DNA of 64,000 nt from Neobacillus piezotolerans (GTDB lineage Bacteria > Bacillota > Bacilli > Bacillales > Cytobacillaceae), in contig NZ_QNQT01000003.1 in assembly GCF_003362805.1 (NCBI RefSeq), positions 124,001 to 188,000 of the forward strand, read 5' to 3'. A program made the position numbers and the translations under genes. How positions within the stretch are numbered: position 1 is the first letter of the stretch; every line of letters begins with the position of its first letter. The notes under the pieces were generated by a model that had not been told where the DNA came from, made no database searches, and saw nothing but the letters and a program-made list of their open reading frames with translations. Below, piece after piece: positions 1-64,000 of the stretch.

Positions 1-1
1 G

Positions 2-1252
2 AAGATCCGGACACTTTTGATTTGCCTCGCTTTTATTCCGCTAATATTCGGGATGGTACTGGCGGTTGGCGCCTATGCGTCGAAGGCCAGGACAACAAAG
101 AATGACAGTCCCGCGACTATGTGGGTGAAAAACGAATTTGCAGCGGAGTTTCCAAATTTCGGTCCGAAGCTTAAACCTGTATCCCCGCCAAAGAATCAGA
201 AGAAAAGCGAAATCACCCAGGTATCCGCGGCCCCAAAAATCACAGAAAAACAATCAGAAGGATCTTCGCAACAGCCGAAGCCCGTTCAGCAAGCTGCCGC
301 TGCGCCAGCTTCTGGTTCAACGCCCGTAAAGCAGCCGGCCGCGAATCCAGCACAAACACCAAAGCCTGCCAGCCAACCTGCCTCGAAACAGGCAAAAGCC
401 GCAAAGCCGGCCAGCCCTCAGGCCAGCGTGGTATCAAATAAAACTGCACCTCCTGCAAGCCAGCTGCCATCAAATCAGGAGCAGACTTCAAATCAGGAGG
501 ATGGCTCAAAGCCCGACCACCCGCCGGCAGCAAATCCTGATTCGACAAATCAGCCTCAGCAGCAAGAAACAAGCAAACAGCCTGCATCAACACCTGCTGT
601 GCCTGCCCAGAACAAACCTTCAGTCAAGCCTCCCGCTCCCACCGCATCCGGGAAACAACGAGAGCTTTACCTGACATTTGACGATGGCCCGCATCGCGTT
701 TCAAACCAAATACTTGACCTGCTCGACAAATACAATGCCAAAGCGACCTTTTTCATGTTGGATGGAAATATGAAGCAATACCCCAACGCGGTGAAGAGGA
801 TGGCGGCTTCCGGGCACAGCCTGGGAATGCACGGCGTTAGCCATAATAAGCAAAAGTTTTACCATTCGGCCCAAACGGTAGTTGCGGAAATGGATCAGGG
901 CAGGGATACGATAAAAAGGCTTGCCGGGATTGATACGGTATTAATCCGGACACCGTTCGGAAGTTCCCCGTATATGAAACCTGATTACAAAAAGGCTGTC
1001 ACGGCCCATGGATACAAAATGTGGGATTGGAATGTTGACAGCCGGGACTGGTTTTACCGTGACCGCCGCTTTGTCGACAGCGCAATCGAGCAAATCGAAA
1101 AACAAAAAAGTAAACCAGGACCAATCGTCGTCCTGCTGCATGAACGCGATGAGACGCTCGCCTGCCTCCCAGCACTGCTGGAATACCTGAAAAGCCAGAA
1201 TTTCAAGCTCTTGCCTCTGACTTCCAGCATGGCTCCGGTTCAATTTAAGTAG
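2..1252 (+). CDS. Polysaccharide deacetylase (NodB domain), 5'-truncated by window edge
   Basis: This is an exported peptidoglycan or polysaccharide N-deacetylase of carbohydrate esterase family 4. The frame is open to the window edge and reads KIRTLLICLAF, a signal-anchor core, so the true start lies just outside. A TTG at 17 is unlikely to be the start. Counting residues from that TTG, about 50-212 form a Pro/Ala/Gln/Ser/Lys-rich wall-spanning linker. The NodB domain follows, with TFDDGP (220-225), the metal histidines of MHGVSH (272, 276), RTPFG (311), DWNVDSRDW and the catalytic LLH (375). All five family motifs are present, so the enzyme should be active. The substrate (GlcNAc, MurNAc or teichuronic polymer) cannot be told from sequence. 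It is followed by its own terminator. Confidence 0.88.
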   Translation, partial: KIRTLLICLAFIPLIFGMVLAVGAYASKARTTKNDSPATMWVKNEFAAEFPNFGPKLKPVSPPKNQKKSEITQVSAAPKITEKQSEGSSQQPKPVQQAAAAPASGSTPVKQPAANPAQTPKPASQPASKQAKAAKPASPQASVVSNKTAPPASQLPSNQEQTSNQEDGSKPDHPPAANPDSTNQPQQQETSKQPASTPAVPAQNKPSVKPPAPTASGKQRELYLTFDDGPHRVSNQILDLLDKYNAKATFFMLDGNMKQYPNAVKRMAASGHSLGMHGVSHNKQKFYHSAQTVVAEMDQGRDTIKRLAGIDTVLIRTPFGSSPYMKPDYKKAVTAHGYKMWDWNVDSRDWFYRDRRFVDSAIEQIEKQKSKPGPIVVLLHERDETLACLPALLEYLKSQNFKLLPLTSSMAPVQFK

Positions 1253-1293
1253 AATAAAAAGATGAAAAAATTCAAGGCTGATAGAATGATAGG

Positions 1294-1323
1294 GACGGAG
1301 AGCGGAAACTCCGTCTTTTTTTA
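1294..1323 (+). terminator. Rho-independent terminator
   Basis: A perfect 7-bp stem (GACGGAG/CTCCGTC) with an 8-nt loop is followed by a run of T. It ends the deacetylase transcript. Confidence 0.85.
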
Positions 1324-1433
1324 TTTTCCATTGCAAAAAAATGCAAAGTAAAGCCAATGCGGATAGAATATTGACTTTATAAAAATTCCAATAATTACAA
1401 AATACGACTTTTTCTTACATTTTTAAAATAAAT

Positions 1434-1462
1434 TTGAGAAATATTCTAAAATATGGTATATT
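1434..1462 (+). promoter_or_regulatory. Putative sigma-A promoter of surface protein/sortase pair
   Basis: TTGAGA and TATATT are separated by exactly 17 bp, 33 bp upstream of the ATG at 1496. The ATG is preceded by a GAGGGTGG ribosome-binding site. No alternative promoter is visible before the sortase gene. Confidence 0.6.
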
Positions 1463-1495
1463 ACGAGTTATCATATGGAAAAGTGAGGGTGGAAA

Positions 1496-2212
1496 ATGAA
1501 CTTGAAAGCATTTTTGAAAAAGGGAGCAATTGTTGCGGCCCTGAGCTTGGGATTATCAGGTTTCGCACTGCTTCCAGGCGAGGCGTCAGCTGCCGGGAAC
1601 GCGAATCCCCATGCCCAGAAACTAGTGGACTCATTACAAGCTCTTAATTTAGACAATGTCGACTATCTTTACGCTTACCTTCAATCAGTAGATTTGAGCA
1701 AGGCAGAATTCGACGGGATTGACGCAAACACAAAGCGTGCGAGCGATCTCCTCAAGAATAACAATCCTGAAAGCCTGCCAAATGCGCAAAAAGTCGAGCT
1801 TGCCCGCCTATTCCTTGACAGCGTGAAACTTGCTCACCTTCAAGCGGAGTTTGTCGATGACAACGGGAATCCTGTCGATATTTTTAAGTACAAGCCTGGC
1901 ACAACAGGACTTATCATCGAGTTGAAAGACCTGAACGGAAAGCTTCTTGCAACTGCTGACCCAACTTTAGCAGACCTTGACCCGAAAGTTCTTTTGACAA
2001 AAATCACCGCCCTAAAGGCTGCGGTCCAAGCAAAGGAGCAGCTTGAAAAAGGTGGCAAATTCGTTCCGATGCCAGCGCAGAAGCTTCCTAACACAGCTAC
2101 CAACAACTATGAATACATACTGCTTGGCGGATTGATCATGCTGCTTGGAGCGGCGGCTGCCGTACCTGCGGCGCGCTATTTCCGCAAAACAGGCAACACC
2201 CTCGAGGCGTAA
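1496..2212 (+). CDS. Sortase-anchored acidic surface protein (LPXTA)
   Basis: This 238-residue exported protein is probably anchored to the peptidoglycan. A signal peptide ends near residue 32 (ASA-AG). The C-terminus has LPNTA (197-201), a hydrophobic segment (about 206-226) and a basic tail (ARYFRKT), the tripartite cell-wall sorting signal. LPNTA is the form typical of class D sortase substrates in Bacillales. The mature region is acidic and helical, and I recognise no enzymatic domain. It resembles the small 'processed acidic surface protein' group that travels with a dedicated sortase. The sortase gene starts 5 bp downstream, so enzyme and substrate are co-transcribed. Confidence 0.8.
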   Translation: MNLKAFLKKGAIVAALSLGLSGFALLPGEASAAGNANPHAQKLVDSLQALNLDNVDYLYAYLQSVDLSKAEFDGIDANTKRASDLLKNNNPESLPNAQKVELARLFLDSVKLAHLQAEFVDDNGNPVDIFKYKPGTTGLIIELKDLNGKLLATADPTLADLDPKVLLTKITALKAAVQAKEQLEKGGKFVPMPAQKLPNTATNNYEYILLGGLIMLLGAAAAVPAARYFRKTGNTLEA

Positions 2213-2217
2213 GCTGA

Positions 2218-2835
2218 ATGCGAAAGAAACGCAGAAACATATGGAGATGGGTCATTATTTCAATACCCATCTTTTTTTTGTTGATTGGCGGAGGCATTGT
2301 CGCCTATTTCGGATTTGATTTGACAAAACAGACGGTCCTTTTGGCCCACACAGCCCTGAATGAGTATGAACCTGATTTGCCTGACAGGCAGTTCGAGCAG
2401 GTATGGCCTACCCTTCCTGCACCTGGGGATAAAATCGGCGATCTGAAGTTCCCTTCAGTCGGCCTGGATGTCCCGGTTGTACAGGGCACCCATGACAATG
2501 AACTGAAAAAAGGCGCTGGCCACCTCGCAGGAAGCGCTCTTCCAGGACAAGGGGGGAACGTTGTGCTGAGCGGCCATAGGGATACAGTTTTCAGGAAGCT
2601 GAAGGATTTAAAGGTGGGTGAGGAAGTCATATTCACGACCCCGTATGGTGACTTTATTTATGAAACAACCGATTTTAAAATCACCCATGCGGATGATATG
2701 ACAGTTGCCGTCCCGACCGATTTCGAGACGTTGACCTTGACGACCTGCTATCCGTTCTATTTCGTTGGAAACGCGCCGGACAGGTTCATCGTCTACACGA
2801 AGCTGGTCTCCCAGCCCGAAATAACCAAACATTGA
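2218..2835 (+). CDS. Class D sortase
   Basis: This membrane-anchored transpeptidase cleaves a C-terminal sorting motif and links the substrate to peptidoglycan. The N-terminus has a basic head and one transmembrane segment (about 9-30). The sortase fold carries the catalytic triad: His120 in SGHRDTVF, Cys177 in LTLTTCYPF and Arg189 in APDRF. The length of 205 residues is normal for class D. It directly follows the LPNTA protein, its obvious substrate, and ends at a strong terminator. Confidence 0.9.
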   Translation: MRKKRRNIWRWVIISIPIFFLLIGGGIVAYFGFDLTKQTVLLAHTALNEYEPDLPDRQFEQVWPTLPAPGDKIGDLKFPSVGLDVPVVQGTHDNELKKGAGHLAGSALPGQGGNVVLSGHRDTVFRKLKDLKVGEEVIFTTPYGDFIYETTDFKITHADDMTVAVPTDFETLTLTTCYPFYFVGNAPDRFIVYTKLVSQPEITKH

Positions 2836-2844
2836 ACGTTATAG

Positions 2845-2867
2845 CCGGGCATTTGCCCGGTTTTTGT
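2845..2867 (+). terminator. Terminator of sortase operon
   Basis: CCGGGC/GCCCGG hairpin with a 4-nt loop followed by TTTTTGTTTT. Confidence 0.85.
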
Positions 2868-2877
2868 TTTCAAAAAA

Positions 2878-2909
2878 AGCACTGGCCGCAAAAAATCGCG
2901 GTCAGTGCT
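2878..2909. terminator. Terminator hairpin, mainly for the minus-strand small ORF
   Basis: A 12-bp stem (AGCACTGGCCGC/GCGGTCAGTGCT, one G-T pair) is flanked by A7 on one side and T5 on the other, so it can act in both directions. On the minus strand it starts 5 nt after the stop codon of the riboswitch-controlled ORF and is followed by T7. Confidence 0.8.
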
Positions 2910-2914
2910 TTTTA

Positions 2915-3082
2915 TTATTCAGCCTTCGCTGTCAGGCCGGCAGCTTTGCATAGATGATAATCCGATTTAGCCATTAACTTCGATTTCAGATTCACGCATA
3001 TTGCGTCATCCACTAATCTGCGGTTGTACCTATGTAAAAATAAATGGAAATAGTATCTCGCTTTTAGTAGACTTTTCAACAC
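2915..3082 (-). CDS. 55-residue protein under a c-di-GMP riboswitch
   Basis: This small protein has no recognised family. An AGGGGG ribosome-binding site lies 5 nt before GTG (3082) and 8 nt before an in-frame TTG (3079); either could start, giving 55 or 54 residues. The product is basic, rich in Arg, Lys, His and Tyr, and begins MLKSLLKARYYF. It has a central RRLVDDAI stretch, two Cys and a C-terminal AAGLTAKAE. There is no signal peptide or transmembrane segment. It is the only coding sequence between the riboswitch at 3119-3202 and the terminator at 2878-2909, so it is the presumed regulated output. The function cannot be inferred from sequence. A membrane-proximal or protein-binding effector of the motile/sessile switch is only a guess. 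Confidence 0.6.
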   Translation of the reverse strand: MLKSLLKARYYFHLFLHRYNRRLVDDAICVNLKSKLMAKSDYHLCKAAGLTAKAE

Positions 3083-3118
3083 AATTACCCCCTAATGATC
3101 CGTATACCGCAGGGCCGT

Positions 3119-3202
3119 ATTCGGGAACTGGCTGGCATGGCTATTTAAAATAGCTTTAGCCCCTTTAGTTTTGCGCCCCCACTTTTCAGTGGATTTGCCG
3201 TT
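3119..3202 (-). ncRNA. Cyclic di-GMP-I (GEMM-I) riboswitch
   Basis: Read on the minus strand, this segment has the conserved GEMM-I landmarks in order: ACGGCAAA, a CCACT-GAAA-AGTGG hairpin with its GNRA tetraloop, GGGCGCAAAACTA, GGGGCTAAAGC, a variable stem, GCCATGCCAGCC and the closing CCGA that pairs back to CGG. The family binds c-di-GMP. It is followed by a small hairpin (about 3102-3118) and then by the ribosome-binding site of a 55-codon ORF, so translational control is likely. The upstream promoter is weak or unclear; the best guess is TTGAAT-17-TAAGTT at about 3228-3256. Confidence 0.8.
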
Positions 3203-3383
3203 TCGTACAATTTTGTGCTATGCCCCTAACTTACCAAAAATCCGATTCAGATTCAATACATTTTCACCAAAAAAAGGCATCGTCCTATTGGTATATATAC
3301 AGGTAATATCCGTTTTATGTACTGCGATAAACGTGGGCGGCCGAAATTTTTTTCGTAGAAATGTGCCAATTGGTCAATGCAAA

Positions 3384-3413
3384 GGCCCGCCCCGGCAAGT
3401 GGCCGGAACGGGC
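3384..3413 (-). terminator. Terminator after galT
   Basis: A strong GC-rich hairpin (GCCCG...CGGGC arms with an inner CCGGC/GCCGG) lies 10 nt beyond the galT stop codon. The T-run on the minus strand is short (CCTTTGC). Confidence 0.65.
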
Positions 3414-3422
3414 TTTTCTTCC

Positions 3423-4916
3423 CTATCCTAATAAATCCGTGAATTTCCGGAACGCGCGCTTGCCTTCCTCCGTCTGTTTGAAGACTCCCGCGTCCTCAAG
3501 TACCCGGGCAAATTTCGCGCCGACATTTTGCCTGATAATCGCTGAAACCGAACCAGGCGATAATTCGGCGGCATGCTTTTCCTTCATTTCATTCGCCCAT
3601 GCGAGGTGGTATTCCTTTACTTCCGCCTTTTCCCCAAGCAGGTACTTTTTGATTTCCTTTAGCTCATTTTCAAGCCTGGCTGGCAAAACGGCGAGCCCCA
3701 TGACTTCAATAAGGCCGATATTTTCTTTTTTGATATGGTGGACGTCGCTGTGCGGATGGAAAATGCCAAGCGGATGTTCATCGCTTGTCCGGTTGTTCCT
3801 AAGGACAAGGTCCATTTCAAACTGGCCGTCACGCATCCTCGCAATTGGCGTAACCGTGTTATGCCTTGTCCCGCCAGTGAATGCTTCAATTCCCGCTTCC
3901 GGGTCACTATAGCCCATCCACGTTTCGAAAATCTTGTCTGCCGCATCCGCAAGCTCTTCCGGATTTTTACCGCGGATCCGGATGGCGGACAGCGGCCATT
4001 TCAACATTGCCGCTTCAATAGAAGGGAAACCGCCCAGCTGGAACGAGTAATTTGCCTCTGCCTTCGCCATCGCGAAATCGTATTTCCCCCCCTGGTAATG
4101 GTCATGGGTTAAAATTGACCCCCCGACAATAGGCAGGTCGGCGTTCGAACCGAGAAAATAGGCTGGGAACTTGCCGACGAATTCAAGCAGCCGGGTGAAC
4201 GCGCCGCGGCTGATTTTCATATCGCGGTGCTCGGCGCTGAGGACGATGCAGTGCTCGTTGTAGTAAACATAAGGCGAGTATTGCAGATACCAGGACTCAC
4301 CGCCAAGCTCGAGTCCGATAATCCGATGGTTTGAGCGCGCCGGATAGCCGATTCTGCCCGCATATCCTTCGTTTTCAATGCACAGGAGGCATTTTGGATA
4401 TTCCAAAACGGCGCTTTTCATTTCCCGCTCAATGGCGATTTGCTTCGGGTCCTTCTCGGGCTTTGAGAGGTTAATCGTAATATCGAGCATGCCGTAATCC
4501 GATTCATACGAATAGCTAATGTTTTTTGCGATCTGCTTTGTCTGGATGTAATTGCTGTTTTTGCTCAGCTCGTAAAAATAGTCGGTCGCAAGGTTGGGGT
4601 CGGCATTGTATTTTTCATAAAACAAGGCATTTACATCTGAAGGCCTTTGGATAAGGACATTCATAATCCTCGCCGAAAAAATCTCCCGCTGGGAATCCAG
4701 TCCCTCGATGATTCCCTTTTCGGCGGCGTAATCGGCGAGCGCATCAAGGATATCGGGAATCCCCGCGCCATCCTGGCATGAGCCATTGTCGATAAATTCG
4801 TCCAGTCCAAGGAGGGCCATGATCTGGTTGCGCGCGTAAATTTCATCCTGTTGTTTGATCATTTCACAGGCAAGCGCCCGGTCGAGCAGCGCCTGAATAG
4901 CCTGATATACCTCCAT
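3423..4916 (-). CDS. galT: UDP-glucose--hexose-1-phosphate uridylyltransferase
   Basis: This Leloir-pathway enzyme exchanges UMP between UDP-glucose and galactose-1-phosphate. The protein of about 497 residues is the long Firmicutes (type 2) GalT, distinct from the 350-residue proteobacterial form. Recognisable pieces are the ARSNHRIIGLELGG region and the conserved LTHDHYQGG motif that carries the nucleotidyl-accepting His. The ATG at 4916 is chosen because it follows AGGGAGGGCTACAC; an upstream in-frame ATG at 4994 lies inside galE and has no ribosome-binding site. It is the last gene of the galR-K-E-T unit. Confidence 0.93.
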   Translation of the reverse strand: MEVYQAIQALLDRALACEMIKQQDEIYARNQIMALLGLDEFIDNGSCQDGAGIPDILDALADYAAEKGIIEGLDSQREIFSARIMNVLIQRPSDVNALFYEKYNADPNLATDYFYELSKNSNYIQTKQIAKNISYSYESDYGMLDITINLSKPEKDPKQIAIEREMKSAVLEYPKCLLCIENEGYAGRIGYPARSNHRIIGLELGGESWYLQYSPYVYYNEHCIVLSAEHRDMKISRGAFTRLLEFVGKFPAYFLGSNADLPIVGGSILTHDHYQGGKYDFAMAKAEANYSFQLGGFPSIEAAMLKWPLSAIRIRGKNPEELADAADKIFETWMGYSDPEAGIEAFTGGTRHNTVTPIARMRDGQFEMDLVLRNNRTSDEHPLGIFHPHSDVHHIKKENIGLIEVMGLAVLPARLENELKEIKKYLLGEKAEVKEYHLAWANEMKEKHAAELSPGSVSAIIRQNVGAKFARVLEDAGVFKQTEEGKRAFRKFTDLLG

Positions 4917-4929
4917 GTGTAGCCCTCCC

Positions 4930-5919
4930 TTATCCTTTATAGCCTTCAGGGTGATTCCGATGCCATTGCCAGGCATCTGCAAGGATTTGTTCAACCGATG
5001 TCCGTTCCGGATTCCAGCCCAGCACCTTCTTTGCCTTTTCAGAAGATGCGATCAGCCTGCTCGGGTCGCCGCTCCTGCGGGGAACGACCTTTGCCGGTAT
5101 CTTATGGCCGGTCACTTTCCGGGCGGCTTCAATCATTTCCTTAACCGAGAACCCCTGTCCGCTGCCGAGATTGATTATTTCGCTGCCGCCGCCGTTTTGC
5201 AAATAGCGGAGGGCAAGGATATGTGCGTCAATCAAGTCTTCGACGTGGATATAGTCGCGAATGCATGTCCCGTCCTCCGTATCGTAATCGTCGCCGAAAA
5301 TGGATATAAACTCCCGCTGGCCAAGCGGAACCTGAAGGATGAGCGGAATCAGATGGGTTTCCGGTTGGTGATCTTCGCCAATTGCACCGGACTGCCTAGC
5401 TCCAGCCACATTAAAATAACGGAGCGAAACATAGTTCATCCCGTAGGCAATCTCGCACCATTTCATCATTTTTTCCATTGCCAGCTTTGTTTCGCCATAG
5501 GCATTTGTCGGGTTCACGGGCAAGTCTTCCGTAATCGGCATGACCGTCTGCTCGCCATACGTTGCCGCGGTCGAGGAGAAGACGATATTTTTCACACCGA
5601 ATTCGACCATCGTTTCAAGCAGTACCTGGGTTCCGTACACATTGTTATTAAAATACTCAAGCGGCTTTTCCATCGATTCGCCGACAAGCGAATTTGCGGC
5701 GAAATGCAGCACACCATCGATTTCTTCTTTTTCAAAAACCCCGCGTAAAAATTCCTTATCACGGATGTCTCCCTCGTAAAACTTCGCTTTCGGATGGACT
5801 GCCTCCGCGTGGCCAGTCTGAAGATTGTCCACAACAATCGCGTCATATCCCTGGTCAATCAGCTGATGGACGGCATGGGAGCCTATATAGCCCGCGCCGC
5901 CAAGCACCAAAATCCCCAT
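4930..5919 (-). CDS. galE: UDP-glucose 4-epimerase
   Basis: GalE interconverts UDP-galactose and UDP-glucose using bound NAD. The extended short-chain dehydrogenase features are visible: the N-terminal GGAGYIGS dinucleotide fold, the catalytic YGETK (Tyr-x-x-x-Lys), FSSTAATYG and the RYFNVAGA substrate region. The length of 329 residues is typical. Its ATG overlaps the galK stop codon (TAATG), so translation is coupled. GalE may also supply UDP-sugars for surface polymers. Confidence 0.95.
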
Positions 5920-7106
5920 TATTCCACCTCCGCCGTAATTTCCTTTGTGCCATCACCGATATGGGCGACGTAAAAGGTTGCTTCGTAACCGATTTTTTCT
6001 TTGTAAGCATTGCCGACTTCTTCAATAAACGACTCAACTGCGACAGCCTCGACAAGCGCGATTGCGCAGCCTCCGAATCCCGCGCCGGTCATCCTAGCGC
6101 CAAGAGTGCCGCTTTGCATCCAGGCCGCTTCAACGAGTGTATCAAGTTCAATTCCGGTTACTTCGTAATCATCCTTAAGCGATAGGTGCGACTCGTTCAT
6201 CAATTTTCCGAAGCTCGCCAGGTTCCCCTGTTTCAGTTCGGCAAGCGCTTTTTTCGTTCGCTCATTTTCATATACGGCGTGCCTGGCCCTTTTTTGTAAA
6301 ATTCCATCCGGAATAAGCGCGATATTCGCATCGAATTGCTGTTCCGACAGCGCGCCAAGAGACCTTATATTGAGTTGCTTTTGCAGATAGGCAAGGGCGC
6401 TTTCACACTGGCTGCGCCGTTCATTGTACTTGGAATCGGCAAGCTCGCGCCGTTTATTTGTATTCATGATGATAATTTTGTAGCCGTCCAGTTTTAGCGG
6501 CGCGTATTCGTATTCAAGCGTCTCACAATCGAGAAGGATGCCGCAATCCTTTTTTCCCATCCCGACAGCGAATTGGTCCATGATTCCGCTGTTGACGCCG
6601 ATGAATTCATTTTCGACCTGCTTGCCAATTTGGACTAGGCTGATTCTTGGGATTTCCAGTTCGAACAGTTCATTTGCGATGACGCCTACAAGCATTTCCA
6701 GGGATGCCGAGGACGAAAGCCCGGCGCCGTTCGGAATATTTCCTTCAATCAAGATGTCCATTCCCGCAGGGATTTCCCAGCCCGCTTCGATTAGATAGCG
6801 GATCATTCCCTTTGCAAAGTTCCCCCAAGTATGTGCGGGGTCGTGGTCAAGCTCATCCAGGCTGAATTCAATAACCCCCGCTTCCAGGAAGTTTTTAGAA
6901 AAAAGGCGGATGCGGCGGTCATCCCGCTTTTTGGCAACACCATAAGTCCCGTACGTTATCGCGCATGGAAAAACCCGGCCGCCGTTATAATCAGTATGCT
7001 CGCCAATCAAATTGATTCTGCCCGGCGAGAAAAAGCTGCGGATTCCTTCCATGTCTTCGTAGGAAAAAAGTTCCCGGAAGTCTTTCGTTAAATGTGGTAG
7101 ATTCAT
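5919..7106 (-). CDS. galK: Galactokinase
   Basis: GalK phosphorylates galactose at C1, the first step of the Leloir pathway. It is a GHMP-family kinase of 395 residues with the galactokinase signature [15 protein letters not shown] near residue 30, the ATP-binding [11 protein letters not shown] loop and the C-terminal [12 protein letters not shown] motif. It sits 66 bp downstream of galR and overlaps galE by one base, consistent with one galRKET transcript. Confidence 0.95.
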
Positions 7107-7172
7107 TGTCCTATTCCCCTAACTTTTAGGAAATACAGTCATTGAGAGCATCCATTTGCTGGCTGCTCCACT

Positions 7173-8607
<1,435 letters not shown>

Positions 8608-8650
8608 TAAAAAAGCCCTAAGAGGGACAAAAAATGTCCTTCTTAGGGGG
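8608..8650 (-). terminator. Terminator of the kinase/helicase cassette
   Basis: A 14-bp stem (CCCTAAGA/TCTTAGGG outer part, GGACA/TGTCC inner part) lies just beyond the last cassette gene, followed by CTTTTTTATT on the minus strand. Confidence 0.85.
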
Positions 8651-8668
8651 CCAGTCACCAAAGGCGCT

Positions 8669-9898
8669 TTACCTTTCCCACGTTGTGGAAAAGGTTTGGT
8701 GGAGGTGGTCGTTTTGTTTTTGGATATAGGCATCGCTGTATTCATGTTTGTTATAGTAGGCCACATTTTGTCGCTTGAGAATGGCCAGCAGCTCGTTTAA
8801 GGTATTTTTATCCTCGAGGCGGAACGCCAGTATGGGGCCAAGCTGCTCATTCGCATGGAGCGGAAGTTCCCTTGTGTAAGTGAGGTGGCGAAGAATCCGG
8901 TTTTGAAATTCTGGTGACCCGCTCCATTTATCAATGTCTTCCGGCCTTATAGGATAAGCGATATTTCCTGTCGCGCCTATTTCCGCCCTGCCTATTTCCA
9001 AGTATTCCTCGAGTTTAAGCCCCAAGACGGAAAAAGACAATTGCTTCCCCTTGTTCAGTTGCTCCTCGGACTGGATCATCGCCCAAACTCTGACCAGATT
9101 ACTCTTAATTAGATGCTCAAAATACGGGGAACGTTTTCCGGTTGTGCCAATATATACTTCAATTTCAGCCCCGTCCCGGCCATTCACCCCTGTATCTGTT
9201 AAAAATCCGCCTGCTTCCCCATAGAAACAAATGAACAATGGAATGAACCGGATTTCGCCATTCAAACCTGGAGCATTGTCATTGAGTAATTGCCTATTAA
9301 TTTCGATTTCAATCATTTCCTGCGGCAAATTGAACGAATAGCGCTCGTTCCCGTTATAACGAAGCAATTCCTTAACAGGATTGTCCGCAAGGGTGCTCCA
9401 TAAATCGAAAACAAAACTCTTATTTAGCATATCCCTATTGTCAGCAGGCAAAATAACATTCGCGGGGTCCTCGTAAAATTCACGCGGCAGCGGCTGCAGG
9501 GCAATGGCATCAAAATAAAGAAGCCTCCTGGACTCCGCTTCATAAATCTTTTCCCGCTTTTCAAACGATTCTGCGCCATTCTTCAACACTTTGTAACGCC
9601 CTTCCGCATTCCTGATATGGCCAATCGATTCCAGGTGCGTGAGCGTTTCTGAAAGAATCCGCGACCCTCCCGGAAGGCCGAGCCTTACAGCTAGGTCTTC
9701 CTGTGTATGCACATTCCCTTCATGGAGAAAGCGGGTAATGAACCATTCCAGGCTTTCATAGGGTTCGCTCATCCGTTCTTTCAGGATGACAGGAAGGTTG
9801 TAGATTGGATAGTCAAGCTGGATCAGCCTGCGGAGCGGCCTCGGATTTTTTATGTTCCGCATAATCGAGAGCGGTGATTTTATACGAGCTGCCGCCAA
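8669..9898 (-). CDS. Unknown protein, last gene of NERD/kinase/helicase cassette
   Basis: This 409-residue protein belongs to no family I recognise. Residues about 45-110 look like a winged helix-turn-helix (helical, with TQEDLAVRLGLPGGSRILSETL then a basic wing), suggesting nucleic-acid or partner binding. The rest is mixed alpha/beta with no catalytic motif visible. There is no signal peptide or membrane segment. It starts at TTG behind GGAAGGTG and overlaps the helicase gene by 19 bp, so it is translationally coupled. Being locked to a helicase and two kinase-type proteins suggests it is the specificity or sensor component, but that is inference. Confidence 0.75.
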   Translation of the reverse strand: MAAARIKSPLSIMRNIKNPRPLRRLIQLDYPIYNLPVILKERMSEPYESLEWFITRFLHEGNVHTQEDLAVRLGLPGGSRILSETLTHLESIGHIRNAEGRYKVLKNGAESFEKREKIYEAESRRLLYFDAIALQPLPREFYEDPANVILPADNRDMLNKSFVFDLWSTLADNPVKELLRYNGNERYSFNLPQEMIEIEINRQLLNDNAPGLNGEIRFIPLFICFYGEAGGFLTDTGVNGRDGAEIEVYIGTTGKRSPYFEHLIKSNLVRVWAMIQSEEQLNKGKQLSFSVLGLKLEEYLEIGRAEIGATGNIAYPIRPEDIDKWSGSPEFQNRILRHLTYTRELPLHANEQLGPILAFRLEDKNTLNELLAILKRQNVAYYNKHEYSDAYIQKQNDHLHQTFSTTWER

Positions 9899-12702
9899 GG
9901 GGTTTCACCTTCCTTCAAAAGGAGTTTCGCATCTACATACTGGCCGTGTTTGCGGATATAGTGCCGGAGATTTTTAAATAAAGCGGCGGATCGCCTATCA
10001 TTCGCGTTCGCGAGCGTTTCCATATCCCCTATCAAAACGAGCAGCGATTTACAGCGGGTCATCGTTACATTCAGGCGCCGCAGCTCCCTGAGGAACCCGA
10101 TTTCAAAATCAGGGCTGCTCCTCGTAAAACTGAACAGGATGATTTCCTTCCCGCGACCTTGGAAGCTGTCGACCGTGTCGATTTCAACCCCGGAAACGAT
10201 ATCACGGATATCCTCCGGGGAAAACCCAGCCTCCTTTAGCATGGATGGCAAATGGCCCTCGATGATCAACTTCTGTTTTTTATAAGGGGCCACTATGCCG
10301 ATTTCCCCTGGCTTCCGGCCATATTTCAGGATTTTTATTAGTTCCTGGACTGCAAGGTACGCCTCAAGCTGATTAAAATAGACGAGATGGTCCTCATCCG
10401 GAATGCACTGCTGGAACCGTTCATCACAGCGGGCGGTATCAATGAAGACGAGCGGAGATTCATACAGATTCCACTCAATCGTCCGCTGCTCCGGAGTAAC
10501 CCCGGATTTGTACTCCCCTTTGTAAAATTCATCGGATATGAACGAAGCCACAAGCGGATGCATCCTGAATTGCGTATCGAGCATGACCTTATGCGAATCT
10601 GGCGCATTGTAATAAAGCTCTTCAAACAGGCTTTTCTCAATCCATTCGCTTGGCAATTCCATTTCCCTGAATTCTTTTGCGAGATTGGAGTCGGAGACCG
10701 GCGGCAGCTGCATATGGTCGCCAATCAGGATGACCTTTTTCGCCCTCGCCATAGGCACGAGCACATCAAATATTGTAATCTGGCCTGATTCATCAATTAT
10801 TACTGTATCAAACTCGGTATCCCTGAATTCCGGGGACGTGTCGATTCCGATGCAAGTAGCCCCCAGGACCGGTACTGTTCTTAGGAGCAAAGGATAAAGC
10901 GACTGCTGCCTCTCCTGGAGTTCATCAATCCAATCAGCCGAAATCGATGTTTGCTTTTGAAAAGTGGCCACATTGTTGGCCGCAGTTTGCTGTAACCGAA
11001 GCCACTGTTCTTCTTCCGCAAGCCCGGGGACCTTTTCGGGTTCGAGGTAACCTTCCAATTTCACCTTAAGCATCACAAGGTACGCGCTTTCCTGCTTTTC
11101 TTCCCCGGCAAGCTTTCCAAGCAGCTCCTGATAAACCCGATTACCGGAAAGAGCCGCTTTTAGTTTCGATACAGCTTTCGAATGGATGCTGTCAGTATTT
11201 ATTTTTAAAAAAGGCAGAAGTTCCTGCGTTTTCCTGAGTGCGGCTAATGGCCCGAATAAATGCAGCAGCTTCCACTTCGCCTTTCTTTCCAACTTCCGAA
11301 GGTCTTCCCGGGATTCCGCTGCCTGGCGGTGAACCGCCTGAAAACGGCTGACATCGGCGGACACTGCCTGAAGCAGGCGGTTGAACTCCTCGGCGCGGGT
11401 GCGTTCCGACTGAAGGTGTTTCTGGTCTTCCGCACAGCGGCTGATCATATTTTCCTGAAGCTTTACGGCGACCCGGTCAAGGAGGACATCCTTTACCTTG
11501 GCAACCTTCACCTTCTCCTCGCGGCCAATCCGGACGCAATCAATGCCATCCTCAATTAATTGCTCAAGCACATTGTCAACGGCAAGATTGTTCTTCGAGC
11601 TGATTAACACCCGCTCCCCTTTTCCAATCAGGCGGCGGACCATTTCGACAATGATGGTCGTTTTTCCTGTCCCGGGAGGCCCCTGGACGAGGAGGAAATC
11701 ATTTGTCGCGGCCGCCTTTTCTACCGCCTCCTCCTGCTTTGGCAATAACTCGGCCGCTTTCCGTTGTTCGGCGGCTGGCGCGTGATAGCTTTCAAACTCC
11801 TTATGGACAAGATAGTTCAATAGCTTTTCATTCACACTCTGCCCATCGATAAGTTCCTGGACAGTCCTTTTTTGGACACGGTAGGTTGTATTGTTTGGGA
11901 CAACGAGCAAGTAACCCTTCTCAGGAATTTTCCCGTAATCAACGCTGTGTGCAAACGACAGAATCGTTTCATTTTCATCCGAACGCGTCACCTTCCCGAC
12001 AATCAGCCCCTCATACGTCAGCGGGAACGGCTCAGGGGAAATGGCCAAGTCATTGTAGGCATATTTGTCGTCGATAACTACTTTAAAAGAATAAGACACG
12101 CCTTTTATCTGTGAGGAAATCGCTTCTGTAAACCGGCTGTAGTAGAAATACTTCTTTTTCGTTTCAGCGAAATCGGTATCTTCCTGCTTATTGACCATCT
12201 GAATCAGTTGGGAAGCCCATTCCTCTTCGGCCTGCTTTCGCCGCCTTTTTTCGGAATGATCCTCGCGGGATTCCTGCTGGAGCTGGCCGAACTTGAGCGA
12301 GAGTTTGTGAAGGTCGGCAAACACGAAAGCGGCTTGCCTGTTTTTTTGCATATTGAAGTTTTCCCCTGAAAATACAAAGGGCTGTTCCAGCAAAATAAGC
12401 CTGATTCCGTAGCGGACCATCCGGGTGCGATCCGCAGCGTTGCGCTTTTTAACCCCATTGACCCTGAATGCGGCATTGCCATGGGATGGGCTGTCATATT
12501 TTTTGCACAGAAGCTTGTGATCCTTCGTATGGAGCTGAACGTTTTCCTCGCCGCGGAATTCCGCCCACAGCCATTCACTTTCCTTTATTTGCTTGATGAT
12601 TAGGGGAACATTCCCCGCTTCATTCGCGGAAACCTGGAAATTAATCACCCCTGCCGCCTGTATCGTCCTGCCTGAAAGTGTATCCCCGATTATGCCGCTC
12701 AT
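9880..12702 (-). CDS. UPF1/Dna2-like superfamily 1 helicase (COG1112 type)
   Basis: This 940-residue cytoplasmic ATPase has a full set of SF1B motifs: Walker A GPPGTGKTT (341-349), SSKNNLAVD (Ia), IIDESGQ (636-641), GDHMQLPP (661-668), LDTQFRMHP (708-716), DTVDSFQGRGKE (842-852) and NVTMTRCK (878-885). About 330 N-terminal residues precede the motor; they have no recognisable domain and may bind partners or RNA. A coiled, charged insertion (about 415-600) splits motifs Ia and II, as the stalk and 1B domains do in UPF1. It overlaps the upstream kinase gene by ATGA and the downstream gene by 19 bp. COG1112 helicases paired with kinases occur in the Mokosh anti-phage system, a useful comparison. 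Confidence 0.88.
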   Translation of the reverse strand: MSGIIGDTLSGRTIQAAGVINFQVSANEAGNVPLIIKQIKESEWLWAEFRGEENVQLHTKDHKLLCKKYDSPSHGNAAFRVNGVKKRNAADRTRMVRYGIRLILLEQPFVFSGENFNMQKNRQAAFVFADLHKLSLKFGQLQQESREDHSEKRRRKQAEEEWASQLIQMVNKQEDTDFAETKKKYFYYSRFTEAISSQIKGVSYSFKVVIDDKYAYNDLAISPEPFPLTYEGLIVGKVTRSDENETILSFAHSVDYGKIPEKGYLLVVPNNTTYRVQKRTVQELIDGQSVNEKLLNYLVHKEFESYHAPAAEQRKAAELLPKQEEAVEKAAATNDFLLVQGPPGTGKTTIIVEMVRRLIGKGERVLISSKNNLAVDNVLEQLIEDGIDCVRIGREEKVKVAKVKDVLLDRVAVKLQENMISRCAEDQKHLQSERTRAEEFNRLLQAVSADVSRFQAVHRQAAESREDLRKLERKAKWKLLHLFGPLAALRKTQELLPFLKINTDSIHSKAVSKLKAALSGNRVYQELLGKLAGEEKQESAYLVMLKVKLEGYLEPEKVPGLAEEEQWLRLQQTAANNVATFQKQTSISADWIDELQERQQSLYPLLLRTVPVLGATCIGIDTSPEFRDTEFDTVIIDESGQITIFDVLVPMARAKKVILIGDHMQLPPVSDSNLAKEFREMELPSEWIEKSLFEELYYNAPDSHKVMLDTQFRMHPLVASFISDEFYKGEYKSGVTPEQRTIEWNLYESPLVFIDTARCDERFQQCIPDEDHLVYFNQLEAYLAVQELIKILKYGRKPGEIGIVAPYKKQKLIIEGHLPSMLKEAGFSPEDIRDIVSGVEIDTVDSFQGRGKEIILFSFTRSSPDFEIGFLRELRRLNVTMTRCKSLLVLIGDMETLANANDRRSAALFKNLRHYIRKHGQYVDAKLLLKEGETPWRQLV

Positions 12703-13529
12703 ATTTCCATCACCACTCTTTCAAGCCTTCTTGCGACCTCAAGCATTGACTTCGGCCGTTTTTCCGGAAAAAATTGCATGCAATCAGCCATCAGCTCCTT
12801 CAGGCCAATCGTGACATCGGGTGGTTCAGGAAATTCAAGGATGACAGTCCCTTTTTGCAAAATTTCCCCTTTTTCAAACGGGCGTTTCCGGTAAACCAAT
12901 AAGTAGAGCAGGACGCCGAATGAAAAAATATCATAGGCTGGGGAAGGCCTGTGGTGAAGTGTGGTAGCTTCCGGCGGCGGAAAGACATCAGTTCCCGCCT
13001 TTATCAGCACACCAACGCGTTGGAAGGATAGGCCAAAGTCGATGATTTTGACGTTTCCTTCTTCATCCACAAAGATATTATTGTCCGACAAATCCCGGTG
13101 GATAATCCCGAGTCGGTGGATGCCGCTGTACGCCTTGGCGATATTCGCGGCAATTTTGATCCGCTGTCCGAGTGTGGCCTCATCCGAAAAAATGAGCTCG
13201 CTCACGGAGGAGCCGCCTGCTTTTTCCATCGCGAAAACGACTTCGAATTCGTCGATGAAGAATTCCCTTATTTTCGCCGTGCAATCAAGCTGGAGGAGAT
13301 TCCGCATAATCCGGATTTCTTCCTGAAACATATTTTCAATGGCGATCTTTTTCTTACTGTTTTTCATATCGGCAGGGTCGATCAGGAAAATCTGTTTGAT
13401 GACGACTTCCTCTCCTGTTTGGCGGTGTTTTCCGAACGACAGGGACGACTCGTAAAACTCGGTTTCTTTCTCTGTGCCGGGGATTGGATCTAAAATATCA
13501 TACCTGTCGTAGAAGTTTGGATTGAACAT
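12699..13529 (-). CDS. Ser/Thr protein kinase (intact) of the cassette
   Basis: This is a Hanks-type kinase of about 276 residues that fills the whole protein. The ATP lysine is in VVIKQIF, the catalytic loop is HRDLSDNN, the metal site is the canonical DFG of KIIDFGLS, and PPPEA stands in for APE. All residues needed for catalysis are present. No transmembrane or extracellular PASTA region exists, so it is cytosolic and unlike PrkC. The ATG at 13529 is preceded by GGGGGC and overlaps the stop of the NERD-kinase gene (TAATG). It likely phosphorylates another cassette member. Compare the degenerate kinase next door. Confidence 0.88.
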   Translation of the reverse strand: MFNPNFYDRYDILDPIPGTEKETEFYESSLSFGKHRQTGEEVVIKQIFLIDPADMKNSKKKIAIENMFQEEIRIMRNLLQLDCTAKIREFFIDEFEVVFAMEKAGGSSVSELIFSDEATLGQRIKIAANIAKAYSGIHRLGIIHRDLSDNNIFVDEEGNVKIIDFGLSFQRVGVLIKAGTDVFPPPEATTLHHRPSPAYDIFSFGVLLYLLVYRKRPFEKGEILQKGTVILEFPEPPDVTIGLKELMADCMQFFPEKRPKSMLEVARRLERVVMEI

Positions 13530-14899
13530 TATAGCCCCCAAAGATCCTCTAAAAATTCCCACCCGAAATCCCGGTCTTTTTGGCTGATGCTGATCAGGCT
13601 TTCCACCGCAAAGGCAAACTCTTCGGATACGCCCGGAACAAGCTTGTCGAGCGTGTCGTGCTTCAGGTCGATGTCGGATTTATACGGATACTTGCCCGAC
13701 AGGAACTCATAGGCGATAATCCCAAACGAGTAAAAGTCGGTATGGAAGTCGATATCCGCCTTTCGTTCCTCAACATTTGTTTCCGGCGCAGCATAGGCAT
13801 TTTTTTCATCAAAAGGGATCCCTGCTCCGACGGTCGGCTCGCCCACAATACGCGAGTAATCGAAATTGATGATTTTTAGTTTCTTGTCATCTGTATAAAG
13901 GATATTCCGCGGCGTTAAATCACGGTGGAAAACTCCCTGGCTGTGGATCGATCGAAGCGCTTTGAACAATTCCTTTAGGAGGTCCATTTTTTCATCGAGC
14001 GGACGGGCTTTTTTTATCATGGTAAAGAATGATGTATGGCCGACCCACTGGGTTGTTGAGCAAATGTAATCGCCATAAGTGAATGGGCTCGCGTGATAGT
14101 AAAGGACATAAGGGTTGTCCCTGAGCTTTGCCCGGACTTTCGTATCCCGTTTTGTGATGGTCAGAAACAGCTCCTGATCTTCCTTAAGGAGCGCGGGGTT
14201 GATTTCATGGACCTTCAGGAAATACTTTTGGTCAAATTCGTCGACCGCTTCATACACTTTGTAATTGGATTGTTCAAACAGCAGGCGCTTCGTCACATAG
14301 CCGTCTACATCGATATTGAGCGATTGCCCGGTAAATTTCACCTCGCGAATGCCCAACGACTCGTACACGATCGTGATGTCATTCGGCGTTAATTCCGGCT
14401 GGCCCTCCATCCAGACCTTCGAAATTGTATCGAGATGGTGGATGACTTCATTCGTCCCGCCCTGGTCAATTTCGTATGTAAGTTCGTTCCTTGGGCTTGT
14501 AAATAAAATAACGGGACGGACCGATACCCGTTTTCCCAAGCGCCTTTGCGCCTTCCGATTGACAAATGAATGTAGTGTCCGCGACTGTGATGCGGCCTGG
14601 ATGATCGGATTATCAATCGTTTTCTGCTCACCTGTTATGGTTCTTGTCACAAGCTTTGTGCTCATATTGCTGATCGGGGTAATAATCGTTCCCCGATACG
14701 ACTTCATTTCTATGTTAAAAATTCCTTTCGGGCAAATCAGGATAACATCCATTTCCTGATCCTTTATGTATCCATCCTTCGGAACGAGGGCGCCGACAAT
14801 GATTATATGGTTTTCCCGCGGCAGTTTCTTTTTCAGCTCCTGGATGGCGCGCTTCTCATTCTCTTTTGGAACTCCGCCAAAAACAACTTTTGATTCCAT
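13529..14899 (-). CDS. NERD-domain protein fused to a degenerate kinase domain
   Basis: Residues about 15-130 form a NERD (nuclease-related) domain: QEMDVILICPKGIFNIEMKS carries the D...ExK signature of restriction-like endonuclease folds. Residues about 205-456 form a protein-kinase fold with FLKVH (lysine), HRDLTPRN (catalytic loop) and YAAPE, but the DFG motif is NFD (KIINFDYS). The metal-binding Asp is therefore Asn, which suggests a pseudokinase or weak kinase. It starts at ATG 14899 behind GGAGG. It is the first gene of the cassette and overlaps the next kinase by one base. A nuclease controlled by a kinase module is the natural reading of the fusion. Confidence 0.85.
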   Translation of the reverse strand: MESKVVFGGVPKENEKRAIQELKKKLPRENHIIIVGALVPKDGYIKDQEMDVILICPKGIFNIEMKSYRGTIITPISNMSTKLVTRTITGEQKTIDNPIIQAASQSRTLHSFVNRKAQRRLGKRVSVRPVILFTSPRNELTYEIDQGGTNEVIHHLDTISKVWMEGQPELTPNDITIVYESLGIREVKFTGQSLNIDVDGYVTKRLLFEQSNYKVYEAVDEFDQKYFLKVHEINPALLKEDQELFLTITKRDTKVRAKLRDNPYVLYYHASPFTYGDYICSTTQWVGHTSFFTMIKKARPLDEKMDLLKELFKALRSIHSQGVFHRDLTPRNILYTDDKKLKIINFDYSRIVGEPTVGAGIPFDEKNAYAAPETNVEERKADIDFHTDFYSFGIIAYEFLSGKYPYKSDIDLKHDTLDKLVPGVSEEFAFAVESLISISQKDRDFGWEFLEDLWGL

Positions 14900-15271
14900 T
14901 CTCAACCCTCCAAACACTTAACTATATATTTCCTATTTCGACAATTACCACCAAATTTCCTTTATTTTCTTGAAAGTAAGATCATCTTTTCATTAAGGGG
15001 AATCGGCTTGAGGGGAGAATAAACCAAGCAGTTATAAAGGTCGGTAAAATGTGCTTTATTCCTAAAAATGTTTAAATAATAATATAAGAGGAAAAACATT
15101 CCATAATTTACAACCTGCCCTTTGATGAACCATAAAAATACACCCCAAAAGCTAGATTTCACTCTAACTTTTGGGGTGCAGTACAATTCAAATATGAATT
15201 TGTAAGCTTTTTAAGATGGTTTTACTTTTCCTCATGCCTGTGGGTACTCCCTTTTCCCCGCGGTTTCTCCA
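14900..15271. other. Intergenic region upstream of the kinase/helicase cassette
   Basis: It contains the presumed cassette promoter near 14905-14960 (AT-rich, no clear consensus), an IS-end-like inverted repeat at 15141-15178 and the tail of the ugd unit. No gene is seen. Confidence 0.4.
15141..15178. repeat. Near-perfect inverted repeat resembling joined IS ends
   Basis: CACCCCAAAAGCTAGA and TCTAACTTTTGGGGTG are inverted copies (one mismatch) around a 6-nt loop. The arms resemble the terminal repeats of some IS3-family elements (CACCCCAAAAGTTAGA). No transposase and no T-tract is present, so a MITE-like relic is more likely than a terminator. Confidence 0.5.
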
Positions 15272-16624
15272 TTAATACTCGGGATTAACTTGTGGCGCTG
15301 CCCGCATGGCGCCTCTTCCGATTGAGTGGTATTCGAGCCCGGCGGCTTGCATTTTTTCAGGTGATTGGGTGTTGCGGCCGTCGAAAATGAGCGGAGTCCT
15401 CATCAGTTGTTTGTAGGTTTGAGGCTGTATTTGTTTGATTTCGTTCCATTCGGTGAAGATGAAGCAAACGTTCGCTCCTTCTAGCACCTCTTCGATGGAT
15501 GGGGCGTACGTGAGGGTGCCTTTTCCGTATTTGCCTTCGGGAAAAAGCGCCGAGAAATTACTTTGTCCCGCAGGGTCGTACGCATGGACACGGGCGCCTT
15601 GATCGAGCAGGAGCGGAATGTTTGCCACGGAAGCAGCTTCCCTGATGTCATCGGTTCCTGGTTTAAATGTCAATCCAAGCACCGCGGCTTTCAATCCATT
15701 GAAGGTGATCAGCCTTCTGCTCGCTTTTTTAAACAGGAGCGTCTTTTGCTCGTTATTGACTTCGATTGCGGCCTTTACGGTCCTGAGCTCGTACCCATGC
15801 TGGCGCGCCATGTAATCGAGCGCCTTTGTGTCCTTTGGGAAACACGAGCCGCCAAATCCAATCCCCGCGCTCAGGAACTTGCTTCCGATCCGTTCATCGT
15901 AGCTCATTCCTTCTGCAACGTCCTCTATGTCGGCGCCGACCAATTCACAAAGGTTCGCGATATCGTTCATGTAGGATATTTTCAAGGCGAGGAAGTCATT
16001 CGCCGCATATTTGATCATTTCAGCCGATCTCCTGCTGACGGAAACGATCGGCAACTGGAACGGCTCGTAAATTTCCCTCAGCCTTTCCTCTGCCCATTCG
16101 CTTTCAGTCCCAATAATAATCCGCCGGGCGTAGAGCGTATCGTGGACGGCAGACCCCTGGGACAAAAACTCCGGATTCGAGGCAACCTCGACCTTTACAT
16201 CGTTTACGAGAAAGTCGTGGATGAACTGTTCGACCTTATCGTTCGTGCCCACCGGGACGGTCGATTTCACAACAACGAGGCACTCCTTTTCGAGTGACTC
16301 GGCGATTTGCCTCGCCACTTGGGCGATGGCCGATAAATCGGCGGAGCCATCCGGTTGCTCGGGCGTGCCGACTCCAATGAAAATCGCATCCGCTTCCCTG
16401 TAGGCCTCTCGGAAATCGGTCGTGAAGGCGATTCGCCCGGCCTCGGTATTTTTGCGGAATAATTCTTGAAGGCCTGTTTCGAAAATCGGGCATACTCCTG
16501 CCTTTAATGTGTTTATCTTTGTTTCGTCTATATCAACGCACGTGACCATGTGGCCCACTTCGGCGAAACATACGCCCGCCACCAGGCCAATGTACCCTGT
16601 TCCCGCTACCGCTATCTTGTACAT
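15272..16624 (-). CDS. UDP-glucose 6-dehydrogenase
   Basis: The enzyme oxidises UDP-glucose to UDP-glucuronate in two NAD-dependent steps, for teichuronic acid or capsule synthesis. The 450-residue protein has the N-terminal Rossmann motif GTGYIGLVAG, the central KSTVPVGT and the catalytic cysteine in GFGGSCFPKDT (about residue 260). FKPGTDDIREA marks the C-terminal UDP-binding domain. It is monocistronic here. It resembles TuaD/Ugd, but no teichuronic genes are adjacent. Confidence 0.93.
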   Translation of the reverse strand: MYKIAVAGTGYIGLVAGVCFAEVGHMVTCVDIDETKINTLKAGVCPIFETGLQELFRKNTEAGRIAFTTDFREAYREADAIFIGVGTPEQPDGSADLSAIAQVARQIAESLEKECLVVVKSTVPVGTNDKVEQFIHDFLVNDVKVEVASNPEFLSQGSAVHDTLYARRIIIGTESEWAEERLREIYEPFQLPIVSVSRRSAEMIKYAANDFLALKISYMNDIANLCELVGADIEDVAEGMSYDERIGSKFLSAGIGFGGSCFPKDTKALDYMARQHGYELRTVKAAIEVNNEQKTLLFKKASRRLITFNGLKAAVLGLTFKPGTDDIREAASVANIPLLLDQGARVHAYDPAGQSNFSALFPEGKYGKGTLTYAPSIEEVLEGANVCFIFTEWNEIKQIQPQTYKQLMRTPLIFDGRNTQSPEKMQAAGLEYHSIGRGAMRAAPQVNPEY

Positions 16625-16791
16625 AGATGGACCCGCCCTTACTTTTTTTGCTTGCTGTCAAAGTAAATCCTACATCTGCCGATTACTAAAAACAACCCTG
16701 GCGCATTTAAATACGGGCAGAAGATACTTCCGGGATGTAGCACGTTTTTTTAAAAAAGGTATTGCAGAAAAATTAAATTTTTACAAAGTGT

Positions 16792-16820
16792 TTGACTTTT
16801 TTGCTTTTTGGGTTTAGAGT
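16792..16820 (+). promoter_or_regulatory. Promoter of the SAM-riboswitch met operon
   Basis: TTGACT and TAGAGT are separated by 17 bp, about 35 bp upstream of the first S-box aptamer. Confidence 0.65.
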
Positions 16821-16854
16821 AGGACACAGGATTTTGAAAAGCGAATATGTGTAC

Positions 16855-16954
16855 CTTCTTATCAAGAGAGGTTGAGGGACTGGCCCTATGACACCTCGGC
16901 AGCGGACTTTTTGTCTATGCCAATTCCAGCAAGCGATGCTTGATAGATGAGAAG
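16855..16954 (+). ncRNA. SAM-I (S-box) riboswitch, first copy
   Basis: The conserved S-box core is present: AGAGAGGTTGAGGGACTGG, CCCTATGACACCTCGGCA, CCAATTCCAGCAAGC and a closing P1 stem (CTTCTTATC with GATGAGAAG). It binds S-adenosylmethionine and is followed by its own terminator at 16976-17006, so SAM should cause premature termination. Confidence 0.95.
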
Positions 16955-16975
16955 AGGCGAACTTGATTAATTCTG

Positions 16976-17006
16976 TCCTCTTCTGTTTGAAGGGGGCTTT
17001 TTATTT
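16976..17006 (+). terminator. Regulated terminator of first SAM riboswitch
   Basis: CCTCTTC pairs with GAAGGGGG (including G-T pairs) and is followed by TTTTTATTTT. The upstream GAAGAGG of the aptamer P1 region can pair with the same CCTCTTC, which gives the antiterminator choice. Confidence 0.75.
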
Positions 17007-17033
17007 TCCTAAAAACATCACCCTATACGATTA

Positions 17034-17139
17034 TTCTTATCGAGAGAGGTTGAGGGACTGGCCCTACGACGCCTCGGCAGCGGACTCCGTTTGGAGCTCT
17101 GTGCCAATTCCAGCAAGCGAGAGCTTGGGAGATAAGAAG
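17034..17139 (+). ncRNA. SAM-I (S-box) riboswitch, second copy in tandem
   Basis: A second complete S-box has AGAGAGGTTGAGGGACTGG, CCCTACGACGCCTCGGCA and CCAATTCCAGCAAGC, with P1 formed by TTCTTATC and GATAAGAA. It begins about 80 nt after the first aptamer. P3 and P4 differ in sequence from copy one, so it is an old duplication rather than an assembly duplicate. Confidence 0.95.
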
Positions 17140-17166
17140 AGACCTTGTTTGCCTATGTGCAAGTGT

Positions 17167-17203
17167 GCCCTCTTCTATTTCCATGGAAGAGGGCTTTTTC
17201 ATT
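17167..17203 (+). terminator. Regulated terminator of second SAM riboswitch
   Basis: GCCCTCTTC/GAAGAGGGC is a perfect 9-bp stem followed by TTTTTCATTTT. It lies about 100 nt upstream of the metN start. Confidence 0.88.
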
Positions 17204-17305
17204 TTCGAAAAACGGGGGTGCGTGGGAAGACTGGGTGGGAAGTCCGCTTGGTGCGTGGGCGCAAAGCATTTTTTCCCCAAAAATAAAGGACAAGGAGGCA
17301 GGCAG

Positions 17306-18031
17306 ATGATTGAGTTTCAGCAGGTACGTAAGGTTTACGGCGAGGGCGGCGGGAATCAGGTTGCCGCGCTTGACGGAATTGATTTGAAGGTGAATACGGG
17401 GGAGATTTTCGGGGTGATTGGCTTCAGCGGTGCGGGTAAGAGTTCGCTGATCCGCTGTGTGAATTTGCTTGAGCGGCCGACTTCGGGGAAGGTGATTGTC
17501 GATGGGAACGACCTTACTTCGCTTTCGGCAAAAGAAGTGCGGGAGGTCAAACGGAATATCGGGATGGTCTTCCAGCATTTCAATCTCCTGAATTCGAAGA
17601 CGGTGTTTGCGAATGTGGCGATGCCGCTTGTACTTGCGAATACGCCGAGTAATAAGATTAGGGAACGGGTTTATGAGCTGCTTGAGTTTGTTGGGCTTGC
17701 GGATAAGGCGGACAGTTATCCGGACCAGCTATCCGGCGGGCAGAAGCAGCGGATTGGGATTGCGCGCGCTTTGGCGACGCAGCCGTCGATCCTGCTTTGC
17801 GACGAGGCGACTTCGGCGCTTGATCCGCAGACGACGAGCTCGATCCTTCAGCTTTTGAAAAAAATAAACAAAGAGTATAACATCACGATCCTGATTATCA
17901 CGCATGAGATGTCGGTCATCAGGGAAATTTGCGACCGTGTGGCAGTTATCGAGGCAGGAAAAATCATCGAACAGGGTTCCGTATTTGATGTATTCTCGGC
18001 GCCAAAACGGAGACAGCAAGGAATTTTGTGA
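17306..18031 (+). CDS. metN: MetN methionine ABC transporter ATPase, ATPase part (frameshifted)
   Basis: This is the ATP-hydrolysing subunit of the methionine importer MetNPQ. It begins at ATG 17306 behind AAGGAGG. Motifs are GFSGAGKSS (Walker A), the LSGGQKQR signature, [11 protein letters not shown] (Walker B) and ITHEMSV (switch His). After FDVFSAPK the frame runs into RRQQGIL and stops. Reading with one extra A in the AAAA run at 18004-18007 continues as [14 protein letters not shown] straight into the NIL-domain frame that starts at 18028. The intact gene would be 17306-18339. The cause is a one-base deletion, a sequencing error or, less likely, a -1 slip on A AAA. Confidence 0.92.
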
Positions 18032-18339
18032 GCTCGGTCATGAACGACCGCATTCCGGATTCAGTCAAAAAGCTGATCGAGGAGCATGCAGGCCTTCAAA
18101 AAGTGTTCCGAATTAATTTTGTGGGCGAGTCGGCCGGACAGCCGCTTCTGTCCCAGCTTGCGAAAAAGTTCGACCTTGATGTGAATGTGCTGTTCGGGAA
18201 TATTACCGAGCTGCAGGGGACGCCGTTCGGCAACCTGATCGTCGAGTTCCAGGGAAGCGAGAAGGAAATCCTCCGCGCCCTTAACTATATTCACCAGCAG
18301 AATGTCAACATAAAGGAAGTGAAAGCACATGCTAGTTAA
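18028..18339 (+). CDS. MetN C-terminal NIL (methionine-sensing) domain, frameshifted from ATPase
   Basis: The roughly 100 residues are the NIL/ferredoxin-like regulatory domain found at the C-terminus of MetN, which binds methionine and inhibits transport. It has no ribosome-binding site of its own and overlaps the ATPase frame by 4 nt (GTGA), so natural expression as a separate protein is possible only by coupling. It is best read as the second half of a broken metN. Its end overlaps metP by 11 bp. Confidence 0.85.
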
Positions 18340-18979
18340 TTCGGACCAAATCATTGAAGCCCTTATCGAAACTCTGCAGATGGTGGGATGTTCGCTTGTG
18401 TTCTCGGCAGCGCTCGGCATCCCGCTTGGAATCGCCCTTGTTGTGACACGAAAAGGGCATTTGCTTGAGAATGCACCCGTCTTTAATGTTCTTAATGGCA
18501 CAATCAACGTTTTGCGCTCGATTCCATTCATCATTTTGCTCGTGGCAATCATTCCGATTACGAGATTCATAGTCGGTACGTCGATCGGAACGGCTGCGGC
18601 GATTGTACCGCTCGTTTTCTACGCCGGTCCATATATTGCAAGGTTAGTAGAGAATTCGCTTCTTGAAGTCGACCCCGGGGTTATTGAAGCGGCCCAGGCG
18701 ATGGGTGCGACGCCTTGGCAAATTGTGTTCAGGTTTATTTTGCCGGAAGCATTAAGCTCCCTCATCCTCGCCTTCACGATTGCGACAATCGGTCTGATCG
18801 GGGCATCTGCGATGGCGGGCGCGATTGGCGGCGGCGGCCTTGGCGACCTGGCGATTACATACGGCTACCAGAGGTTTGATACGAAAACGATGCTGATTAC
18901 AGTCGGAATATTGATTGTGATGGTCCAGGGCTTGCAATCAGCAGGAAATATAGCAGCAAAGAAAATCAGAAGACGATAA
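18329..18979 (+). CDS. metP: Methionine ABC transporter permease
   Basis: This 216-residue integral membrane subunit of the methionine importer has five predicted transmembrane segments and the EAA loop (EAAQAMGATPWQIVFRFILPEA) that contacts MetN. It corresponds to MetI/MetP. It overlaps the NIL-domain frame by 11 bp and precedes the binding protein by 17 bp, within the SAM-regulated operon. Confidence 0.93.
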   Translation: MLVNSDQIIEALIETLQMVGCSLVFSAALGIPLGIALVVTRKGHLLENAPVFNVLNGTINVLRSIPFIILLVAIIPITRFIVGTSIGTAAAIVPLVFYAGPYIARLVENSLLEVDPGVIEAAQAMGATPWQIVFRFILPEALSSLILAFTIATIGLIGASAMAGAIGGGGLGDLAITYGYQRFDTKTMLITVGILIVMVQGLQSAGNIAAKKIRRR

Positions 18980-18996
18980 ACAGGAGGAATTCACCA

Positions 18997-19830
18997 ATGA
19001 AAAAACTAGTATTAGCAATCCTTGTCCTTGTACTTGCAGTGTTCAGCGCGGCATGCTCAGATTCTTCATCCGCGAAGGGAGAAAAAACAGTTAAAGTGAA
19101 ACTTGGGGTAAGCGGCACGGATCACCGTGTATGGGATTACGTGGCGGAAAAGGCGAAGAAGGAAGGAATTGAAGTGGAAATCCTTACTTTCTCGGACTAT
19201 GTCCAGCCAAACCTGGCCTTAGCGGAAGGCGAATTGGATGCCAACTCTTTCCAGACCGTTTCTTATTTCAATGCGTTCATCAAAGAACATAACCTTGACC
19301 TTGTGCCAATTGCTACAACGCAAATCGCGCCGATGGGCCTCTATTCCGACAAATATAAAGATGTAAAAGATATTCCGAAAGGCGGCAAAATCGCCCTGGA
19401 CAACGAAGCAACCAATATGGGAAGAGGGCTTGCCCTTCTCCAGGAAGCCGGGTTGATTAAACTTGAAGAAGGTTTTAACGGCATCGGATCCCTTGATAAA
19501 ATCGTTGAAAATCCAAAGAACCTTGAATTCATTACGATGACTGCGGGCCATACGCCAAGAGTAATGCCGGACGTTGCCGCTTCAATCGTCAATAACGGTA
19601 TAGCCGTTGACGCTGGCCTGACGCCAAGGGAAGACGCAATCTTCCTCGAAAGCGAAACCGCGACTCCATATATCAACATCATCGCGGTCCGTGAAGAAGA
19701 CAAAGACAACAAAACCCTAAAAAGACTTGCTGAACTTTATCAGCAAGACGACGTAAAAGAATTCATCGAAAAAGAATACAAAGGCAACTCCATCCCAACC
19801 TTCGTCCCACTCAGCAACATCGGCTGGTAA
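18997..19830 (+). CDS. metQ: Methionine-binding lipoprotein
   Basis: This is the extracytoplasmic substrate-binding subunit of the methionine transporter (NLPA family). It has a lipoprotein signal with lipobox FSAAC (Cys20), then the NLPA fold with TDHRVWDYVAEKAKKEG, FSDYVQPNLALAEGELDAN and the Asn-rich ligand region (PNLAL, VVN). The 277-residue length is typical. It is preceded by CAGGAGG. Confidence 0.93.
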   Translation: MKKLVLAILVLVLAVFSAACSDSSSAKGEKTVKVKLGVSGTDHRVWDYVAEKAKKEGIEVEILTFSDYVQPNLALAEGELDANSFQTVSYFNAFIKEHNLDLVPIATTQIAPMGLYSDKYKDVKDIPKGGKIALDNEATNMGRGLALLQEAGLIKLEEGFNGIGSLDKIVENPKNLEFITMTAGHTPRVMPDVAASIVNNGIAVDAGLTPREDAIFLESETATPYINIIAVREEDKDNKTLKRLAELYQQDDVKEFIEKEYKGNSIPTFVPLSNIGW

Positions 19831-19943
19831 GTGAATCATTTCGCTAAAACGCGGACATTTGAAGATCAATTTTAGGAACATCAGAGGGAAAGGACCAGCC
19901 CTTCCCCTCCCCTATTTAAAAAAATTCAAAGGAGGAAGGTAAA

Positions 19944-21158
19944 ATGGCAGCACCGGCACAATCCATAACCGAGTTGAAAAATGCAATCATTGAAAACATC
20001 GAGGAAAAGCGCGACCTCTACATTGCGACCAGCCAGGCAATCCATGCTCGCCCGGAAATCGGCAATCAGGAGTTTTTCGCCTCCGCCCAACATATCAAGC
20101 TTTTGGAGGACGAGGGCTTTGAAGTGGAAAAAGCGGTCGCCGGCCATGAAACCTCCTTTGTCGCGCGTAAAAAGTCATCAAAGCCAGGGCCTTCGATTGC
20201 GTTCCTAGCCGAGTACGACGCTTTGCCTGGGCTTGGCCACGCATGCGGCCACAACATCATTGGCACAACAAGTGTCGCGGCGGCCATAGCTCTAAGCAAG
20301 GTGATTGAGGAAACGGGTGGCGAAGCGGTTGTGTTCGGTACTCCCGCCGAAGAAGGCGGCCCTAACGGCAGCGCGAAAGGCAGTTTTGTCAAGCATGGCC
20401 TTGTCGAAGGAATCGATGCCGCGCTGATGATCCACCCTTCAGGCGAAACGAGGCCAACTTCTACTTCCCTCGCCGTGGACCCGCTGGATTTCGAGTTTTT
20501 TGGAAAACCCGCCCATGCTGCCGCGGCACCGCATGAAGGGATTAACGCGCTTGACGCTATCATCCAGTTGTTCAATGGAATTAATGCGCTTCGCCAGCAG
20601 CTGACCGATGATGTGCGCATACACGGGATTATCACCCACGGCGGCGATGCCCCAAACATCATTCCGGAATACGCGAAAGCGCGCTTCTACATCCGTGCCG
20701 CAACTCGATCCGGCCTGAATGAAGTCACACGCCGGGTAAAAGCTGTCGCGGAAGGCGCCGCTCTTGCCACTGGGGCAAGGCTGAACGTCATCGCCTTTCA
20801 AAATGAAGTCGATAATCTTCTATTAAATAAGACGTACGATGCAGTGTTCAAGGAAGTCATACAGGAGCTTGGGGAAACGGTTGCTGAGGGTGACCGCCCC
20901 GGACTCGGATCAACCGATGCCGGCAATATCAGCCAGGTGGTGCCGACCATCCATCCGTACATCAAAATCGGTCCAGATGACCTCGTTGCCCACACTGTTC
21001 CATTCCGCGAGGCAGCCGCTTCGCCAAAAGGCGATGAAGCGTTGATCACGGGGGCCAAGGGGCTGGCACTTACAGCTTTGAAGCTTGTAACCGATGCGGA
21101 AGTGCTTGCTGCAATTAAGGAAGAGTTTGTTGAACGGAAAGTGGCTGAAGCTAGATAG
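19944..21158 (+). CDS. M20-family amidohydrolase in the methionine operon
   Basis: This 404-residue dizinc amidohydrolase is related to AbgB and peptidase M20D proteins. Visible motifs are FLAEYDALPGLGHACGHN (metal Cys and His), GTPAEEGGPNGSAK (Glu-Glu), HPSGETRPTS and PAHAAAAPHEG in the lid domain. It probably releases an amino acid from an N-acyl or peptide-like conjugate. Its place at the end of the SAM-controlled methionine uptake operon suggests an N-acylated or conjugated methionine or cysteine derivative. It begins behind GGAGGAAGG and is followed by a terminator. The exact substrate is unknown. Confidence 0.85.
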   Translation: MAAPAQSITELKNAIIENIEEKRDLYIATSQAIHARPEIGNQEFFASAQHIKLLEDEGFEVEKAVAGHETSFVARKKSSKPGPSIAFLAEYDALPGLGHACGHNIIGTTSVAAAIALSKVIEETGGEAVVFGTPAEEGGPNGSAKGSFVKHGLVEGIDAALMIHPSGETRPTSTSLAVDPLDFEFFGKPAHAAAAPHEGINALDAIIQLFNGINALRQQLTDDVRIHGIITHGGDAPNIIPEYAKARFYIRAATRSGLNEVTRRVKAVAEGAALATGARLNVIAFQNEVDNLLLNKTYDAVFKEVIQELGETVAEGDRPGLGSTDAGNISQVVPTIHPYIKIGPDDLVAHTVPFREAAASPKGDEALITGAKGLALTALKLVTDAEVLAAIKEEFVERKVAEAR

Positions 21159-21471
21159 GATTAGTAAAAGGCAGGGGAACTCTCCCCTGCTTTTTTTGTG
21201 CATGAAGCCGGGACTTTACCCCACCAAAATCATTGAATGAGCCTCCGAATTTGTCCATCCCATCGCTTCGCCTTTTTTTGCTAAAGTTGATATTTGATGC
21301 CTGTCTGAACTATTGAGATAATTAATTTTAGAACAAATAGTTTGGGCGTTTGCCAAAGTCAGCGTTAGCAACTTATTAAATTGCGAAATACGAAAAAGGA
21401 ACAAGAGTATGAATCACTTAATCGCCCAGCCCAGTTATAAAACTATTCAAGATCTGAAGGAAGTGAATTGA
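21159..21471. other. Intergenic region, GC drops here
   Basis: After the terminator at 21171-21197 the sequence turns AT-rich. A minus-strand frame near 21212-21300 (ISTLAKKGEAMGWTNSEAHS) looks protein-like and may be a gene relic, but it has no start signals. Confidence 0.35.
21171..21197 (+). terminator. Terminator of met operon
   Basis: GCAGGGGA/TCCCCTGC stem with a 4-nt loop and T7. Confidence 0.92.
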
Positions 21472-22254
21472 TTGAGTTTAAGTTATCAAGAGTATGGGGA
21501 TAAGAACGCTCCATTAATGGTGTTTTTACACGGAGGCGGGGTTAGTAGTTGGATGTGGGAAAAACAGATTCAATACTTCAGTAACTATCATTGCATTACA
21601 ATAGATTTACCAGAACAAGGGGAAAGTAAAAACACCGAAAACTTTTCAATTCGGCTAAGTGCGGAAAAAGTAAATGATTTAATAGAAAAAATAGCAGACG
21701 GTAAAAAGGTAATTGTTATTGGATTCTCTTTAGGTGCCCAAGTAGCTATCCAAATGTTAAGTATTAATCCGAATTTGATTCATTATGCGATTATAAACAG
21801 TGCATTGGTAAGGCACAATTCTTTTTTTAAAAAAATGATAGGACCGTCTATAAAATTATTTTTCCCATTAGTTAAAAATAAATCCTTTTCAAAACTTCAA
21901 GCCAAAACACTCTATATTGATGATGAATACTTTGAAACATATTACAAGGAAAGTTCTCAAATGAAATCTGATACCCTTATTAGAATACTAGAGGAAAATA
22001 TGTCATTTGAAATACCTAACGGTTTTAACAAAGCAACTGGCAAGATATTAGTTACTGTTGGTGAAAAGGAAAAATCAGTAATGAAAAAGTCAGCATCAGA
22101 TATTGTTTCAAGTAATTCAAATTGTACCGGGATAATGATATCTAACGTTGGCCACGGGATATCATTTGTGAATCCTGATTTTTTTAACCAAATGGTAGAA
22201 AAGTGGATACAGGAAGGCTCTATACCTGAAGGCGTTGCAGCGATAAAAAAATAG
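21472..22254 (+). CDS. Alpha/beta hydrolase
   Basis: This 260-residue cytosolic hydrolase has FLHGGG (oxyanion hole), GFSLGAQ (nucleophile Ser about 91) and a C-terminal VGHG (catalytic His), with an acidic residue in VGEKEKS. It starts at TTG after AAGGAAGTG. Base composition is much more AT-rich than the flanking operons, suggesting acquisition. No pathway partner is nearby, so the substrate is unknown. Confidence 0.85.
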   Translation: MSLSYQEYGDKNAPLMVFLHGGGVSSWMWEKQIQYFSNYHCITIDLPEQGESKNTENFSIRLSAEKVNDLIEKIADGKKVIVIGFSLGAQVAIQMLSINPNLIHYAIINSALVRHNSFFKKMIGPSIKLFFPLVKNKSFSKLQAKTLYIDDEYFETYYKESSQMKSDTLIRILEENMSFEIPNGFNKATGKILVTVGEKEKSVMKKSASDIVSSNSNCTGIMISNVGHGISFVNPDFFNQMVEKWIQEGSIPEGVAAIKK

Positions 22255-22288
22255 AGGAAACCCAAGTTAGGTTTCTTCTATTTTTGTG
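22255..22288 (+). terminator. Terminator after alpha/beta hydrolase
   Basis: GAAACC/GGTTTC stem followed by TTCTATTTTTG. Confidence 0.7.
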
Positions 22289-22329
22289 TGATTATGAACA
22301 TCAAAGTGAATGATTTGGTGTTCCTTCAC

Positions 22330-23187
22330 TTAATAGATTTCGGGTTTGTTATATTCAATCTCACTGAGACGAGCCTCATACCAATTAAATTCCCCATCTT
22401 CTTCAAACCAGATGACAGTCGCTTTTTCGGGGATTCTCCACCCATCAAACTCTTTAGCCCCTTTATATCGTCCGCCCCAGTCGTTCAGTTCGTACTTGCC
22501 ATTCATTTCCCTGTAGCGCTTCCCTTTAAAGCTCTCAATGTCCCCATTTTTCGTGAATGTAAAAATTCCGGATACGGTAATCCCTTTATATCCGATTGTC
22601 GCTTTTGCAGAATAGTTATCAATGCCTTCCCATTTAATATTAGGATCAAGGGCAGCGCTAGGAAACCACGGTATTTCGGCTAAATAGCGCATCAGGGTAC
22701 CAGAATCAATCTCGGCTGCATTCGCATTCACAACCGGTATGAGGGAAAAGAGTTTGATTTTCATGCTTCCTTTACCAGACTTAAAAGTATCAATTCCAGA
22801 CAGATGAACAAAGGGAGCCATCCTGACGTCTGCAATCCAGACAAACCCGGGTTCATCCACGGTATAGTACTGGTCCGCTTTGATGGGCATCCATGGCCCA
22901 TCTTTTTTCGTCCTCATTTGCCCCTCCTGCTTTAAGCGGACTGTTGTAATTCGCTCCTTCCCTACCGCATTTGAGTTTAACAGCCATTTTTGAACCGGTG
23001 ATGGAAGGCCTTGTAGGTCATTTCGATCAATCGGTTTGGAGCCCTCCACATTACTATTTTTCAGTAAACTGCTTGCGCTTTCTTCCGCCTGTTTTATAAA
23101 AATTATTTTTGCGATTCTTGGGAGTACAATGATCGCCAAGAGGATAATTGCTGCGACAGCCAGCGAAACCAATTTCCACTTTTGCAT
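22330..23187 (-). CDS. Membrane-anchored DUF6544-like protein
   Basis: This protein of about 285 residues has an N-terminal membrane anchor (residues 4-26) and a large outer domain. LPSPVQKWL, the GPWMPIKADQYY region, and WGGRY near the C-terminus match the DUF6544 family (conserved Bacillota and Actinobacteria proteins of unknown function). The ATG at 23187 follows GAAGGAGGGGTATCAC; a further upstream ATG is made of the ribosome-binding site itself. It is monocistronic. Confidence 0.75.
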   Translation of the reverse strand: MQKWKLVSLAVAAIILLAIIVLPRIAKIIFIKQAEESASSLLKNSNVEGSKPIDRNDLQGLPSPVQKWLLNSNAVGKERITTVRLKQEGQMRTKKDGPWMPIKADQYYTVDEPGFVWIADVRMAPFVHLSGIDTFKSGKGSMKIKLFSLIPVVNANAAEIDSGTLMRYLAEIPWFPSAALDPNIKWEGIDNYSAKATIGYKGITVSGIFTFTKNGDIESFKGKRYREMNGKYELNDWGGRYKGAKEFDGWRIPEKATVIWFEEDGEFNWYEARLSEIEYNKPEIY

Positions 23188-23346
23188 GTGATACCCCTCC
23201 TTCAATAAAACCATTCAGAATTATCATAACAAACCGAAAACTTTTCCTAAGCGACAAAAGTCATAGGGGTTGTGATATTTGGCATATGTGTTTTTCCTGG
23301 GTTGTGCTACGGTAAGGGAAACAGTAGGGACAAGGAGTGTTGTGTG

Positions 23347-23586
23347 ATGTGCTGCGGATGTTCAAGTATGGAAGATGGCAAAGCGGTTGTTGATCACGTA
23401 AAGGAAAAAGGAAAAGCAGGGCATTCGCCTTCGGTTGAGCATGAAATCCACTGTGTGTGCGGCGAGGTATTCAAACTGAAAACAGTCATCATGAATTGCC
23501 CGAAATGCGAAATGACCTACGCGGTGACGCCTTGCAGTTCAAGTGACATCAACAACGTCAAGCGCGCTGGCATTGCGTATGCATGA
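23347..23586 (+). CDS. Small cysteine-rich zinc-ribbon-like protein
   Basis: This 79-residue protein begins MCCGCSSMEDG at ATG 23347, 8 nt after AAGGAG. Cysteine pairs HCVCGE and NCPKCE are spaced like a zinc ribbon, with a further Cys at the N-terminus and in TPCSS. No enzymatic domain is visible. Similar small Cys-rich proteins of unknown function occur in Bacillus. It is monocistronic and ends at a terminator. Confidence 0.7.
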   Translation: MCCGCSSMEDGKAVVDHVKEKGKAGHSPSVEHEIHCVCGEVFKLKTVIMNCPKCEMTYAVTPCSSSDINNVKRAGIAYA

Positions 23587-23588
23587 TA

Positions 23589-23618
23589 AAAATCCCTCCT
23601 ATTCCGGAGGGATTTTTA
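23589..23618 (+). terminator. Terminator after zinc-ribbon protein
   Basis: AAATCCCTCC/GGAGGGATTT stem ending in a T-run. Confidence 0.85.
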
Positions 23619-23697
23619 GATTTTATGGCTCTTCTCTATTTAGATGTTATTTTTAATGATCAAATCAAAGGGAGTCTAGTTTCTGGTTCCCTTCCGT

Positions 23698-24417
23698 TTA
23701 CTGAATTTTCCATTTTAATTGTTGAGTGGTTTTTTTCATATTCCATTCTTTTAAACCTTCATATGTACTGTCAGTTATGTTTGCAACATTTGCTATTAAA
23801 GCGCCATCATTCCACTCTATCTTCTGAATCGGAAATTCAAATGAACATAATATTTTTAAATCATCCGGAGGAAAAATTTCCTGAAACCTTTTCAGATCAA
23901 CTATAATGACTTGATTTCTTAGGACATCCGCGCCTTCACTTTTGCCAAAAAGAAAGGCTATATAGTTATTATTTAGCTTTGAATCTTGCATAAAACTTAA
24001 TTCCGCCATCTCCAATGATTGTAATTTCCCTTCATTATGTTCTAATAGAAGGTGATTACAAAGTTTCGTTCCACAACTGTAATTCAAGAGGATATAGTCC
24101 TTTTGATTGTATGTAAACAAATATTTACCTTGCATCCGATTTAATTCGTTCTTTTTATCCTCAAATTGCTCTAAGTACGAATTTAATACCGGAACCTTAT
24201 CAACAGAAATGTTTAGAAGCTTTTCGCCTGGTAGTCCAATTTGAAGATATAAGTCTTTTTTCTGATTTGCTTTAAGGCTATCCTCTTTTGAATTATTTAG
24301 ATAGTTTGTGTCAAAATTCCCTTCTTCTCCATTTCCAGGCATTGAGTTACTCACTATGGATTGGCAAGAAACTAATAATAGGAGTATTAAAAACATGATT
24401 GGCAAGTATTTCTTCAT
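23698..24417 (-). CDS. Lipoprotein of unknown function
   Basis: This 239-residue exported lipoprotein has signal peptide MKKYLPIMFLILLLLVSC with the lipobox cysteine at 18. The mature part is hydrophilic and rich in Asn and Lys, with no domain I recognise. The ATG follows CGGAGA. It is AT-rich relative to neighbours. Confidence 0.7.
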   Translation of the reverse strand: MKKYLPIMFLILLLLVSCQSIVSNSMPGNGEEGNFDTNYLNNSKEDSLKANQKKDLYLQIGLPGEKLLNISVDKVPVLNSYLEQFEDKKNELNRMQGKYLFTYNQKDYILLNYSCGTKLCNHLLLEHNEGKLQSLEMAELSFMQDSKLNNNYIAFLFGKSEGADVLRNQVIIVDLKRFQEIFPPDDLKILCSFEFPIQKIEWNDGALIANVANITDSTYEGLKEWNMKKTTQQLKWKIQ

Positions 24418-24525
24418 AACTTTCTCCGCCGTTTTTAAAAGTTTTGCCCCTTCCTTTTCTCAAAACATGCAATAGGTGAATATCCGCTTTAATGTTTAAG
24501 TACAGCGTGAATCATATGTATGCAT

Positions 24526-25134
24526 TCAGCCTTCCCACGGAATCACGGTTAATGTTGGCCACCTGCCTTTCCACTTTACCGCCTTTGCTTCATAAATTGC
24601 CTTCGTAATTTGTACCTTATTCGCCCTGACAATCATCCCAAACATATCGCCGAGCCCATAAGGTGCATAAACCCTGTAGGTGCCTTTTTCATCTTTTCGA
24701 ATGCCGATTGCGGTCGCCGTTGTCGGCCATGTGTCGATTGCCGCCTCTAGCGAAGTGTAGGGCTGGATTGCATAACCGAATTTTTTTTCATACCACAAAT
24801 GGACCCTCGCCTCGTTCTTGACGTCAATTTTAAAAGGAAAAGCGTGCAGCATGCTTTGTAGCTTCATTTCGATGGACTTTTCGCCTTCCTCGGTCAAATC
24901 GCCATCGTTAAAATAAACAATGTCCATGTCGCCGATGCCGTGCTGTGGAGGAAATCCTGAAATCTCATTCCAGACGGCCTGGTTTACCGCCCCAGCTCCA
25001 ATGTAGTACTCATCAAGAAGATGATTGGCCGCGCCAAAAGCCTCCTGCAGCCAGTTGTTACGCTCAACGATTTCGATTAGCTTTTGTTCCAATTCTGCTT
25101 CCGTGTGGATTTCATGCTTGTTGGCACCGCTCAA
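24526..25134 (-). CDS. Nucleotidyltransferase-family protein (PF06042-like)
   Basis: This 202-residue cytoplasmic protein has IGAGAVNQAVWNEISG and GIGDMDIVYFNDGD, the Gly-rich helix and paired Asp motif of the bacterial nucleotidyltransferase family formerly called DUF925. TWPTTATAIGIR and YGLGDMFGMIVR are further conserved blocks of that family. The substrate is unknown. It is preceded by a GGAGTGGAATC site and is not in an obvious operon. Confidence 0.82.
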   Translation of the reverse strand: MSGANKHEIHTEAELEQKLIEIVERNNWLQEAFGAANHLLDEYYIGAGAVNQAVWNEISGFPPQHGIGDMDIVYFNDGDLTEEGEKSIEMKLQSMLHAFPFKIDVKNEARVHLWYEKKFGYAIQPYTSLEAAIDTWPTTATAIGIRKDEKGTYRVYAPYGLGDMFGMIVRANKVQITKAIYEAKAVKWKGRWPTLTVIPWEG

Positions 25135-25197
25135 TTAGATTCCACTCCTTTCCTCTGTTAACTTGAGTTTTACAGAAGCCAGTGGATTTTTCAAAGT

Positions 25198-25647
25198 TTA
25201 CTGTTTATCGATTATCGGTTCCAGCAATTCATAGAGTTCTTTGGCTGACGCCGGCGTTAAGGTATAGACCGTGTGCGTATCCTTCAAATTCATGATTGAC
25301 CCCGAAACTTCCCGGAGCCATAAATCATAGATTTCTTCGCCGGCAATCACCCGGAAATCCGGAAAAACCACGTCTACTATCCCCGGTATGCGATTTGCGC
25401 CATTGATTGCCCTCTCAATCGTTTTGATGGAATACTCATCTGTAAATGTAATTTTTTGGTCCCCAGTTAGCATTCGCACGGAGATTTCCCTTTTGGTTGT
25501 TTGCATGGAATTTTCAATTGTAAACGTATTTTTTTCGTCACCGTGTAACTTTTGCACGGAATTTCCCCCGGAACCCGCATTAGTTGAGCAGGACAGCAGG
25601 GTTAAAACCGCAATAATACTAATAATGCTTTTTAGCAACTTGGCCAT
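25198..25647 (-). CDS. Small lipoprotein of unknown function
   Basis: This lipoprotein of about 149 residues has the signal MAKLLKSIISIIAVLTLLSC and is rich in Asn and Gly just after the cysteine. An internal near-duplication (KREISVRMLTGDQKITFTD after FTIENSMQTT, echoed by FTDEYSIKTIERAI) is visible. No domain is recognised. The start at 25647 follows GGAGGCGTTTAC. Confidence 0.7.
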   Translation of the reverse strand: MAKLLKSIISIIAVLTLLSCSTNAGSGGNSVQKLHGDEKNTFTIENSMQTTKREISVRMLTGDQKITFTDEYSIKTIERAINGANRIPGIVDVVFPDFRVIAGEEIYDLWLREVSGSIMNLKDTHTVYTLTPASAKELYELLEPIIDKQ

Positions 25648-25712
25648 GTAAACGCCTCCTACATAACTTGACGAAAGCATTTTAATTTCGTTTCGCTCGC
25701 GGCCAGAAAAAA

Positions 25713-25791
25713 GGCAGCCATTAATCGGCTAAAGGGTTCCGTTTTGAGGTGCTTTTCTAAAAAAATGCACCGAAATGACAGCCCTTTTGAC
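25713..25791. repeat. Repeat element, left copy of an inverted pair
   Basis: A 22-bp core at 25730-25751 is repeated exactly, inverted, at 29089-29110. GGCAGCC, TTAA and AAATGACA flank both cores in the same relative order, so the homology spans about 60 bp. This copy can fold: AAAGGG and GGTGC pair with CCCTTT and GCACC. Confidence 0.7.
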
Positions 25792-25812
25792 ACCGTAAAT
25801 GGCATATAAAAA

Positions 25813-25847
25813 AGCAAAACTCGCCCCAAAAAATGGCGAGTTTTCTT
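25813..25847. terminator. Bidirectional terminator hairpin
   Basis: AAACTCGCC/GGCGAGTTT stem flanked by A-rich and T-rich runs between two minus-strand genes. Confidence 0.7.
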
Positions 25848-25929
25848 TGTTGTAAATTATCCGTTCTTATTAAACTAAAGCACCCTTAGCTTAAGTGCAT
25901 TTCTTCACAAATTCAGCGTTATAAACCAA

Positions 25930-26505
25930 TTATATTTTGTTATAGTCATTATCTATTGGAATGGTACTTTTCTTTAAGTTTTCTATATGATCTATTATGT
26001 ATTTCTCAGATTCAAATGCCATATCTGGCATCTCCCCATCCAGACAATACCATTTTAAGTCCTTTAAATCATCATTTGGTTTCATATCTCCTGATGTTAC
26101 TTTAGCTAATATCACGATTACAATTGTATGTAAGCTAGGTGATATGAAATTTGTAACTACATTAAGTATAGAACTGATTTCTATATTGAGATTGGTCTCT
26201 TCTTTTACCTCACGATGTGCAGCTGTAAGGAAATCTTCATTGATTTCAATGAATCCTCCTGGTAAGCCCCATTTGTTATACCCATATCTCCCACTTCGTT
26301 GACCGAGTAATACCTTGTTATCTTTCTCGATAAATACGACCACAGCAGGAGATGGATTTCGATAGAAAACATAACCACATTCAATACATTTCAATGAATT
26401 TTTAGTATTATATTTTGTTCCGCAACAAGGGCAGAATTTAAATTTAGTAATCTCGCTATGTATCTCTAGATGAGGATAATAAGAAAAAACTTGTTTTATA
26501 TCCAA
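25930..26505 (-). CDS. Nudix hydrolase with N-terminal zinc ribbon
   Basis: This 191-residue hydrolase of nucleoside diphosphate-linked compounds has a zinc ribbon, FCPCCGTKY and KCIECGYVFY (residues about 24-47), followed by the Nudix box GGFIEINEDFLTAAHREVKEET (about 80-102) with all required Glu and Arg residues. The layout resembles NudC-type and ADP-ribose pyrophosphatases. It is AT-rich, like the rest of this island. Confidence 0.88.
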   Translation of the reverse strand: MDIKQVFSYYPHLEIHSEITKFKFCPCCGTKYNTKNSLKCIECGYVFYRNPSPAVVVFIEKDNKVLLGQRSGRYGYNKWGLPGGFIEINEDFLTAAHREVKEETNLNIEISSILNVVTNFISPSLHTIVIVILAKVTSGDMKPNDDLKDLKWYCLDGEMPDMAFESEKYIIDHIENLKKSTIPIDNDYNKI

Positions 26506-26810
26506 ATAATCACCTCTAAGAAACTCATAAATTTATCTCAATTGAAAAACCTTACTTCCCTTTAAAAGTAATACTAATTTTAAATTCTTCATTTAAAATA
26601 TATATCCTTTTTTTCAACGTAATGCCATGTTTGTGGAACAAGAAAAATAACAACAGTGGTAATCTAGGAATTAATCTTTCGTTCCAAGGTTGCTGCTGTT
26701 TCTAATTTTGGGTCATAAAAGACAGGTTGAATAACGATATAATTTGTAAAAAAGCCAATTACTTTTTTTATTTCCGTACTTTTTTCTTTACTTTTTTATT
26801 ATTGTTTTAT
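26506..26810. other. AT-rich intergenic region between divergent genes
   Basis: This is the promoter region for the Nudix gene (minus) and the Rrf2 gene (plus). Apart from the dyad described separately, nothing distinctive is seen. Confidence 0.4.
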
Positions 26811-26855
26811 AAAATCAGATAAACAAGATAATCATTATCCTGTTTATCTGATTTT
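26811..26855 (+). promoter_or_regulatory. 45-bp dyad with embedded Fur-box-like core
   Basis: Outer arms AAAATCAGATAAACA and TGTTTATCTGATTTT are exact inverted copies. The centre GATAAT-C-ATTATC (26827-26839) matches the Fur 7-1-7 consensus TGATAATNATTATCA at 12 of 14 positions. GATAAT may also serve as the -10. It lies 15 bp before the Rrf2 coding region. Confidence 0.6.
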
Positions 26856-26870
26856 ATTCATTATAGAAAA

Positions 26871-27344
26871 GTGGTGATTATTATACAAATTAAAAATGGA
26901 TTCGAACAAAGTGTATATGCCATTTGTTTACTTAGTATGTTACCTGCTAAGTCCGTTTTACCAGGCGAAGCAATAAGTAACCAGATTGGAGCTTCACCTA
27001 CTTATTTTAAAAAAATATTAAGGAAGCTTGCAGATTCTGATCTAATTACTTCAGTTCCTGGTAAAAAAGGGGGATTTAAACTAAAAAAGACCCCTAGTGA
27101 AATAAGGATATATGATATTTTCCTAGCAATTGAGGGACAGCAAGCATTGTACTATTCCAATAATGTTTTAGGTGAAATGGTTCATAAGAAGGACAAAGAA
27201 GCATGTGTGCTAAGTGACTTAATGGAAAGAGCGGAAACTTCTTGGATAACAGTCTTAAAAAGTGAGACTATATCCTCTCTATTTACAGAGTTGCATAAAG
27301 AAAAAGAATTGCAAAATTGGGTAAATCAAAATTTAGTCCAATAA
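26871..27344 (+). CDS. Rrf2-family transcriptional regulator
   Basis: This regulator of about 155 residues has a winged helix: ISNQIGASPTYFKKILRKLADSDLITSVPGKKGGFKL is the Rrf2 recognition region. It lacks the three clustered cysteines of NsrR and IscR (only a single Cys in EACVLSD), so it probably does not bind an Fe-S cluster. The start is uncertain: the GTGGTG at 26871-26876 looks like part of the ribosome-binding site (AAAGTGGTGATT), and family proteins usually begin at the MQIKNG position, which here reads ATA or ATT. It lies 40 bp before a nitroreductase gene that it probably controls. Confidence 0.85.
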   Translation: MVIIIQIKNGFEQSVYAICLLSMLPAKSVLPGEAISNQIGASPTYFKKILRKLADSDLITSVPGKKGGFKLKKTPSEIRIYDIFLAIEGQQALYYSNNVLGEMVHKKDKEACVLSDLMERAETSWITVLKSETISSLFTELHKEKELQNWVNQNLVQ

Positions 27345-27384
27345 ACCAACAACCAGAATTAACCATAGAATGGAGAAAATAATC

Positions 27385-28050
27385 ATGAATACAGATCTAG
27401 TAAAAGAACAAGTAATTAATGCTTTACAGTTTAGACATGCAACTAAACATTTCGATAACAGCAAAAAAATTTCAGAAGAGGATTTTAACTATATACTTGA
27501 AGCGGGAAGGTTATCTCCAAGCTCATTAGGTTTTGAACCCTGGAAATTTTTAATTGTGCAAAATCCTGAAATAAGGGAACGACTAAAAGAAGTTTCTTTG
27601 GGTGCTGTAAGTCAACTTGATACCGCAAGTCATTTTATAATTATACTAAGTCGTACAGATGTTAGATATGACTCTGAATATATTTTTGAACATATGAAAA
27701 ACGTTCAAAAGATGCCAGATGAAATTATGGAGTTTGTATCTAATGCTCTAAAAGATACGCAAGAAGCCCGTGAAACCATAAACAACGAACGAGCATTATA
27801 CGATTGGTCTTCTAAACAAAGTTATATTGCTATGGCTAACATGATGACATCTGCTGCTCTTATTGGAATAGATTCCTGTCCAATGGAAGGCTTTAATTAT
27901 GATGAAGTGGAAAATATCCTAAAAGAAGAAAATTTAATAAAAGGTGAAAATTGGAAGCCATCGGTAATGGTAGCTTTTGGCTATAGAAAGGAAGATCCAA
28001 AACGCGCTAAAACTAGAAGAAATTTAAATGATATTATAGAATTTGTATAA
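27385..28050 (+). CDS. NAD(P)H-dependent nitroreductase family protein
   Basis: This FMN-dependent oxidoreductase of about 221 residues is NfsB/YfkO-like. FRHATKHFD (FMN phosphate contact), AGRLSPSSLGFEPWKF, and GIDSCPMEGF with the final PSVMVAFGYR are hallmark motifs. Likely substrates are quinones or nitroaromatics. ATG 27385 follows ATGGAGAAAATAATC. It sits downstream of the Rrf2 gene, suggesting induction by redox or electrophile stress. Confidence 0.9.
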   Translation: MNTDLVKEQVINALQFRHATKHFDNSKKISEEDFNYILEAGRLSPSSLGFEPWKFLIVQNPEIRERLKEVSLGAVSQLDTASHFIIILSRTDVRYDSEYIFEHMKNVQKMPDEIMEFVSNALKDTQEARETINNERALYDWSSKQSYIAMANMMTSAALIGIDSCPMEGFNYDEVENILKEENLIKGENWKPSVMVAFGYRKEDPKRAKTRRNLNDIIEFV

Positions 28051-28075
28051 AGAATCAATATAAAAAGATAGCTAA

Positions 28076-28121
28076 AGATTAAGGTAACTCCCTTTTGGTG
28101 TTACCTTAATCTTATTTTTTT
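28076..28121 (+). terminator. Terminator of Rrf2/nitroreductase operon
   Basis: A 13-bp stem (AGATTAAGGTAAC/GTTACCTTAATCT) followed by TATTTTTTT. Confidence 0.92.
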
Positions 28122-28290
28122 ATAAATAATCAGTTTTTTTCTATATCTTCCGTTGCAATCACTGCATGTAGCTTTATTACACAATTTGAAAAATAGATCG
28201 GTTTTCTGTTTGAGTAAATATCAATTTTTTATAATAAAGTTTGACCATTTTTTATTAAACTAAAGCCCCCGTTTGTTGAATAAGAAAACT

Positions 28291-28776
28291 TTATTTTTTT
28301 ACAATCGGTATATAAATATCAAAATGCGGATCATTCACATCACGATCAACTGGATAATGTTCATGTTTAATCGGCATATAAGGATCATAGTAATCTATAC
28401 CAGCTTCTCTAAATGCGGTATAGTCACTATCAAATAACCATTGATGTAAATCCGTATAGGTCTTTTGTATATCTTCTCCTTTATTATGTGTCGTCTTTAC
28501 ATACGTCCATTCAGGAACCCATTTTTCAATCATCCCATCAGGAATTTCCTGCTCCTCATTCACTTCATACACTGCATAATGTGCGAATCCATTCTCAATT
28601 ACATGATAAGATAGACCTAATTGAACATTAGGATTCACCTTATTCTCTAACTCATCGGCACGGTCTTCAACTTGTTGAATGACGTTTTTTAAATTCGGTA
28701 CAATTTCAGAGAATGTTCCCTCCCATTTTAATCCTACTGTCCGATAGGCCGGTAACGTTATAATTTCATAACTCAA
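28291..28776 (-). CDS. GyrI-like / AraC effector-binding domain protein
   Basis: This 161-residue stand-alone small-molecule-binding domain begins YEIITLPAYRTVGLKWEGTF and contains GLSYHVIENGFAHYAVYEV and a C-terminal HFDIYIPI, the typical SOUL/GyrI-like pattern. No DNA-binding part exists. Such proteins sequester drugs or ligands, or hydrolyse some of them. It is AT-rich and monocistronic. Confidence 0.85.
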   Translation of the reverse strand: MSYEIITLPAYRTVGLKWEGTFSEIVPNLKNVIQQVEDRADELENKVNPNVQLGLSYHVIENGFAHYAVYEVNEEQEIPDGMIEKWVPEWTYVKTTHNKGEDIQKTYTDLHQWLFDSDYTAFREAGIDYYDPYMPIKHEHYPVDRDVNDPHFDIYIPIVKK

Positions 28777-29036
28777 TTTATTCCCTCCCTTTCTCCTAGC
28801 GTCATAAATTCCTTTTTAACAGTTTTCGCTATCTATGGGTAAATTACCTTCTTTCACTAAACTGCCCCGGTAGTTAAAGAAGAAAAAGATATTGCTGGCA
28901 TCCCAAGTGACATTGAAATTGTCAGTTATTATGGCACTACATTTTAAACTTACAATACTTATTGTCCATTATAAATTTTAATGTCAATTGCTATATCAAA
29001 ACGATGAAATAAGTTAAAAACCTTAATAAATATGAA
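28777..29036. other. Intergenic region with a possible gene remnant
   Basis: An open stretch at 28873-28947 (+) reads VKEEKDIAGIPSDIEIVSYYGTTF then stop. It has no start or ribosome-binding site and looks like the tail of a lost gene. The rest is AT-rich non-coding sequence. Confidence 0.35.
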
Positions 29037-29066
29037 AACTGACGTGTGCGAATTCACACGTCAGTT
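29037..29066 (-). terminator. Hairpin terminator for the GTPase gene
   Basis: A perfect 12-bp stem (AACTGACGTGTG/CACACGTCAGTT) followed on the minus strand by TTCATATTT. Confidence 0.65.
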
Positions 29067-29070
29067 ATAA

Positions 29071-29123
29071 TGTCATTTTTGAATAAAACACCTCAAAACG
29101 GAACCCTTTATTAATCGGCTGCC
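29071..29123. repeat. Repeat element, right copy of an inverted pair
   Basis: This copy has the 22-bp core at 29089-29110, inverted relative to 25730-25751, followed by TTAATCGGCTGCC. The pair brackets the AT-rich Nudix-Rrf2-nitroreductase-GyrI block. Confidence 0.7.
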
Positions 29124-29136
29124 TATTGGGGCATTC

Positions 29137-30375
29137 TTACTCCTTTTTCCTTTGTTCAAAAATCGTTTTGTAGATGTTTCTGACATTTTCGAGCGGGCTT
29201 TCATCGATGAAGTAGGCGATGGCCGCTTCGCAAAGTGCGTAAGTGCCGGCTGTCGCGACAGCCCCTGAGATAACATTTCCGGCAACCGGGATGATTTTCA
29301 AAAGCTGGCGGGCAACCTGACGGAAAACGAGTCCCGCCGCAGCATTCACGCCAAGGGCGCTGGCAAACTCGGCGACGCCTTTTTTATCGAGCCTCTTACC
29401 GCCAATCAGCCCTATTGACGTCACCATCGCCATCTGCAGCCCTGTAATAACTGGGATATCAGGTCCCGGGATTGGGCTCATCCCGATGGCGCCGGTTATT
29501 CCCGCGACGCTTTTCCCAATCCTCCTGGCCAGCTTTTTTTGGATCGATTTAATCTTCGACAATTTCGCGAGAATCATTTGCGCCTCATTGGGCAGCTGTT
29601 CAATCAGGTAATCAAGCAGCGCATCCACGTTCCAGCGGACGTCGTAGACTATCTCACCACCTTCGAATTCCATGTAGGAACTGACCGGAATCACTTTAAC
29701 AGGCGCGGAAACCCCTTCCTCAAGCTTCACGGACAGCACCTCGACCGCCTCGGCAATGTTCTTCTGCTTCACTTCATGGTCAAACGGCGGTTTGTCAACC
29801 GACTTTGGGCTAAGCTCGTCTACTTGGGTGACGACGCCGATAACCGGAATCGAGTATTCATGCTCTGCCTCAATCATTTTTCGCAGCTCGGCAAGCTGTT
29901 TAATGTCCTCATCAATTCGCGAACTAACTTCCTTCGCTTTGCTTAAAAAAAGAATCGCATCGGGGCACTTTTCCCGAATCGACGCCTGAACTTCCTCCAT
30001 CGCGGTGGCATGGGAAAATTCCTCTTCGGGGCGGTCCGCTTCTCCCAAACCGCGTGTATCAAGGATTTCAAGGTTCCCTGCTTCTGATTCGTACGTATGC
30101 CACTTCCCCATCCCGGTTCTCGCCTTCACATCGCCGATTTCAGCCCGCATCTCGCCAAAAATCGCGTTAATCAGGCTCGATTTTCCCGCGCCCCTGCGCC
30201 CTACGATCGCAATCCTGGCCGGCCGTGCATCCAATGTGAATAATTTCAGCTGCTCGAGCTCCCCACGGATCTTTTTCTTCAAAACCTCCGGAAGCTTGGA
30301 TTCCACCAGGCCGTCGTAAATCGACTTGATCAAATCATCTAATTGTTTAACCCGTTCATCCTTCCCTTTGTCCAT
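29137..30375 (-). CDS. Dynamin/Era-like GTPase with C-terminal DUF697-like domain
   Basis: This 412-residue protein has a GTPase domain: G1 GRRGAGKSS, a Thr-containing switch, G3 DTRG, and G4 TQVD. The C-terminus is hydrophobic with SPIPGPDIPVITGLQMAM and AAAGLVFRQVARQLLKIIPVAG, the pattern of DUF697 membrane-associated GTPases. The role may be membrane or stress related; the partners are unknown. The ATG at 30375 follows GGAGGGGTTGCTG. Confidence 0.82.
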   Translation of the reverse strand: MDKGKDERVKQLDDLIKSIYDGLVESKLPEVLKKKIRGELEQLKLFTLDARPARIAIVGRRGAGKSSLINAIFGEMRAEIGDVKARTGMGKWHTYESEAGNLEILDTRGLGEADRPEEEFSHATAMEEVQASIREKCPDAILFLSKAKEVSSRIDEDIKQLAELRKMIEAEHEYSIPVIGVVTQVDELSPKSVDKPPFDHEVKQKNIAEAVEVLSVKLEEGVSAPVKVIPVSSYMEFEGGEIVYDVRWNVDALLDYLIEQLPNEAQMILAKLSKIKSIQKKLARRIGKSVAGITGAIGMSPIPGPDIPVITGLQMAMVTSIGLIGGKRLDKKGVAEFASALGVNAAAGLVFRQVARQLLKIIPVAGNVISGAVATAGTYALCEAAIAYFIDESPLENVRNIYKTIFEQRKKE

Positions 30376-30694
30376 CAGCAACCCCTCCTGGCTATAACTC
30401 TTATTATTTACGTTTTTATATGAAAAATGTTTCATAACAACTCATTTGCGATACCACATAAACACCATACCCCATAACAAAATCTTCACACAACTCTGCT
30501 GAAGCCGCAATTTTGTTAGATCAACGGATAGGAGGACCAATTACGTTCGTTCAAAAAGAGATGCCCCGTTCGCTTCAATTTTCCGAAAAGCTGTCAGAAA
30601 AAAGGACACCGTTACGCAAAAAAGCCCCGGCACATCCGCCAGGACTAACAAGTAAACAAAAATGAATGACACATGCCGTTCATTAACCTATCCC
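30376..30694. other. Intergenic region, no feature recognised
   Basis: It contains the presumed GTPase promoter. An AGGAGG at about 30530 on the plus strand is not followed by a start codon, and no gene is seen. Confidence 0.4.
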
Positions 30695-31252
30695 CTATTC
30701 ATAATCAGCCGGATTGACAAAGAAACTATAGGCCAAATACACGATGAATGCGGCCGCAGTGGCGATGTACCCCCAGCCGAGGATAAGCTGGTCGATCACC
30801 AGGTAATTGTTGCAAAGATTGTCGGGCGCCATAACATACAGCCAGCCCATCGCGACAAAAACAATCGTGAAAAAACCAATGACCATATTCCGCCCGAAAC
30901 CCGAGAGTTTCCTCCAGCTATCCCGCAGCGGAATCCCGGCTAACAGCGGCAAACTAATGAATTTGAAAACCTCGACAACCGGGACCGTAAGCGCCTCATC
31001 CATCGCGCGAGGCAGCATCCAGTACCCAATTACCACCACAAACAAAAGCATACCCGGAATGCCATTGCCATTCCAATTTTCAAAAAAGCGCGGGAATCGG
31101 TCCAACACGTAACGCCCAATAAAGAAGCCGGAAATGACGAGCAGCGGCATCTGCATGTGCATATGGACAATCATGATCGACTCCATGAAACGGGCGACCG
31201 GCGGAAGCGCCAAGGCAACGAGCAGCAACAAACCATAACGAGCCTGCTTCAT
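30695..31252 (-). CDS. Polytopic membrane protein of haem-copper operon
   Basis: This 185-residue protein has about five transmembrane segments and a His/Met-rich N-terminal part (SIMIVHMHMQMPLLVISGF), a possible copper-handling feature. It overlaps the SCO gene by 4 bp. Similar proteins accompany ba3-type enzyme genes in Bacillaceae. A role in copper delivery or assembly is likely but not shown. Confidence 0.75.
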   Translation of the reverse strand: MKQARYGLLLLVALALPPVARFMESIMIVHMHMQMPLLVISGFFIGRYVLDRFPRFFENWNGNGIPGMLLFVVVIGYWMLPRAMDEALTVPVVEVFKFISLPLLAGIPLRDSWRKLSGFGRNMVIGFFTIVFVAMGWLYVMAPDNLCNNYLVIDQLILGWGYIATAAAFIVYLAYSFFVNPADYE

Positions 31253-31881
31253 CGCCCCTCCGCCTCCTCAAGAATTCCTTGAACCTTCCGAGCTGCCTCA
31301 TCCGTCTGCTTGTAATCCATCACATCAGCCAAATTGCCCTTTGGGTCGACTAGATAGAACGCCGAGTTATGTGCGAAATTCCCCTCGTCATCCGGAATCA
31401 CAATCACGCCAAACTCCTTTAGCAGCGAATCAAGTTCAGCTTTATCCTCGATCCTTGCCATCCGCCACGTTTCCCCGTCACTATCGAACATGTCCTTGTA
31501 TTTATCAAGCCGCTCAGGCTTATCACGCTCCGGGTCGAAACTGATGCTCAAAAACACAATCTCCTTGCCCAAGTAGCGCTCCGGCAGCTTCTTGTATACC
31601 TCGCCCATATTCATCTCAAGTTCCGGGCAAACCGTCCCACAGCTCGTATAAAGGAACGTAATGAACACATACTTCCCTTCGAACTCCGAAATTGGATACG
31701 TCCGCGCCTTGCTGTCCTCAAGCGTTACCTCAGGAAACTGCGGCTTATCCGCCTTCAGCCGCTCAACCCGCGCAGCCTCCGCCGTAAACGCACGGAACCC
31801 ATCCGTCCCAACATAGAACAGAACGAGCCCGAACAGCAGCACCACGATACTCGCCCACGTATTCTTTCCAAACCTCTTCAT
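31249..31881 (-). CDS. SCO1/SenC-type copper chaperone
   Basis: This membrane-anchored thioredoxin-like protein delivers copper to the CuA site. It has one transmembrane segment near residues 12-30, the copper motif CGTVC in TSCGTVCPELE, and the partner His in NFAHNSAFYLVDP. Residue spacing is canonical. The ATG at 31881 follows GGAAGTGATTTTC. It lies just after subunit I, so CuA maturation is the expected role. Confidence 0.9.
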   Translation of the reverse strand: MKRFGKNTWASIVVLLFGLVLFYVGTDGFRAFTAEAARVERLKADKPQFPEVTLEDSKARTYPISEFEGKYVFITFLYTSCGTVCPELEMNMGEVYKKLPERYLGKEIVFLSISFDPERDKPERLDKYKDMFDSDGETWRMARIEDKAELDSLLKEFGVIVIPDDEGNFAHNSAFYLVDPKGNLADVMDYKQTDEAARKVQGILEEAEGR

Positions 31882-32126
31882 GAAAATCACTTCCATCCGG
31901 TGTAATCCCCTGGCGATAGAAAAGACCGAAAGCGCCCTGGCCTGCCGGTTAAGGCTTTCGAAGGGCTAGGCGCTTGGTCCAGATTTACAGGAAAGAGACA
32001 GCCGAACGTCAAGCCATCTCTTTTTAAAAAGTCCTTTGGGCCCTTGCCATAAGTGTGCAAGCCACACATCACGCATAGCGATAATCCTTCAACCGCCCCA
32101 AACGGGCCTATATAAACCTCAATCCC

Positions 32127-33806
32127 TTACCACGTCCTGAACGGAGGCGATCCTGGAGGGGCATTCACAATGAACTCTGTCAGCGGGATGACATATGCCA
32201 TGCCGACCACGACGAGCATCACAACAATCCATACGCCCCAGCGCTCTGTCCAGTAAGGCGTTTTTGAGGCATTCTCTTCTTCCTCGGCAATCGGGAATTC
32301 CGTGTCGCCTTTCGGAGCGAAGAACATCATATTGATCACAGCGTAAACCTGGAGCACAACCCCGATAATCAGCAGCGTGCCGCCGATTGCAAGCAAAGCG
32401 AGATACGGATTCCAGCCAAGCGCTGTCGCATGGTCGCCATACGTTGAGAAGGAAGTCCTCCTTGGCGAACCCAAGAGCCCAAGATAGTGCATCGCAGTCG
32501 CCATCGTCGTCATGCCGATTGTCCAGATCCATGTCTGGATCAAGCCGAGCTTATTCATCCCGCGGGTCAGTACCCTGCCCGACAGATACGGAACGAGCCA
32601 ATAGCTGATGCCGAAGAACGTCATCGCCACCGTCATGCCGAGCGTCAAATGGAAGTGGCCGACAACCCACATTGTATTGTGGACAACCTGGTTCAGCTGG
32701 TTCGTGCTTTGTACGATGCCGCCAGCGCCAGCCGGGATGAACGCTACCATCGCGATGAACGGAGCAAGGAAGCGCACATCGCCCCATGGCATTTTTTTAT
32801 ACCAGCCAAGAATCCCTTTGCCGCCATTTTGGCGAGCCGTCCTTTCAAATACCGCGAACAGCGCGTAAGCAGTCATCAAGGATGGGAAACCAATCGCAAG
32901 GCTCATGAACACGTGCATGAATTTAACAGATTCAGAGATGCCAGGGTCGACGATCTGGTGGTGGAAGCCGCCAGTAATGTTCATCACCACGAGGGAAATG
33001 ATGACAACCCGAGTAAGCGTATCACTCCAGCGCCTGCCGCCCATTATTTTGGGCACAACCACGTACCAGGCGGATGTTGCTGTCAAATACCAAATGTTAA
33101 CGAGCGTATGCCCGAATGCCCAGAATAGCGTCCTGGAAAGCATAACATTGATTGTTTTTACCCAGCCGAACGCCCAAGGAATAATCATGAATACTTCAAT
33201 CGCAACCGGAATCGAGCTGAAGAACAAAAGGATAAACACGCCTGTGCCAAAGTAAGCCAATATCGGTACGTGCTGTCCTTTGTTCTTCTTCCTCCAGGTC
33301 GCTACCTGCACAAAGCAGCCGAACGCGCACATCCAGACGCCGAGTACGATGAACACAAGCCCGATATAGAACCACGGAGACGCGGCCATCGGCGGATAGA
33401 AGGTGAACATGACCGAAGCCTGGTTCAGCAAAATCGGGATAACCGCCATCACGAATCCGAAAATCTTCATCCCAAAACCGATCCACGCCATGTTCCTGAC
33501 TTTCGGAAGCAGGCCGCCCAATGTATGGGACATAACCGCGTAGAAATAGCCGATTGTGAAAAACGCCGTCATAACTAGGATTAACAAAAGTCCGTGAGCT
33601 GTCAGCACCTGATAATAGTTGAACCATGTCGGCAGTTCAAAAATTCCCGCCCGGTTCAGCCCCTGAAGCAATCCCAAAAATCCGCCGACAAGCAAGGCCG
33701 TAAATGAAACAAGCATATATGATTTCGATAAAACCGCGTCTTTCGGATTAACTCCCAGCGCCTTGGTCGCCTTTTCTTTAAAATTATGAGCCAATACTGT
33801 AGCCAT
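32127..33806 (-). CDS. Haem-copper reductase subunit I, B-family; probable NO reductase
   Basis: This 559-residue membrane enzyme core is homologous to ba3-oxidase subunit I. All six metal ligands are present: His71 and His386 (low-spin haem), His384 (active haem) and His233, His282, His283 (CuB). The residue that is cross-linked to His233 in oxidases (Tyr237) is Asn237, in GHTLVN. Loss of this Tyr is characteristic of nitric oxide reductases, including the CuA-type enzyme described from Bacillus azotoformans. K-channel-type residues Tyr248, Ser261 and Thr312 are kept. About 13-14 transmembrane helices. ATG 33806 follows GGGGGGCAGC. An oxidase role remains possible. Usual annotation: b(o/a)3-type cytochrome c oxidase subunit 1. 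Confidence 0.9.
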   Translation of the reverse strand: MATVLAHNFKEKATKALGVNPKDAVLSKSYMLVSFTALLVGGFLGLLQGLNRAGIFELPTWFNYYQVLTAHGLLLILVMTAFFTIGYFYAVMSHTLGGLLPKVRNMAWIGFGMKIFGFVMAVIPILLNQASVMFTFYPPMAASPWFYIGLVFIVLGVWMCAFGCFVQVATWRKKNKGQHVPILAYFGTGVFILLFFSSIPVAIEVFMIIPWAFGWVKTINVMLSRTLFWAFGHTLVNIWYLTATSAWYVVVPKIMGGRRWSDTLTRVVIISLVVMNITGGFHHQIVDPGISESVKFMHVFMSLAIGFPSLMTAYALFAVFERTARQNGGKGILGWYKKMPWGDVRFLAPFIAMVAFIPAGAGGIVQSTNQLNQVVHNTMWVVGHFHLTLGMTVAMTFFGISYWLVPYLSGRVLTRGMNKLGLIQTWIWTIGMTTMATAMHYLGLLGSPRRTSFSTYGDHATALGWNPYLALLAIGGTLLIIGVVLQVYAVINMMFFAPKGDTEFPIAEEEENASKTPYWTERWGVWIVVMLVVVGMAYVIPLTEFIVNAPPGSPPFRTW

Positions 33807-33823
33807 TTTTGCTGCCCCCCCCT

Positions 33824-34285
33824 TTACTTCACCGTAATCGTCGTAGCCATCATCTGGTGGCCCGCGCCGCAATATTCGTTGCACAACACAAGATAGTCGC
33901 CCGTTTTTTCAAAAACCTGCGTAATTCGTTGGATATGCCCCGGCACGACCATCGCATTAATATTCGTTTCCGCGACCTCAAACCCGTGCACAACATCCTT
34001 TGATGTCAAAATGAACGTCACCTTCGCCCCGGCTGGAACCTCGATTTTCGCAGGGTTAAAGCTGAACGCCTGCAGTGTCATCACGACTTCGTACTCGTTC
34101 TCGCCAACCTGTTTCACGCCCGGCTTGTCAAATGGAGCCGTTTCATCAACCTTCTGCGGATCAATCGTCTCCTTCGCGCTCGGAGGCCCCATCTCCAAAG
34201 CGAACGTCTGATACCCAGTAAAAATCATAAAGCCCATAATCATCCCGAAACTCAATGCCAGCCATATCTTCTCCGAACGATGCAT
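33824..34285 (-). CDS. CuA-containing subunit II of the haem-copper enzyme
   Basis: This 153-residue protein has one N-terminal transmembrane segment and an outer cupredoxin domain. The CuA ligands are His100 (VVHGF), Cys135, Cys139, His143 and Met146 in CNEYCGAGHQMM, plus the carbonyl of Glu137. It accepts electrons from cytochrome c and passes them to subunit I. The short length and single helix are typical of ba3-type subunit II. Confidence 0.93.
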   Translation of the reverse strand: MHRSEKIWLALSFGMIMGFMIFTGYQTFALEMGPPSAKETIDPQKVDETAPFDKPGVKQVGENEYEVVMTLQAFSFNPAKIEVPAGAKVTFILTSKDVVHGFEVAETNINAMVVPGHIQRITQVFEKTGDYLVLCNEYCGAGHQMMATTITVK

Positions 34286-34297
34286 ATGCGCTACCCC

Positions 34298-34438
34298 CTA
34301 ATATCTGGCCATGAACAGGCCGAATAGTACGAAATAAGTTAGTAAAATGACTCCTCCAACAACCCCCAGCGAAAGGAACGTCCCCATCATCGAAGACCCC
34401 TTGCCTTTGCCCGGCTTCTTCCCTTTTTGTGCTGCCAC
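34298..34438 (-). CDS. Small subunit IIA of the haem-copper enzyme
   Basis: This 46-residue single-span membrane protein starts at GTG 34438 after AAAGGGG. A lysine/glycine-rich head is followed by one helix (GTFLSLGVVGGVILLTYFV) ending LFMARY. It matches the shape of ba3 subunit IIA, which supplies the second helix missing from the short subunit II. It is the first gene of the operon and ends 12 bp before subunit II. Confidence 0.82.
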   Translation of the reverse strand: MAAQKGKKPGKGKGSSMMGTFLSLGVVGGVILLTYFVLFGLFMARY

Positions 34439-34473
34439 CGTAAACCAGCCCCTTTACTTTTTTTCTTACCTTC

Positions 34474-34479
34474 ATAATA
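34474..34479 (-). promoter_or_regulatory. -10 box of the haem-copper operon promoter
   Basis: TATTAT on the minus strand, 35 bp before the GTG of subunit IIA. Spacing to the FNR-type site places that site's centre at -41.5. Confidence 0.6.
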
Positions 34480-34500
34480 ATTGCGAATGATTATCAATAG

Positions 34501-34516
34501 AGTGAACTGCATCACA
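34501..34516 (-). promoter_or_regulatory. FNR-type binding site (TGTGA-N6-TCACT)
   Basis: TGTGATGCAGTTCACT matches the Bacillus Fnr consensus TGTGA-N6-TCACA in 9 of 10 positions. Its centre (34508.5) is 41.5 bp upstream of the +1 inferred from the TATTAT box, the classic class II activator position. Anaerobic activation is expected. Confidence 0.65.
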
Positions 34517-35083
34517 CCCTCCACCCATCTTTTAGGAAAAATGGTTCCCCGCCCCTGTCGAATAATGGAACCAGGGTTTTTCCACCCGGAAGGCATAGCG
34601 CTAAAACCCGCGTTCCTATTGGGGTTTGAACTCTTTTCCGAAACTGCGAAACATGGGAGGAAAACACGAAACCACATACGTGACAAATTAGTGAACGTTT
34701 TCCAAAGAGGTTTAATTGAGAATCGGTATATTTTTGAAAGAGGAGTTTAATTGAGAATCGGGATTTTTGCAAAGGTAATTTTTATTGAGAATCTGGCAAT
34801 TTACAGCAAAAACCGAACCGAATTTGGGAACAAAAAAAAGAAACCGCTTTGGTTTCCCTTTTAACTGCCATTATGAATAACTGGCCCATTGGACTAAATT
34901 TCCACACAAGTAAACTCTTCTTCCTTTATCATTTTTGGCAAGAAGACTCCATCTGATTTGTGTTACGGGTGCAGCCCAACAATTCAGGTGGAGGTGAATT
35001 GCCCTCAGCCGCAGGCTGAAGCTGATCCAAAATTTTTTTGATTAAAAAGGGAACAAACATTCGATTTTCATCCCGCCTTTTGC
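34517..35083. other. Intergenic region with short tandem repeats and IS left end
   Basis: Three imperfect direct repeats of about 35 bp start at 34715, 34750 and 34784 (shared core ATTGAGAATC). A GAAACC/GGTTTC hairpin at 34842-34858 has a T-run. The left end of the TnpB element is probably near 34950-35080 (a GGTGGAGG-containing palindrome at 34982-35002), but the exact boundary is not clear. Confidence 0.45.
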
Positions 35084-35089
35084 TATAAT
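35084..35089 (+). promoter_or_regulatory. -10 box of tnpB promoter
   Basis: TATAAT upstream of tnpB. The -35 (TCGATT, 17 bp away) is weak. Confidence 0.4.
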
Positions 35090-35136
35090 TATAGATAGGA
35101 AAAACCTTCCTATTCTGCAGGAAAGGCGTGAACAAA

Positions 35137-36480
35137 ATGGCTAAAAAGAAACCCGTCAAGGTATTGCGTAAACGAAAGAAAACCGAAACCATTCAACGGT
35201 TCACTCAAAAACAGAATATCGGACGGACGAGTCTTACTGCCAGGGAATTCCGTCTCCTTCGACGAATGTCGCATAGTTCCAAAGCGTTGCGTAATGTGGG
35301 CTTGTATACGATGAAACAAAGTTATTTGACAAACAATAGAATGGCCACCGTGAAAGAAGTAGATGCTGCCATGCGAGCTGATGTGAATTATTGGGGGGTT
35401 CAATCGAACTCCGTCCAGGCTATTCGAAGGACTTTGCATGCAGAAGTAAAAAGTTTTTTCGAGGCGTTGAAAAAGTGGAAGGAAAACCCTGAGAAATTCA
35501 CTGGCCGCCCTAAATTTCCGAACTACTCCCCCTCCACCGAAAAGCGTGTGATCGAAATCTATCAGGTCCCTAAGGTGGATGAAAACGGGTATTGGGCGAT
35601 TCCGATGAACAATGAATTCAGAAAACGTTTCTGTTCGATCAAGATTCGTATGCCAAAAAACCTGTTACACAAGAAAATCTCCTACATTGAAATTGTGCCA
35701 AAGCAAAAAGGTCGGTTCTTTGAGGTGCATTACACGTATGAAGTGCAAATCGCTCAAATGAAAAGACAACCAACGACCACTGTACGTGCTTTGAGTTGCG
35801 ATTTAGGTGTAGACCGATTATTGAGTTGTGCAACAAATAACGGTGATACGTTTTTGGTTGATGGCAAAAAGTTGAAGTCAATTAATCAATATTTCAACAA
35901 GACGATAAGCAATCTCCAGCAGAAGAATAGGGAGAACGGTATTTCAAAACGTATTGTAACCAATAAAATAGCAAAACTTTGGAACGATCGTGAAGCTCAA
36001 ATCAATGGTTATTTCTCACAAACTGTCGGCTTGTTGTTCAAAAAAGTGAAGGACTTTAACATTGATACCATTGTTGTAGGTTATAACACGGGCTGGAAAC
36101 AAGAGTGCGACATGGGAAAAAAGAATAATCAACAGTTTGTCCAAATCCCCTTTCAGAAACTCATATCCGCCATTGAAAATAAATGCTTAAAAGAAGGCAT
36201 CCTTTTCAAAAGACAAGAAGAAAGCTATACCTCAAAAGCTAGTTTCCTGGATAGGGACAGTATGCCTGTTTGGTCAAAAAAAGATAAAACAACGTATCTC
36301 TTTAGTGGCAAAAGGGTATCACGCGGTTTGTACCAAAGCAAATCTGGAAGAGGCATTCACGCTGATATTAACGGGGCTTTAAATACGTTGCGTAAATCGG
36401 AAGTTGTCCAATTAGACGACAATATTAAAGTGAAAACACCTATTCTATTAAATGTTCAAAAACGTAAGGCTGTTGCCTAG
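35137..36480 (+). mobile_element. Stand-alone TnpB (IS200/IS605-like, RNA-guided nuclease family)
   Basis: This TnpB protein of about 447 residues has no tnpA beside it. RuvC-I Asp225 lies in CDLGVDRLL and RuvC-III Asp413 in HADINGALN. The usual RuvC-II Glu is not in TIVVGYNTGW (Gly318 there). Glu364 and Glu365 in EESYTSKASF may take its place, as in TnpB clades with rearranged catalytic sites. The C-terminal zinc ribbon cysteines of classical TnpB are absent. ATG 35137 is preferred over GTG 35128 from AGGAAAGG spacing. It sits between the haem-copper operon and its haem synthase gene, so it is an insertion. Confidence 0.85.
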
Positions 36481-36857
36481 CGCATCGCTTAGTGGGTGTG
36501 TCAACCATCCATGTGTATTCGTCACTTTTGTGACGGAGCTTGTAGTACATAGTTCGCAAGACTATGACTTCGCCGTACCTATTCGGAGAACCTTAACTCA
36601 TTGTAGGGAGGGTGCAAGTGGGAAAACGATCATACGTCGCCAGTACCGACCAAAAACATACTTGGGGTGTCACAGTAAGTTGGCATGAATTCTAGAGCGT
36701 CAAACAGTCTAGCAATAGACGAGAAGACCTAGAGTTCTAACTCAAGCCCCCACTGAAAAGATTCACCTCAGTGGGGTAGTTGACCCGGTTGGATATGGTA
36801 TTAGTATACCTTAACAACCCCCCTGCTGCCTCCTCCTTTATTGACCTGCACCTAACG
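36481..36857. other. TnpB 3' flank: candidate omega-RNA and right end
   Basis: This sequence follows tnpB directly, the usual place of the guide RNA. Hairpins (GTCACTTTTGTGAC at 36520; GTTCGCAAGAC nearby) are present. The right-end hairpin CCCCACTGA/TCAGTGGGG at 36748-36776 is followed by TAGTTGAC. The exact cleavage point is unresolved. Confidence 0.5.
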
Positions 36858-37763
36858 TCAAATTTCATGACCCAAAACCGGCAATGTCACCACGACCGCC
36901 AACAGGAAAAGGATTGTAATATAGTTCACTGAATAAAGGAACAGCACCCGCGCCCATTTCATCTCATCTTTTGCGTAAAAGCCAAGAATCGCAACCGCCA
37001 AAAACCCGAGATTCAGCAGCATGGCAATGAGGACGAATAATCCACCGAGCGATGTTAGGTAAAGCGGCAGCGGAAGCAGGCACAACACGTAAACGAAAAT
37101 TTGCCGCTTAGTCGCCGGCAAGCCGTACACGACCGGAAGCATCGCGACCCTGGCCGCTTTGTATTCGTCGTATTTCCGGATTGCAATCGCGAATGTATGC
37201 GGCATCTGCCAAACAAAAAGGATCAGGAACAGGACAATCGGGACGAGCTGGAAGCCAGAGTCAATCGCGGTCCAGCCAATCATCGGCGACACCGCCCCGG
37301 ACACGCTGCCGATGACCGTGTTCAGTGTATACCTCCGCTTCGACCAAATCGTATAAAGGAAGACATACGTGAACCAGCCGATAAAGCCGTAAATCGCGGC
37401 TTCGTATGTTGTGAACAGCAGCAGAGCCTGCCCGATAGCCGACAGAATAATTCCCGTAAGAAGGACCGATTTCAGCGAAAAATGCCCCGTCACGGTTGGG
37501 CGCTTCTTTGTCCGCTCCATAATTGTATCGATATCAACGTCGTACCAATTGTTTATGACAAGGGCACCGCCCATCAATAGCGTGCCGCCAACCATTGTCA
37601 TCACAAATACATCCAAATGGTCCGAGAATGAATAGCCATTGAAAAAAAGCGCCAGCCAAAATCCCGTAAAAATCGGCAGCACATTTACTACCAGCACCGG
37701 GCCTTTTAACAGCGATCGCACATCTCGCAAAAACTCCTTCAACCCATTGTTTCTAGCAACCAT
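36858..37763 (-). CDS. ctaB: Protohaem IX farnesyltransferase (haem O synthase)
   Basis: This 301-residue UbiA-family membrane enzyme adds farnesyl to haem B. The prenyl-pyrophosphate motif NNWYDVDIDTIMERTKKRP (about 95-113) and WQMPHTFAIAIRKYDEYKAARVAML are family hallmarks. Seven or more transmembrane helices. It was probably next to the haem-copper operon before the TnpB insertion. Its presence suggests that the enzyme may carry haem O or A. It may be a paralogue of the main ctaB. Confidence 0.92.
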   Translation of the reverse strand: MVARNNGLKEFLRDVRSLLKGPVLVVNVLPIFTGFWLALFFNGYSFSDHLDVFVMTMVGGTLLMGGALVINNWYDVDIDTIMERTKKRPTVTGHFSLKSVLLTGIILSAIGQALLLFTTYEAAIYGFIGWFTYVFLYTIWSKRRYTLNTVIGSVSGAVSPMIGWTAIDSGFQLVPIVLFLILFVWQMPHTFAIAIRKYDEYKAARVAMLPVVYGLPATKRQIFVYVLCLLPLPLYLTSLGGLFVLIAMLLNLGFLAVAILGFYAKDEMKWARVLFLYSVNYITILFLLAVVVTLPVLGHEI

Positions 37764-38042
37764 CTCACAAAACTCCCACCTGTAAAATTAACTAACCCTA
37801 TTCTACCACTTTTCAGCGTCCAAAGGGGTGGCAAGGGAATGATTGATAGTATGTACCATTCGGGAGGGTTTTGGTCACAGGTGGATGCTTTTTAAAATGA
37901 TAATGGGTTGAATTTTGTAACTAATGGGTGGCATTATGGCGGGACGGCTTTATCCCGGATGGGAGGTTGGGAAAATTACTTTAAGAGCTATATCTTTTTA
38001 AGTGTGGAAGGGTTTAGTGTTAGGGAAAGTGAATTTAACTAG

Positions 38043-38537
38043 ATGAAGAAAATTTTTAGCAAATGGGGTGAGAGGGTGAAAGCAAAATTGGTTGGCGAAA
38101 CAAAGGATCGGGGTTTCCAAGTGGGGGTCAGGCGGACATTTCCCATCTCCCAGGAAGAGGCTTGGCGACTGGTTGCCTCCCGGGAAGGGCTAGCTTTCTG
38201 GCTTGGGGAAGGCGGTATTGATCTCAAGCCTGGCCAAGGATATGAAACCACTTTGGGCAATGGGGAAATTCGGATTGTTAAGCCAAACGCACAGCTTCGG
38301 CTTACATGGAAAAAGCTGGGTTGGCAACGGCCGTCAACGGTCCAGGTACGATTCCTATCCGTTGATACGAACAAAACAACCATCAGTTTTCATCAGGAAC
38401 TGCTTCCTGACCAAAAAGAAAGAGAACTGATGAAAAGCTACTGGGAAAACGTGCTTTTAGGCATTAAAGAAAAGATTCATTCTTCCTTCATTGAAAATCC
38501 TGCCGGCAAAAACGTTACCATTACTCAGCAATACTAA
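38043..38537 (+). CDS. SRPBCC (AHSA1-like) domain protein
   Basis: This 164-residue protein has a START/AHSA1-type fold: RRTFPISQEEAWRLVASREGLAFWLGE then RLTWKKLGW and a final YWENVLLGIKEKI. Such proteins bind hydrophobic ligands or act as stress cofactors. There is no operon partner; it is followed by a bidirectional terminator. Confidence 0.82.
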   Translation: MKKIFSKWGERVKAKLVGETKDRGFQVGVRRTFPISQEEAWRLVASREGLAFWLGEGGIDLKPGQGYETTLGNGEIRIVKPNAQLRLTWKKLGWQRPSTVQVRFLSVDTNKTTISFHQELLPDQKERELMKSYWENVLLGIKEKIHSSFIENPAGKNVTITQQY

Positions 38538-38739
38538 CCCGGCTTGCTATTAACCTTGTGGTTGGTGACAATATGCTGGACTTGGGCCAATCATTGTCTC
38601 TCAAAGGGATTTGAGGGACTTCCTTTTCCGATTTTTGCACGAGCTAGTCACTCAACGGGATTTGTAGCCCCTTTAAATTGAGTTTTCTCATAAAACTGCT
38701 TTTATTTTTGGTAGGTTGATATAGTAAAATACACTAACA

Positions 38740-38774
38740 AAAGCGGCAGCCAACAATAATCTGGCTGCCGCTTT
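38740..38774. terminator. Bidirectional terminator
   Basis: A 12-bp stem (AAAGCGGCAGCC/GGCTGCCGCTTT) lies between convergent genes. Confidence 0.85.
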
Positions 38775-38812
38775 GACTTATAACTTCGCCCTATTGAAAC
38801 TTTCCGAAATGG

Positions 38813-41800
38813 TTATTTTCCGGATTTGCTTTTAGGAACAGTGACGGTTGTTGTTGCTTTTGTTGTGTTGCCGGCTTTGTCGGTTGCGATGTAAGTGATG
38901 GTGTAGATTCGGCTGCTGTCGTCGCTGTTTTTGGAAGCGCGCAGGCTGAAGTCTACATCTTGTGTGCCGTATGCAGCATCCTGGATTCCGTCATTGTTGT
39001 ATTTTGGATCATTGACTTTAATGGATTCCAGTATGACAGACTCTACACCGGAGATCGCATCCGACTGTGTCAATGTTACTTTGATTTTCTCAAACTTGTT
39101 GTTTGGAGGGGACAATTCCGCTTTATCTACCGAAACCTTCAGGACAGGCGAGGTTTTATCAATTTTGACCTCAATCGCCTGGGCATCCTCCACATTTCCG
39201 GCGATGTCCGTGCTTCTGAATTGAATCTGGTGAATGCCCTCATTGGCAACCTGGATTGCCCCATCATAGACAGTCCACTCACCTTCGCCAATTTTGTATT
39301 CGGTTGCCTTAACGCCCGCTTCTTCATCGATGGCTGTGAGTTCAACCTTTACATTGGACGTGTACCAGCCATTTGCTCCTTCAGTTCCTGTTACGGCTAC
39401 GGTTGTCGCTGGCGCGGCCGTATCAATTCTTTCAAGGACAATTTCCTTTTCAGCATGGTTCTTGGCTTCGTCGTCCACAAAGATTTTCAGCTTGTTGTCA
39501 CCGAGTGTCAGCCCTTTCAAATCAAGGCCGAACGCCCCGTCCTGCGACAGAGTAATGGGTCCGCTTGCAACCAAATCTCCTTTGCTGCTTGTCAATTCAT
39601 AACTGGCATGAAGATTCGCATTGATATCATAGTCAATGCCAAAGACCTCTTCTACTGTCGGCCCGAAATTCACATAGGAATCTTCAAGGGCACTGATGAA
39701 CGTATAATCAGAACCAGAGAAGGTATATGTGTCTTCCGCGACAATTTTCGAAGGCGTCGATTTGACGTAAATCGGCCCGATCCAGTTGGCAGTCACAATA
39801 GCCGTATTTGCCAAGTTGAGAGTCGTTAAATCAAGTGTATAAACCCCGTCCGGAGCCTTTACCTTCGAAGAATTGGGTGCCCATGGGGTAATCTGGCCAT
39901 TGAACGCAATGGTTTTTAGCCCAGTGGTAGTCGATGAGGCGTTCACAAGCCAGCCAAGATAGCCGTCATTGTAATAGCCGCCCTCCGGATTTCCCGCATC
40001 CCATAGTTCAAGGTAGGTCCTATATTGAGTATTAAAGAACTCATAACGGATTGTTGTACTGTCGAGTTTCCCATCGCCATTTGGTGAAATATGATAGCTG
40101 TCGATTGAGAAGCTTTTCAGTCCGCTAGGCGGTGCAAAACTTGCCGCAAACGGAAGGATCAGCTTTGTGGTCCCATTCGTGATGTGAATGTAGCCAAGCA
40201 ATTCGTTCCCAGTTGAACCAGATCCTTTCGGCACATTCAGTGTTGCCTTTAGCTTCGTTTCACCTGTAAGGGTAAAATTCATTTGGTCGACTGTTACATT
40301 CGCTCCAGCCAGTGTGCCGGTCGCAGCCTTTGTGACCTGGACTGAAACGGTGTAATCGCTGGCGTTCCCCGTTAAATTTTTCACAACAATATCTTTTGTA
40401 ATAGTCGAAGCGCTGTTTGGATTGGTTGGCACCATACCGAAAGTAACGGTCCCTTTGATATTGTTATAGGTTTTTGATGAAAATGTCGTCTGGTCGAATG
40501 CATATGCCAGAGCTTCGGCGGTTACTGCCTTAAGTGGCTGCGCCCGGCCAGGGCCCTGGGAAAATACGTCATACTTTGCCGTATCCAGCTGCTTTGCGGT
40601 ATTCGAAATAGCAACCTTCAAATCAAAAGGTGTCCACTCCGGATGCTGGGATTTCAACAATGCAGCGATACCTGTTACGTGCGGCGTAGCCATGCTCGTA
40701 CCAGTAAAGCGTGCATAGGATTCTGAATAATCCGCATTTGGGTAATCCTTTTTATAGGCGGGAACGGAAGACATAATGTTCGTTCCCGGCGCGGATACAT
40801 CCGGTTTGATATCAAATGTTGGCGTTGATGGGCCGCGCGAGCTTGAATTGTTAATATCATCTCCGGCCGATTTGCCTGTTTCAAAATTGTTGAAGGTTAC
40901 AGTTGCCTTTTTTCCAACCATGGCGGTTCTCAAAGCGGTTCCATCCGTTGTAGACATATCAAAAGCAGGGATGAACTTGAACGAGTCTCCGAGGAAAACG
41001 CCCGCGGGACCGTTACCGTTAGTGCCGCCGTTATTGTGGATAATGACCGAAATTGCGCCGGCTTTTTTCGCAGCGGCAATTTTATCAACAAAAGCAATGC
41101 CGCCGCCGCGGGAAACAAGCACTACCTTCCCATTTGCATCCAAACCTGCGTAATCGGCATCCACACCGAAATTCGGCACAGCAATGACTTCATAAGAACC
41201 GTACAGGATTTGCTCCGGATTGCTTCCGAATTTCCAGCCCATCATGTTCAGGTTATAGCTGGTTTCGGGAGAACCGATAACGGTAATGTTTGCAGTTCCC
41301 TTCTTTGTTTCCTCTGGTATTGTTGAGTTTCCGACCGAGATTGCGAATGCTGCGGAAGCCGGATTGCCAATCGTACTCCTGTTAGGACCGCTGTTTCCTG
41401 TAGCGATAACAGCCGTTGTGCCCGCAAGCGCGGCATTGTTAACCGCAATGGAATCAGAAGCGGTCTGGCTGCTGTTGCTTCCTCCCAACGACATGTTGAT
41501 GATATCCATTTTCTCCTGGGCAGCCTTATCAATCCCGGCAATAATCCCCGAAGTTGCACCGCTTCCATAAGCACCAAGTACGCGGTATGCATACAACTCC
41601 ACTTTTGGCGCAATCCCTTTTATGCTGTGTGGATTTTTCCCTTGTGCAGCGATTGTACCGGCTACATGCGTTCCATGCTCCGTATAAAATGCACTTCCAT
41701 TTGCGTCGAATTCAGCTCTGTTGGAAGGTCGATCCATTGGTGATGTTTCATAGGGGTCATTGGCATCTCTTGGCCGTGAGTAACCTGTAGCATGGCTGAC

Positions 41801-42511
41801 AAAATTGTAGCCGCCTTTGTAAACACCTTCAAATTCAGGATGGTTGTAGTCAATGCCTGTGTCCAGAACGGCAACCTTTACATTTTGTCCTTCAAAGCCC
41901 ATATCCCAAACGGACGGGACATCAAGGAAATTGTTGCTGTTGGTTGCGGTTCGCGAATACGCATCATCACCGGAAGGAGTCCCTAGGGCATGTACCTCCA
42001 GGTCAGGTTCAACCAACACGACATCTGAAATCGCGAGAAGCTTTTTAACCTGGTTCGCTTTTAGCTTCAGGGACATTCCGTTGTACGTGTAGCTATATTC
42101 AAACCCTTTCTTCGCATTAATCCCTTTTGAATTCATTGCATTCTCAAACTTTTTCTGCTGGCCCTTAACCTTTTGGTCTACGTCTTTTTCATCTGCTTTT
42201 GAAAAAGATTTCCCGGCCACTTTTTTCATGCCTTTTACGAGGGCTACCGGCGGCTCCGAAAGTTCAACAATAATCGATACTTCTTTTTCGCCCGTAAGGC
42301 CTTCAAGATCGGGATGAAGAACCGGGCCATGTTCTGCCTGAGCTTTCTGTGCCGCGATGATATTCTTCATCTGGGCAAGAGCTTCATTGCTTAGTTGATT
42401 CTCTTTAGATTGGCCATTCGCTGCATGGCCATAGCCAGGCAGCAACAAAGAGAAAATAAGTGCAAAAATCAATAATTTGCTAGAATAAGACCGATATATC
42501 CTAAAATTCAT
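38813..42511 (-). CDS. Large secreted subtilisin-like serine protease (S8, PA domain)
   Basis: This extracellular protease of about 1232 residues has a signal peptide (1-31), an inhibitor I9-like propeptide, and an S8 catalytic domain with Asp217 (VAVLDTGID), His279 (HGTHVAG), Asn373 (TGNSGP) and Ser606 (GTSMATPH). A PA domain is inserted at about 400-545. The C-terminal half has beta-sandwich and Ig-like repeats (DTAAPATTV, DKTSPVLKV) but no sorting signal, so it is soluble or loosely wall-bound. It resembles minor extracellular proteases such as Vpr. ATG 42511 follows GGGGGAG. It is a nutrient-scavenging enzyme. Confidence 0.9.
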   Translation of the reverse strand: MNFRIYRSYSSKLLIFALIFSLLLPGYGHAANGQSKENQLSNEALAQMKNIIAAQKAQAEHGPVLHPDLEGLTGEKEVSIIVELSEPPVALVKGMKKVAGKSFSKADEKDVDQKVKGQQKKFENAMNSKGINAKKGFEYSYTYNGMSLKLKANQVKKLLAISDVVLVEPDLEVHALGTPSGDDAYSRTATNSNNFLDVPSVWDMGFEGQNVKVAVLDTGIDYNHPEFEGVYKGGYNFVSHATGYSRPRDANDPYETSPMDRPSNRAEFDANGSAFYTEHGTHVAGTIAAQGKNPHSIKGIAPKVELYAYRVLGAYGSGATSGIIAGIDKAAQEKMDIINMSLGGSNSSQTASDSIAVNNAALAGTTAVIATGNSGPNRSTIGNPASAAFAISVGNSTIPEETKKGTANITVIGSPETSYNLNMMGWKFGSNPEQILYGSYEVIAVPNFGVDADYAGLDANGKVVLVSRGGGIAFVDKIAAAKKAGAISVIIHNNGGTNGNGPAGVFLGDSFKFIPAFDMSTTDGTALRTAMVGKKATVTFNNFETGKSAGDDINNSSSRGPSTPTFDIKPDVSAPGTNIMSSVPAYKKDYPNADYSESYARFTGTSMATPHVTGIAALLKSQHPEWTPFDLKVAISNTAKQLDTAKYDVFSQGPGRAQPLKAVTAEALAYAFDQTTFSSKTYNNIKGTVTFGMVPTNPNSASTITKDIVVKNLTGNASDYTVSVQVTKAATGTLAGANVTVDQMNFTLTGETKLKATLNVPKGSGSTGNELLGYIHITNGTTKLILPFAASFAPPSGLKSFSIDSYHISPNGDGKLDSTTIRYEFFNTQYRTYLELWDAGNPEGGYYNDGYLGWLVNASSTTTGLKTIAFNGQITPWAPNSSKVKAPDGVYTLDLTTLNLANTAIVTANWIGPIYVKSTPSKIVAEDTYTFSGSDYTFISALEDSYVNFGPTVEEVFGIDYDINANLHASYELTSSKGDLVASGPITLSQDGAFGLDLKGLTLGDNKLKIFVDDEAKNHAEKEIVLERIDTAAPATTVAVTGTEGANGWYTSNVKVELTAIDEEAGVKATEYKIGEGEWTVYDGAIQVANEGIHQIQFRSTDIAGNVEDAQAIEVKIDKTSPVLKVSVDKAELSPPNNKFEKIKVTLTQSDAISGVESVILESIKVNDPKYNNDGIQDAAYGTQDVDFSLRASKNSDDSSRIYTITYIATDKAGNTTKATTTVTVPKSKSGK

Positions 42512-42934
42512 CCATACTCCCCCAAAAAATGAAATAAGTACTAAAGGCCATTTCCTACTCGACATAAAAACCTGTTGTGAAATTTCACCCTCTCTATATT
42601 CTAAATTCTCTGACTATTAAACTATAGTTGATAATCCCAACTAATGGCAACAAACATTTTTCGGTAAATACTGGGATGTTTTATGAATCCTAACTTTTAT
42701 TCTCCAGGTTGCCGGCCATCTTGACTAACAGCATAATTGCCTTTCTAGAGGGCTATTAACCCTTTTTATATGCAAGGCAGTTTAATTTTTCACAAGAGGG
42801 CTTTGTGAAAAATATGTCAGAGGACACAGGGTATATGTCGAAAAGTGATGCTAGAAAGGGAAGCTTGTCTACTCTTTATTTGTTGGGATAAAGAAGGTTT
42901 TGTTATAAAGGGGCAAAGTAGTTTTTATAAGCGC
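42512..42934. other. Intergenic region upstream of the protease
   Basis: It contains the protease promoter region and a TTTTTCACAA/TTGTGAAAAA hairpin near 42787-42815. No gene is seen. Confidence 0.4.
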
Positions 42935-42977
42935 AAAAAAGCCTCCCTTCGCAAGGATTCGCGAATTGGTAGGCTTC
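42935..42977 (-). terminator. Terminator after deaminase gene
   Basis: AAGCCT/AGGCTT stem with a long loop followed by T6 on the minus strand. Confidence 0.6.
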
Positions 42978-42999
42978 TTTTAACGTGGCTATGTATGTT

Positions 43000-43415
43000 C
43001 TATTTACTGACCGGCAAATGAATCAGCTTGTTATCCCTTTGTTCATTCGGCAGGCCGACCTGCTTGTAAATGTAAATTGCCTTTTCCGCAGCGGGTTTCC
43101 TTCCGCCGGGTTCGCGAAGTACGCCTTTGATATGTTCGAAAGATAAATCGCGCTCAGGCACATTGGGCATGGCTCTCCGCTCGCATAGATTTCGCAGCCG
43201 GTCAAATCATCCGTTTTCAGGAGCCTGGAAGCCCTGCTGATTGCCTGGAGTTCCGCGTGAGTGGTTGGGTCATGTGTTTCAAGGACGTCGTTTACACCCT
43301 CGGCCATCATTTCGCCATCCTTCACAATCACCGCTCCAAAAGGCTTGCCGCCCTTCTCCGATTGATTTTTCCTGGCGAGTTCAACCGTATACTCCATCCA
43401 TTTCATCTGCTCCAC
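43000..43415 (-). pseudogene. Nucleoside/guanine deaminase-like gene with frameshift
   Basis: This is a zinc-dependent deaminase of the cytidine/guanine deaminase family. HAELQAI (zinc His and catalytic Glu) and PCPMC (two zinc Cys) are intact. The start is best placed at GTG 43415, 9 nt after AGGAGG. The frame departs from homology after AYFANPAEG near 43095 and stops at 43023. Reading the other frame after one inserted base continues AAEKAIYIYKQVGLPNEQRD...LPVSK to a stop at 43000, the expected C-terminus. The deletion lies in the AAACCC run. Sequencing error or recent mutation; the core active site is before the shift. Confidence 0.8.
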
Positions 43416-43583
43416 AACAAACAGCCTCCTAAACATAAAGTACCCCCATTCTACCATCGTGCCCCGCAACTCTTCCAGTTTTCGCCCCTAAAAGAAAAAG
43501 GCGCCTGGCACCTGTCCGGACACTCTTTGTCCGATGCGGGTTCCATGCACCAATTTCACCTACCTATTTGGACGAAAGCCCGT

Positions 43584-44252
43584 TTATTCTTCGGCTTCAG
43601 GCGTGATGAAGAAGTAGACTTGCTCGTTCTCCGGGTCGCTTATGTCAGTTGCTTCCGTGTAAGTGATTCCCTTATAAGAGAACGTTGGCTCATCTGTCTT
43701 TCCCTGGACCTGGGCAAGGCCCTCCTCGATTGCTTTGATATCATCAGCTGTCGCCTGAGGTGCGGTTGCGCCAATCAACGTCTTCTTCAAAATCTCAAAC
43801 TGACCATAAACTTCTTTTTTCTTTGCGAGTTCATCCTTGTCAGTTACGTCTTCGGCAAAATGCTGCTTTACAAGGGTCACCATAGTGACAGTGCCATCCT
43901 CATTCAGCATTCCTGTAAAATCAAGGCCTTCCACAATCTGAATCGTAAACATTTCGCCCATTGTTTCATAGTTTCCGATCATGACCCTCGGAAGATTTTC
44001 TTTCGGGCCCATTTCCTCATAAACCCGGTCGTACACCCGGTTGGTTACCAAAATAAAATCATCCAGCTTCAATTTATTAAAAGACGAGTAAGAGTCAAGT
44101 TGGACACTGTCAGGCAGACCGCTCAATACGCCTTCTTCAGAAGTGTTTTCGGATTGGTTGTTGTTCACGGCCACAGAAGGCTGCTTTTCTTCTTTCTCGC
44201 TGCAACCGGCCAGCGGCAACATTAGCATTAAACAAGTTAGTAGAATTCTCAC
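43584..44252 (-). CDS. Lipoprotein of unknown function
   Basis: This 222-residue exported lipoprotein has signal MRILLTCLMLMLPLAGC with the lipobox cysteine at 17, then a Glu/Asn-rich linker. The mature part has an acidic, mixed fold with no recognised domain. It is preceded by a GGAAGGAAG site. Confidence 0.72.
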   Translation of the reverse strand: MRILLTCLMLMLPLAGCSEKEEKQPSVAVNNNQSENTSEEGVLSGLPDSVQLDSYSSFNKLKLDDFILVTNRVYDRVYEEMGPKENLPRVMIGNYETMGEMFTIQIVEGLDFTGMLNEDGTVTMVTLVKQHFAEDVTDKDELAKKKEVYGQFEILKKTLIGATAPQATADDIKAIEEGLAQVQGKTDEPTFSYKGITYTEATDISDPENEQVYFFITPEAEE

Positions 44253-44818
44253 GCACTTTTCTTCCTTCCTGAAAATATAGTAGAGTCATAAGTCCTGAAA
44301 GAGAATTGCGCCGCATGTGAATATTTTTTTTAAAAAACCACTGGCGCTCAATCTGGTTGGCAATCTTACATAGCCCATATGTAATCCTGTTTTTTTAAAA
44401 AATCGACTTTAGCTGCCCGGCGGTTCCCCAATTTGAAGGAAGCCCTCCGAAAAGCCAACTTCACCCCTTTACGGCAAAATGAAACTATTCTTAATTTTAC
44501 CATTTTCCCCGGCGGATGACAGCGGAGTTTTCCATATTTTCAAAAAAATACTGTCGGATTTTACATTTTACCGGCATGTGAAGAGCTTCATGAATGATGA
44601 AGACAAAAATAACTATCAAGAAGAGAGTCAATTTACTGATTTGAGGGAACCATCCTCCAATGAAATTTGGAATTAGAAGTAGAATTATCTAAGTATATAA
44701 ACAAGCTTCATATGTTGCTTTCGGAACCAAGGATTCTGTTTATAAGGGGCCCATTCTGACAAATCCAAACTTAATTGCGGTAAGTGCTTAAACCACATTA
44801 ACATTAATTTCCATTCCT
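44253..44818. other. Intergenic region, no confident gene
   Basis: A plus-strand frame near 44590-44676 (MNDEDKNNYQEESQ...IWN) reads like protein but lacks a ribosome-binding site. A minus-strand segment around 44400-44475 has purine-rich structured-RNA-like sequence without a recognisable class. Confidence 0.35.
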
Positions 44819-45712
44819 TCATCTGGCTTTTTTCCACGCCTCGAAATACTCTTTAACTGTTGAATAACGGGCATTCCGCTCCTTATCTACTGCTTTCTCA
44901 GCTACCTCGTGGAGACCCGGGCTTGCCCCCCATTTGGAAAAAGACCGGTCGAGTTCTCCACCTAGCAGCACAAAGGCCACCGCACCCATATTGAAAACAT
45001 TTGTCTTGGCGTCAATCGGCGCACCAAGTGCAAATTCTTCCGGCGACATGAACCGGGAAGAACCCCACATTCTCCCCATCGAGTTGATGTATGGCTTTTT
45101 TCGATAAAAATCGATATCGCATATCCGTATAGAATTTGATTTAAAATCATACAAAATGCTGCCATCGTAAAAGTCGACAGCCACAAATCCCTTCTTTTCA
45201 ACAAAGACATGGAACTCAAAAATGCAATCGAGGGCTTCAAGCCGCCTCTCTAGTGGAAGCTGCCTGAACCGATAAAACGGCGATTCGGGATCCGTATACT
45301 TTTTGGGTGGCGGGAACATATCCGGCATGTGCAGGCACTCACCGTCAAACCACTCAAAAACGAGCGCATATCCGCCGCCAACCGCAAAGTGATCCTCAAG
45401 CCTTACCAAATGCGGATGGCTCAGTTCCTCATAAAGAGGCGCCGCCTCTTTCAGCCGCGCCACTGCATCCTCAGGCTTGCCGGAATACCTTAACGGTTTC
45501 GCCCCGGCGAACTTCACAAGTTTTTTAATCCCACCCCGTTCAATCCCAAACGCGATATTTCCCGAATCCTGCCGATCAAACACGCAAAACACTTTCCCAT
45601 AATTCGCTAGCCAGCCAAAATCATGCTCCTCCTGCAACCCGAACACAATACCATCAACCACAAACCGCAACCTTTTCCCTCCCATTAAAAGTGAAGCAGG
45701 GAATGTGTCCAT
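44819..45712 (-). CDS. Protein-kinase-like protein with altered catalytic motifs
   Basis: This 297-residue cytosolic protein has a kinase-like fold: the N-lobe with a HPHLVRLEDHF region, the catalytic-loop equivalent VAVDFYDGSIL (HRD His missing, Asp kept, Asn replaced by Ser), the DFG equivalent DIDFY, and an APE equivalent SPEEF. The altered residues suggest weak or no phosphotransfer. It is isolated from the kinase/helicase cassette at 8.6-14.9 kb. Its role is unknown. Confidence 0.75.
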   Translation of the reverse strand: MDTFPASLLMGGKRLRFVVDGIVFGLQEEHDFGWLANYGKVFCVFDRQDSGNIAFGIERGGIKKLVKFAGAKPLRYSGKPEDAVARLKEAAPLYEELSHPHLVRLEDHFAVGGGYALVFEWFDGECLHMPDMFPPPKKYTDPESPFYRFRQLPLERRLEALDCIFEFHVFVEKKGFVAVDFYDGSILYDFKSNSIRICDIDFYRKKPYINSMGRMWGSSRFMSPEEFALGAPIDAKTNVFNMGAVAFVLLGGELDRSFSKWGASPGLHEVAEKAVDKERNARYSTVKEYFEAWKKAR

Positions 45713-45851
45713 TGCCTCGCTTTTAGCACCTTGAACCCGCCTGCCTGATGCAATAGTGCAGGACTTTAACTATAAATTCCTTGCTCTCCACTCTCATCGG
45801 ATGCCTCTCTTTAATCCGTTCAACAGCTATTTATATAATCAATTGCCCAAA

Positions 45852-46115
45852 TCAGTATGTCGATACGGAAAAATAGGCAACATAACCGAGGATCATTAAA
45901 AGTTGAAGAATAATTCCTACAATGCTGCATATTAACCCAGCGGTCGCCAATCCTCTTCCATTTTCATTCGTTCTATTAATCTGTTTTACAGCTACTATTG
46001 AAAAAACTATGCCGATAATACCGAGGATGAAACCAATAAAAGGGATAAATAATGATAAAATACCGACTGTTAAAGAAATTACTGAACTACTGTTTGTTCG
46101 ATTTCCTTCTGGCAT
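45852..46115 (-). CDS. Small DUF4190-like membrane protein
   Basis: This 87-residue protein has two hydrophobic spans and the SLTVGILSLFIPFIGFILGIIGIVFS pattern followed by AVKQINRTNENGRGLATAGLICSIVG, typical of DUF4190. Function unknown. It begins behind a GGGGGAAAAG site. Confidence 0.8.
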   Translation of the reverse strand: MPEGNRTNSSSVISLTVGILSLFIPFIGFILGIIGIVFSIVAVKQINRTNENGRGLATAGLICSIVGIILQLLMILGYVAYFSVSTY

Positions 46116-46133
46116 TTCTTTTCCCCCTCTAGA

Positions 46134-46601
46134 TTACACCTTTGGCAAAACCGGAACCCAAAGTTCGTGTCTCGGTTTTCTTTTTGGGCCGTAATAGCAT
46201 TCGATGCAGGGCGCGTTGGCGAGCTCATATCCCGATCCGGGGAGCCATTCGGAATAAAGTCGTTTCCAGGCCTCCGTTATATTGGGGAAAACGGCCCATG
46301 TGCCTGGAGGAATGGACACTGCTTCCATTTGATCTGGGATTTCGCCGTCATAGCGGACCCCCATGAAATAAGTGAATTCGTCAGCCGTTATTGCCGCTTC
46401 CTCCCCGCAAATTCCAAGCACGCCTTCCTGCGCGCATTGCGGGTTTTCCCACGACAAATCAATCAGCTTCTGCGTAAATCCCTCTTTTTTCGCTGCGCTC
46501 CAAAGCACGGGAATCTTTTTAAACGCCCGGCCAGTCTTCACCATTTGCCCCTTCCCAACAACCCTAACCTCAAAATCCAGCGTCTCAATCCTAAACTCCA
46601 T
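46134..46601 (-). CDS. GyrI-like / effector-binding domain protein
   Basis: This 155-residue protein has the SOUL/GyrI-like pattern: VRVVGKGQMVKTG, LGICGEEAAITADEFTYFMGVRY and a C-terminal HELWVPVLPK. It is a small-molecule-binding domain without a DNA-binding part. It is a distant relative of the 28291-28776 protein. Confidence 0.8.
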   Translation of the reverse strand: MEFRIETLDFEVRVVGKGQMVKTGRAFKKIPVLWSAAKKEGFTQKLIDLSWENPQCAQEGVLGICGEEAAITADEFTYFMGVRYDGEIPDQMEAVSIPPGTWAVFPNITEAWKRLYSEWLPGSGYELANAPCIECYYGPKRKPRHELWVPVLPKV

Positions 46602-46744
46602 CTCCTAAACCCCTTTTAAAATCAAATAGATACATCCCCAGCGGATATTTTTCCCAACTTTGTTGCATGGCACCTTTTACTACCACTTTAAATGATTCAT
46701 AGGAGGGTTGCCTAGTGTTTAGCAGGTTTTTTTTGGAAAAGAAA

Positions 46745-46773
46745 AGACTCATGCAGTTTGGCTGCATGGGTCT
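46745..46773 (-). terminator. Terminator after argH-like gene
   Basis: AGACCCATGCAG/CTGCATGAGTCT stem followed by TTTCTTTTCC on the minus strand. Confidence 0.8.
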
Positions 46774-46898
46774 CTTCTGCCCAGTATATGTTCATTTCAT
46801 TTGCATTCAATGCGTAATGACGGACTATGTCTACCTTTTTTTCCAAAAGGAGCTGTTCAAAACATGAAGCACTTTGTTCGTCCCATGATTCCTTCCGC

Positions 46899-48395
46899 TC
46901 ACTCTTTAAACGTGTAGGCAAGGAGCTGTTCACGTTTTTTCGTTAATGTTTGTACAGTTTGTTCGTATAGTCCAATTTTCTCAGAAAGGGAAGTTTTGCG
47001 TTCGGCAATCATCCGTCCGACTTCCTTCGGGCTTGGGCCGCCCTGGATGCTGCGGATTTCGACAAAGTATTCCGGAGAAATGATTTTTTTCCATTCTGCC
47101 TCGGATAATTTTACATCGACAACCCCAGCAATGATCGCATTGATTTGATCGATATCCCATTCATAAAGTTCTTTTGCCTGCCTTGTTGTTTCTTTTGAGA
47201 GGAAACTTGCGATAGAATGGGCTTTTCTGAACGAGATGCCGTAATCCCTTGCCAGGGTGTCGGCGAGTTCAGTGATGGTGATACTCGATTTGCGCGCCAT
47301 TTCCAAGGCGTGTTCCTTGTTGACCTTAAGCGTGGCGATAACGGCATACATAAGCGCCAGGACGCGGTTTGCGTTATTGAACGCCCGGTAAAGATGCGGC
47401 TGAAGGTCATCCTCCGTATCGACAATGTCACCAAACGGGGTATTGTGGATCATCGTGACGGCGGCGAGCGCATCCCCGTACGCGCTGCTGGCGATTGACC
47501 TTGAATGCTCGATTGATACAGGATTGCGTTTTTGCGGCATGATGCTGCTGCATTGGACGTATGGATCAGCAACATAGAAGTTGCCGAATTCCCGCGTTAC
47601 ATGCTGGAGGAAATCCTGAATCCACCGGCCCGTATTGATCATGCATGTCATAAGGGCAGTCGATGTTTCGAGCAAGTAATCCGCCCCGCCGATACTGTCA
47701 TAGGAGTTTTCAATAAGCTTATCGAATCCCAGCAATTCACGGGTACGGTCCCGGCTGATTGGAAAGCCGGTTGTCGTCAATGCGGCTGCTCCAAGCGATG
47801 ATTGGTTGACGGTCTCATAGGAGGACCAGAGCCTTTTAATATCCCTCTGCAAAACATCATAAATGGCTAGGAAATAGTGGCCAAGCGTGGTCGGCTGGGC
47901 CGGCTGGGTATGGGTGTAGCCTGTCATGTAGGTATCCGTGTTCTGCTCTGCCTGCTCAAGGAGCGCTTCGCTCAGCCGGTTCGCGCTGCCGAGCAGGTTT
48001 AGCAGATGCTCCCTGAGGACGAGGCGGTACATGGCAATTCCCATGTCGTTCCGGCTCCTGCCGATATGGATTTTTCCAGCCAGCTCCTCGCCAATTTCTT
48101 CGCCGATTCTTGCTTCCATCATGAAAAACAGGTCTTCGAACTCCGGCTGGTAGGCGAGCTGCGTTCTGTCGAATTCGCTGACTTTATTAACCCCATCGAG
48201 CATGATTTTCGCCTCGGATTCCGGTACGATTCCCTGCTCGGCAAGCATGATGACATGGGCACGGTGAATATCGAACATAACATCGAAAAGGTAATCCCTC
48301 TGGTCGTTAAACACAGGCTTCAGCAGCTTTTCCACATACGTCTTTCCCGGAAATGCTATACCTTCTTCCTTTATGAAACCTTCAAATTTACTCAC
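46899..48395 (-). CDS. Argininosuccinate lyase-family enzyme
   Basis: This 498-residue member of the fumarase/aspartase superfamily carries the signature SSIMPQKRNP (about 290-299) and IHIGRSRNDM. Members cleave C-N bonds to release fumarate. There is no argG next to it. It closes an ABC importer and ROK operon, so the natural substrate may not be argininosuccinate; ArgH-type lyases also cleave succinylated amino compounds such as EDDS. The call as argH-family is firm, the substrate open. A 103-bp gap separates it from the permease gene. Confidence 0.88.
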   Translation of the reverse strand: MSKFEGFIKEEGIAFPGKTYVEKLLKPVFNDQRDYLFDVMFDIHRAHVIMLAEQGIVPESEAKIMLDGVNKVSEFDRTQLAYQPEFEDLFFMMEARIGEEIGEELAGKIHIGRSRNDMGIAMYRLVLREHLLNLLGSANRLSEALLEQAEQNTDTYMTGYTHTQPAQPTTLGHYFLAIYDVLQRDIKRLWSSYETVNQSSLGAAALTTTGFPISRDRTRELLGFDKLIENSYDSIGGADYLLETSTALMTCMINTGRWIQDFLQHVTREFGNFYVADPYVQCSSIMPQKRNPVSIEHSRSIASSAYGDALAAVTMIHNTPFGDIVDTEDDLQPHLYRAFNNANRVLALMYAVIATLKVNKEHALEMARKSSITITELADTLARDYGISFRKAHSIASFLSKETTRQAKELYEWDIDQINAIIAGVVDVKLSEAEWKKIISPEYFVEIRSIQGGPSPKEVGRMIAERKTSLSEKIGLYEQTVQTLTKKREQLLAYTFKE

Positions 48396-48428
48396 AATTT
48401 CATCTCCATTTATGAAAGCATTTTTGCC

Positions 48429-48459
48429 CTGGCAGCGGAATTACGCGAAGCTGCCAGGC
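48429..48459. repeat. Hairpin between permease and lyase genes
   Basis: CCTGGCAGC and GCTGCCAGG are inverted arms, followed by CACC. A similar GCCTGGCACC word occurs at 43503-43514. This is a dispersed Bacillus-type repeat rather than a clear terminator. Confidence 0.4.
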
Positions 48460-48498
48460 ACCAATCCTAATCCAACTATTCAACCCACGCCACTCTGG

Positions 48499-50190
48499 CT
48501 AGGACTGCGAGTTTTCAGCTTTGACGCCGAAGAATTTGTTGGATATGAAGAGGACAAGGGCGATGAGGCCGATTTGGATCATGCCGTAAGCTGCGGCCTG
48601 GCCCATGTTGAACATCCGTAGCTGGTTCATGATTTCGATTGAGATCGGCCTGTTCGAAATCGTGTAAAGCAGGACCGATGTCGGGAACTCGCCGACGGAT
48701 TCAACGAACGCCAACAAAGTTCCGGCGAGAACCCCGGGCATGATAATTGGCAGAATCACTTTTCTAAACGTGTAAAACCATTTCGCACCAAGACTTCTTG
48801 ACGCCTCTTCAATCGAATCATCGAGCTGCTCAAGCACGGCATTCGTCGAACGGACAACGAGCGGGATATGCCTGATGAAATAAGCGAGCGGCAAGATCCA
48901 GAACGTCCCGACAAGGATGTTGCCGAACGTGAAAATCGTCGGCTCATTAAACGCGAAAATCAGGTTCATCCCAATAACGGTCGCAGGCAGCGCCCACGGA
49001 ATCATCACGAGGATATCGACGAAGTTTTTGCCGACAAACTTCCTCTTAACAAGCACGTACGACGTCAGCACGCCGAACACCAAGTTCCCCGCCGTCGCGA
49101 TGAACGACAAAATCAAGCTGTTTTTCAAAGGCTTAAAGATATTTGGATCCTGAAACAGCAGCCTGTAATTTTCAAAATTGAAAACGGATGGATACGTCTG
49201 CCACGTCCACGTTCCGTCCGGCACGAGCGACAGGAGCAGGATGGTGAAATGCGGCAAAAGCAAGATGATGACGCCAAGTACGCCAATTACAACAAGCACC
49301 CACTTCAGCACAGGGTTCTTCACTTCGCTCCTGTGCGCGCCGATTCCCTTAGAGGCCATCCGGTAGTCCTTCCGGTTCTGGTACCAGCGCATGAACAGCA
49401 GGAACGCGATCGACACAATCGACAGGATGACAGACTGCGTCGCGGCAATCTCCATGTCACCGTTTATTTTTGAAAAATAAATCTGCAAACTCAGGACGCG
49501 GTATCCCCCCGCGAGCAAAAACGGCGCGCTGAAGGAGGCCATCGAAATCATGAATACAAGCAGCGACGCTGCAACGATCGCGGGCGTCAACAGCGGGAAC
49601 GTGACCTGCCAAAACACCTTGTACCTGCTCGCGCCGAGATTATACGCCGCTTCTTCTAGCGAAGGGTCGATTTTATTGATTGCTGATGAAACCGTCATAT
49701 AGAAATACACATACATCGTATAGGCATGGACAATCAGGATTCCCGAAACCCCGCCGATTTTAAAAGGAACTTTTTCAAGCCCGAACAAATCCTTGATTCC
49801 ATTCGGAATGAGGCCGGATTCGCCGTATAAAAACATGAACGCCATGACGCCGACGAGCGAAGGCAGGACAATCGGCATGATTGCCGCGGAAGCGAAAAAG
49901 CCGCGTCCCGGAAAATCATAGCGATTGAAGATGAAGGCAAGCGGAATCCCGATCAAAGCGCTGAGCAGGACACTTAAAACCGAAATATAAACCGAATTCC
50001 ATAAGGCCTGCAGATTTGTCCGCGACTCCTGAATGAAGAAATCCTGATAGTTCCCGAAGCTTAAGCTCCCGCCTTTATCGAGGCTTTCGATGATCGTCCG
50101 GATTGACGGATAAAGGACATATGAAATCAATACAAGGAGGACCGGGATGAGCAGCAGGACGGTGAATCTCGTATCGCGGTTTTTTATCAT
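48499..50190 (-). CDS. ABC transporter permease, fused double type
   Basis: This 563-residue membrane protein comprises two BPD-transporter domains in tandem (about 60-270 and 340-555), each with an EAA loop: EEAAYNLGASRYKVFWQVTFPL and EEASRSLGAKWFYTFRKVILPI. Such fused permeases are typical of the FbpB/AfuB/ThiP class. It overlaps the ATPase gene by 4 bp. Confidence 0.92.
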   Translation of the reverse strand: MIKNRDTRFTVLLLIPVLLVLISYVLYPSIRTIIESLDKGGSLSFGNYQDFFIQESRTNLQALWNSVYISVLSVLLSALIGIPLAFIFNRYDFPGRGFFASAAIMPIVLPSLVGVMAFMFLYGESGLIPNGIKDLFGLEKVPFKIGGVSGILIVHAYTMYVYFYMTVSSAINKIDPSLEEAAYNLGASRYKVFWQVTFPLLTPAIVAASLLVFMISMASFSAPFLLAGGYRVLSLQIYFSKINGDMEIAATQSVILSIVSIAFLLFMRWYQNRKDYRMASKGIGAHRSEVKNPVLKWVLVVIGVLGVIILLLPHFTILLLSLVPDGTWTWQTYPSVFNFENYRLLFQDPNIFKPLKNSLILSFIATAGNLVFGVLTSYVLVKRKFVGKNFVDILVMIPWALPATVIGMNLIFAFNEPTIFTFGNILVGTFWILPLAYFIRHIPLVVRSTNAVLEQLDDSIEEASRSLGAKWFYTFRKVILPIIMPGVLAGTLLAFVESVGEFPTSVLLYTISNRPISIEIMNQLRMFNMGQAAAYGMIQIGLIALVLFISNKFFGVKAENSQS

Positions 50191-51290
50191 GCCGGATCAC
50201 CACTCACGACTGGAATGATCCTAATTTGATCCTCCGGTAGCTCTGCCCATACATCCGCGCCCGGCTGAAGGTTTGTCTTCACGTTGTTCAGCATGTTCGC
50301 CTGGAGAAGCATGCCGTCAATATTGACAGTCGCATTGACGAGCGAGCCGAAAAATTCAACATTTTCAACCTTGCCGCGAAATTCATTCTGCCTGCCAGCG
50401 GGCTCGCTGTGGAGCTTGACCGATTCGGGCCGGATTGAAAGCGCCAGCGCTCCTTCGTTTTTCGGGTTAAAGTTAAATGGGTCGTTATGTACAACAAGTT
50501 TCTTTGTATCCTCGCCGGTTTTGGCTGATACTGTCACTTGGCTGTTTTCTATTTTATCGACTTCGGCCGGCAGAAGATTGATTTCACCGATGAACCCGGC
50601 AACGAAATCATTTACTGGTTCATTGTAGATTTCGGAAGGCGTCCCGACCTGGTGGCAGACCCCGAAATTGAATACGGCAATCCTATCGCTCATTGACAGG
50701 GCTTCCGCCTGGTCATGCGTAACGTAGATCGTCGTGATTTTATATTCTTTTTGCAGCCTTAAAATCTCGCTCCTCATCTCATCGCGCAGCTTCGCGTCGA
50801 GATTGCTGAGCGGCTCATCGAGTAGCAGGATTTCCGGCTCGATGACCAGGGCGCGGGCAAGTGCGACACGCTGCTGCTGGCCTCCGCTCAACTGGCTAAC
50901 CTGGCGATCGGAATATTGGTCAAGCCTGACTTTGCGAAGAACATCCTGGACACGGGTCTTTAAAGCAGCCGAGCCTACCTTCCTTACCCTCAAGCCATAG
51001 GCGACATTTTCAAAAACCGTCATGTGGGGAAAAAGGGCATAGTTTTGGAAAACCATGCCCGTATTTCTTTTTTCAGGAGGTACTCGCGTCATATCCTTAT
51101 CGCCAAACCGCACGACACCTTTAGTCGGATAATAGAAGCCGGCGATCATACGGAGCGTAGTTGTCTTGCCGCAGCCGCTTGGGCCCAGAAACGTGAAAAA
51201 CTCGCCATCTTTTATTTCAAGGTTCAAATGATCGACCGCGACCACTTTTCCGAAGGCTTTTTGGACATTCTCAATTTTAATTGACGCCAT
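50187..51290 (-). CDS. ABC transporter ATPase (FbpC/PotA type)
   Basis: This 367-residue ATPase has Walker A GPSGCGKTT, signature LSGGQQQR, Walker B LLLDEPLSNLDAK and a switch His in YVTHDQ. The C-terminal TOBE-type domain (about 240-360) is present. Class is shared by ferric iron, sugar-phosphate, thiamine, aminophosphonate and polyamine importers. It lies between permease and binding protein genes. Confidence 0.93.
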   Translation of the reverse strand: MASIKIENVQKAFGKVVAVDHLNLEIKDGEFFTFLGPSGCGKTTTLRMIAGFYYPTKGVVRFGDKDMTRVPPEKRNTGMVFQNYALFPHMTVFENVAYGLRVRKVGSAALKTRVQDVLRKVRLDQYSDRQVSQLSGGQQQRVALARALVIEPEILLLDEPLSNLDAKLRDEMRSEILRLQKEYKITTIYVTHDQAEALSMSDRIAVFNFGVCHQVGTPSEIYNEPVNDFVAGFIGEINLLPAEVDKIENSQVTVSAKTGEDTKKLVVHNDPFNFNPKNEGALALSIRPESVKLHSEPAGRQNEFRGKVENVEFFGSLVNATVNIDGMLLQANMLNNVKTNLQPGADVWAELPEDQIRIIPVVSGDPA

Positions 51291-51304
51291 ACCGAGTACA
51301 CTTC

Positions 51305-52402
51305 CTATTCTTTAATTTCTTTCTCTCCGCTCTTGATGTTTTCATCCCAATACTTCATCCAGCCATCGCTTTCCTTCTGGAACACTTTCCAGTCGATATC
51401 CATCGCCTTGATTTCCGTATCGGTAATCCACTTCGGCAAATCCTTCACATCGTCCCTTGTCGGGATGCGGTAAAACTCTTCAGCCAAAAGCTTCGCGGCT
51501 TCAGGTGTGTTGACGAACTCATAGAATGCTTCAGCGGCTTTCGGATGCGGCGCGCCTTTTACGACAGCAATCCCCTCTGTCAAAACCGGCGTCCCACTTT
51601 CCGGAATAATGAATTCAAATGGATAATTTTTGTTTTCTTTCAGCATAACGACGTCCGGCATCGCCCAGACAGAAAGGATTCCTTCACCTTTTGCAACCTT
51701 GTTGTACATCATTTCAGGGTTTGCGGCATATTCCTTTGTATTCGCATCAAGCTTTTTCAGCCACTCGTAACCAGCATTCGGATCGCCGGAATCTTTGAAG
51801 TCGCGGTAAATCATTGATGAGAAAATTGTCCTCATTGTCCCGGATGCGAGAGGATAACGGATGATGATCTTGTTCTTCCATTTAGGATCAAGAAGCTCAT
51901 CCCAGTCCTTCGGGGCATCTTCTTTCTTCAGCTGCTTGGTGTTGAACATGATGACTTCCGGAGTCTGGCTCGTTCCGGTCCAGTTCCAATCCGCGTCATG
52001 GAAGCCTTCTGCCAAGCTGCCGGAATAGGATGGCTCATACGGCTGAAGCAGGCCTTCATCCTTCGCCTGATCAAAGTTCACCGAAGGAGCCCCCCACCAA
52101 ACGTCAGCCTGCGGGTTGTTCTTTTCGGAACGGATCCGGTCCAGGATTTCCTGAGAACCCATGTCCAGCCATTCAACATCTACATTGTATTTGCTCTCGA
52201 ACTGCTGCTCGAATTTGGATAAAATATCCTTGCCATGCGGTGAATAAACAACAATTTTTTCTTCAAGCTTTTCCTTCTTTTCACCTGTGTCGCCCGTTGT
52301 TTTCTTTGATCCCGAACCCTCTTCGTTCCCTCCGCAGGCCGCGAGCAGCAATGAGGCAGACATCGTCAATGCCATAAGTACGGATACCTTTTTCTTTTTC
52401 AT
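51305..52402 (-). CDS. Substrate-binding lipoprotein (FbpA/AfuA-like, SBP family 1)
   Basis: This 365-residue lipoprotein has lipobox LLAAC (Cys22) and an FbpA-like binding fold with KIVVYSPHGKDIL, DVEWLDMGSQEILDRIRSEKNNPQADVWWGAP and ANPEMMYNKVAKGE. Relatives bind ferric iron, hexose phosphates, 2-aminoethylphosphonate or similar small ligands. No pair of iron-liganding Tyr is obvious, so a non-iron ligand is quite possible. It follows the ROK repressor gene by 18 bp. Confidence 0.9.
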   Translation of the reverse strand: MKKKKVSVLMALTMSASLLLAACGGNEEGSGSKKTTGDTGEKKEKLEEKIVVYSPHGKDILSKFEQQFESKYNVDVEWLDMGSQEILDRIRSEKNNPQADVWWGAPSVNFDQAKDEGLLQPYEPSYSGSLAEGFHDADWNWTGTSQTPEVIMFNTKQLKKEDAPKDWDELLDPKWKNKIIIRYPLASGTMRTIFSSMIYRDFKDSGDPNAGYEWLKKLDANTKEYAANPEMMYNKVAKGEGILSVWAMPDVVMLKENKNYPFEFIIPESGTPVLTEGIAVVKGAPHPKAAEAFYEFVNTPEAAKLLAEEFYRIPTRDDVKDLPKWITDTEIKAMDIDWKVFQKESDGWMKYWDENIKSGEKEIKE

Positions 52403-52420
52403 AAAAAATTCCCCCTAAAC

Positions 52421-53623
52421 TTAAATTTTGAAAATCGATTCGTGCTCCCGTAGAAACAAAGAGACTGCTCCAAGGGCGCCTGCATTCTCACCAAGTTGGG
52501 AAATCTTTAATTCTGGCGGACTCGGAAGATATTGATTGACGATTTCCTTCAATTTTGGCAAAAGCATGTCAGCTGACTTAAACACACCACCTCCCAAAAT
52601 AATGACTTCCGGATTCAATAGGCTGGCCGCGTTGATAATTCCATACGCGAGGTGCCCGACCGCCTCATCGAGGACGGCCAAAGCCGTTTTATCCCCGGAC
52701 TTCGCAAGCTTGAACGCCATTTCGCCGGGCAGTTCGGCCTCCTTTGCCTCTTCATATAGAGGATGCCCGGGATGGCCAAGCACGGCCTTCGTCAATCGCG
52801 CGCCAATCGCCTTCCCTCCCGCCACGCTCTCCAGGTATCCATACCTGTGGAAAACAGGCGTGAAGTCTCCATTCATATCATTCTTATCAGTAACCATATA
52901 GCCAAGCTCCCCGGCAGCATAAGACGCCCCGCGATATAGCTTGTTATGGATGATAATTCCGCTTCCTATTCCTGTCCCGACCGCGATGAATAAAACATTC
53001 CGCTTATTTTTAGCATTTCCGAGCCATTGTTCCCCAAGCGCGGCGACATTCACATCGTTGTCGACATAAACCGGAAACGGGAAAATTTGCTTCGCTTCGG
53101 CTATGAACGGATAACGAATCCAGTTCAGGCTTGGGGCTTCGGTAACGATGCCCATCTCCGTTTCGGTAATCCCGGGAATGCCGGCACCCATACCAAGGAC
53201 TTTTCCCGGATCGATACCGTTTCTCTCGATGAGGCAGTCGATTTCCTTTGAAATCTGCCTAAGGAGTCCTGAATTCAAATACTGCCCGGTCTTAAAGCTG
53301 CTTGAAGCGATAATATTGCCTCCCAGGTCGGAAATGATCGTCTTTACCTTCGTCCCGCCGATGTCGGTCCCGACGATAAAAAACGCCTTTTCGTTAAAAT
53401 AAAGCTGGATAGGCCTTCTTCCACCCTGCGAGGACGACTCGCCGATCCCTTTTTCAAAAACTAGCTTTTCCTTAAGCAGTTCGTCGACCAAGAGCGAAAC
53501 GGTCGGTTTACTGATCCGCGCCTTCACGGCAATTTCGGCCCGTGAAATCGGCGAATGCTCGCGGATACAGCCCAACACGTTCCTCTTGTTCTTCTGTTTA
53601 ACTGTCATTTTGGTTGTGGTCAT
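52421..53623 (-). CDS. ROK-family transcriptional repressor
   Basis: This 400-residue repressor (NagC/XylR type) has an N-terminal winged helix (ISRAEIAVKARISKPTVSLLVDELL) and a C-terminal sugar-kinase-like domain with VGTDIGGTKVK and VYVDNDVNVAALGE. The zinc-binding CxCGxxGCxE motif is absent and the GELGYM stretch replaces the usual GEIGH, so catalytic activity is doubtful. It likely senses a sugar or sugar-phosphate. First gene of the importer operon and probably autoregulated through the dyad at 53639-53676. Confidence 0.9.
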   Translation of the reverse strand: MTTTKMTVKQKNKRNVLGCIREHSPISRAEIAVKARISKPTVSLLVDELLKEKLVFEKGIGESSSQGGRRPIQLYFNEKAFFIVGTDIGGTKVKTIISDLGGNIIASSSFKTGQYLNSGLLRQISKEIDCLIERNGIDPGKVLGMGAGIPGITETEMGIVTEAPSLNWIRYPFIAEAKQIFPFPVYVDNDVNVAALGEQWLGNAKNKRNVLFIAVGTGIGSGIIIHNKLYRGASYAAGELGYMVTDKNDMNGDFTPVFHRYGYLESVAGGKAIGARLTKAVLGHPGHPLYEEAKEAELPGEMAFKLAKSGDKTALAVLDEAVGHLAYGIINAASLLNPEVIILGGGVFKSADMLLPKLKEIVNQYLPSPPELKISQLGENAGALGAVSLFLREHESIFKI

Positions 53624-53638
53624 TCAATCACGGCCTTA

Positions 53639-53676
53639 TTAGTTGGTTAGTAAATTCTACTAATTAACCAAACTAT
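53639..53676. promoter_or_regulatory. ROK operator candidate upstream of repressor operon
   Basis: TTAGTTGGTTAGTA is inverted as TACTAATTAACCAAACTA, a dyad of the TTAGTT...AACTAA type bound by XylR-like ROK repressors. Confidence 0.55.
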
Positions 53677-53827
53677 AACGAATAATGCAATCGTTTACAA
53701 GAAATTATATTCGGAATTGCACAAACATTCACTTAATGGGCCTTAATAACTATTTATAATTTTCCCAATATTGAATTATTTACATTATTTTCTCCTTATG
53801 CTATTTCTTAAGTGACAGCCCGCGCCT

Positions 53828-53852
53828 CGTTAGTTATTTAGATTAACTAACG
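53828..53852. promoter_or_regulatory. ROK operator candidate upstream of PIG-L gene
   Basis: CGTTAGTTA-N7-TAACTAACG is a perfect 9-bp dyad that shares TTAGTT half-sites with the operator at 53639-53676. Confidence 0.65.
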
Positions 53853-53924
53853 TAATTGGCAATGAGGAGGGAAAACTCCTTATTAAGAGCTTGTCTTACA
53901 TAAAAATGAAAGGGGTTACAAAGC

Positions 53925-56429
53925 ATGAAAAAATTGTTGAACGTGTTTGCTTCACTGCTGCTTGTCATCACGCTCCTCCCGTTTTCAGGCGGCGCCGCCA
54001 AAGCGGACGGGCCGGATGTCAGCCTTTGGAATGTTGTCAAACCGCTTGGAACGACGGTTACATTCTTGAATACCGGTGCGCACCCCGACGATGAACGGAG
54101 CGATCTTCTCGCCTATTTGTCAAGGGGGCTCGGCGTGAAAACGTCCAGCCTGATCGCCAACCGCGGCGAGGGCGGGCAAAATGAAATCGGCCAGGAATTG
54201 GGCAACGCCCTCGGCATCATCCGTTCAAGGGAAATGATCGAGGCCGCGAAAATAACTGGCGTAAAGGCCTATCATCTCAGCGAAACAACCTCGGACGATA
54301 TTTATGATTTCGGCTTTTCAAAAAGCCCCGATGAAACGTTGGAAAAATGGGGAGAAGATGTCACATACGAACGGCTGATCCGCTTCATCCGGACATACCA
54401 GCCTGACATCGTCATGCCATCCTTCCTGAACGTCGATACACAGCACGGCCATCACCGCGCGATATCCATCCTAAGCGAAAAAGCCTTTAAGGACGCCTCG
54501 GATCCCGCCGTTTATCCTGAACAATTAAAAGAAGGCCTGTCTGTCTGGCAGGTGAAAAAATTCTATCTTCCAGTATCAAAGGATGTTGTGACTACCTCGA
54601 TTGAAATTGGCATGTTCGATCCGATTTACGGGATGTCGTATCCACAGCTCGGCGAACAGTCACGCTATATGCACAAAAGCCAGGGAATGGGAAGCGACAT
54701 CCCTGTTGCCCCACGGCAAGCGCATCTTCAGCTAGTGAAGTCCGCCGTTGACACAAAAGGAGACAACAGCCTGTTCGCGGGTATTCCATATGACTTCAGT
54801 GAATGGGCGCAAGTTTTACCGAAAAACGCGAATGACCTGAAGATTCAATTCACTAAGCTTCAGGAAGAACTCGATGCAATCATCGCCGCCTACCCTAACA
54901 GGGACAGTGTATTTTCCACGAGCCAGAAAGCATTGAAGGATGTCAACAGGCTTTTGGATAAAACAAAAAGCGCAAAGCTTGATGCTGCTTTGAAAAACGA
55001 CCTCCTCCATAAGCTATCCCTTAAGGAAGAGCAGCTCCAGGAAGCAAGCTTCGAAGCTTCCGGCCTCACCGCTGACGCAAAAGCTGCCGACAACATCCTG
55101 AATCAGGGACAAACGACGACTGTGACTGTCGAGCTTAAAAACAACGGCGGACAGGAACTGAAAAACGCCAAGGCTGAATTGCTCGTTCCGGATGGCTGGA
55201 AGGTTTCAGGGAACGGTTCAGCTGGCAGCCTGTCTCCGGGTGAAGCGGCAAAGCTAACGTTTAAAGTTGCTGTGCCTAAGGACGCCGATTACTACCATGC
55301 GTACAACGAACCGGCTATCCGCACGGCTGTCAGCTTTGAATCCGCCGGCGCTAAAACCGTACAGGTGAAGGAGCTTGACGGAACGGTGGCGGTCCTCCCG
55401 GATGTGGCGCTGACATTGTCGCCGGAGGATATCGTCGTGAATACCGCGAATGTTCAGGATGAAATCCCGGTTACCGTTAAGGTGAGGAATTACCATGATG
55501 GAGAGACAAGCGCGAAGGTTGCACTGAACGTCCCGGCAGGTTGGAATGCGTCGCCGGCTGTGGGTGTTGTCCAATTTTCCAAAAAGCTTGAGGAAAAAGA
55601 AGTTGCCTTTAAGCTCGTTCCGCCTGCTGACGTGAAGGAAGGGAACTTCGAAATTGACGCTGTGGCCGAAGTGAATGGGAAAACGGTCGGCTCGACGATC
55701 CAGGAAATCAGCTACGGCCATATCGGGACGTTTTATTACGAGTATCCCGCGAAGGTGAACGGAGTCGCGTTCGAGCTGCTTGTTAATCGCGATTTGAAAA
55801 TCGGCTATATTGAGAGTGGCTTTGATATGGTCGCTGATTACCTTGCGAATGCGGGTTTGAATATTACGAAGCTGACGGAGGCCGATTTGGCTTCTGGGGA
55901 TTTGAGCCAGTACGATACGATTGTTACCGGCATCCGCGCCTACTTGTCGCGCCATGACTTGAAGGCGAACAATGAACGCCTGAAGGAATACGTCGCAAAT
56001 GGCGGGCACCTGGTCGTCCAATACCATAAACCGGAGGATGGCTGGAACAAGGATACGACTGCGCCCTATCCACTGACAATCGGCAGCCCGTCCATTAAGT
56101 GGAGGGTAACGGATGAAAACGCCAAAGTGACTGTGCTGCAGCCTGATTCGCCGCTGTTCAACTATCCGAACAAGATCACGGACAGTGACTGGTCCGGCTG
56201 GGTCCAGGAACGGGGGCTGTACTACCCGATGGCTTGGGCGCCTGAGTATCAGACATTTGTCAGCATGGCCGACCCGGGAGAAGCGCCATTCGATGGCGGC
56301 ATCCTTATGGCCAACTACGGTAAAGGCACATACCTTTATACAAATCTCGTCTTCTACCGCCAAATCCAGGGGCAGGTTCCCGGCGGATATCGCATTTTCA
56401 CCAACCTCATCAGCTACCATGCCGAGTGA
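53925..56429 (+). CDS. Secreted PIG-L deacetylase with C-terminal accessory domains
   Basis: This 834-residue exported protein has a signal peptide (1-27) and a LmbE/PIG-L domain with the metal motif GAHPDDE (about 46-52) and a downstream HGHH (about 169-172). The family N-deacetylates GlcNAc-type groups. NEW3-like and beta-rich domains follow (about 380-600), then a glutamine-amidotransferase-like domain (about 605-834) with RAYLSRHDLKANNERLKEYVANGG. It lacks a wall sorting signal. Divergent from the ROK operon with shared operators, so it likely acts on a glycan whose product the importer takes up. Confidence 0.88.
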   Translation: MKKLLNVFASLLLVITLLPFSGGAAKADGPDVSLWNVVKPLGTTVTFLNTGAHPDDERSDLLAYLSRGLGVKTSSLIANRGEGGQNEIGQELGNALGIIRSREMIEAAKITGVKAYHLSETTSDDIYDFGFSKSPDETLEKWGEDVTYERLIRFIRTYQPDIVMPSFLNVDTQHGHHRAISILSEKAFKDASDPAVYPEQLKEGLSVWQVKKFYLPVSKDVVTTSIEIGMFDPIYGMSYPQLGEQSRYMHKSQGMGSDIPVAPRQAHLQLVKSAVDTKGDNSLFAGIPYDFSEWAQVLPKNANDLKIQFTKLQEELDAIIAAYPNRDSVFSTSQKALKDVNRLLDKTKSAKLDAALKNDLLHKLSLKEEQLQEASFEASGLTADAKAADNILNQGQTTTVTVELKNNGGQELKNAKAELLVPDGWKVSGNGSAGSLSPGEAAKLTFKVAVPKDADYYHAYNEPAIRTAVSFESAGAKTVQVKELDGTVAVLPDVALTLSPEDIVVNTANVQDEIPVTVKVRNYHDGETSAKVALNVPAGWNASPAVGVVQFSKKLEEKEVAFKLVPPADVKEGNFEIDAVAEVNGKTVGSTIQEISYGHIGTFYYEYPAKVNGVAFELLVNRDLKIGYIESGFDMVADYLANAGLNITKLTEADLASGDLSQYDTIVTGIRAYLSRHDLKANNERLKEYVANGGHLVVQYHKPEDGWNKDTTAPYPLTIGSPSIKWRVTDENAKVTVLQPDSPLFNYPNKITDSDWSGWVQERGLYYPMAWAPEYQTFVSMADPGEAPFDGGILMANYGKGTYLYTNLVFYRQIQGQVPGGYRIFTNLISYHAE

Positions 56430-56447
56430 AGTTGGGTAATACAATAG

Positions 56448-56476
56448 AAGGAAGCAGGTTTTTCCTGCTTCCTTTT
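56448..56476. terminator. Bidirectional terminator between PIG-L gene and yhf operon
   Basis: AAGGAAGCAGG/CCTGCTTCCTT stem with T-runs, between convergent genes. Confidence 0.88.
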
Positions 56477-56482
56477 CGTTTG

Positions 56483-57676
56483 CTATTTAAGAATCATGCT
56501 TAAAAAGCTTTCTCCCTGTTCGGTTTTTGGCAAGCCGAAGAAGGCACTGAGTGTGGCCCCGATATCGGCCATCGTTTCCCGGGTTCCGATATGGACTTGC
56601 CGGACTTTTTTTCCCGAGATCATAATCGGAACATATTCACGGGTGTGATTTGAATGGCCAATGGTAGGGTCATTTCCATGGTCAGCCATGATGATGATCA
56701 TATCTTCTTCATTCATCGAAGGAAGAAAGTCTTCCAGCCACTGGTCCGTTTTATTCAATATTTCCGCATACCAGTCCGGATCCTCGGAATGTCCCGCAAG
56801 ATCGGTTTCCTGTATATTAACAAGGTAGGCCGCGTTCTCTTCCTCCTGTTCGTATGTTTCCTTCAAAACCTGGAGGATTTTATCAGTATCGACGAGCGGG
56901 TAGGCTGGTCCCTTTCCGTGCAGGACATCGGCTGTTTTGCCGATGCGGTAAACCTTTAGACTATGTTGCGCGGCAATCATCGGGAACTGTCCTTTTATAT
57001 TGACCCCATATCCCATATGATAAACTTCGTAGCCCTTCCCATAAACGCCTGCTTTCGGGCTGTCGACTCCCCACTGGCCAGGATTCTTCTCTTTCACGAC
57101 AGAAAGGATTTTTTTAATGGAAGTATACGGTCCCCCATATGCGATCACCCTGCTGGTGTCGACGTGTTCGCGGACTATTTTGCCGACCTTTTTTAAATCT
57201 TCGAACGGCATTATGTTAAAGTCTGCACAAAGATTGATAATATTACCTAAAGAAGACTCTAGATTATCCCCGACAACACACCCACCGTTGACGACGAAAA
57301 CGGGACGCCCTGGCCAAGGATAGCTGATTTCATAGCCCTTCTCTTTAAGTGCCGCTGCCAATTCCTGATGGATGTCCTTCATCAATCTTTTCGTGGACTT
57401 TTTCGGACAGCTCCCGGCGATTTCCTGGTGGCCAAGATACGTATCCGCGCCATGGTGGGCTAGCTTCGATTTCCCGTAAGCATGGATGGAAGGTTCTTTC
57501 CCGTCCGAAAGCGCCCCGAGCCCAAGTCCATATAAAGTTGGAATATGCAATGAAGGAACAGCTTCGCGGATGTGATTAAATGTGTTTGCTTGGCAGTCCG
57601 CCGGATTAAATTCGTTGCAATCCTCCATCGCGCCAATCCCGAAGCTGTCAATGACTAGCAAAATCGCTTTTGCCAT
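56483..57676 (-). CDS. yhfW: Phosphopentomutase-like enzyme (YhfW)
   Basis: This 397-residue metalloenzyme of the alkaline phosphatase superfamily is DeoB-like. N-terminal LLVIDSFGIGAMED (metal Asp), GADTYLGHQEIAG with the phospho-acceptor Thr, and C-terminal MADHGNDPTIGHSNHTREYVP are conserved. In E. coli yhfW sits in the same gene set. Start ATG 57676 follows AAAGGAAGTGG; last gene of the operon. Confidence 0.85.
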   Translation of the reverse strand: MAKAILLVIDSFGIGAMEDCNEFNPADCQANTFNHIREAVPSLHIPTLYGLGLGALSDGKEPSIHAYGKSKLAHHGADTYLGHQEIAGSCPKKSTKRLMKDIHQELAAALKEKGYEISYPWPGRPVFVVNGGCVVGDNLESSLGNIINLCADFNIMPFEDLKKVGKIVREHVDTSRVIAYGGPYTSIKKILSVVKEKNPGQWGVDSPKAGVYGKGYEVYHMGYGVNIKGQFPMIAAQHSLKVYRIGKTADVLHGKGPAYPLVDTDKILQVLKETYEQEEENAAYLVNIQETDLAGHSEDPDWYAEILNKTDQWLEDFLPSMNEEDMIIIMADHGNDPTIGHSNHTREYVPIMISGKKVRQVHIGTRETMADIGATLSAFFGLPKTEQGESFLSMILK

Positions 57677-57678
57677 TG

Positions 57679-58839
57679 TTACCACTTCCTTTCGAAATGC
57701 ACCAGCTCAGGATTTCCAGATTGAATGCCTTTAACCAGCGCGATATGGGCCCTCGTGACAAACACTTGAGTCCGGAAGGCGAACACGGCTGTGTCTCCAG
57801 TTTTTATCGTGAAGTTATCACTTTTTCCGATTCTGCCATAATAGTCGATCGCTTCGGGGCTCCCTTCATAGGCGGGGACAAATTGATCCAAGATGGTTTC
57901 CTCGGAATCGCCCACCAGGCAGCCGGATAAATTTGAACGGCCATAATACCCTCCGCCAATCACATAACTATAATCTGAATCGCAATGGGATACCTCGGTT
58001 ACATAGATGATAGCGGGCTTTTCCGGTAAATCCTTATACGCATGCAATGGAGTTGTCCCGGTGAGTGCGTGTCCGGGTTCACCGTGGGTTACCCCGTTTT
58101 CAGCCAAAAATGGAATCGTTTCTACACTCGTCGCACTTGGCCCATTGACCTGTTGGACTGTAATGCCATTCTGCTCAAGAATGACTCTTGCCTTTAACAA
58201 TGTATAAAAGTTGGGGGTCGGAATCATGGCATCATGGGATTCCGAGAGCTGGAAATTCGGGAATGTTGTAATGCCGGCTATCCTGATTCCCGGCAAGCTT
58301 TTCAATATGGCCAAGGAGGATGGCAAATCCCTCAATTGGAATCCGCCTTCCTGCCCCGGATAAATAAGATCAGATTCCCCATACACTTTAAGCAAGATAT
58401 CCTGGACTTGGCCAAGCTTTATTGCCGCATTCGACACCTGTTCTGCTTTTTCGTTCGAAAAGATGGTCACGACCTCGGGTTTCCACGAAAGCACTTCATC
58501 CCATTGGTTTTTGCCGGGCTGGACAAGGTGCCCGATATTTCCAATCGGAATTCCCGCTTCAAACAATGTCTTCCCTTCATCGAATTCAACCGCAACAGCT
58601 TTTTGAATGCCATTCCCAGAGATAAGTTTGGCAACTTCGGGAAGCCTGCCCAGCTGCTTGCTCATAAAATAAAGATGAAAGTTGTGCTCTTTAGCGGCCT
58701 TGGAAAGCAGCCTCACATTTTCTTGTAAACTATCCAAATCAATCACATACGTATTTGGGGGAATCTTCCCCATTTGGTGCAGCGCGGTGCCGGTACGGAT
58801 TAGCCCTGGATTCCTTCTTTTCGTAACATCTAAAAACAT
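57679..58839 (-). CDS. yhfX: Alanine-racemase-like PLP enzyme (YhfX)
   Basis: This 386-residue protein has the N-terminal domain of fold-type III PLP enzymes (NTYVIDLDSL then YFMSKQLGR, whose Lys is the PLP site). It lacks the usual C-terminal alanine racemase signature. It matches the YhfX group next to yhfS and yhfW. The amino acid substrate is unknown. Start ATG follows GGGGGGAAC. Confidence 0.85.
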   Translation of the reverse strand: MFLDVTKRRNPGLIRTGTALHQMGKIPPNTYVIDLDSLQENVRLLSKAAKEHNFHLYFMSKQLGRLPEVAKLISGNGIQKAVAVEFDEGKTLFEAGIPIGNIGHLVQPGKNQWDEVLSWKPEVVTIFSNEKAEQVSNAAIKLGQVQDILLKVYGESDLIYPGQEGGFQLRDLPSSLAILKSLPGIRIAGITTFPNFQLSESHDAMIPTPNFYTLLKARVILEQNGITVQQVNGPSATSVETIPFLAENGVTHGEPGHALTGTTPLHAYKDLPEKPAIIYVTEVSHCDSDYSYVIGGGYYGRSNLSGCLVGDSEETILDQFVPAYEGSPEAIDYYGRIGKSDNFTIKTGDTAVFAFRTQVFVTRAHIALVKGIQSGNPELVHFERKW

Positions 58840-58882
58840 GAAGTTCCCCCCTTTTCATTGGGATTCTCTAACGATGCGTATC

Positions 58883-60016
58883 TCATGTTTCCATTGCTTC
58901 CGGTATCGCTTTTTGCAAAATTGAAATGATCGTCGACGCGCCCGCCTTCATCGGATTGATTCTGAGTCCATAGTCCTTGAGGCGGGGCTGGGCTTCAATA
59001 AAGCTTCCTGACACACGGTAAATCATCGGGATAATCTCGTATTTTGACTCGGCCCCCACCGGGTGGGTCGCAGCGCCTTTCGTATCACTGATGGAAATGA
59101 CTTTTTTCGCGATTGGATGGGCCAATTCAACAATGACGTTTTTCGATTGGGCGTTTGTCATATAGGCAGAATCGATTCCAGGCACTTCCCCTTCATTTAA
59201 CCGCCTGCACAATTCCTCAACCTGTTCGTTCTGGATGGCGAGGGAAACCGGGGCGAAAGTCATCATTCTTAAAAGTTCCATCGCTTCGTACCCCTGAACC
59301 TGGCCGCCTCCGGAATAATTACGTTCATGGATAAAATCGATTGCTTCCTTTTTTCCTACAATGATGCCGATGCCTTCAGGGCCCAATACTTTAAAACCAG
59401 AAAAGGTAGAGTAATCCGCTCCATACTCCACGCCAATTCCATGGGTCTTGAATGCACAATAGTTATCGTCCACGACGATTGGCAAATCCGGGCGGACACT
59501 TTTCACCGCCGAAATTACTTCCTTTAGACTATAAGTGTCGGTAGGCTGCTGCCGCGCATGCTGTATATAAAAAACCTTCGCGTCACTTACCGTGTTGACT
59601 ACGTTTTGGACATCCTCAATCCTGTTATAATCGGCGCTTACCGTATTCAAGCCAAGGATCCGGATTGTTTCCTTCGTCGTCATGTAAACCGGGGCACTAT
59701 GGATGATCATTTTTTCTCCCGCGGAAAGAAGTGAACTCAAGATAGTGCGAATCGCCCCTGTTCCAGCACCCCTTACGAGTGCGCACTCCTCCGCTTCAAA
59801 GAAATCAGCGATAGCCCGTTCCACCAGGTATGTTTGTTCAGGGCGTTTCCATTTCGGGGAAACGCCCAAATCGCCCATTGATAAAAACTGCTTCCCTTCA
59901 AAATGCCTGCTCATCATATGGACAAGACTGAACTGCAATTCTTTTGCTTCATCAATTGATAAACTCGGCAAAACCGATTCCGCGTATTTTAGCTTAGTTC
60001 GATCATATCCCGGCAA
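58883..60016 (-). CDS. yhfS: PLP-dependent aminotransferase-like protein (YhfS)
   Basis: This 377-residue fold-type I PLP protein has LVRGAGTGAIRTIL, IVVDDNYCAFKTHG and the PLP Lys in TFSGFKVLGPEG. It is related to the cystathionine-synthase class. In E. coli YhfS is likewise beside Php. It begins 6 bp after php; translation is coupled. Confidence 0.85.
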   Translation of the reverse strand: MPGYDRTKLKYAESVLPSLSIDEAKELQFSLVHMMSRHFEGKQFLSMGDLGVSPKWKRPEQTYLVERAIADFFEAEECALVRGAGTGAIRTILSSLLSAGEKMIIHSAPVYMTTKETIRILGLNTVSADYNRIEDVQNVVNTVSDAKVFYIQHARQQPTDTYSLKEVISAVKSVRPDLPIVVDDNYCAFKTHGIGVEYGADYSTFSGFKVLGPEGIGIIVGKKEAIDFIHERNYSGGGQVQGYEAMELLRMMTFAPVSLAIQNEQVEELCRRLNEGEVPGIDSAYMTNAQSKNVIVELAHPIAKKVISISDTKGAATHPVGAESKYEIIPMIYRVSGSFIEAQPRLKDYGLRINPMKAGASTIISILQKAIPEAMET

Positions 60017-60022
60017 CGTGAA

Positions 60023-60934
60023 TCACTCCTTAATCGTAAAAGCTCTTGCTGGATTGGAAACCAGGAATAGATGAATAACTTCCTCTGGTACTCCCGCTGT
60101 TCTGAGACGCGGCACAAAGTGCTCAAGAACTAGCCCATATCCAGGGCCGCCATGTTTTTTCCAATGTGATTTCCTTGTTAAATCCGCCGATAATAGAATT
60201 TGTTTTTCATATCCGCGCACGATGAAATCTAGCAAAAAGTCAACCCGCTCTTCATCTGGGCGGTAGTTGTTTTTGCCAATCGTGTCAAAATCAATGAAGA
60301 CGCCTGTTTCAAGGACAGCCAGAACCTCATCCTTATTCGGATTAAGGTCCTGATGGCCAATAATGATTTGTTCGGCTGGCAGTCCGTGGGAAGTCAATAA
60401 TTCGACTTGTTCAAATCCCAATGTCCCAAGTGTCGTATGAGTTGTCACTGGAAGCCCGGTTTCCTTCCCCGCAATGGCCGCTCCAATCAACAGCTCTTTT
60501 TCAATAGGCTTCATCTCATCCTTGCTGGAGCCAACCTCGCCAATGACGCCTGGAAGAATCCCAGTCCCATCAATTCCTTCTTTTGCTTCGCGGATAAAAT
60601 GCCTGGCAAATTGTTCAGAATCCCACTCGGCGGCATAGTACGGAATAAATGGATCTTTATAAAAGCCGGTGCAGGTTACAATATGCACGCCTGATTTCTC
60701 ACTTAGCCTTTTTAATCTATTAACATCCCGGCCCATTCCATCATTCGTCACTTCCACCATCGAACGGCCGCCCAGCCGGTAAAAATCATTCAATTCCTCA
60801 AGCATGCCCTCTTCGTCATCAAGGATCGTATCAGGATCTTTCTTAATTCTCGAAAGGTCAATCGACAAATGTTCATGGACAGCGCAAACGCCGAATTCCT
60901 CCGGCTTGATCTTGCCTAGGACTGTTTGTATCAT
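60023..60934 (-). CDS. php: Phosphotriesterase homology protein (Php, YhfV)
   Basis: This 303-residue amidohydrolase-superfamily enzyme has metal ligands in VHEHLSID, Glu of VIGEVGSSK, THTTLG, IGHQDL and the catalytic Asp in LLSADL. Glu replaces the carboxylated Lys of phosphotriesterases, as in E. coli Php. The native substrate is not known. 15 bp after yhfT. Confidence 0.88.
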   Translation of the reverse strand: MIQTVLGKIKPEEFGVCAVHEHLSIDLSRIKKDPDTILDDEEGMLEELNDFYRLGGRSMVEVTNDGMGRDVNRLKRLSEKSGVHIVTCTGFYKDPFIPYYAAEWDSEQFARHFIREAKEGIDGTGILPGVIGEVGSSKDEMKPIEKELLIGAAIAGKETGLPVTTHTTLGTLGFEQVELLTSHGLPAEQIIIGHQDLNPNKDEVLAVLETGVFIDFDTIGKNNYRPDEERVDFLLDFIVRGYEKQILLSADLTRKSHWKKHGGPGYGLVLEHFVPRLRTAGVPEEVIHLFLVSNPARAFTIKE

Positions 60935-60949
60935 CTTGAACCCTCGTTC

Positions 60950-62242
60950 CTATTTTGGAATTGTCATAAGCCCCATCACCACTAGAATGTTTGCAATGAT
61001 TCCTACTAGAATCGCGCCAACCGGACCTACCGCCATGCGCACAATTGGCCGGCCGGCAGCCTCATTCAACAAGTAAGTCCCAGCGATGAAAAAGAACCCA
61101 AATCCAGGGGCAATCGCATTTGCGGCATTGGCGCCGCCAATCAATAGCGCAACCTCAAGCAACTTCGACATGGCGTTTCGGATATTTTCACCAGAATTAC
61201 GGATGCCGGGGTATTTATCCAAAAATCTTGCAATACTAGCCAAAAGCATGACTTCGAGGAAAATAACAATAACACCTGCTAGTAAAGCAACCCAGACATT
61301 CGGTGAGAATAGACCGACAACAAATATGAGCGTAAAGCCAACTGGGCTGTATACACCCGTTGCAATCGCGGTACTCGCTATTAAAGGAATGAACCCAAGA
61401 GCACGCGCGGCAGCCGCAATTCCCGCGTCAGTCTCTTTGCCATCAGCAAGCAGATTGAGAGAAATAGGATCCCCAGCCATGATGGCCAGGTTCGTCGCAG
61501 CGGCAATTAAGCCTCCGATAATCATGAAGAAAACGACATTCTTTCGGATCTTGGCTACCTTGTCACTGAAGATGGCTGCCAGATCGATTGAAGTGCCTTC
61601 CTCTTTCTTTTCTTTCATTGCAAAAACGAGAAGGAAAATCATACCTGTAATAAGTGCCATACCTTCCTGGTTCAAGGTGACTGCTGTGTCGGAGAAGGTC
61701 AAAAATTTGTTTTCATTTACAAAAACAGCCAATTGGCGAACGATTGCAGAAACGATAAAAGTTACGAGTCCTTTTTTTACACTGAACTGAAAAGCGACCG
61801 CAAGCGCGGGGAATGCCATAAACGTAACGACGACCGGCGCGCCGACCTGGCCCATGGCCGGAAGAAAGTTCAAGGGAAGTTTTTCAAAGAGCTTTACGAA
61901 CCCCTCTAGCCCAACGAGCAAGCCGGCGCCATAAGCACCGCCAATGATTGCTGCCACAGGTGTGCCCCACTTGTTCTTTGGAGTCATCAGCCCGATAATG
62001 TCAGTCCCAAGCAGGATACTGTGGATTAAAATAATACTTGCCGTTAATGTGAAGGGTATCCCGAAGCCGATTACCAGACCAAAACTCATCGCGAATGCGG
62101 TGAAGGCCAGGTCCCTTCTTGTCAGCCGGCCTTCTGTATGTTCCGAAACAATTGGGCGGAGCCCGTCATTGAACACCGCGATATTCATATTGGCCAAGAC
62201 AGCAGCAACAGCACCGATTAAGACAATCAACGTCATTTCCAT
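60950..62242 (-). CDS. yhfT: Integral membrane protein YhfT, putative transporter
   Basis: This 430-residue protein has about 11-12 transmembrane segments and a repeated Gly-rich pattern (IIGGAYGAGLLVGLEG, LIGGANAANAIAPGFGF). It matches YhfT of the E. coli yhf cluster. A role in uptake of the pathway substrate is likely. Confidence 0.85.
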   Translation of the reverse strand: MEMTLIVLIGAVAAVLANMNIAVFNDGLRPIVSEHTEGRLTRRDLAFTAFAMSFGLVIGFGIPFTLTASIILIHSILLGTDIIGLMTPKNKWGTPVAAIIGGAYGAGLLVGLEGFVKLFEKLPLNFLPAMGQVGAPVVVTFMAFPALAVAFQFSVKKGLVTFIVSAIVRQLAVFVNENKFLTFSDTAVTLNQEGMALITGMIFLLVFAMKEKKEEGTSIDLAAIFSDKVAKIRKNVVFFMIIGGLIAAATNLAIMAGDPISLNLLADGKETDAGIAAAARALGFIPLIASTAIATGVYSPVGFTLIFVVGLFSPNVWVALLAGVIVIFLEVMLLASIARFLDKYPGIRNSGENIRNAMSKLLEVALLIGGANAANAIAPGFGFFFIAGTYLLNEAAGRPIVRMAVGPVGAILVGIIANILVVMGLMTIPK

Positions 62243-62269
62243 CGTTTTTTCCTCCTAATAAATGTAGAT

Positions 62270-62629
62270 TTAGGCCTTACTTTTTATTGCTGCCAGAATC
62301 ATTGGAACTGCCTGATCTTTATGGTCAGCCGTAAAGCCAAAGGCTACCTTTCCTTCATTAACCGCCTGAATCACATTCTCCTCGACGGGCCTTTTGCCGG
62401 GCATTGAGACCGTTTCACATTTTGGTTTTCCCAGAAGCGCGATTGCCATGGCCAAAGCGCCGCCGCCACCGGTATGGCATGCGCCTAGATAATAATCTGC
62501 CTGGCCGGTCTTGACCGCCATCGCTGCGTCGAGATCCGATTTAACAATTGTCGTAATACTGCTATCAAAGCTTTTTACTAAACTATCAATCTCCTTTTTA
62601 TCTACTTGGCCGCCAATTACAATTTTCAT
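62270..62629 (-). CDS. yhfU: YhfU/DUF2620 family protein
   Basis: This 119-residue protein matches DUF2620 (YhfU): KIVIGGQVDKKEID, the GACHTGGGGALAMAI core and AFGFTADHKDQAVPMI. It may be a small carrier or enzyme subunit. It overlaps yhfY by 4 bp (ATGA). Confidence 0.85.
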   Translation of the reverse strand: MKIVIGGQVDKKEIDSLVKSFDSSITTIVKSDLDAAMAVKTGQADYYLGACHTGGGGALAMAIALLGKPKCETVSMPGKRPVEENVIQAVNEGKVAFGFTADHKDQAVPMILAAIKSKA

Positions 62630-63009
62630 TCCGTCACTCTCCTTATATGGTTTTGCAAAAACACATTTGTATAGTGAAGCAATAGATAATCAATTTCTTC
62701 GGGCGGCAATGGTTTTCCGTGGATTGTTTCAACGTATCTAATTTCTTCCATTGCCTCATCAAACCATTGAGATTGTCTTACCTCTCCCATCAATTCAGGC
62801 ATTGGCCCTTCGATTTCTTCACCCCTTTCAATTCTCGAAATCGCGGTCGGCAAATGGGTAAATAACATTTCGGAACCCTCGATATGTTCCGCTCCCAAAC
62901 GCTTTAGCAGCTGCTTACATGCCTCAAGGCAAATGCTCGCCGACCTTTCTGTGATTACTTCAGAATCTAGTAAAATAGAAAGTCTCTCTTTAAGATCTTT
63001 GATATTCAT
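62626..63009 (-). CDS. yhfY: PRD-domain protein (YhfY-like)
   Basis: This protein of about 127 residues resembles a stand-alone PTS regulation domain: conserved His in MLFTHLPTAISRI and in LLLHYTNVFL. It may couple the operon to PTS state. ATG 63009 follows GGAGGATTTT. Overlaps yhfU. Confidence 0.82.
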   Translation of the reverse strand: MNIKDLKERLSILLDSEVITERSASICLEACKQLLKRLGAEHIEGSEMLFTHLPTAISRIERGEEIEGPMPELMGEVRQSQWFDEAMEEIRYVETIHGKPLPPEEIDYLLLHYTNVFLQNHIRRVTE

Positions 63010-63065
63010 AAAATCCTCCAAAATACTGTATTTAGTATATTCATCTCAAAGGAAAATTAGTCCAC

Positions 63066-63998
63066 CTAGTAATGCGGATACTTTTTTCCCTCGATAACTA
63101 GACGCTGGGTACGCATGACGTTTCCAATATTGATGGACTGGATCCGCTCCTTTATTTCATTCCGCATTGACTCTACGATTACCACAGCTGTCGTAGCCTT
63201 GGCTGCCAGTTCGTTTGCCTCCTTGGATGTAAAATCGGAAGAAGGAAATGTTCGAAGGGTATTTTCCTCATCCGAATTCCAAACAGCGGCATCAATCGTG
63301 CCTTCTTTTAACATAGAGAAAAGCTGCATATAACCTGATTCAATAAATTCTACTTGTTTCCCCTTACATTCACGCAATGTGATTTCCGCCTGGTCGATAG
63401 ACGAGTAATCAATTCCCACTCTCATTCCGTCCTTGATTGAATTGAACTGCCCATTAGAAAAAAAGATTTTATGCGAGGTAACATAGGATTCCTCTCCGAA
63501 ATCCCTGATGATTTCAAGGCCATCAAATCTTCTGACAGCTTTTTCAGCCGCCAATAAGGACATGATCGAAAAATCATATCGGCGGGATTTCAAAGCTTCA
63601 ATCCGCGGAATTGCCCCCCGCATATAGGCGAGGCCCACTTTAATATTCAAACCTTGCAGCTCCTCAATCAGTCCGGTGGCCAGCCCTTCGTACCTTCTGG
63701 AATAAGGCAAGGGCATGACGCCAATGATTGGCCCGATCCCGGCGATTTCATACAGTAAATTCACATCCCTTTTACGCAGGAAAGTCCCCAAATGCCCCCT
63801 TGATTCCAATTGGATGGCGTGCAAATCCTCAAGAACTTTTATGGCTCCCTGGACAGTCCCTCTTCCCAAATCCAGCTTGTCAGTGAAGTCACTGACCCGC
63901 GGTATGCGCTGCCCTTCCTCCAAATCCAATAACTCTTTTGCAATATACCTGGCTGCCAGGCCATTTTTAGAAAAAAGGCTTTCCCAAATACGCGACAT
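63066..63998 (-). CDS. yhfZ: GntR-like transcriptional regulator (YhfZ)
   Basis: This 310-residue protein has an N-terminal winged helix (RIPRVSDFTDKLDLGRGTVQGAIKVLED) and a C-terminal periplasmic-binding-like ligand domain (IGVMPLPYSRRYEGLATGLIEELQ). E. coli YhfZ is of similar length. It is first in the yhf operon and likely its regulator. The start ATG is 2 bp from the window edge, so upstream signals are not visible. Confidence 0.85.
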   Translation of the reverse strand: MSRIWESLFSKNGLAARYIAKELLDLEEGQRIPRVSDFTDKLDLGRGTVQGAIKVLEDLHAIQLESRGHLGTFLRKRDVNLLYEIAGIGPIIGVMPLPYSRRYEGLATGLIEELQGLNIKVGLAYMRGAIPRIEALKSRRYDFSIMSLLAAEKAVRRFDGLEIIRDFGEESYVTSHKIFFSNGQFNSIKDGMRVGIDYSSIDQAEITLRECKGKQVEFIESGYMQLFSMLKEGTIDAAVWNSDEENTLRTFPSSDFTSKEANELAAKATTAVVIVESMRNEIKERIQSINIGNVMRTQRLVIEGKKYPHY

Positions 63999-64000
63999 CT

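Follow-up and report, generated by a model that had tools for sequence, protein, structure and literature searches.

A rare, conserved four-gene cassette with a PglW-like NERD-kinase head is related to the Mokosh defence systems

Analysis of a 64,000-nucleotide stretch of the Neobacillus piezotolerans genome (hereinafter, the window) revealed a cassette of four overlapping genes that encode, in this order, a NERD nuclease-like domain joined to a pseudokinase (NK), a separate Ser/Thr kinase (K), a UPF1-like SF1 helicase (H) and a protein with an MkoB-like N-terminal winged helix-turn-helix (wHTH) region (X). The NK-K-H-X arrangement is a real conserved unit, and a rare one, and no description of it was found in a search of open-licence PMC papers. 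Judging from sequence comparison, the cassette is a Mokosh-related variant that carries a PglW-like NERD-kinase head. Given the homologies of its proteins and one copy that is adjacent to BREX genes, the cassette probably functions in defence; the more specific proposition, that its four proteins make up an anti-invader system akin to Mokosh yet separate from it, appears to us about evenly balanced.

Organization of the cassette

All four genes are located on the minus strand. The first gene, NK (13529-14899), encodes 456 aa from an ATG at 14899 that is preceded by GGAGGG; the mechanically defined open reading frame starts with GTG at 14917 and comprises 462 aa. It is followed by K (12699-13529; mechanical frame from GTG 13562), H (9880-12702; 940 aa) and X (8669-9898; 409 aa). 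The overlaps amount to 1 bp between NK and K, where the K ATG overlaps the NK stop codon, 4 bp between K and H, and 19 bp between H and X, and the operon ends with an intrinsic terminator, a hairpin followed by T6 (8610-8648), in agreement with the original prediction of four genes that overlap by 1 to 19 bp and share one terminator. When folded against shuffled sequences, this hairpin had a z score of -3.7, with none of the 200 shuffles equally good; a simple consensus scan, in which promoter-like and terminator-like sites were no commoner than in shuffles, did not list it. The dN/dS values are in the range of 0.04-0.17 across all four genes (0.04-0.05 for NK), so all four evolve under purifying selection, and these values, along with the synteny described below, rule out chance open reading frames.

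Just upstream of the cassette, there is a perfect 18-bp hairpin with a T-run (15139-15180, minus strand; z -7.3) that is probably the terminator of a UDP-glucose dehydrogenase-like gene; one arm of this hairpin, with at most one mismatch allowed, occurs only once in the genome.

The NERD-pseudokinase and the active kinase

The NK protein matches the NERD (7.5e-15) and Pkinase (1.7e-22) families of Pfam, with the NERD domain at aa 19-140 (14498-14863) and the pseudokinase domain at aa 221-424 (13646-14257) of the 462-aa frame, both on the minus strand, and the DFG motif reads NFD, as had been proposed from the sequence. The NERD residues E21, D57 and E70-x-K72 are retained in all six cassette loci that we identified, being invariant in an alignment of five NK proteins, with the fragment from the sixth genome, G703, read separately. 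The Azospirillum NK has no NERD match by Pfam, and the domain was recognized there through the alignment together with a match to PglW; this protein (L080 5294-7345) additionally possesses an extra N-terminal part with a weak, below cut-off likeness to SpoIIE phosphatases (0.0026). In the kinase portion, the aspartate of DFG is lost in all six loci, the motif reading GFE in Azospirillum and NFD in the other five; four of the six retain HRD, with HRA in its place in the congener G003 and HRG in Azospirillum; Lys235 is kept in all five aligned proteins. Thus, by its sequence motifs, NK combines a NERD domain that retains the catalytic residues with a kinase fold that lacks the metal-binding aspartate, and the changes in DFG and HRD suggest that catalysis by the kinase fold is probably lost. 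The fold model of NK was unsuccessful, with a pLDDT of 29.

K (Pfam Pkinase, 5.9e-31) is indeed the separate kinase that had been expected to retain HRD and DFG, and both motifs are intact not only in the window but in all six cassettes. The NK and K proteins both end with kinase folds. The suggestion that one of the two kinases is a decoy fared less well: 'decoy' is no better supported than 'scaffold' because a NERD domain accompanied by an inactive and an active kinase has been published for PglW and for some DndF proteins.

The helicase, the X protein and the relationship with Mokosh

H contains AAA_11 (3.4e-43) and AAA_12 (1.1e-47) domains, is similar to yeast UPF1 (NAM7; 8.3e-46) and matches TIGR00376, the model of IGHMBP2-type helicases, at 1.6e-85, below the curated cut-off. 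The Walker A and DE motifs are kept in six aligned helicases, including that of a second locus of genome G529, L075, which is discussed below. The original call of a full SF1B helicase of the COG1112 type is borne out by Pfam and NAM7 to the extent of a UPF1-like SF1 helicase, COG1112 being the label used in that call.

The window X was described originally as an unknown protein with a wHTH. It is, indeed, without a match in Pfam, PADLOC and NCBIfam at E values up to 1. In the predicted structure, aa 37-132 (9503-9790, minus strand) or thereabouts model as a winged helix, in a poor model and a fold search that was limited to wHTH, and most of the chain beyond aa 117 has no resolved fold; the wHTH label therefore fits this part of X and not the rest.

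By sequence similarity, Mokosh is the nearest known system, given that H is related to MkoA and that distant X proteins match the N-terminal part of MkoB, the outcome of the comparison with Mokosh models that the original prediction had proposed. The best PADLOC matches of H are MkoA models (PDLC03920, 395 bits, aa 50-919). The MkoB N-terminus is matched by the X proteins of G529 (7.6e-10) and Azospirillum (9.2e-8); the window X alone has no MkoB match in PADLOC, and when profiles of six X proteins and 11 MkoB proteins were compared, they matched with 96% probability (E 4.4e-9), the match being confined to aa 26-138. The cassette shares with Mokosh type I the MkoA-type helicase, the Ser/Thr kinase and the MkoB-type N-terminal wHTH, as well as the kinase-helicase-MkoB gene order.

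Mokosh type I reportedly consists of MkoA and of MkoB with a PLD, following Millman and coworkers in 2022; loci annotated as a kinase or AAA protein plus a PLD protein are seen among the Mokosh-like loci. Against this background, the cassette differs from Mokosh in detail, as originally anticipated. In all six cassette loci, the kinase is a separate gene, whereas it is fused to the helicase in the ten MkoA proteins compared, each of which has one fused kinase stretch and no NERD match; the gene for NK is an addition to the Mokosh type I gene set; and the HxKx4D motif of the PLD, judged by motif and not by structure, is present in 10 of 11 MkoB proteins, compared with none of the seven X-type proteins. 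Within the Mokosh set, there are a few exceptions, namely, MkoA of L096 without DFG, MkoA of L090 without the HRD pattern, and MkoB of L096 without the PLD motif. In an unrooted helicase tree of 20 rows, in which two long branches (Azospirillum and L075) are joined, the six cassette-type helicases group together (100/99), apart from the ten MkoA, which form a clade of their own (94/95, just under the support that the tool marks with a star); MkoA of L093 was left out, the L093 MkoB being a near-copy of that of L084. In sequence terms, then, the cassette departs from Mokosh in three tested features: kinase fusion, the PLD motif and placement of the helicase within the MkoA clade.

These differences bear on the possibility that the cassette is a diverged Mokosh type I, with MkoA split, X in the role of MkoB with a nuclease C-terminus that escapes recognition, and NERD as an accessory. 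The strong MkoA matches of H speak for such an origin, and so does the PADLOC model PDLC03921 (1607 positions), which matches both NK (model positions 11-420) and H (927-1597), suggesting that a fused NERD-kinase-helicase form has already been filed as MkoA. Furthermore, one review lists NERD (and PLD) under Mokosh type I in a table (PMC10952713). Nevertheless, the separate helicase clades, the consistent lack of the PLD motif and the lack of NERD in the ten MkoA compared, each with a single kinase stretch, render this derivation unlikely, even if it deserves serious weight.

Distribution and genomic context of the cassette

The exact NK-K-H-X order recurs in six loci, namely, the window, two congeners (G002 and G003), two further genomes, G703 and G529 (the latter of the same phylum as the window), and a megaplasmid of Azospirillum; in five of these, the genes are contiguous. 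Three of the eight genomes of the genus carry the cassette (N. piezotolerans itself, designated G000, G002 and G003), near metNIQ, and its absence from the other five rules out a core housekeeping locus. The cassette adjoins metN directly in G003 and is separated from it by one gene in the window and by two in G002. Identity to the window proteins in these congeners is 92-93% for NK, 81-85% for K, 81-87% for H and 73-78% for X, with 97% for MetI; that NK, the proposed effector, is conserved more strongly (90-93%) than the other three proteins counts against the anti-invader reading. In G001, a lacI-like gene adjoins metN with no cassette in between, and in G004-G007, other genes are found upstream of metN. 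The site thus varies in gene content across G000-G007, the contents including formamidase, a three-AAA protein and sugar transporters.

In wider samples, X turned up in 3 of 61 relatives and in 1 of 299 genomes of the order (that of N. piezotolerans), two overlapping samples. A profile search detected X in 3 of 398 genomes of the phylum, N. piezotolerans included, again in a sample that overlaps the former two, and an NK profile (E up to 1e-30) matched 4 of 378, namely, G000, G529, G703 and G573. All three phylum genomes in which X was detected (E up to 0.001) thus also belong to the four NK-positive ones, and they hold the genes in cassette order. Hence neither of the outcomes named originally as refuting, a core locus in all close relatives or genes scattered over most genomes, was observed. 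The G573 match, a protein of 1331 aa in which two stretches resemble kinases, seems to be PglW-like and is outside the cassette type. In G529, which belongs to a class represented by three genomes only, the four genes are contiguous and overlapping, at 30-36% identity to the window. In G703, the cassette is split over three contigs: one contig carries the end of NK and then K and H in the expected succession, X opens another, and NK appears at two contig ends in slightly different versions.

A search of plasmids with H produced matches in 230 of 72,556 records, none spanning more than 80% of the length of H. The best of these is on AZO_p1 of Azospirillum lipoferum 4B, which carries NK, K, H and X one after another, with a fifth gene overlapping X. 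Plasmid searches with the window X or the G529 X retrieved nothing, and the Azospirillum X matched only itself. Six of 50,697 phage records match H, all partially, and narrow-pattern scans of IMG/VR with X, H and NK yielded no relatives.

Clear defence genes adjoin one of the six loci only, that of Azospirillum, where genes for BrxL (3.1e-125), PglZ (9.5e-252) and an AbiU-like protein (3.8e-39) come after the cassette on the opposite strand. The gene after X in G703 encodes a helicase that matches ZorD/DpdE models. Around the copies in the window, G002 and G529, none of the scanned neighbours was recognized as a defence gene, the scans being partial (the window by Pfam; three genes in G002; in G529, at L088, four genes by PADLOC and three by Pfam). 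The window copy lies outside any recognized defence island. A 'defence hotspot' at metN was considered and rejected, there being no clearly defensive gene among those scanned; the 1216-aa AAA protein of G004 has IetA as its best PADLOC match, seemingly a similarity common to AAA proteins in general.

This distribution can be weighed against the reading of the cassette as a host operon without a defence role, in which phosphorylation would regulate stress response, DNA repair or RNA surveillance. The window, G002 and G003 copies occupy one stable chromosomal place common to three species, evolve under strong purifying selection and carry no arms-race signal (dN/dS up to 0.17), and H matches the eukaryotic UPF1; both UPF1 and IGHMBP2 have roles in RNA or DNA metabolism. 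However, the cassette is missing from five of eight congeners, the same site included, and from nearly all sampled genomes; NERD, kinases of this kind, MkoA and MkoB are recurrent components of defence systems; and the Azospirillum copy has BREX and AbiU surroundings. Accordingly, we regard a host operon as distinctly improbable.

Several other features of the window were observed. Upstream of metN, there are two complete tandem SAM (S-box) riboswitches (16856-16953 and 17034-17138, plus strand; 82 and 83 bits). A c-di-GMP-I riboswitch (3120-3209, minus strand; 74.9 bits) has no minus-strand open reading frame of at least 120 aa just downstream, the next being at 941-1357, and a sortase gene (2218-2835, plus strand) lies nearby. 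The GC content is 0.31-0.33 at 26001-29000, a region with genes for an Rrf2 regulator and a nitroreductase, versus 0.41 and 0.49 in the flanking kilobases. A gene of the OrfB_IS605 (TnpB-type) family (35128-36480, plus strand) is located about 20 kb from the cassette.

A possible mechanism of action

Returning to the anti-invader reading, for which the patchy presence of the cassette at a variable site also counts, a signalling chain can be envisaged. H and X would jointly serve as the sensor, with the helicase engaging invader RNA or single-stranded DNA and X contributing nucleic-acid docking. Such engagement could activate K, which would phosphorylate NK or the complex; the pseudokinase would act as a phosphorylation-sensitive latch that releases the NERD nuclease, and the latter would then cleave nucleic acid of the invader or, abortively, of the host. 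NERD would thereby assume the effector role ascribed to the PLD in Mokosh, and the contrast between X-type and MkoB proteins in the PLD motif, together with the NERD residues kept in every locus, fits such an effector swap. With regard to Mokosh itself, a 2026 review places it among the systems of unknown mechanism (PMC12926258), and another paper states that it degrades viral transcripts (PMC11291487). In the cassette, the predicted sensor, the active kinase, the inactive kinase and the putative nuclease would reside in separate, deletable genes, so that the chain could be dissected gene by gene.

Comparison with PglW, DndF and MADS, and a NERD-less relative

According to PMC12839542, PglW and a subset of DndF proteins contain NERD followed by an inactive and then an active kinase, a layout that also appears in PMC10853773. 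The cassette has the same components, split over two adjacent genes, and the PglW model matches NK at 4.6e-21. The continuations differ: in the cassette, the UPF1-like helicase and X come next, whereas PglW continues with wHTH/iSTAND and DndF with a P-loop kinase. The K677A substitution in PglW abolished both phage resistance and autophosphorylation (PMC4365076). By analogy, this is the best precedent for expecting that K is needed, and it is silent on NERD.

The PglW likeness, and the BrxL and PglZ genes next to the Azospirillum copy, could also mean that the cassette is a BREX/Pgl accessory, in which NK and K, like the two parts of a divided PglW, pass a signal to a restriction system encoded elsewhere. 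We hold this to be very unlikely because, in the partial scans, no BREX gene is found among the neighbours in the window and G529 (none of PglX, PglZ and BrxC was seen among the window genes scanned), and because PglW has a wHTH and iSTAND tail of its own (PMC12839542) in the place where the cassette has H and X. A nuclease encoded in one operon with the kinases that would control it, together with the description of Pgl as partly a toxin/antitoxin system (PMC4365076), could point to a conflict module of the toxin-antitoxin kind, with the kinase pair governing a nuclease that attacks its own host and the locus being stabilized as a result; we find this hardly credible.

Large helicases and wHTH parts are unusual for toxin-antitoxin modules, which counts against that last reading; the anti-invader reading can instead be set beside two further relatives. 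MAD6 of the MADS system is the best NCBIfam match of NK, spanning NERD and the kinase (aa 12-449; 1.3e-48), at 166 bits against an equivalog cut-off of 460, so that NK is not a MAD6; the sole MADS match of H is mad8 (aa 326-509; 4.5e-9). The second G529 locus (L075 5007-12641, minus strand) appears to be a NERD-less version of the cassette, consisting of a pseudokinase (HRA, NFE and no VAIK lysine), a kinase (HRD, DFN), a helicase in the cassette clade and an X-type protein with an MkoB-like N-terminus. Where the cassette has NERD, L075 has a weak, below cut-off match to DUF4145 (0.00064), and its X-type protein, 733 aa in length, ends with five hydrophobic segments. The fifth gene of Azospirillum (L080 12475-13746) matches CorA in PADLOC (3.8e-7), has no Pfam match and encodes two hydrophobic segments. 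Together, these two loci suggest an exchangeable output part on a fixed chassis.

Extending this line of thought, the cassette may belong to an unnamed, distinct type of defence in which the MkoB-type wHTH adaptor, the UPF1-like helicase and the kinase pair make up the chassis, the killing part is swapped, and the conserved pseudokinase is the switch between sensing and effector action; we put this forward tentatively, as a possibility that falls clearly short of an even chance. The swapped parts would be the PLD that Mokosh carries on MkoB, the NERD domain joined to the pseudokinase in the cassette, a membrane-inserting tail of the X-type protein in the second G529 locus and, possibly, the CorA-like protein in Azospirillum. 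The cassette would, moreover, offer a test of whether nucleases are generally switched by phosphorylation through the combination of NERD with an inactive and an active kinase that is known from PglW and DndF.
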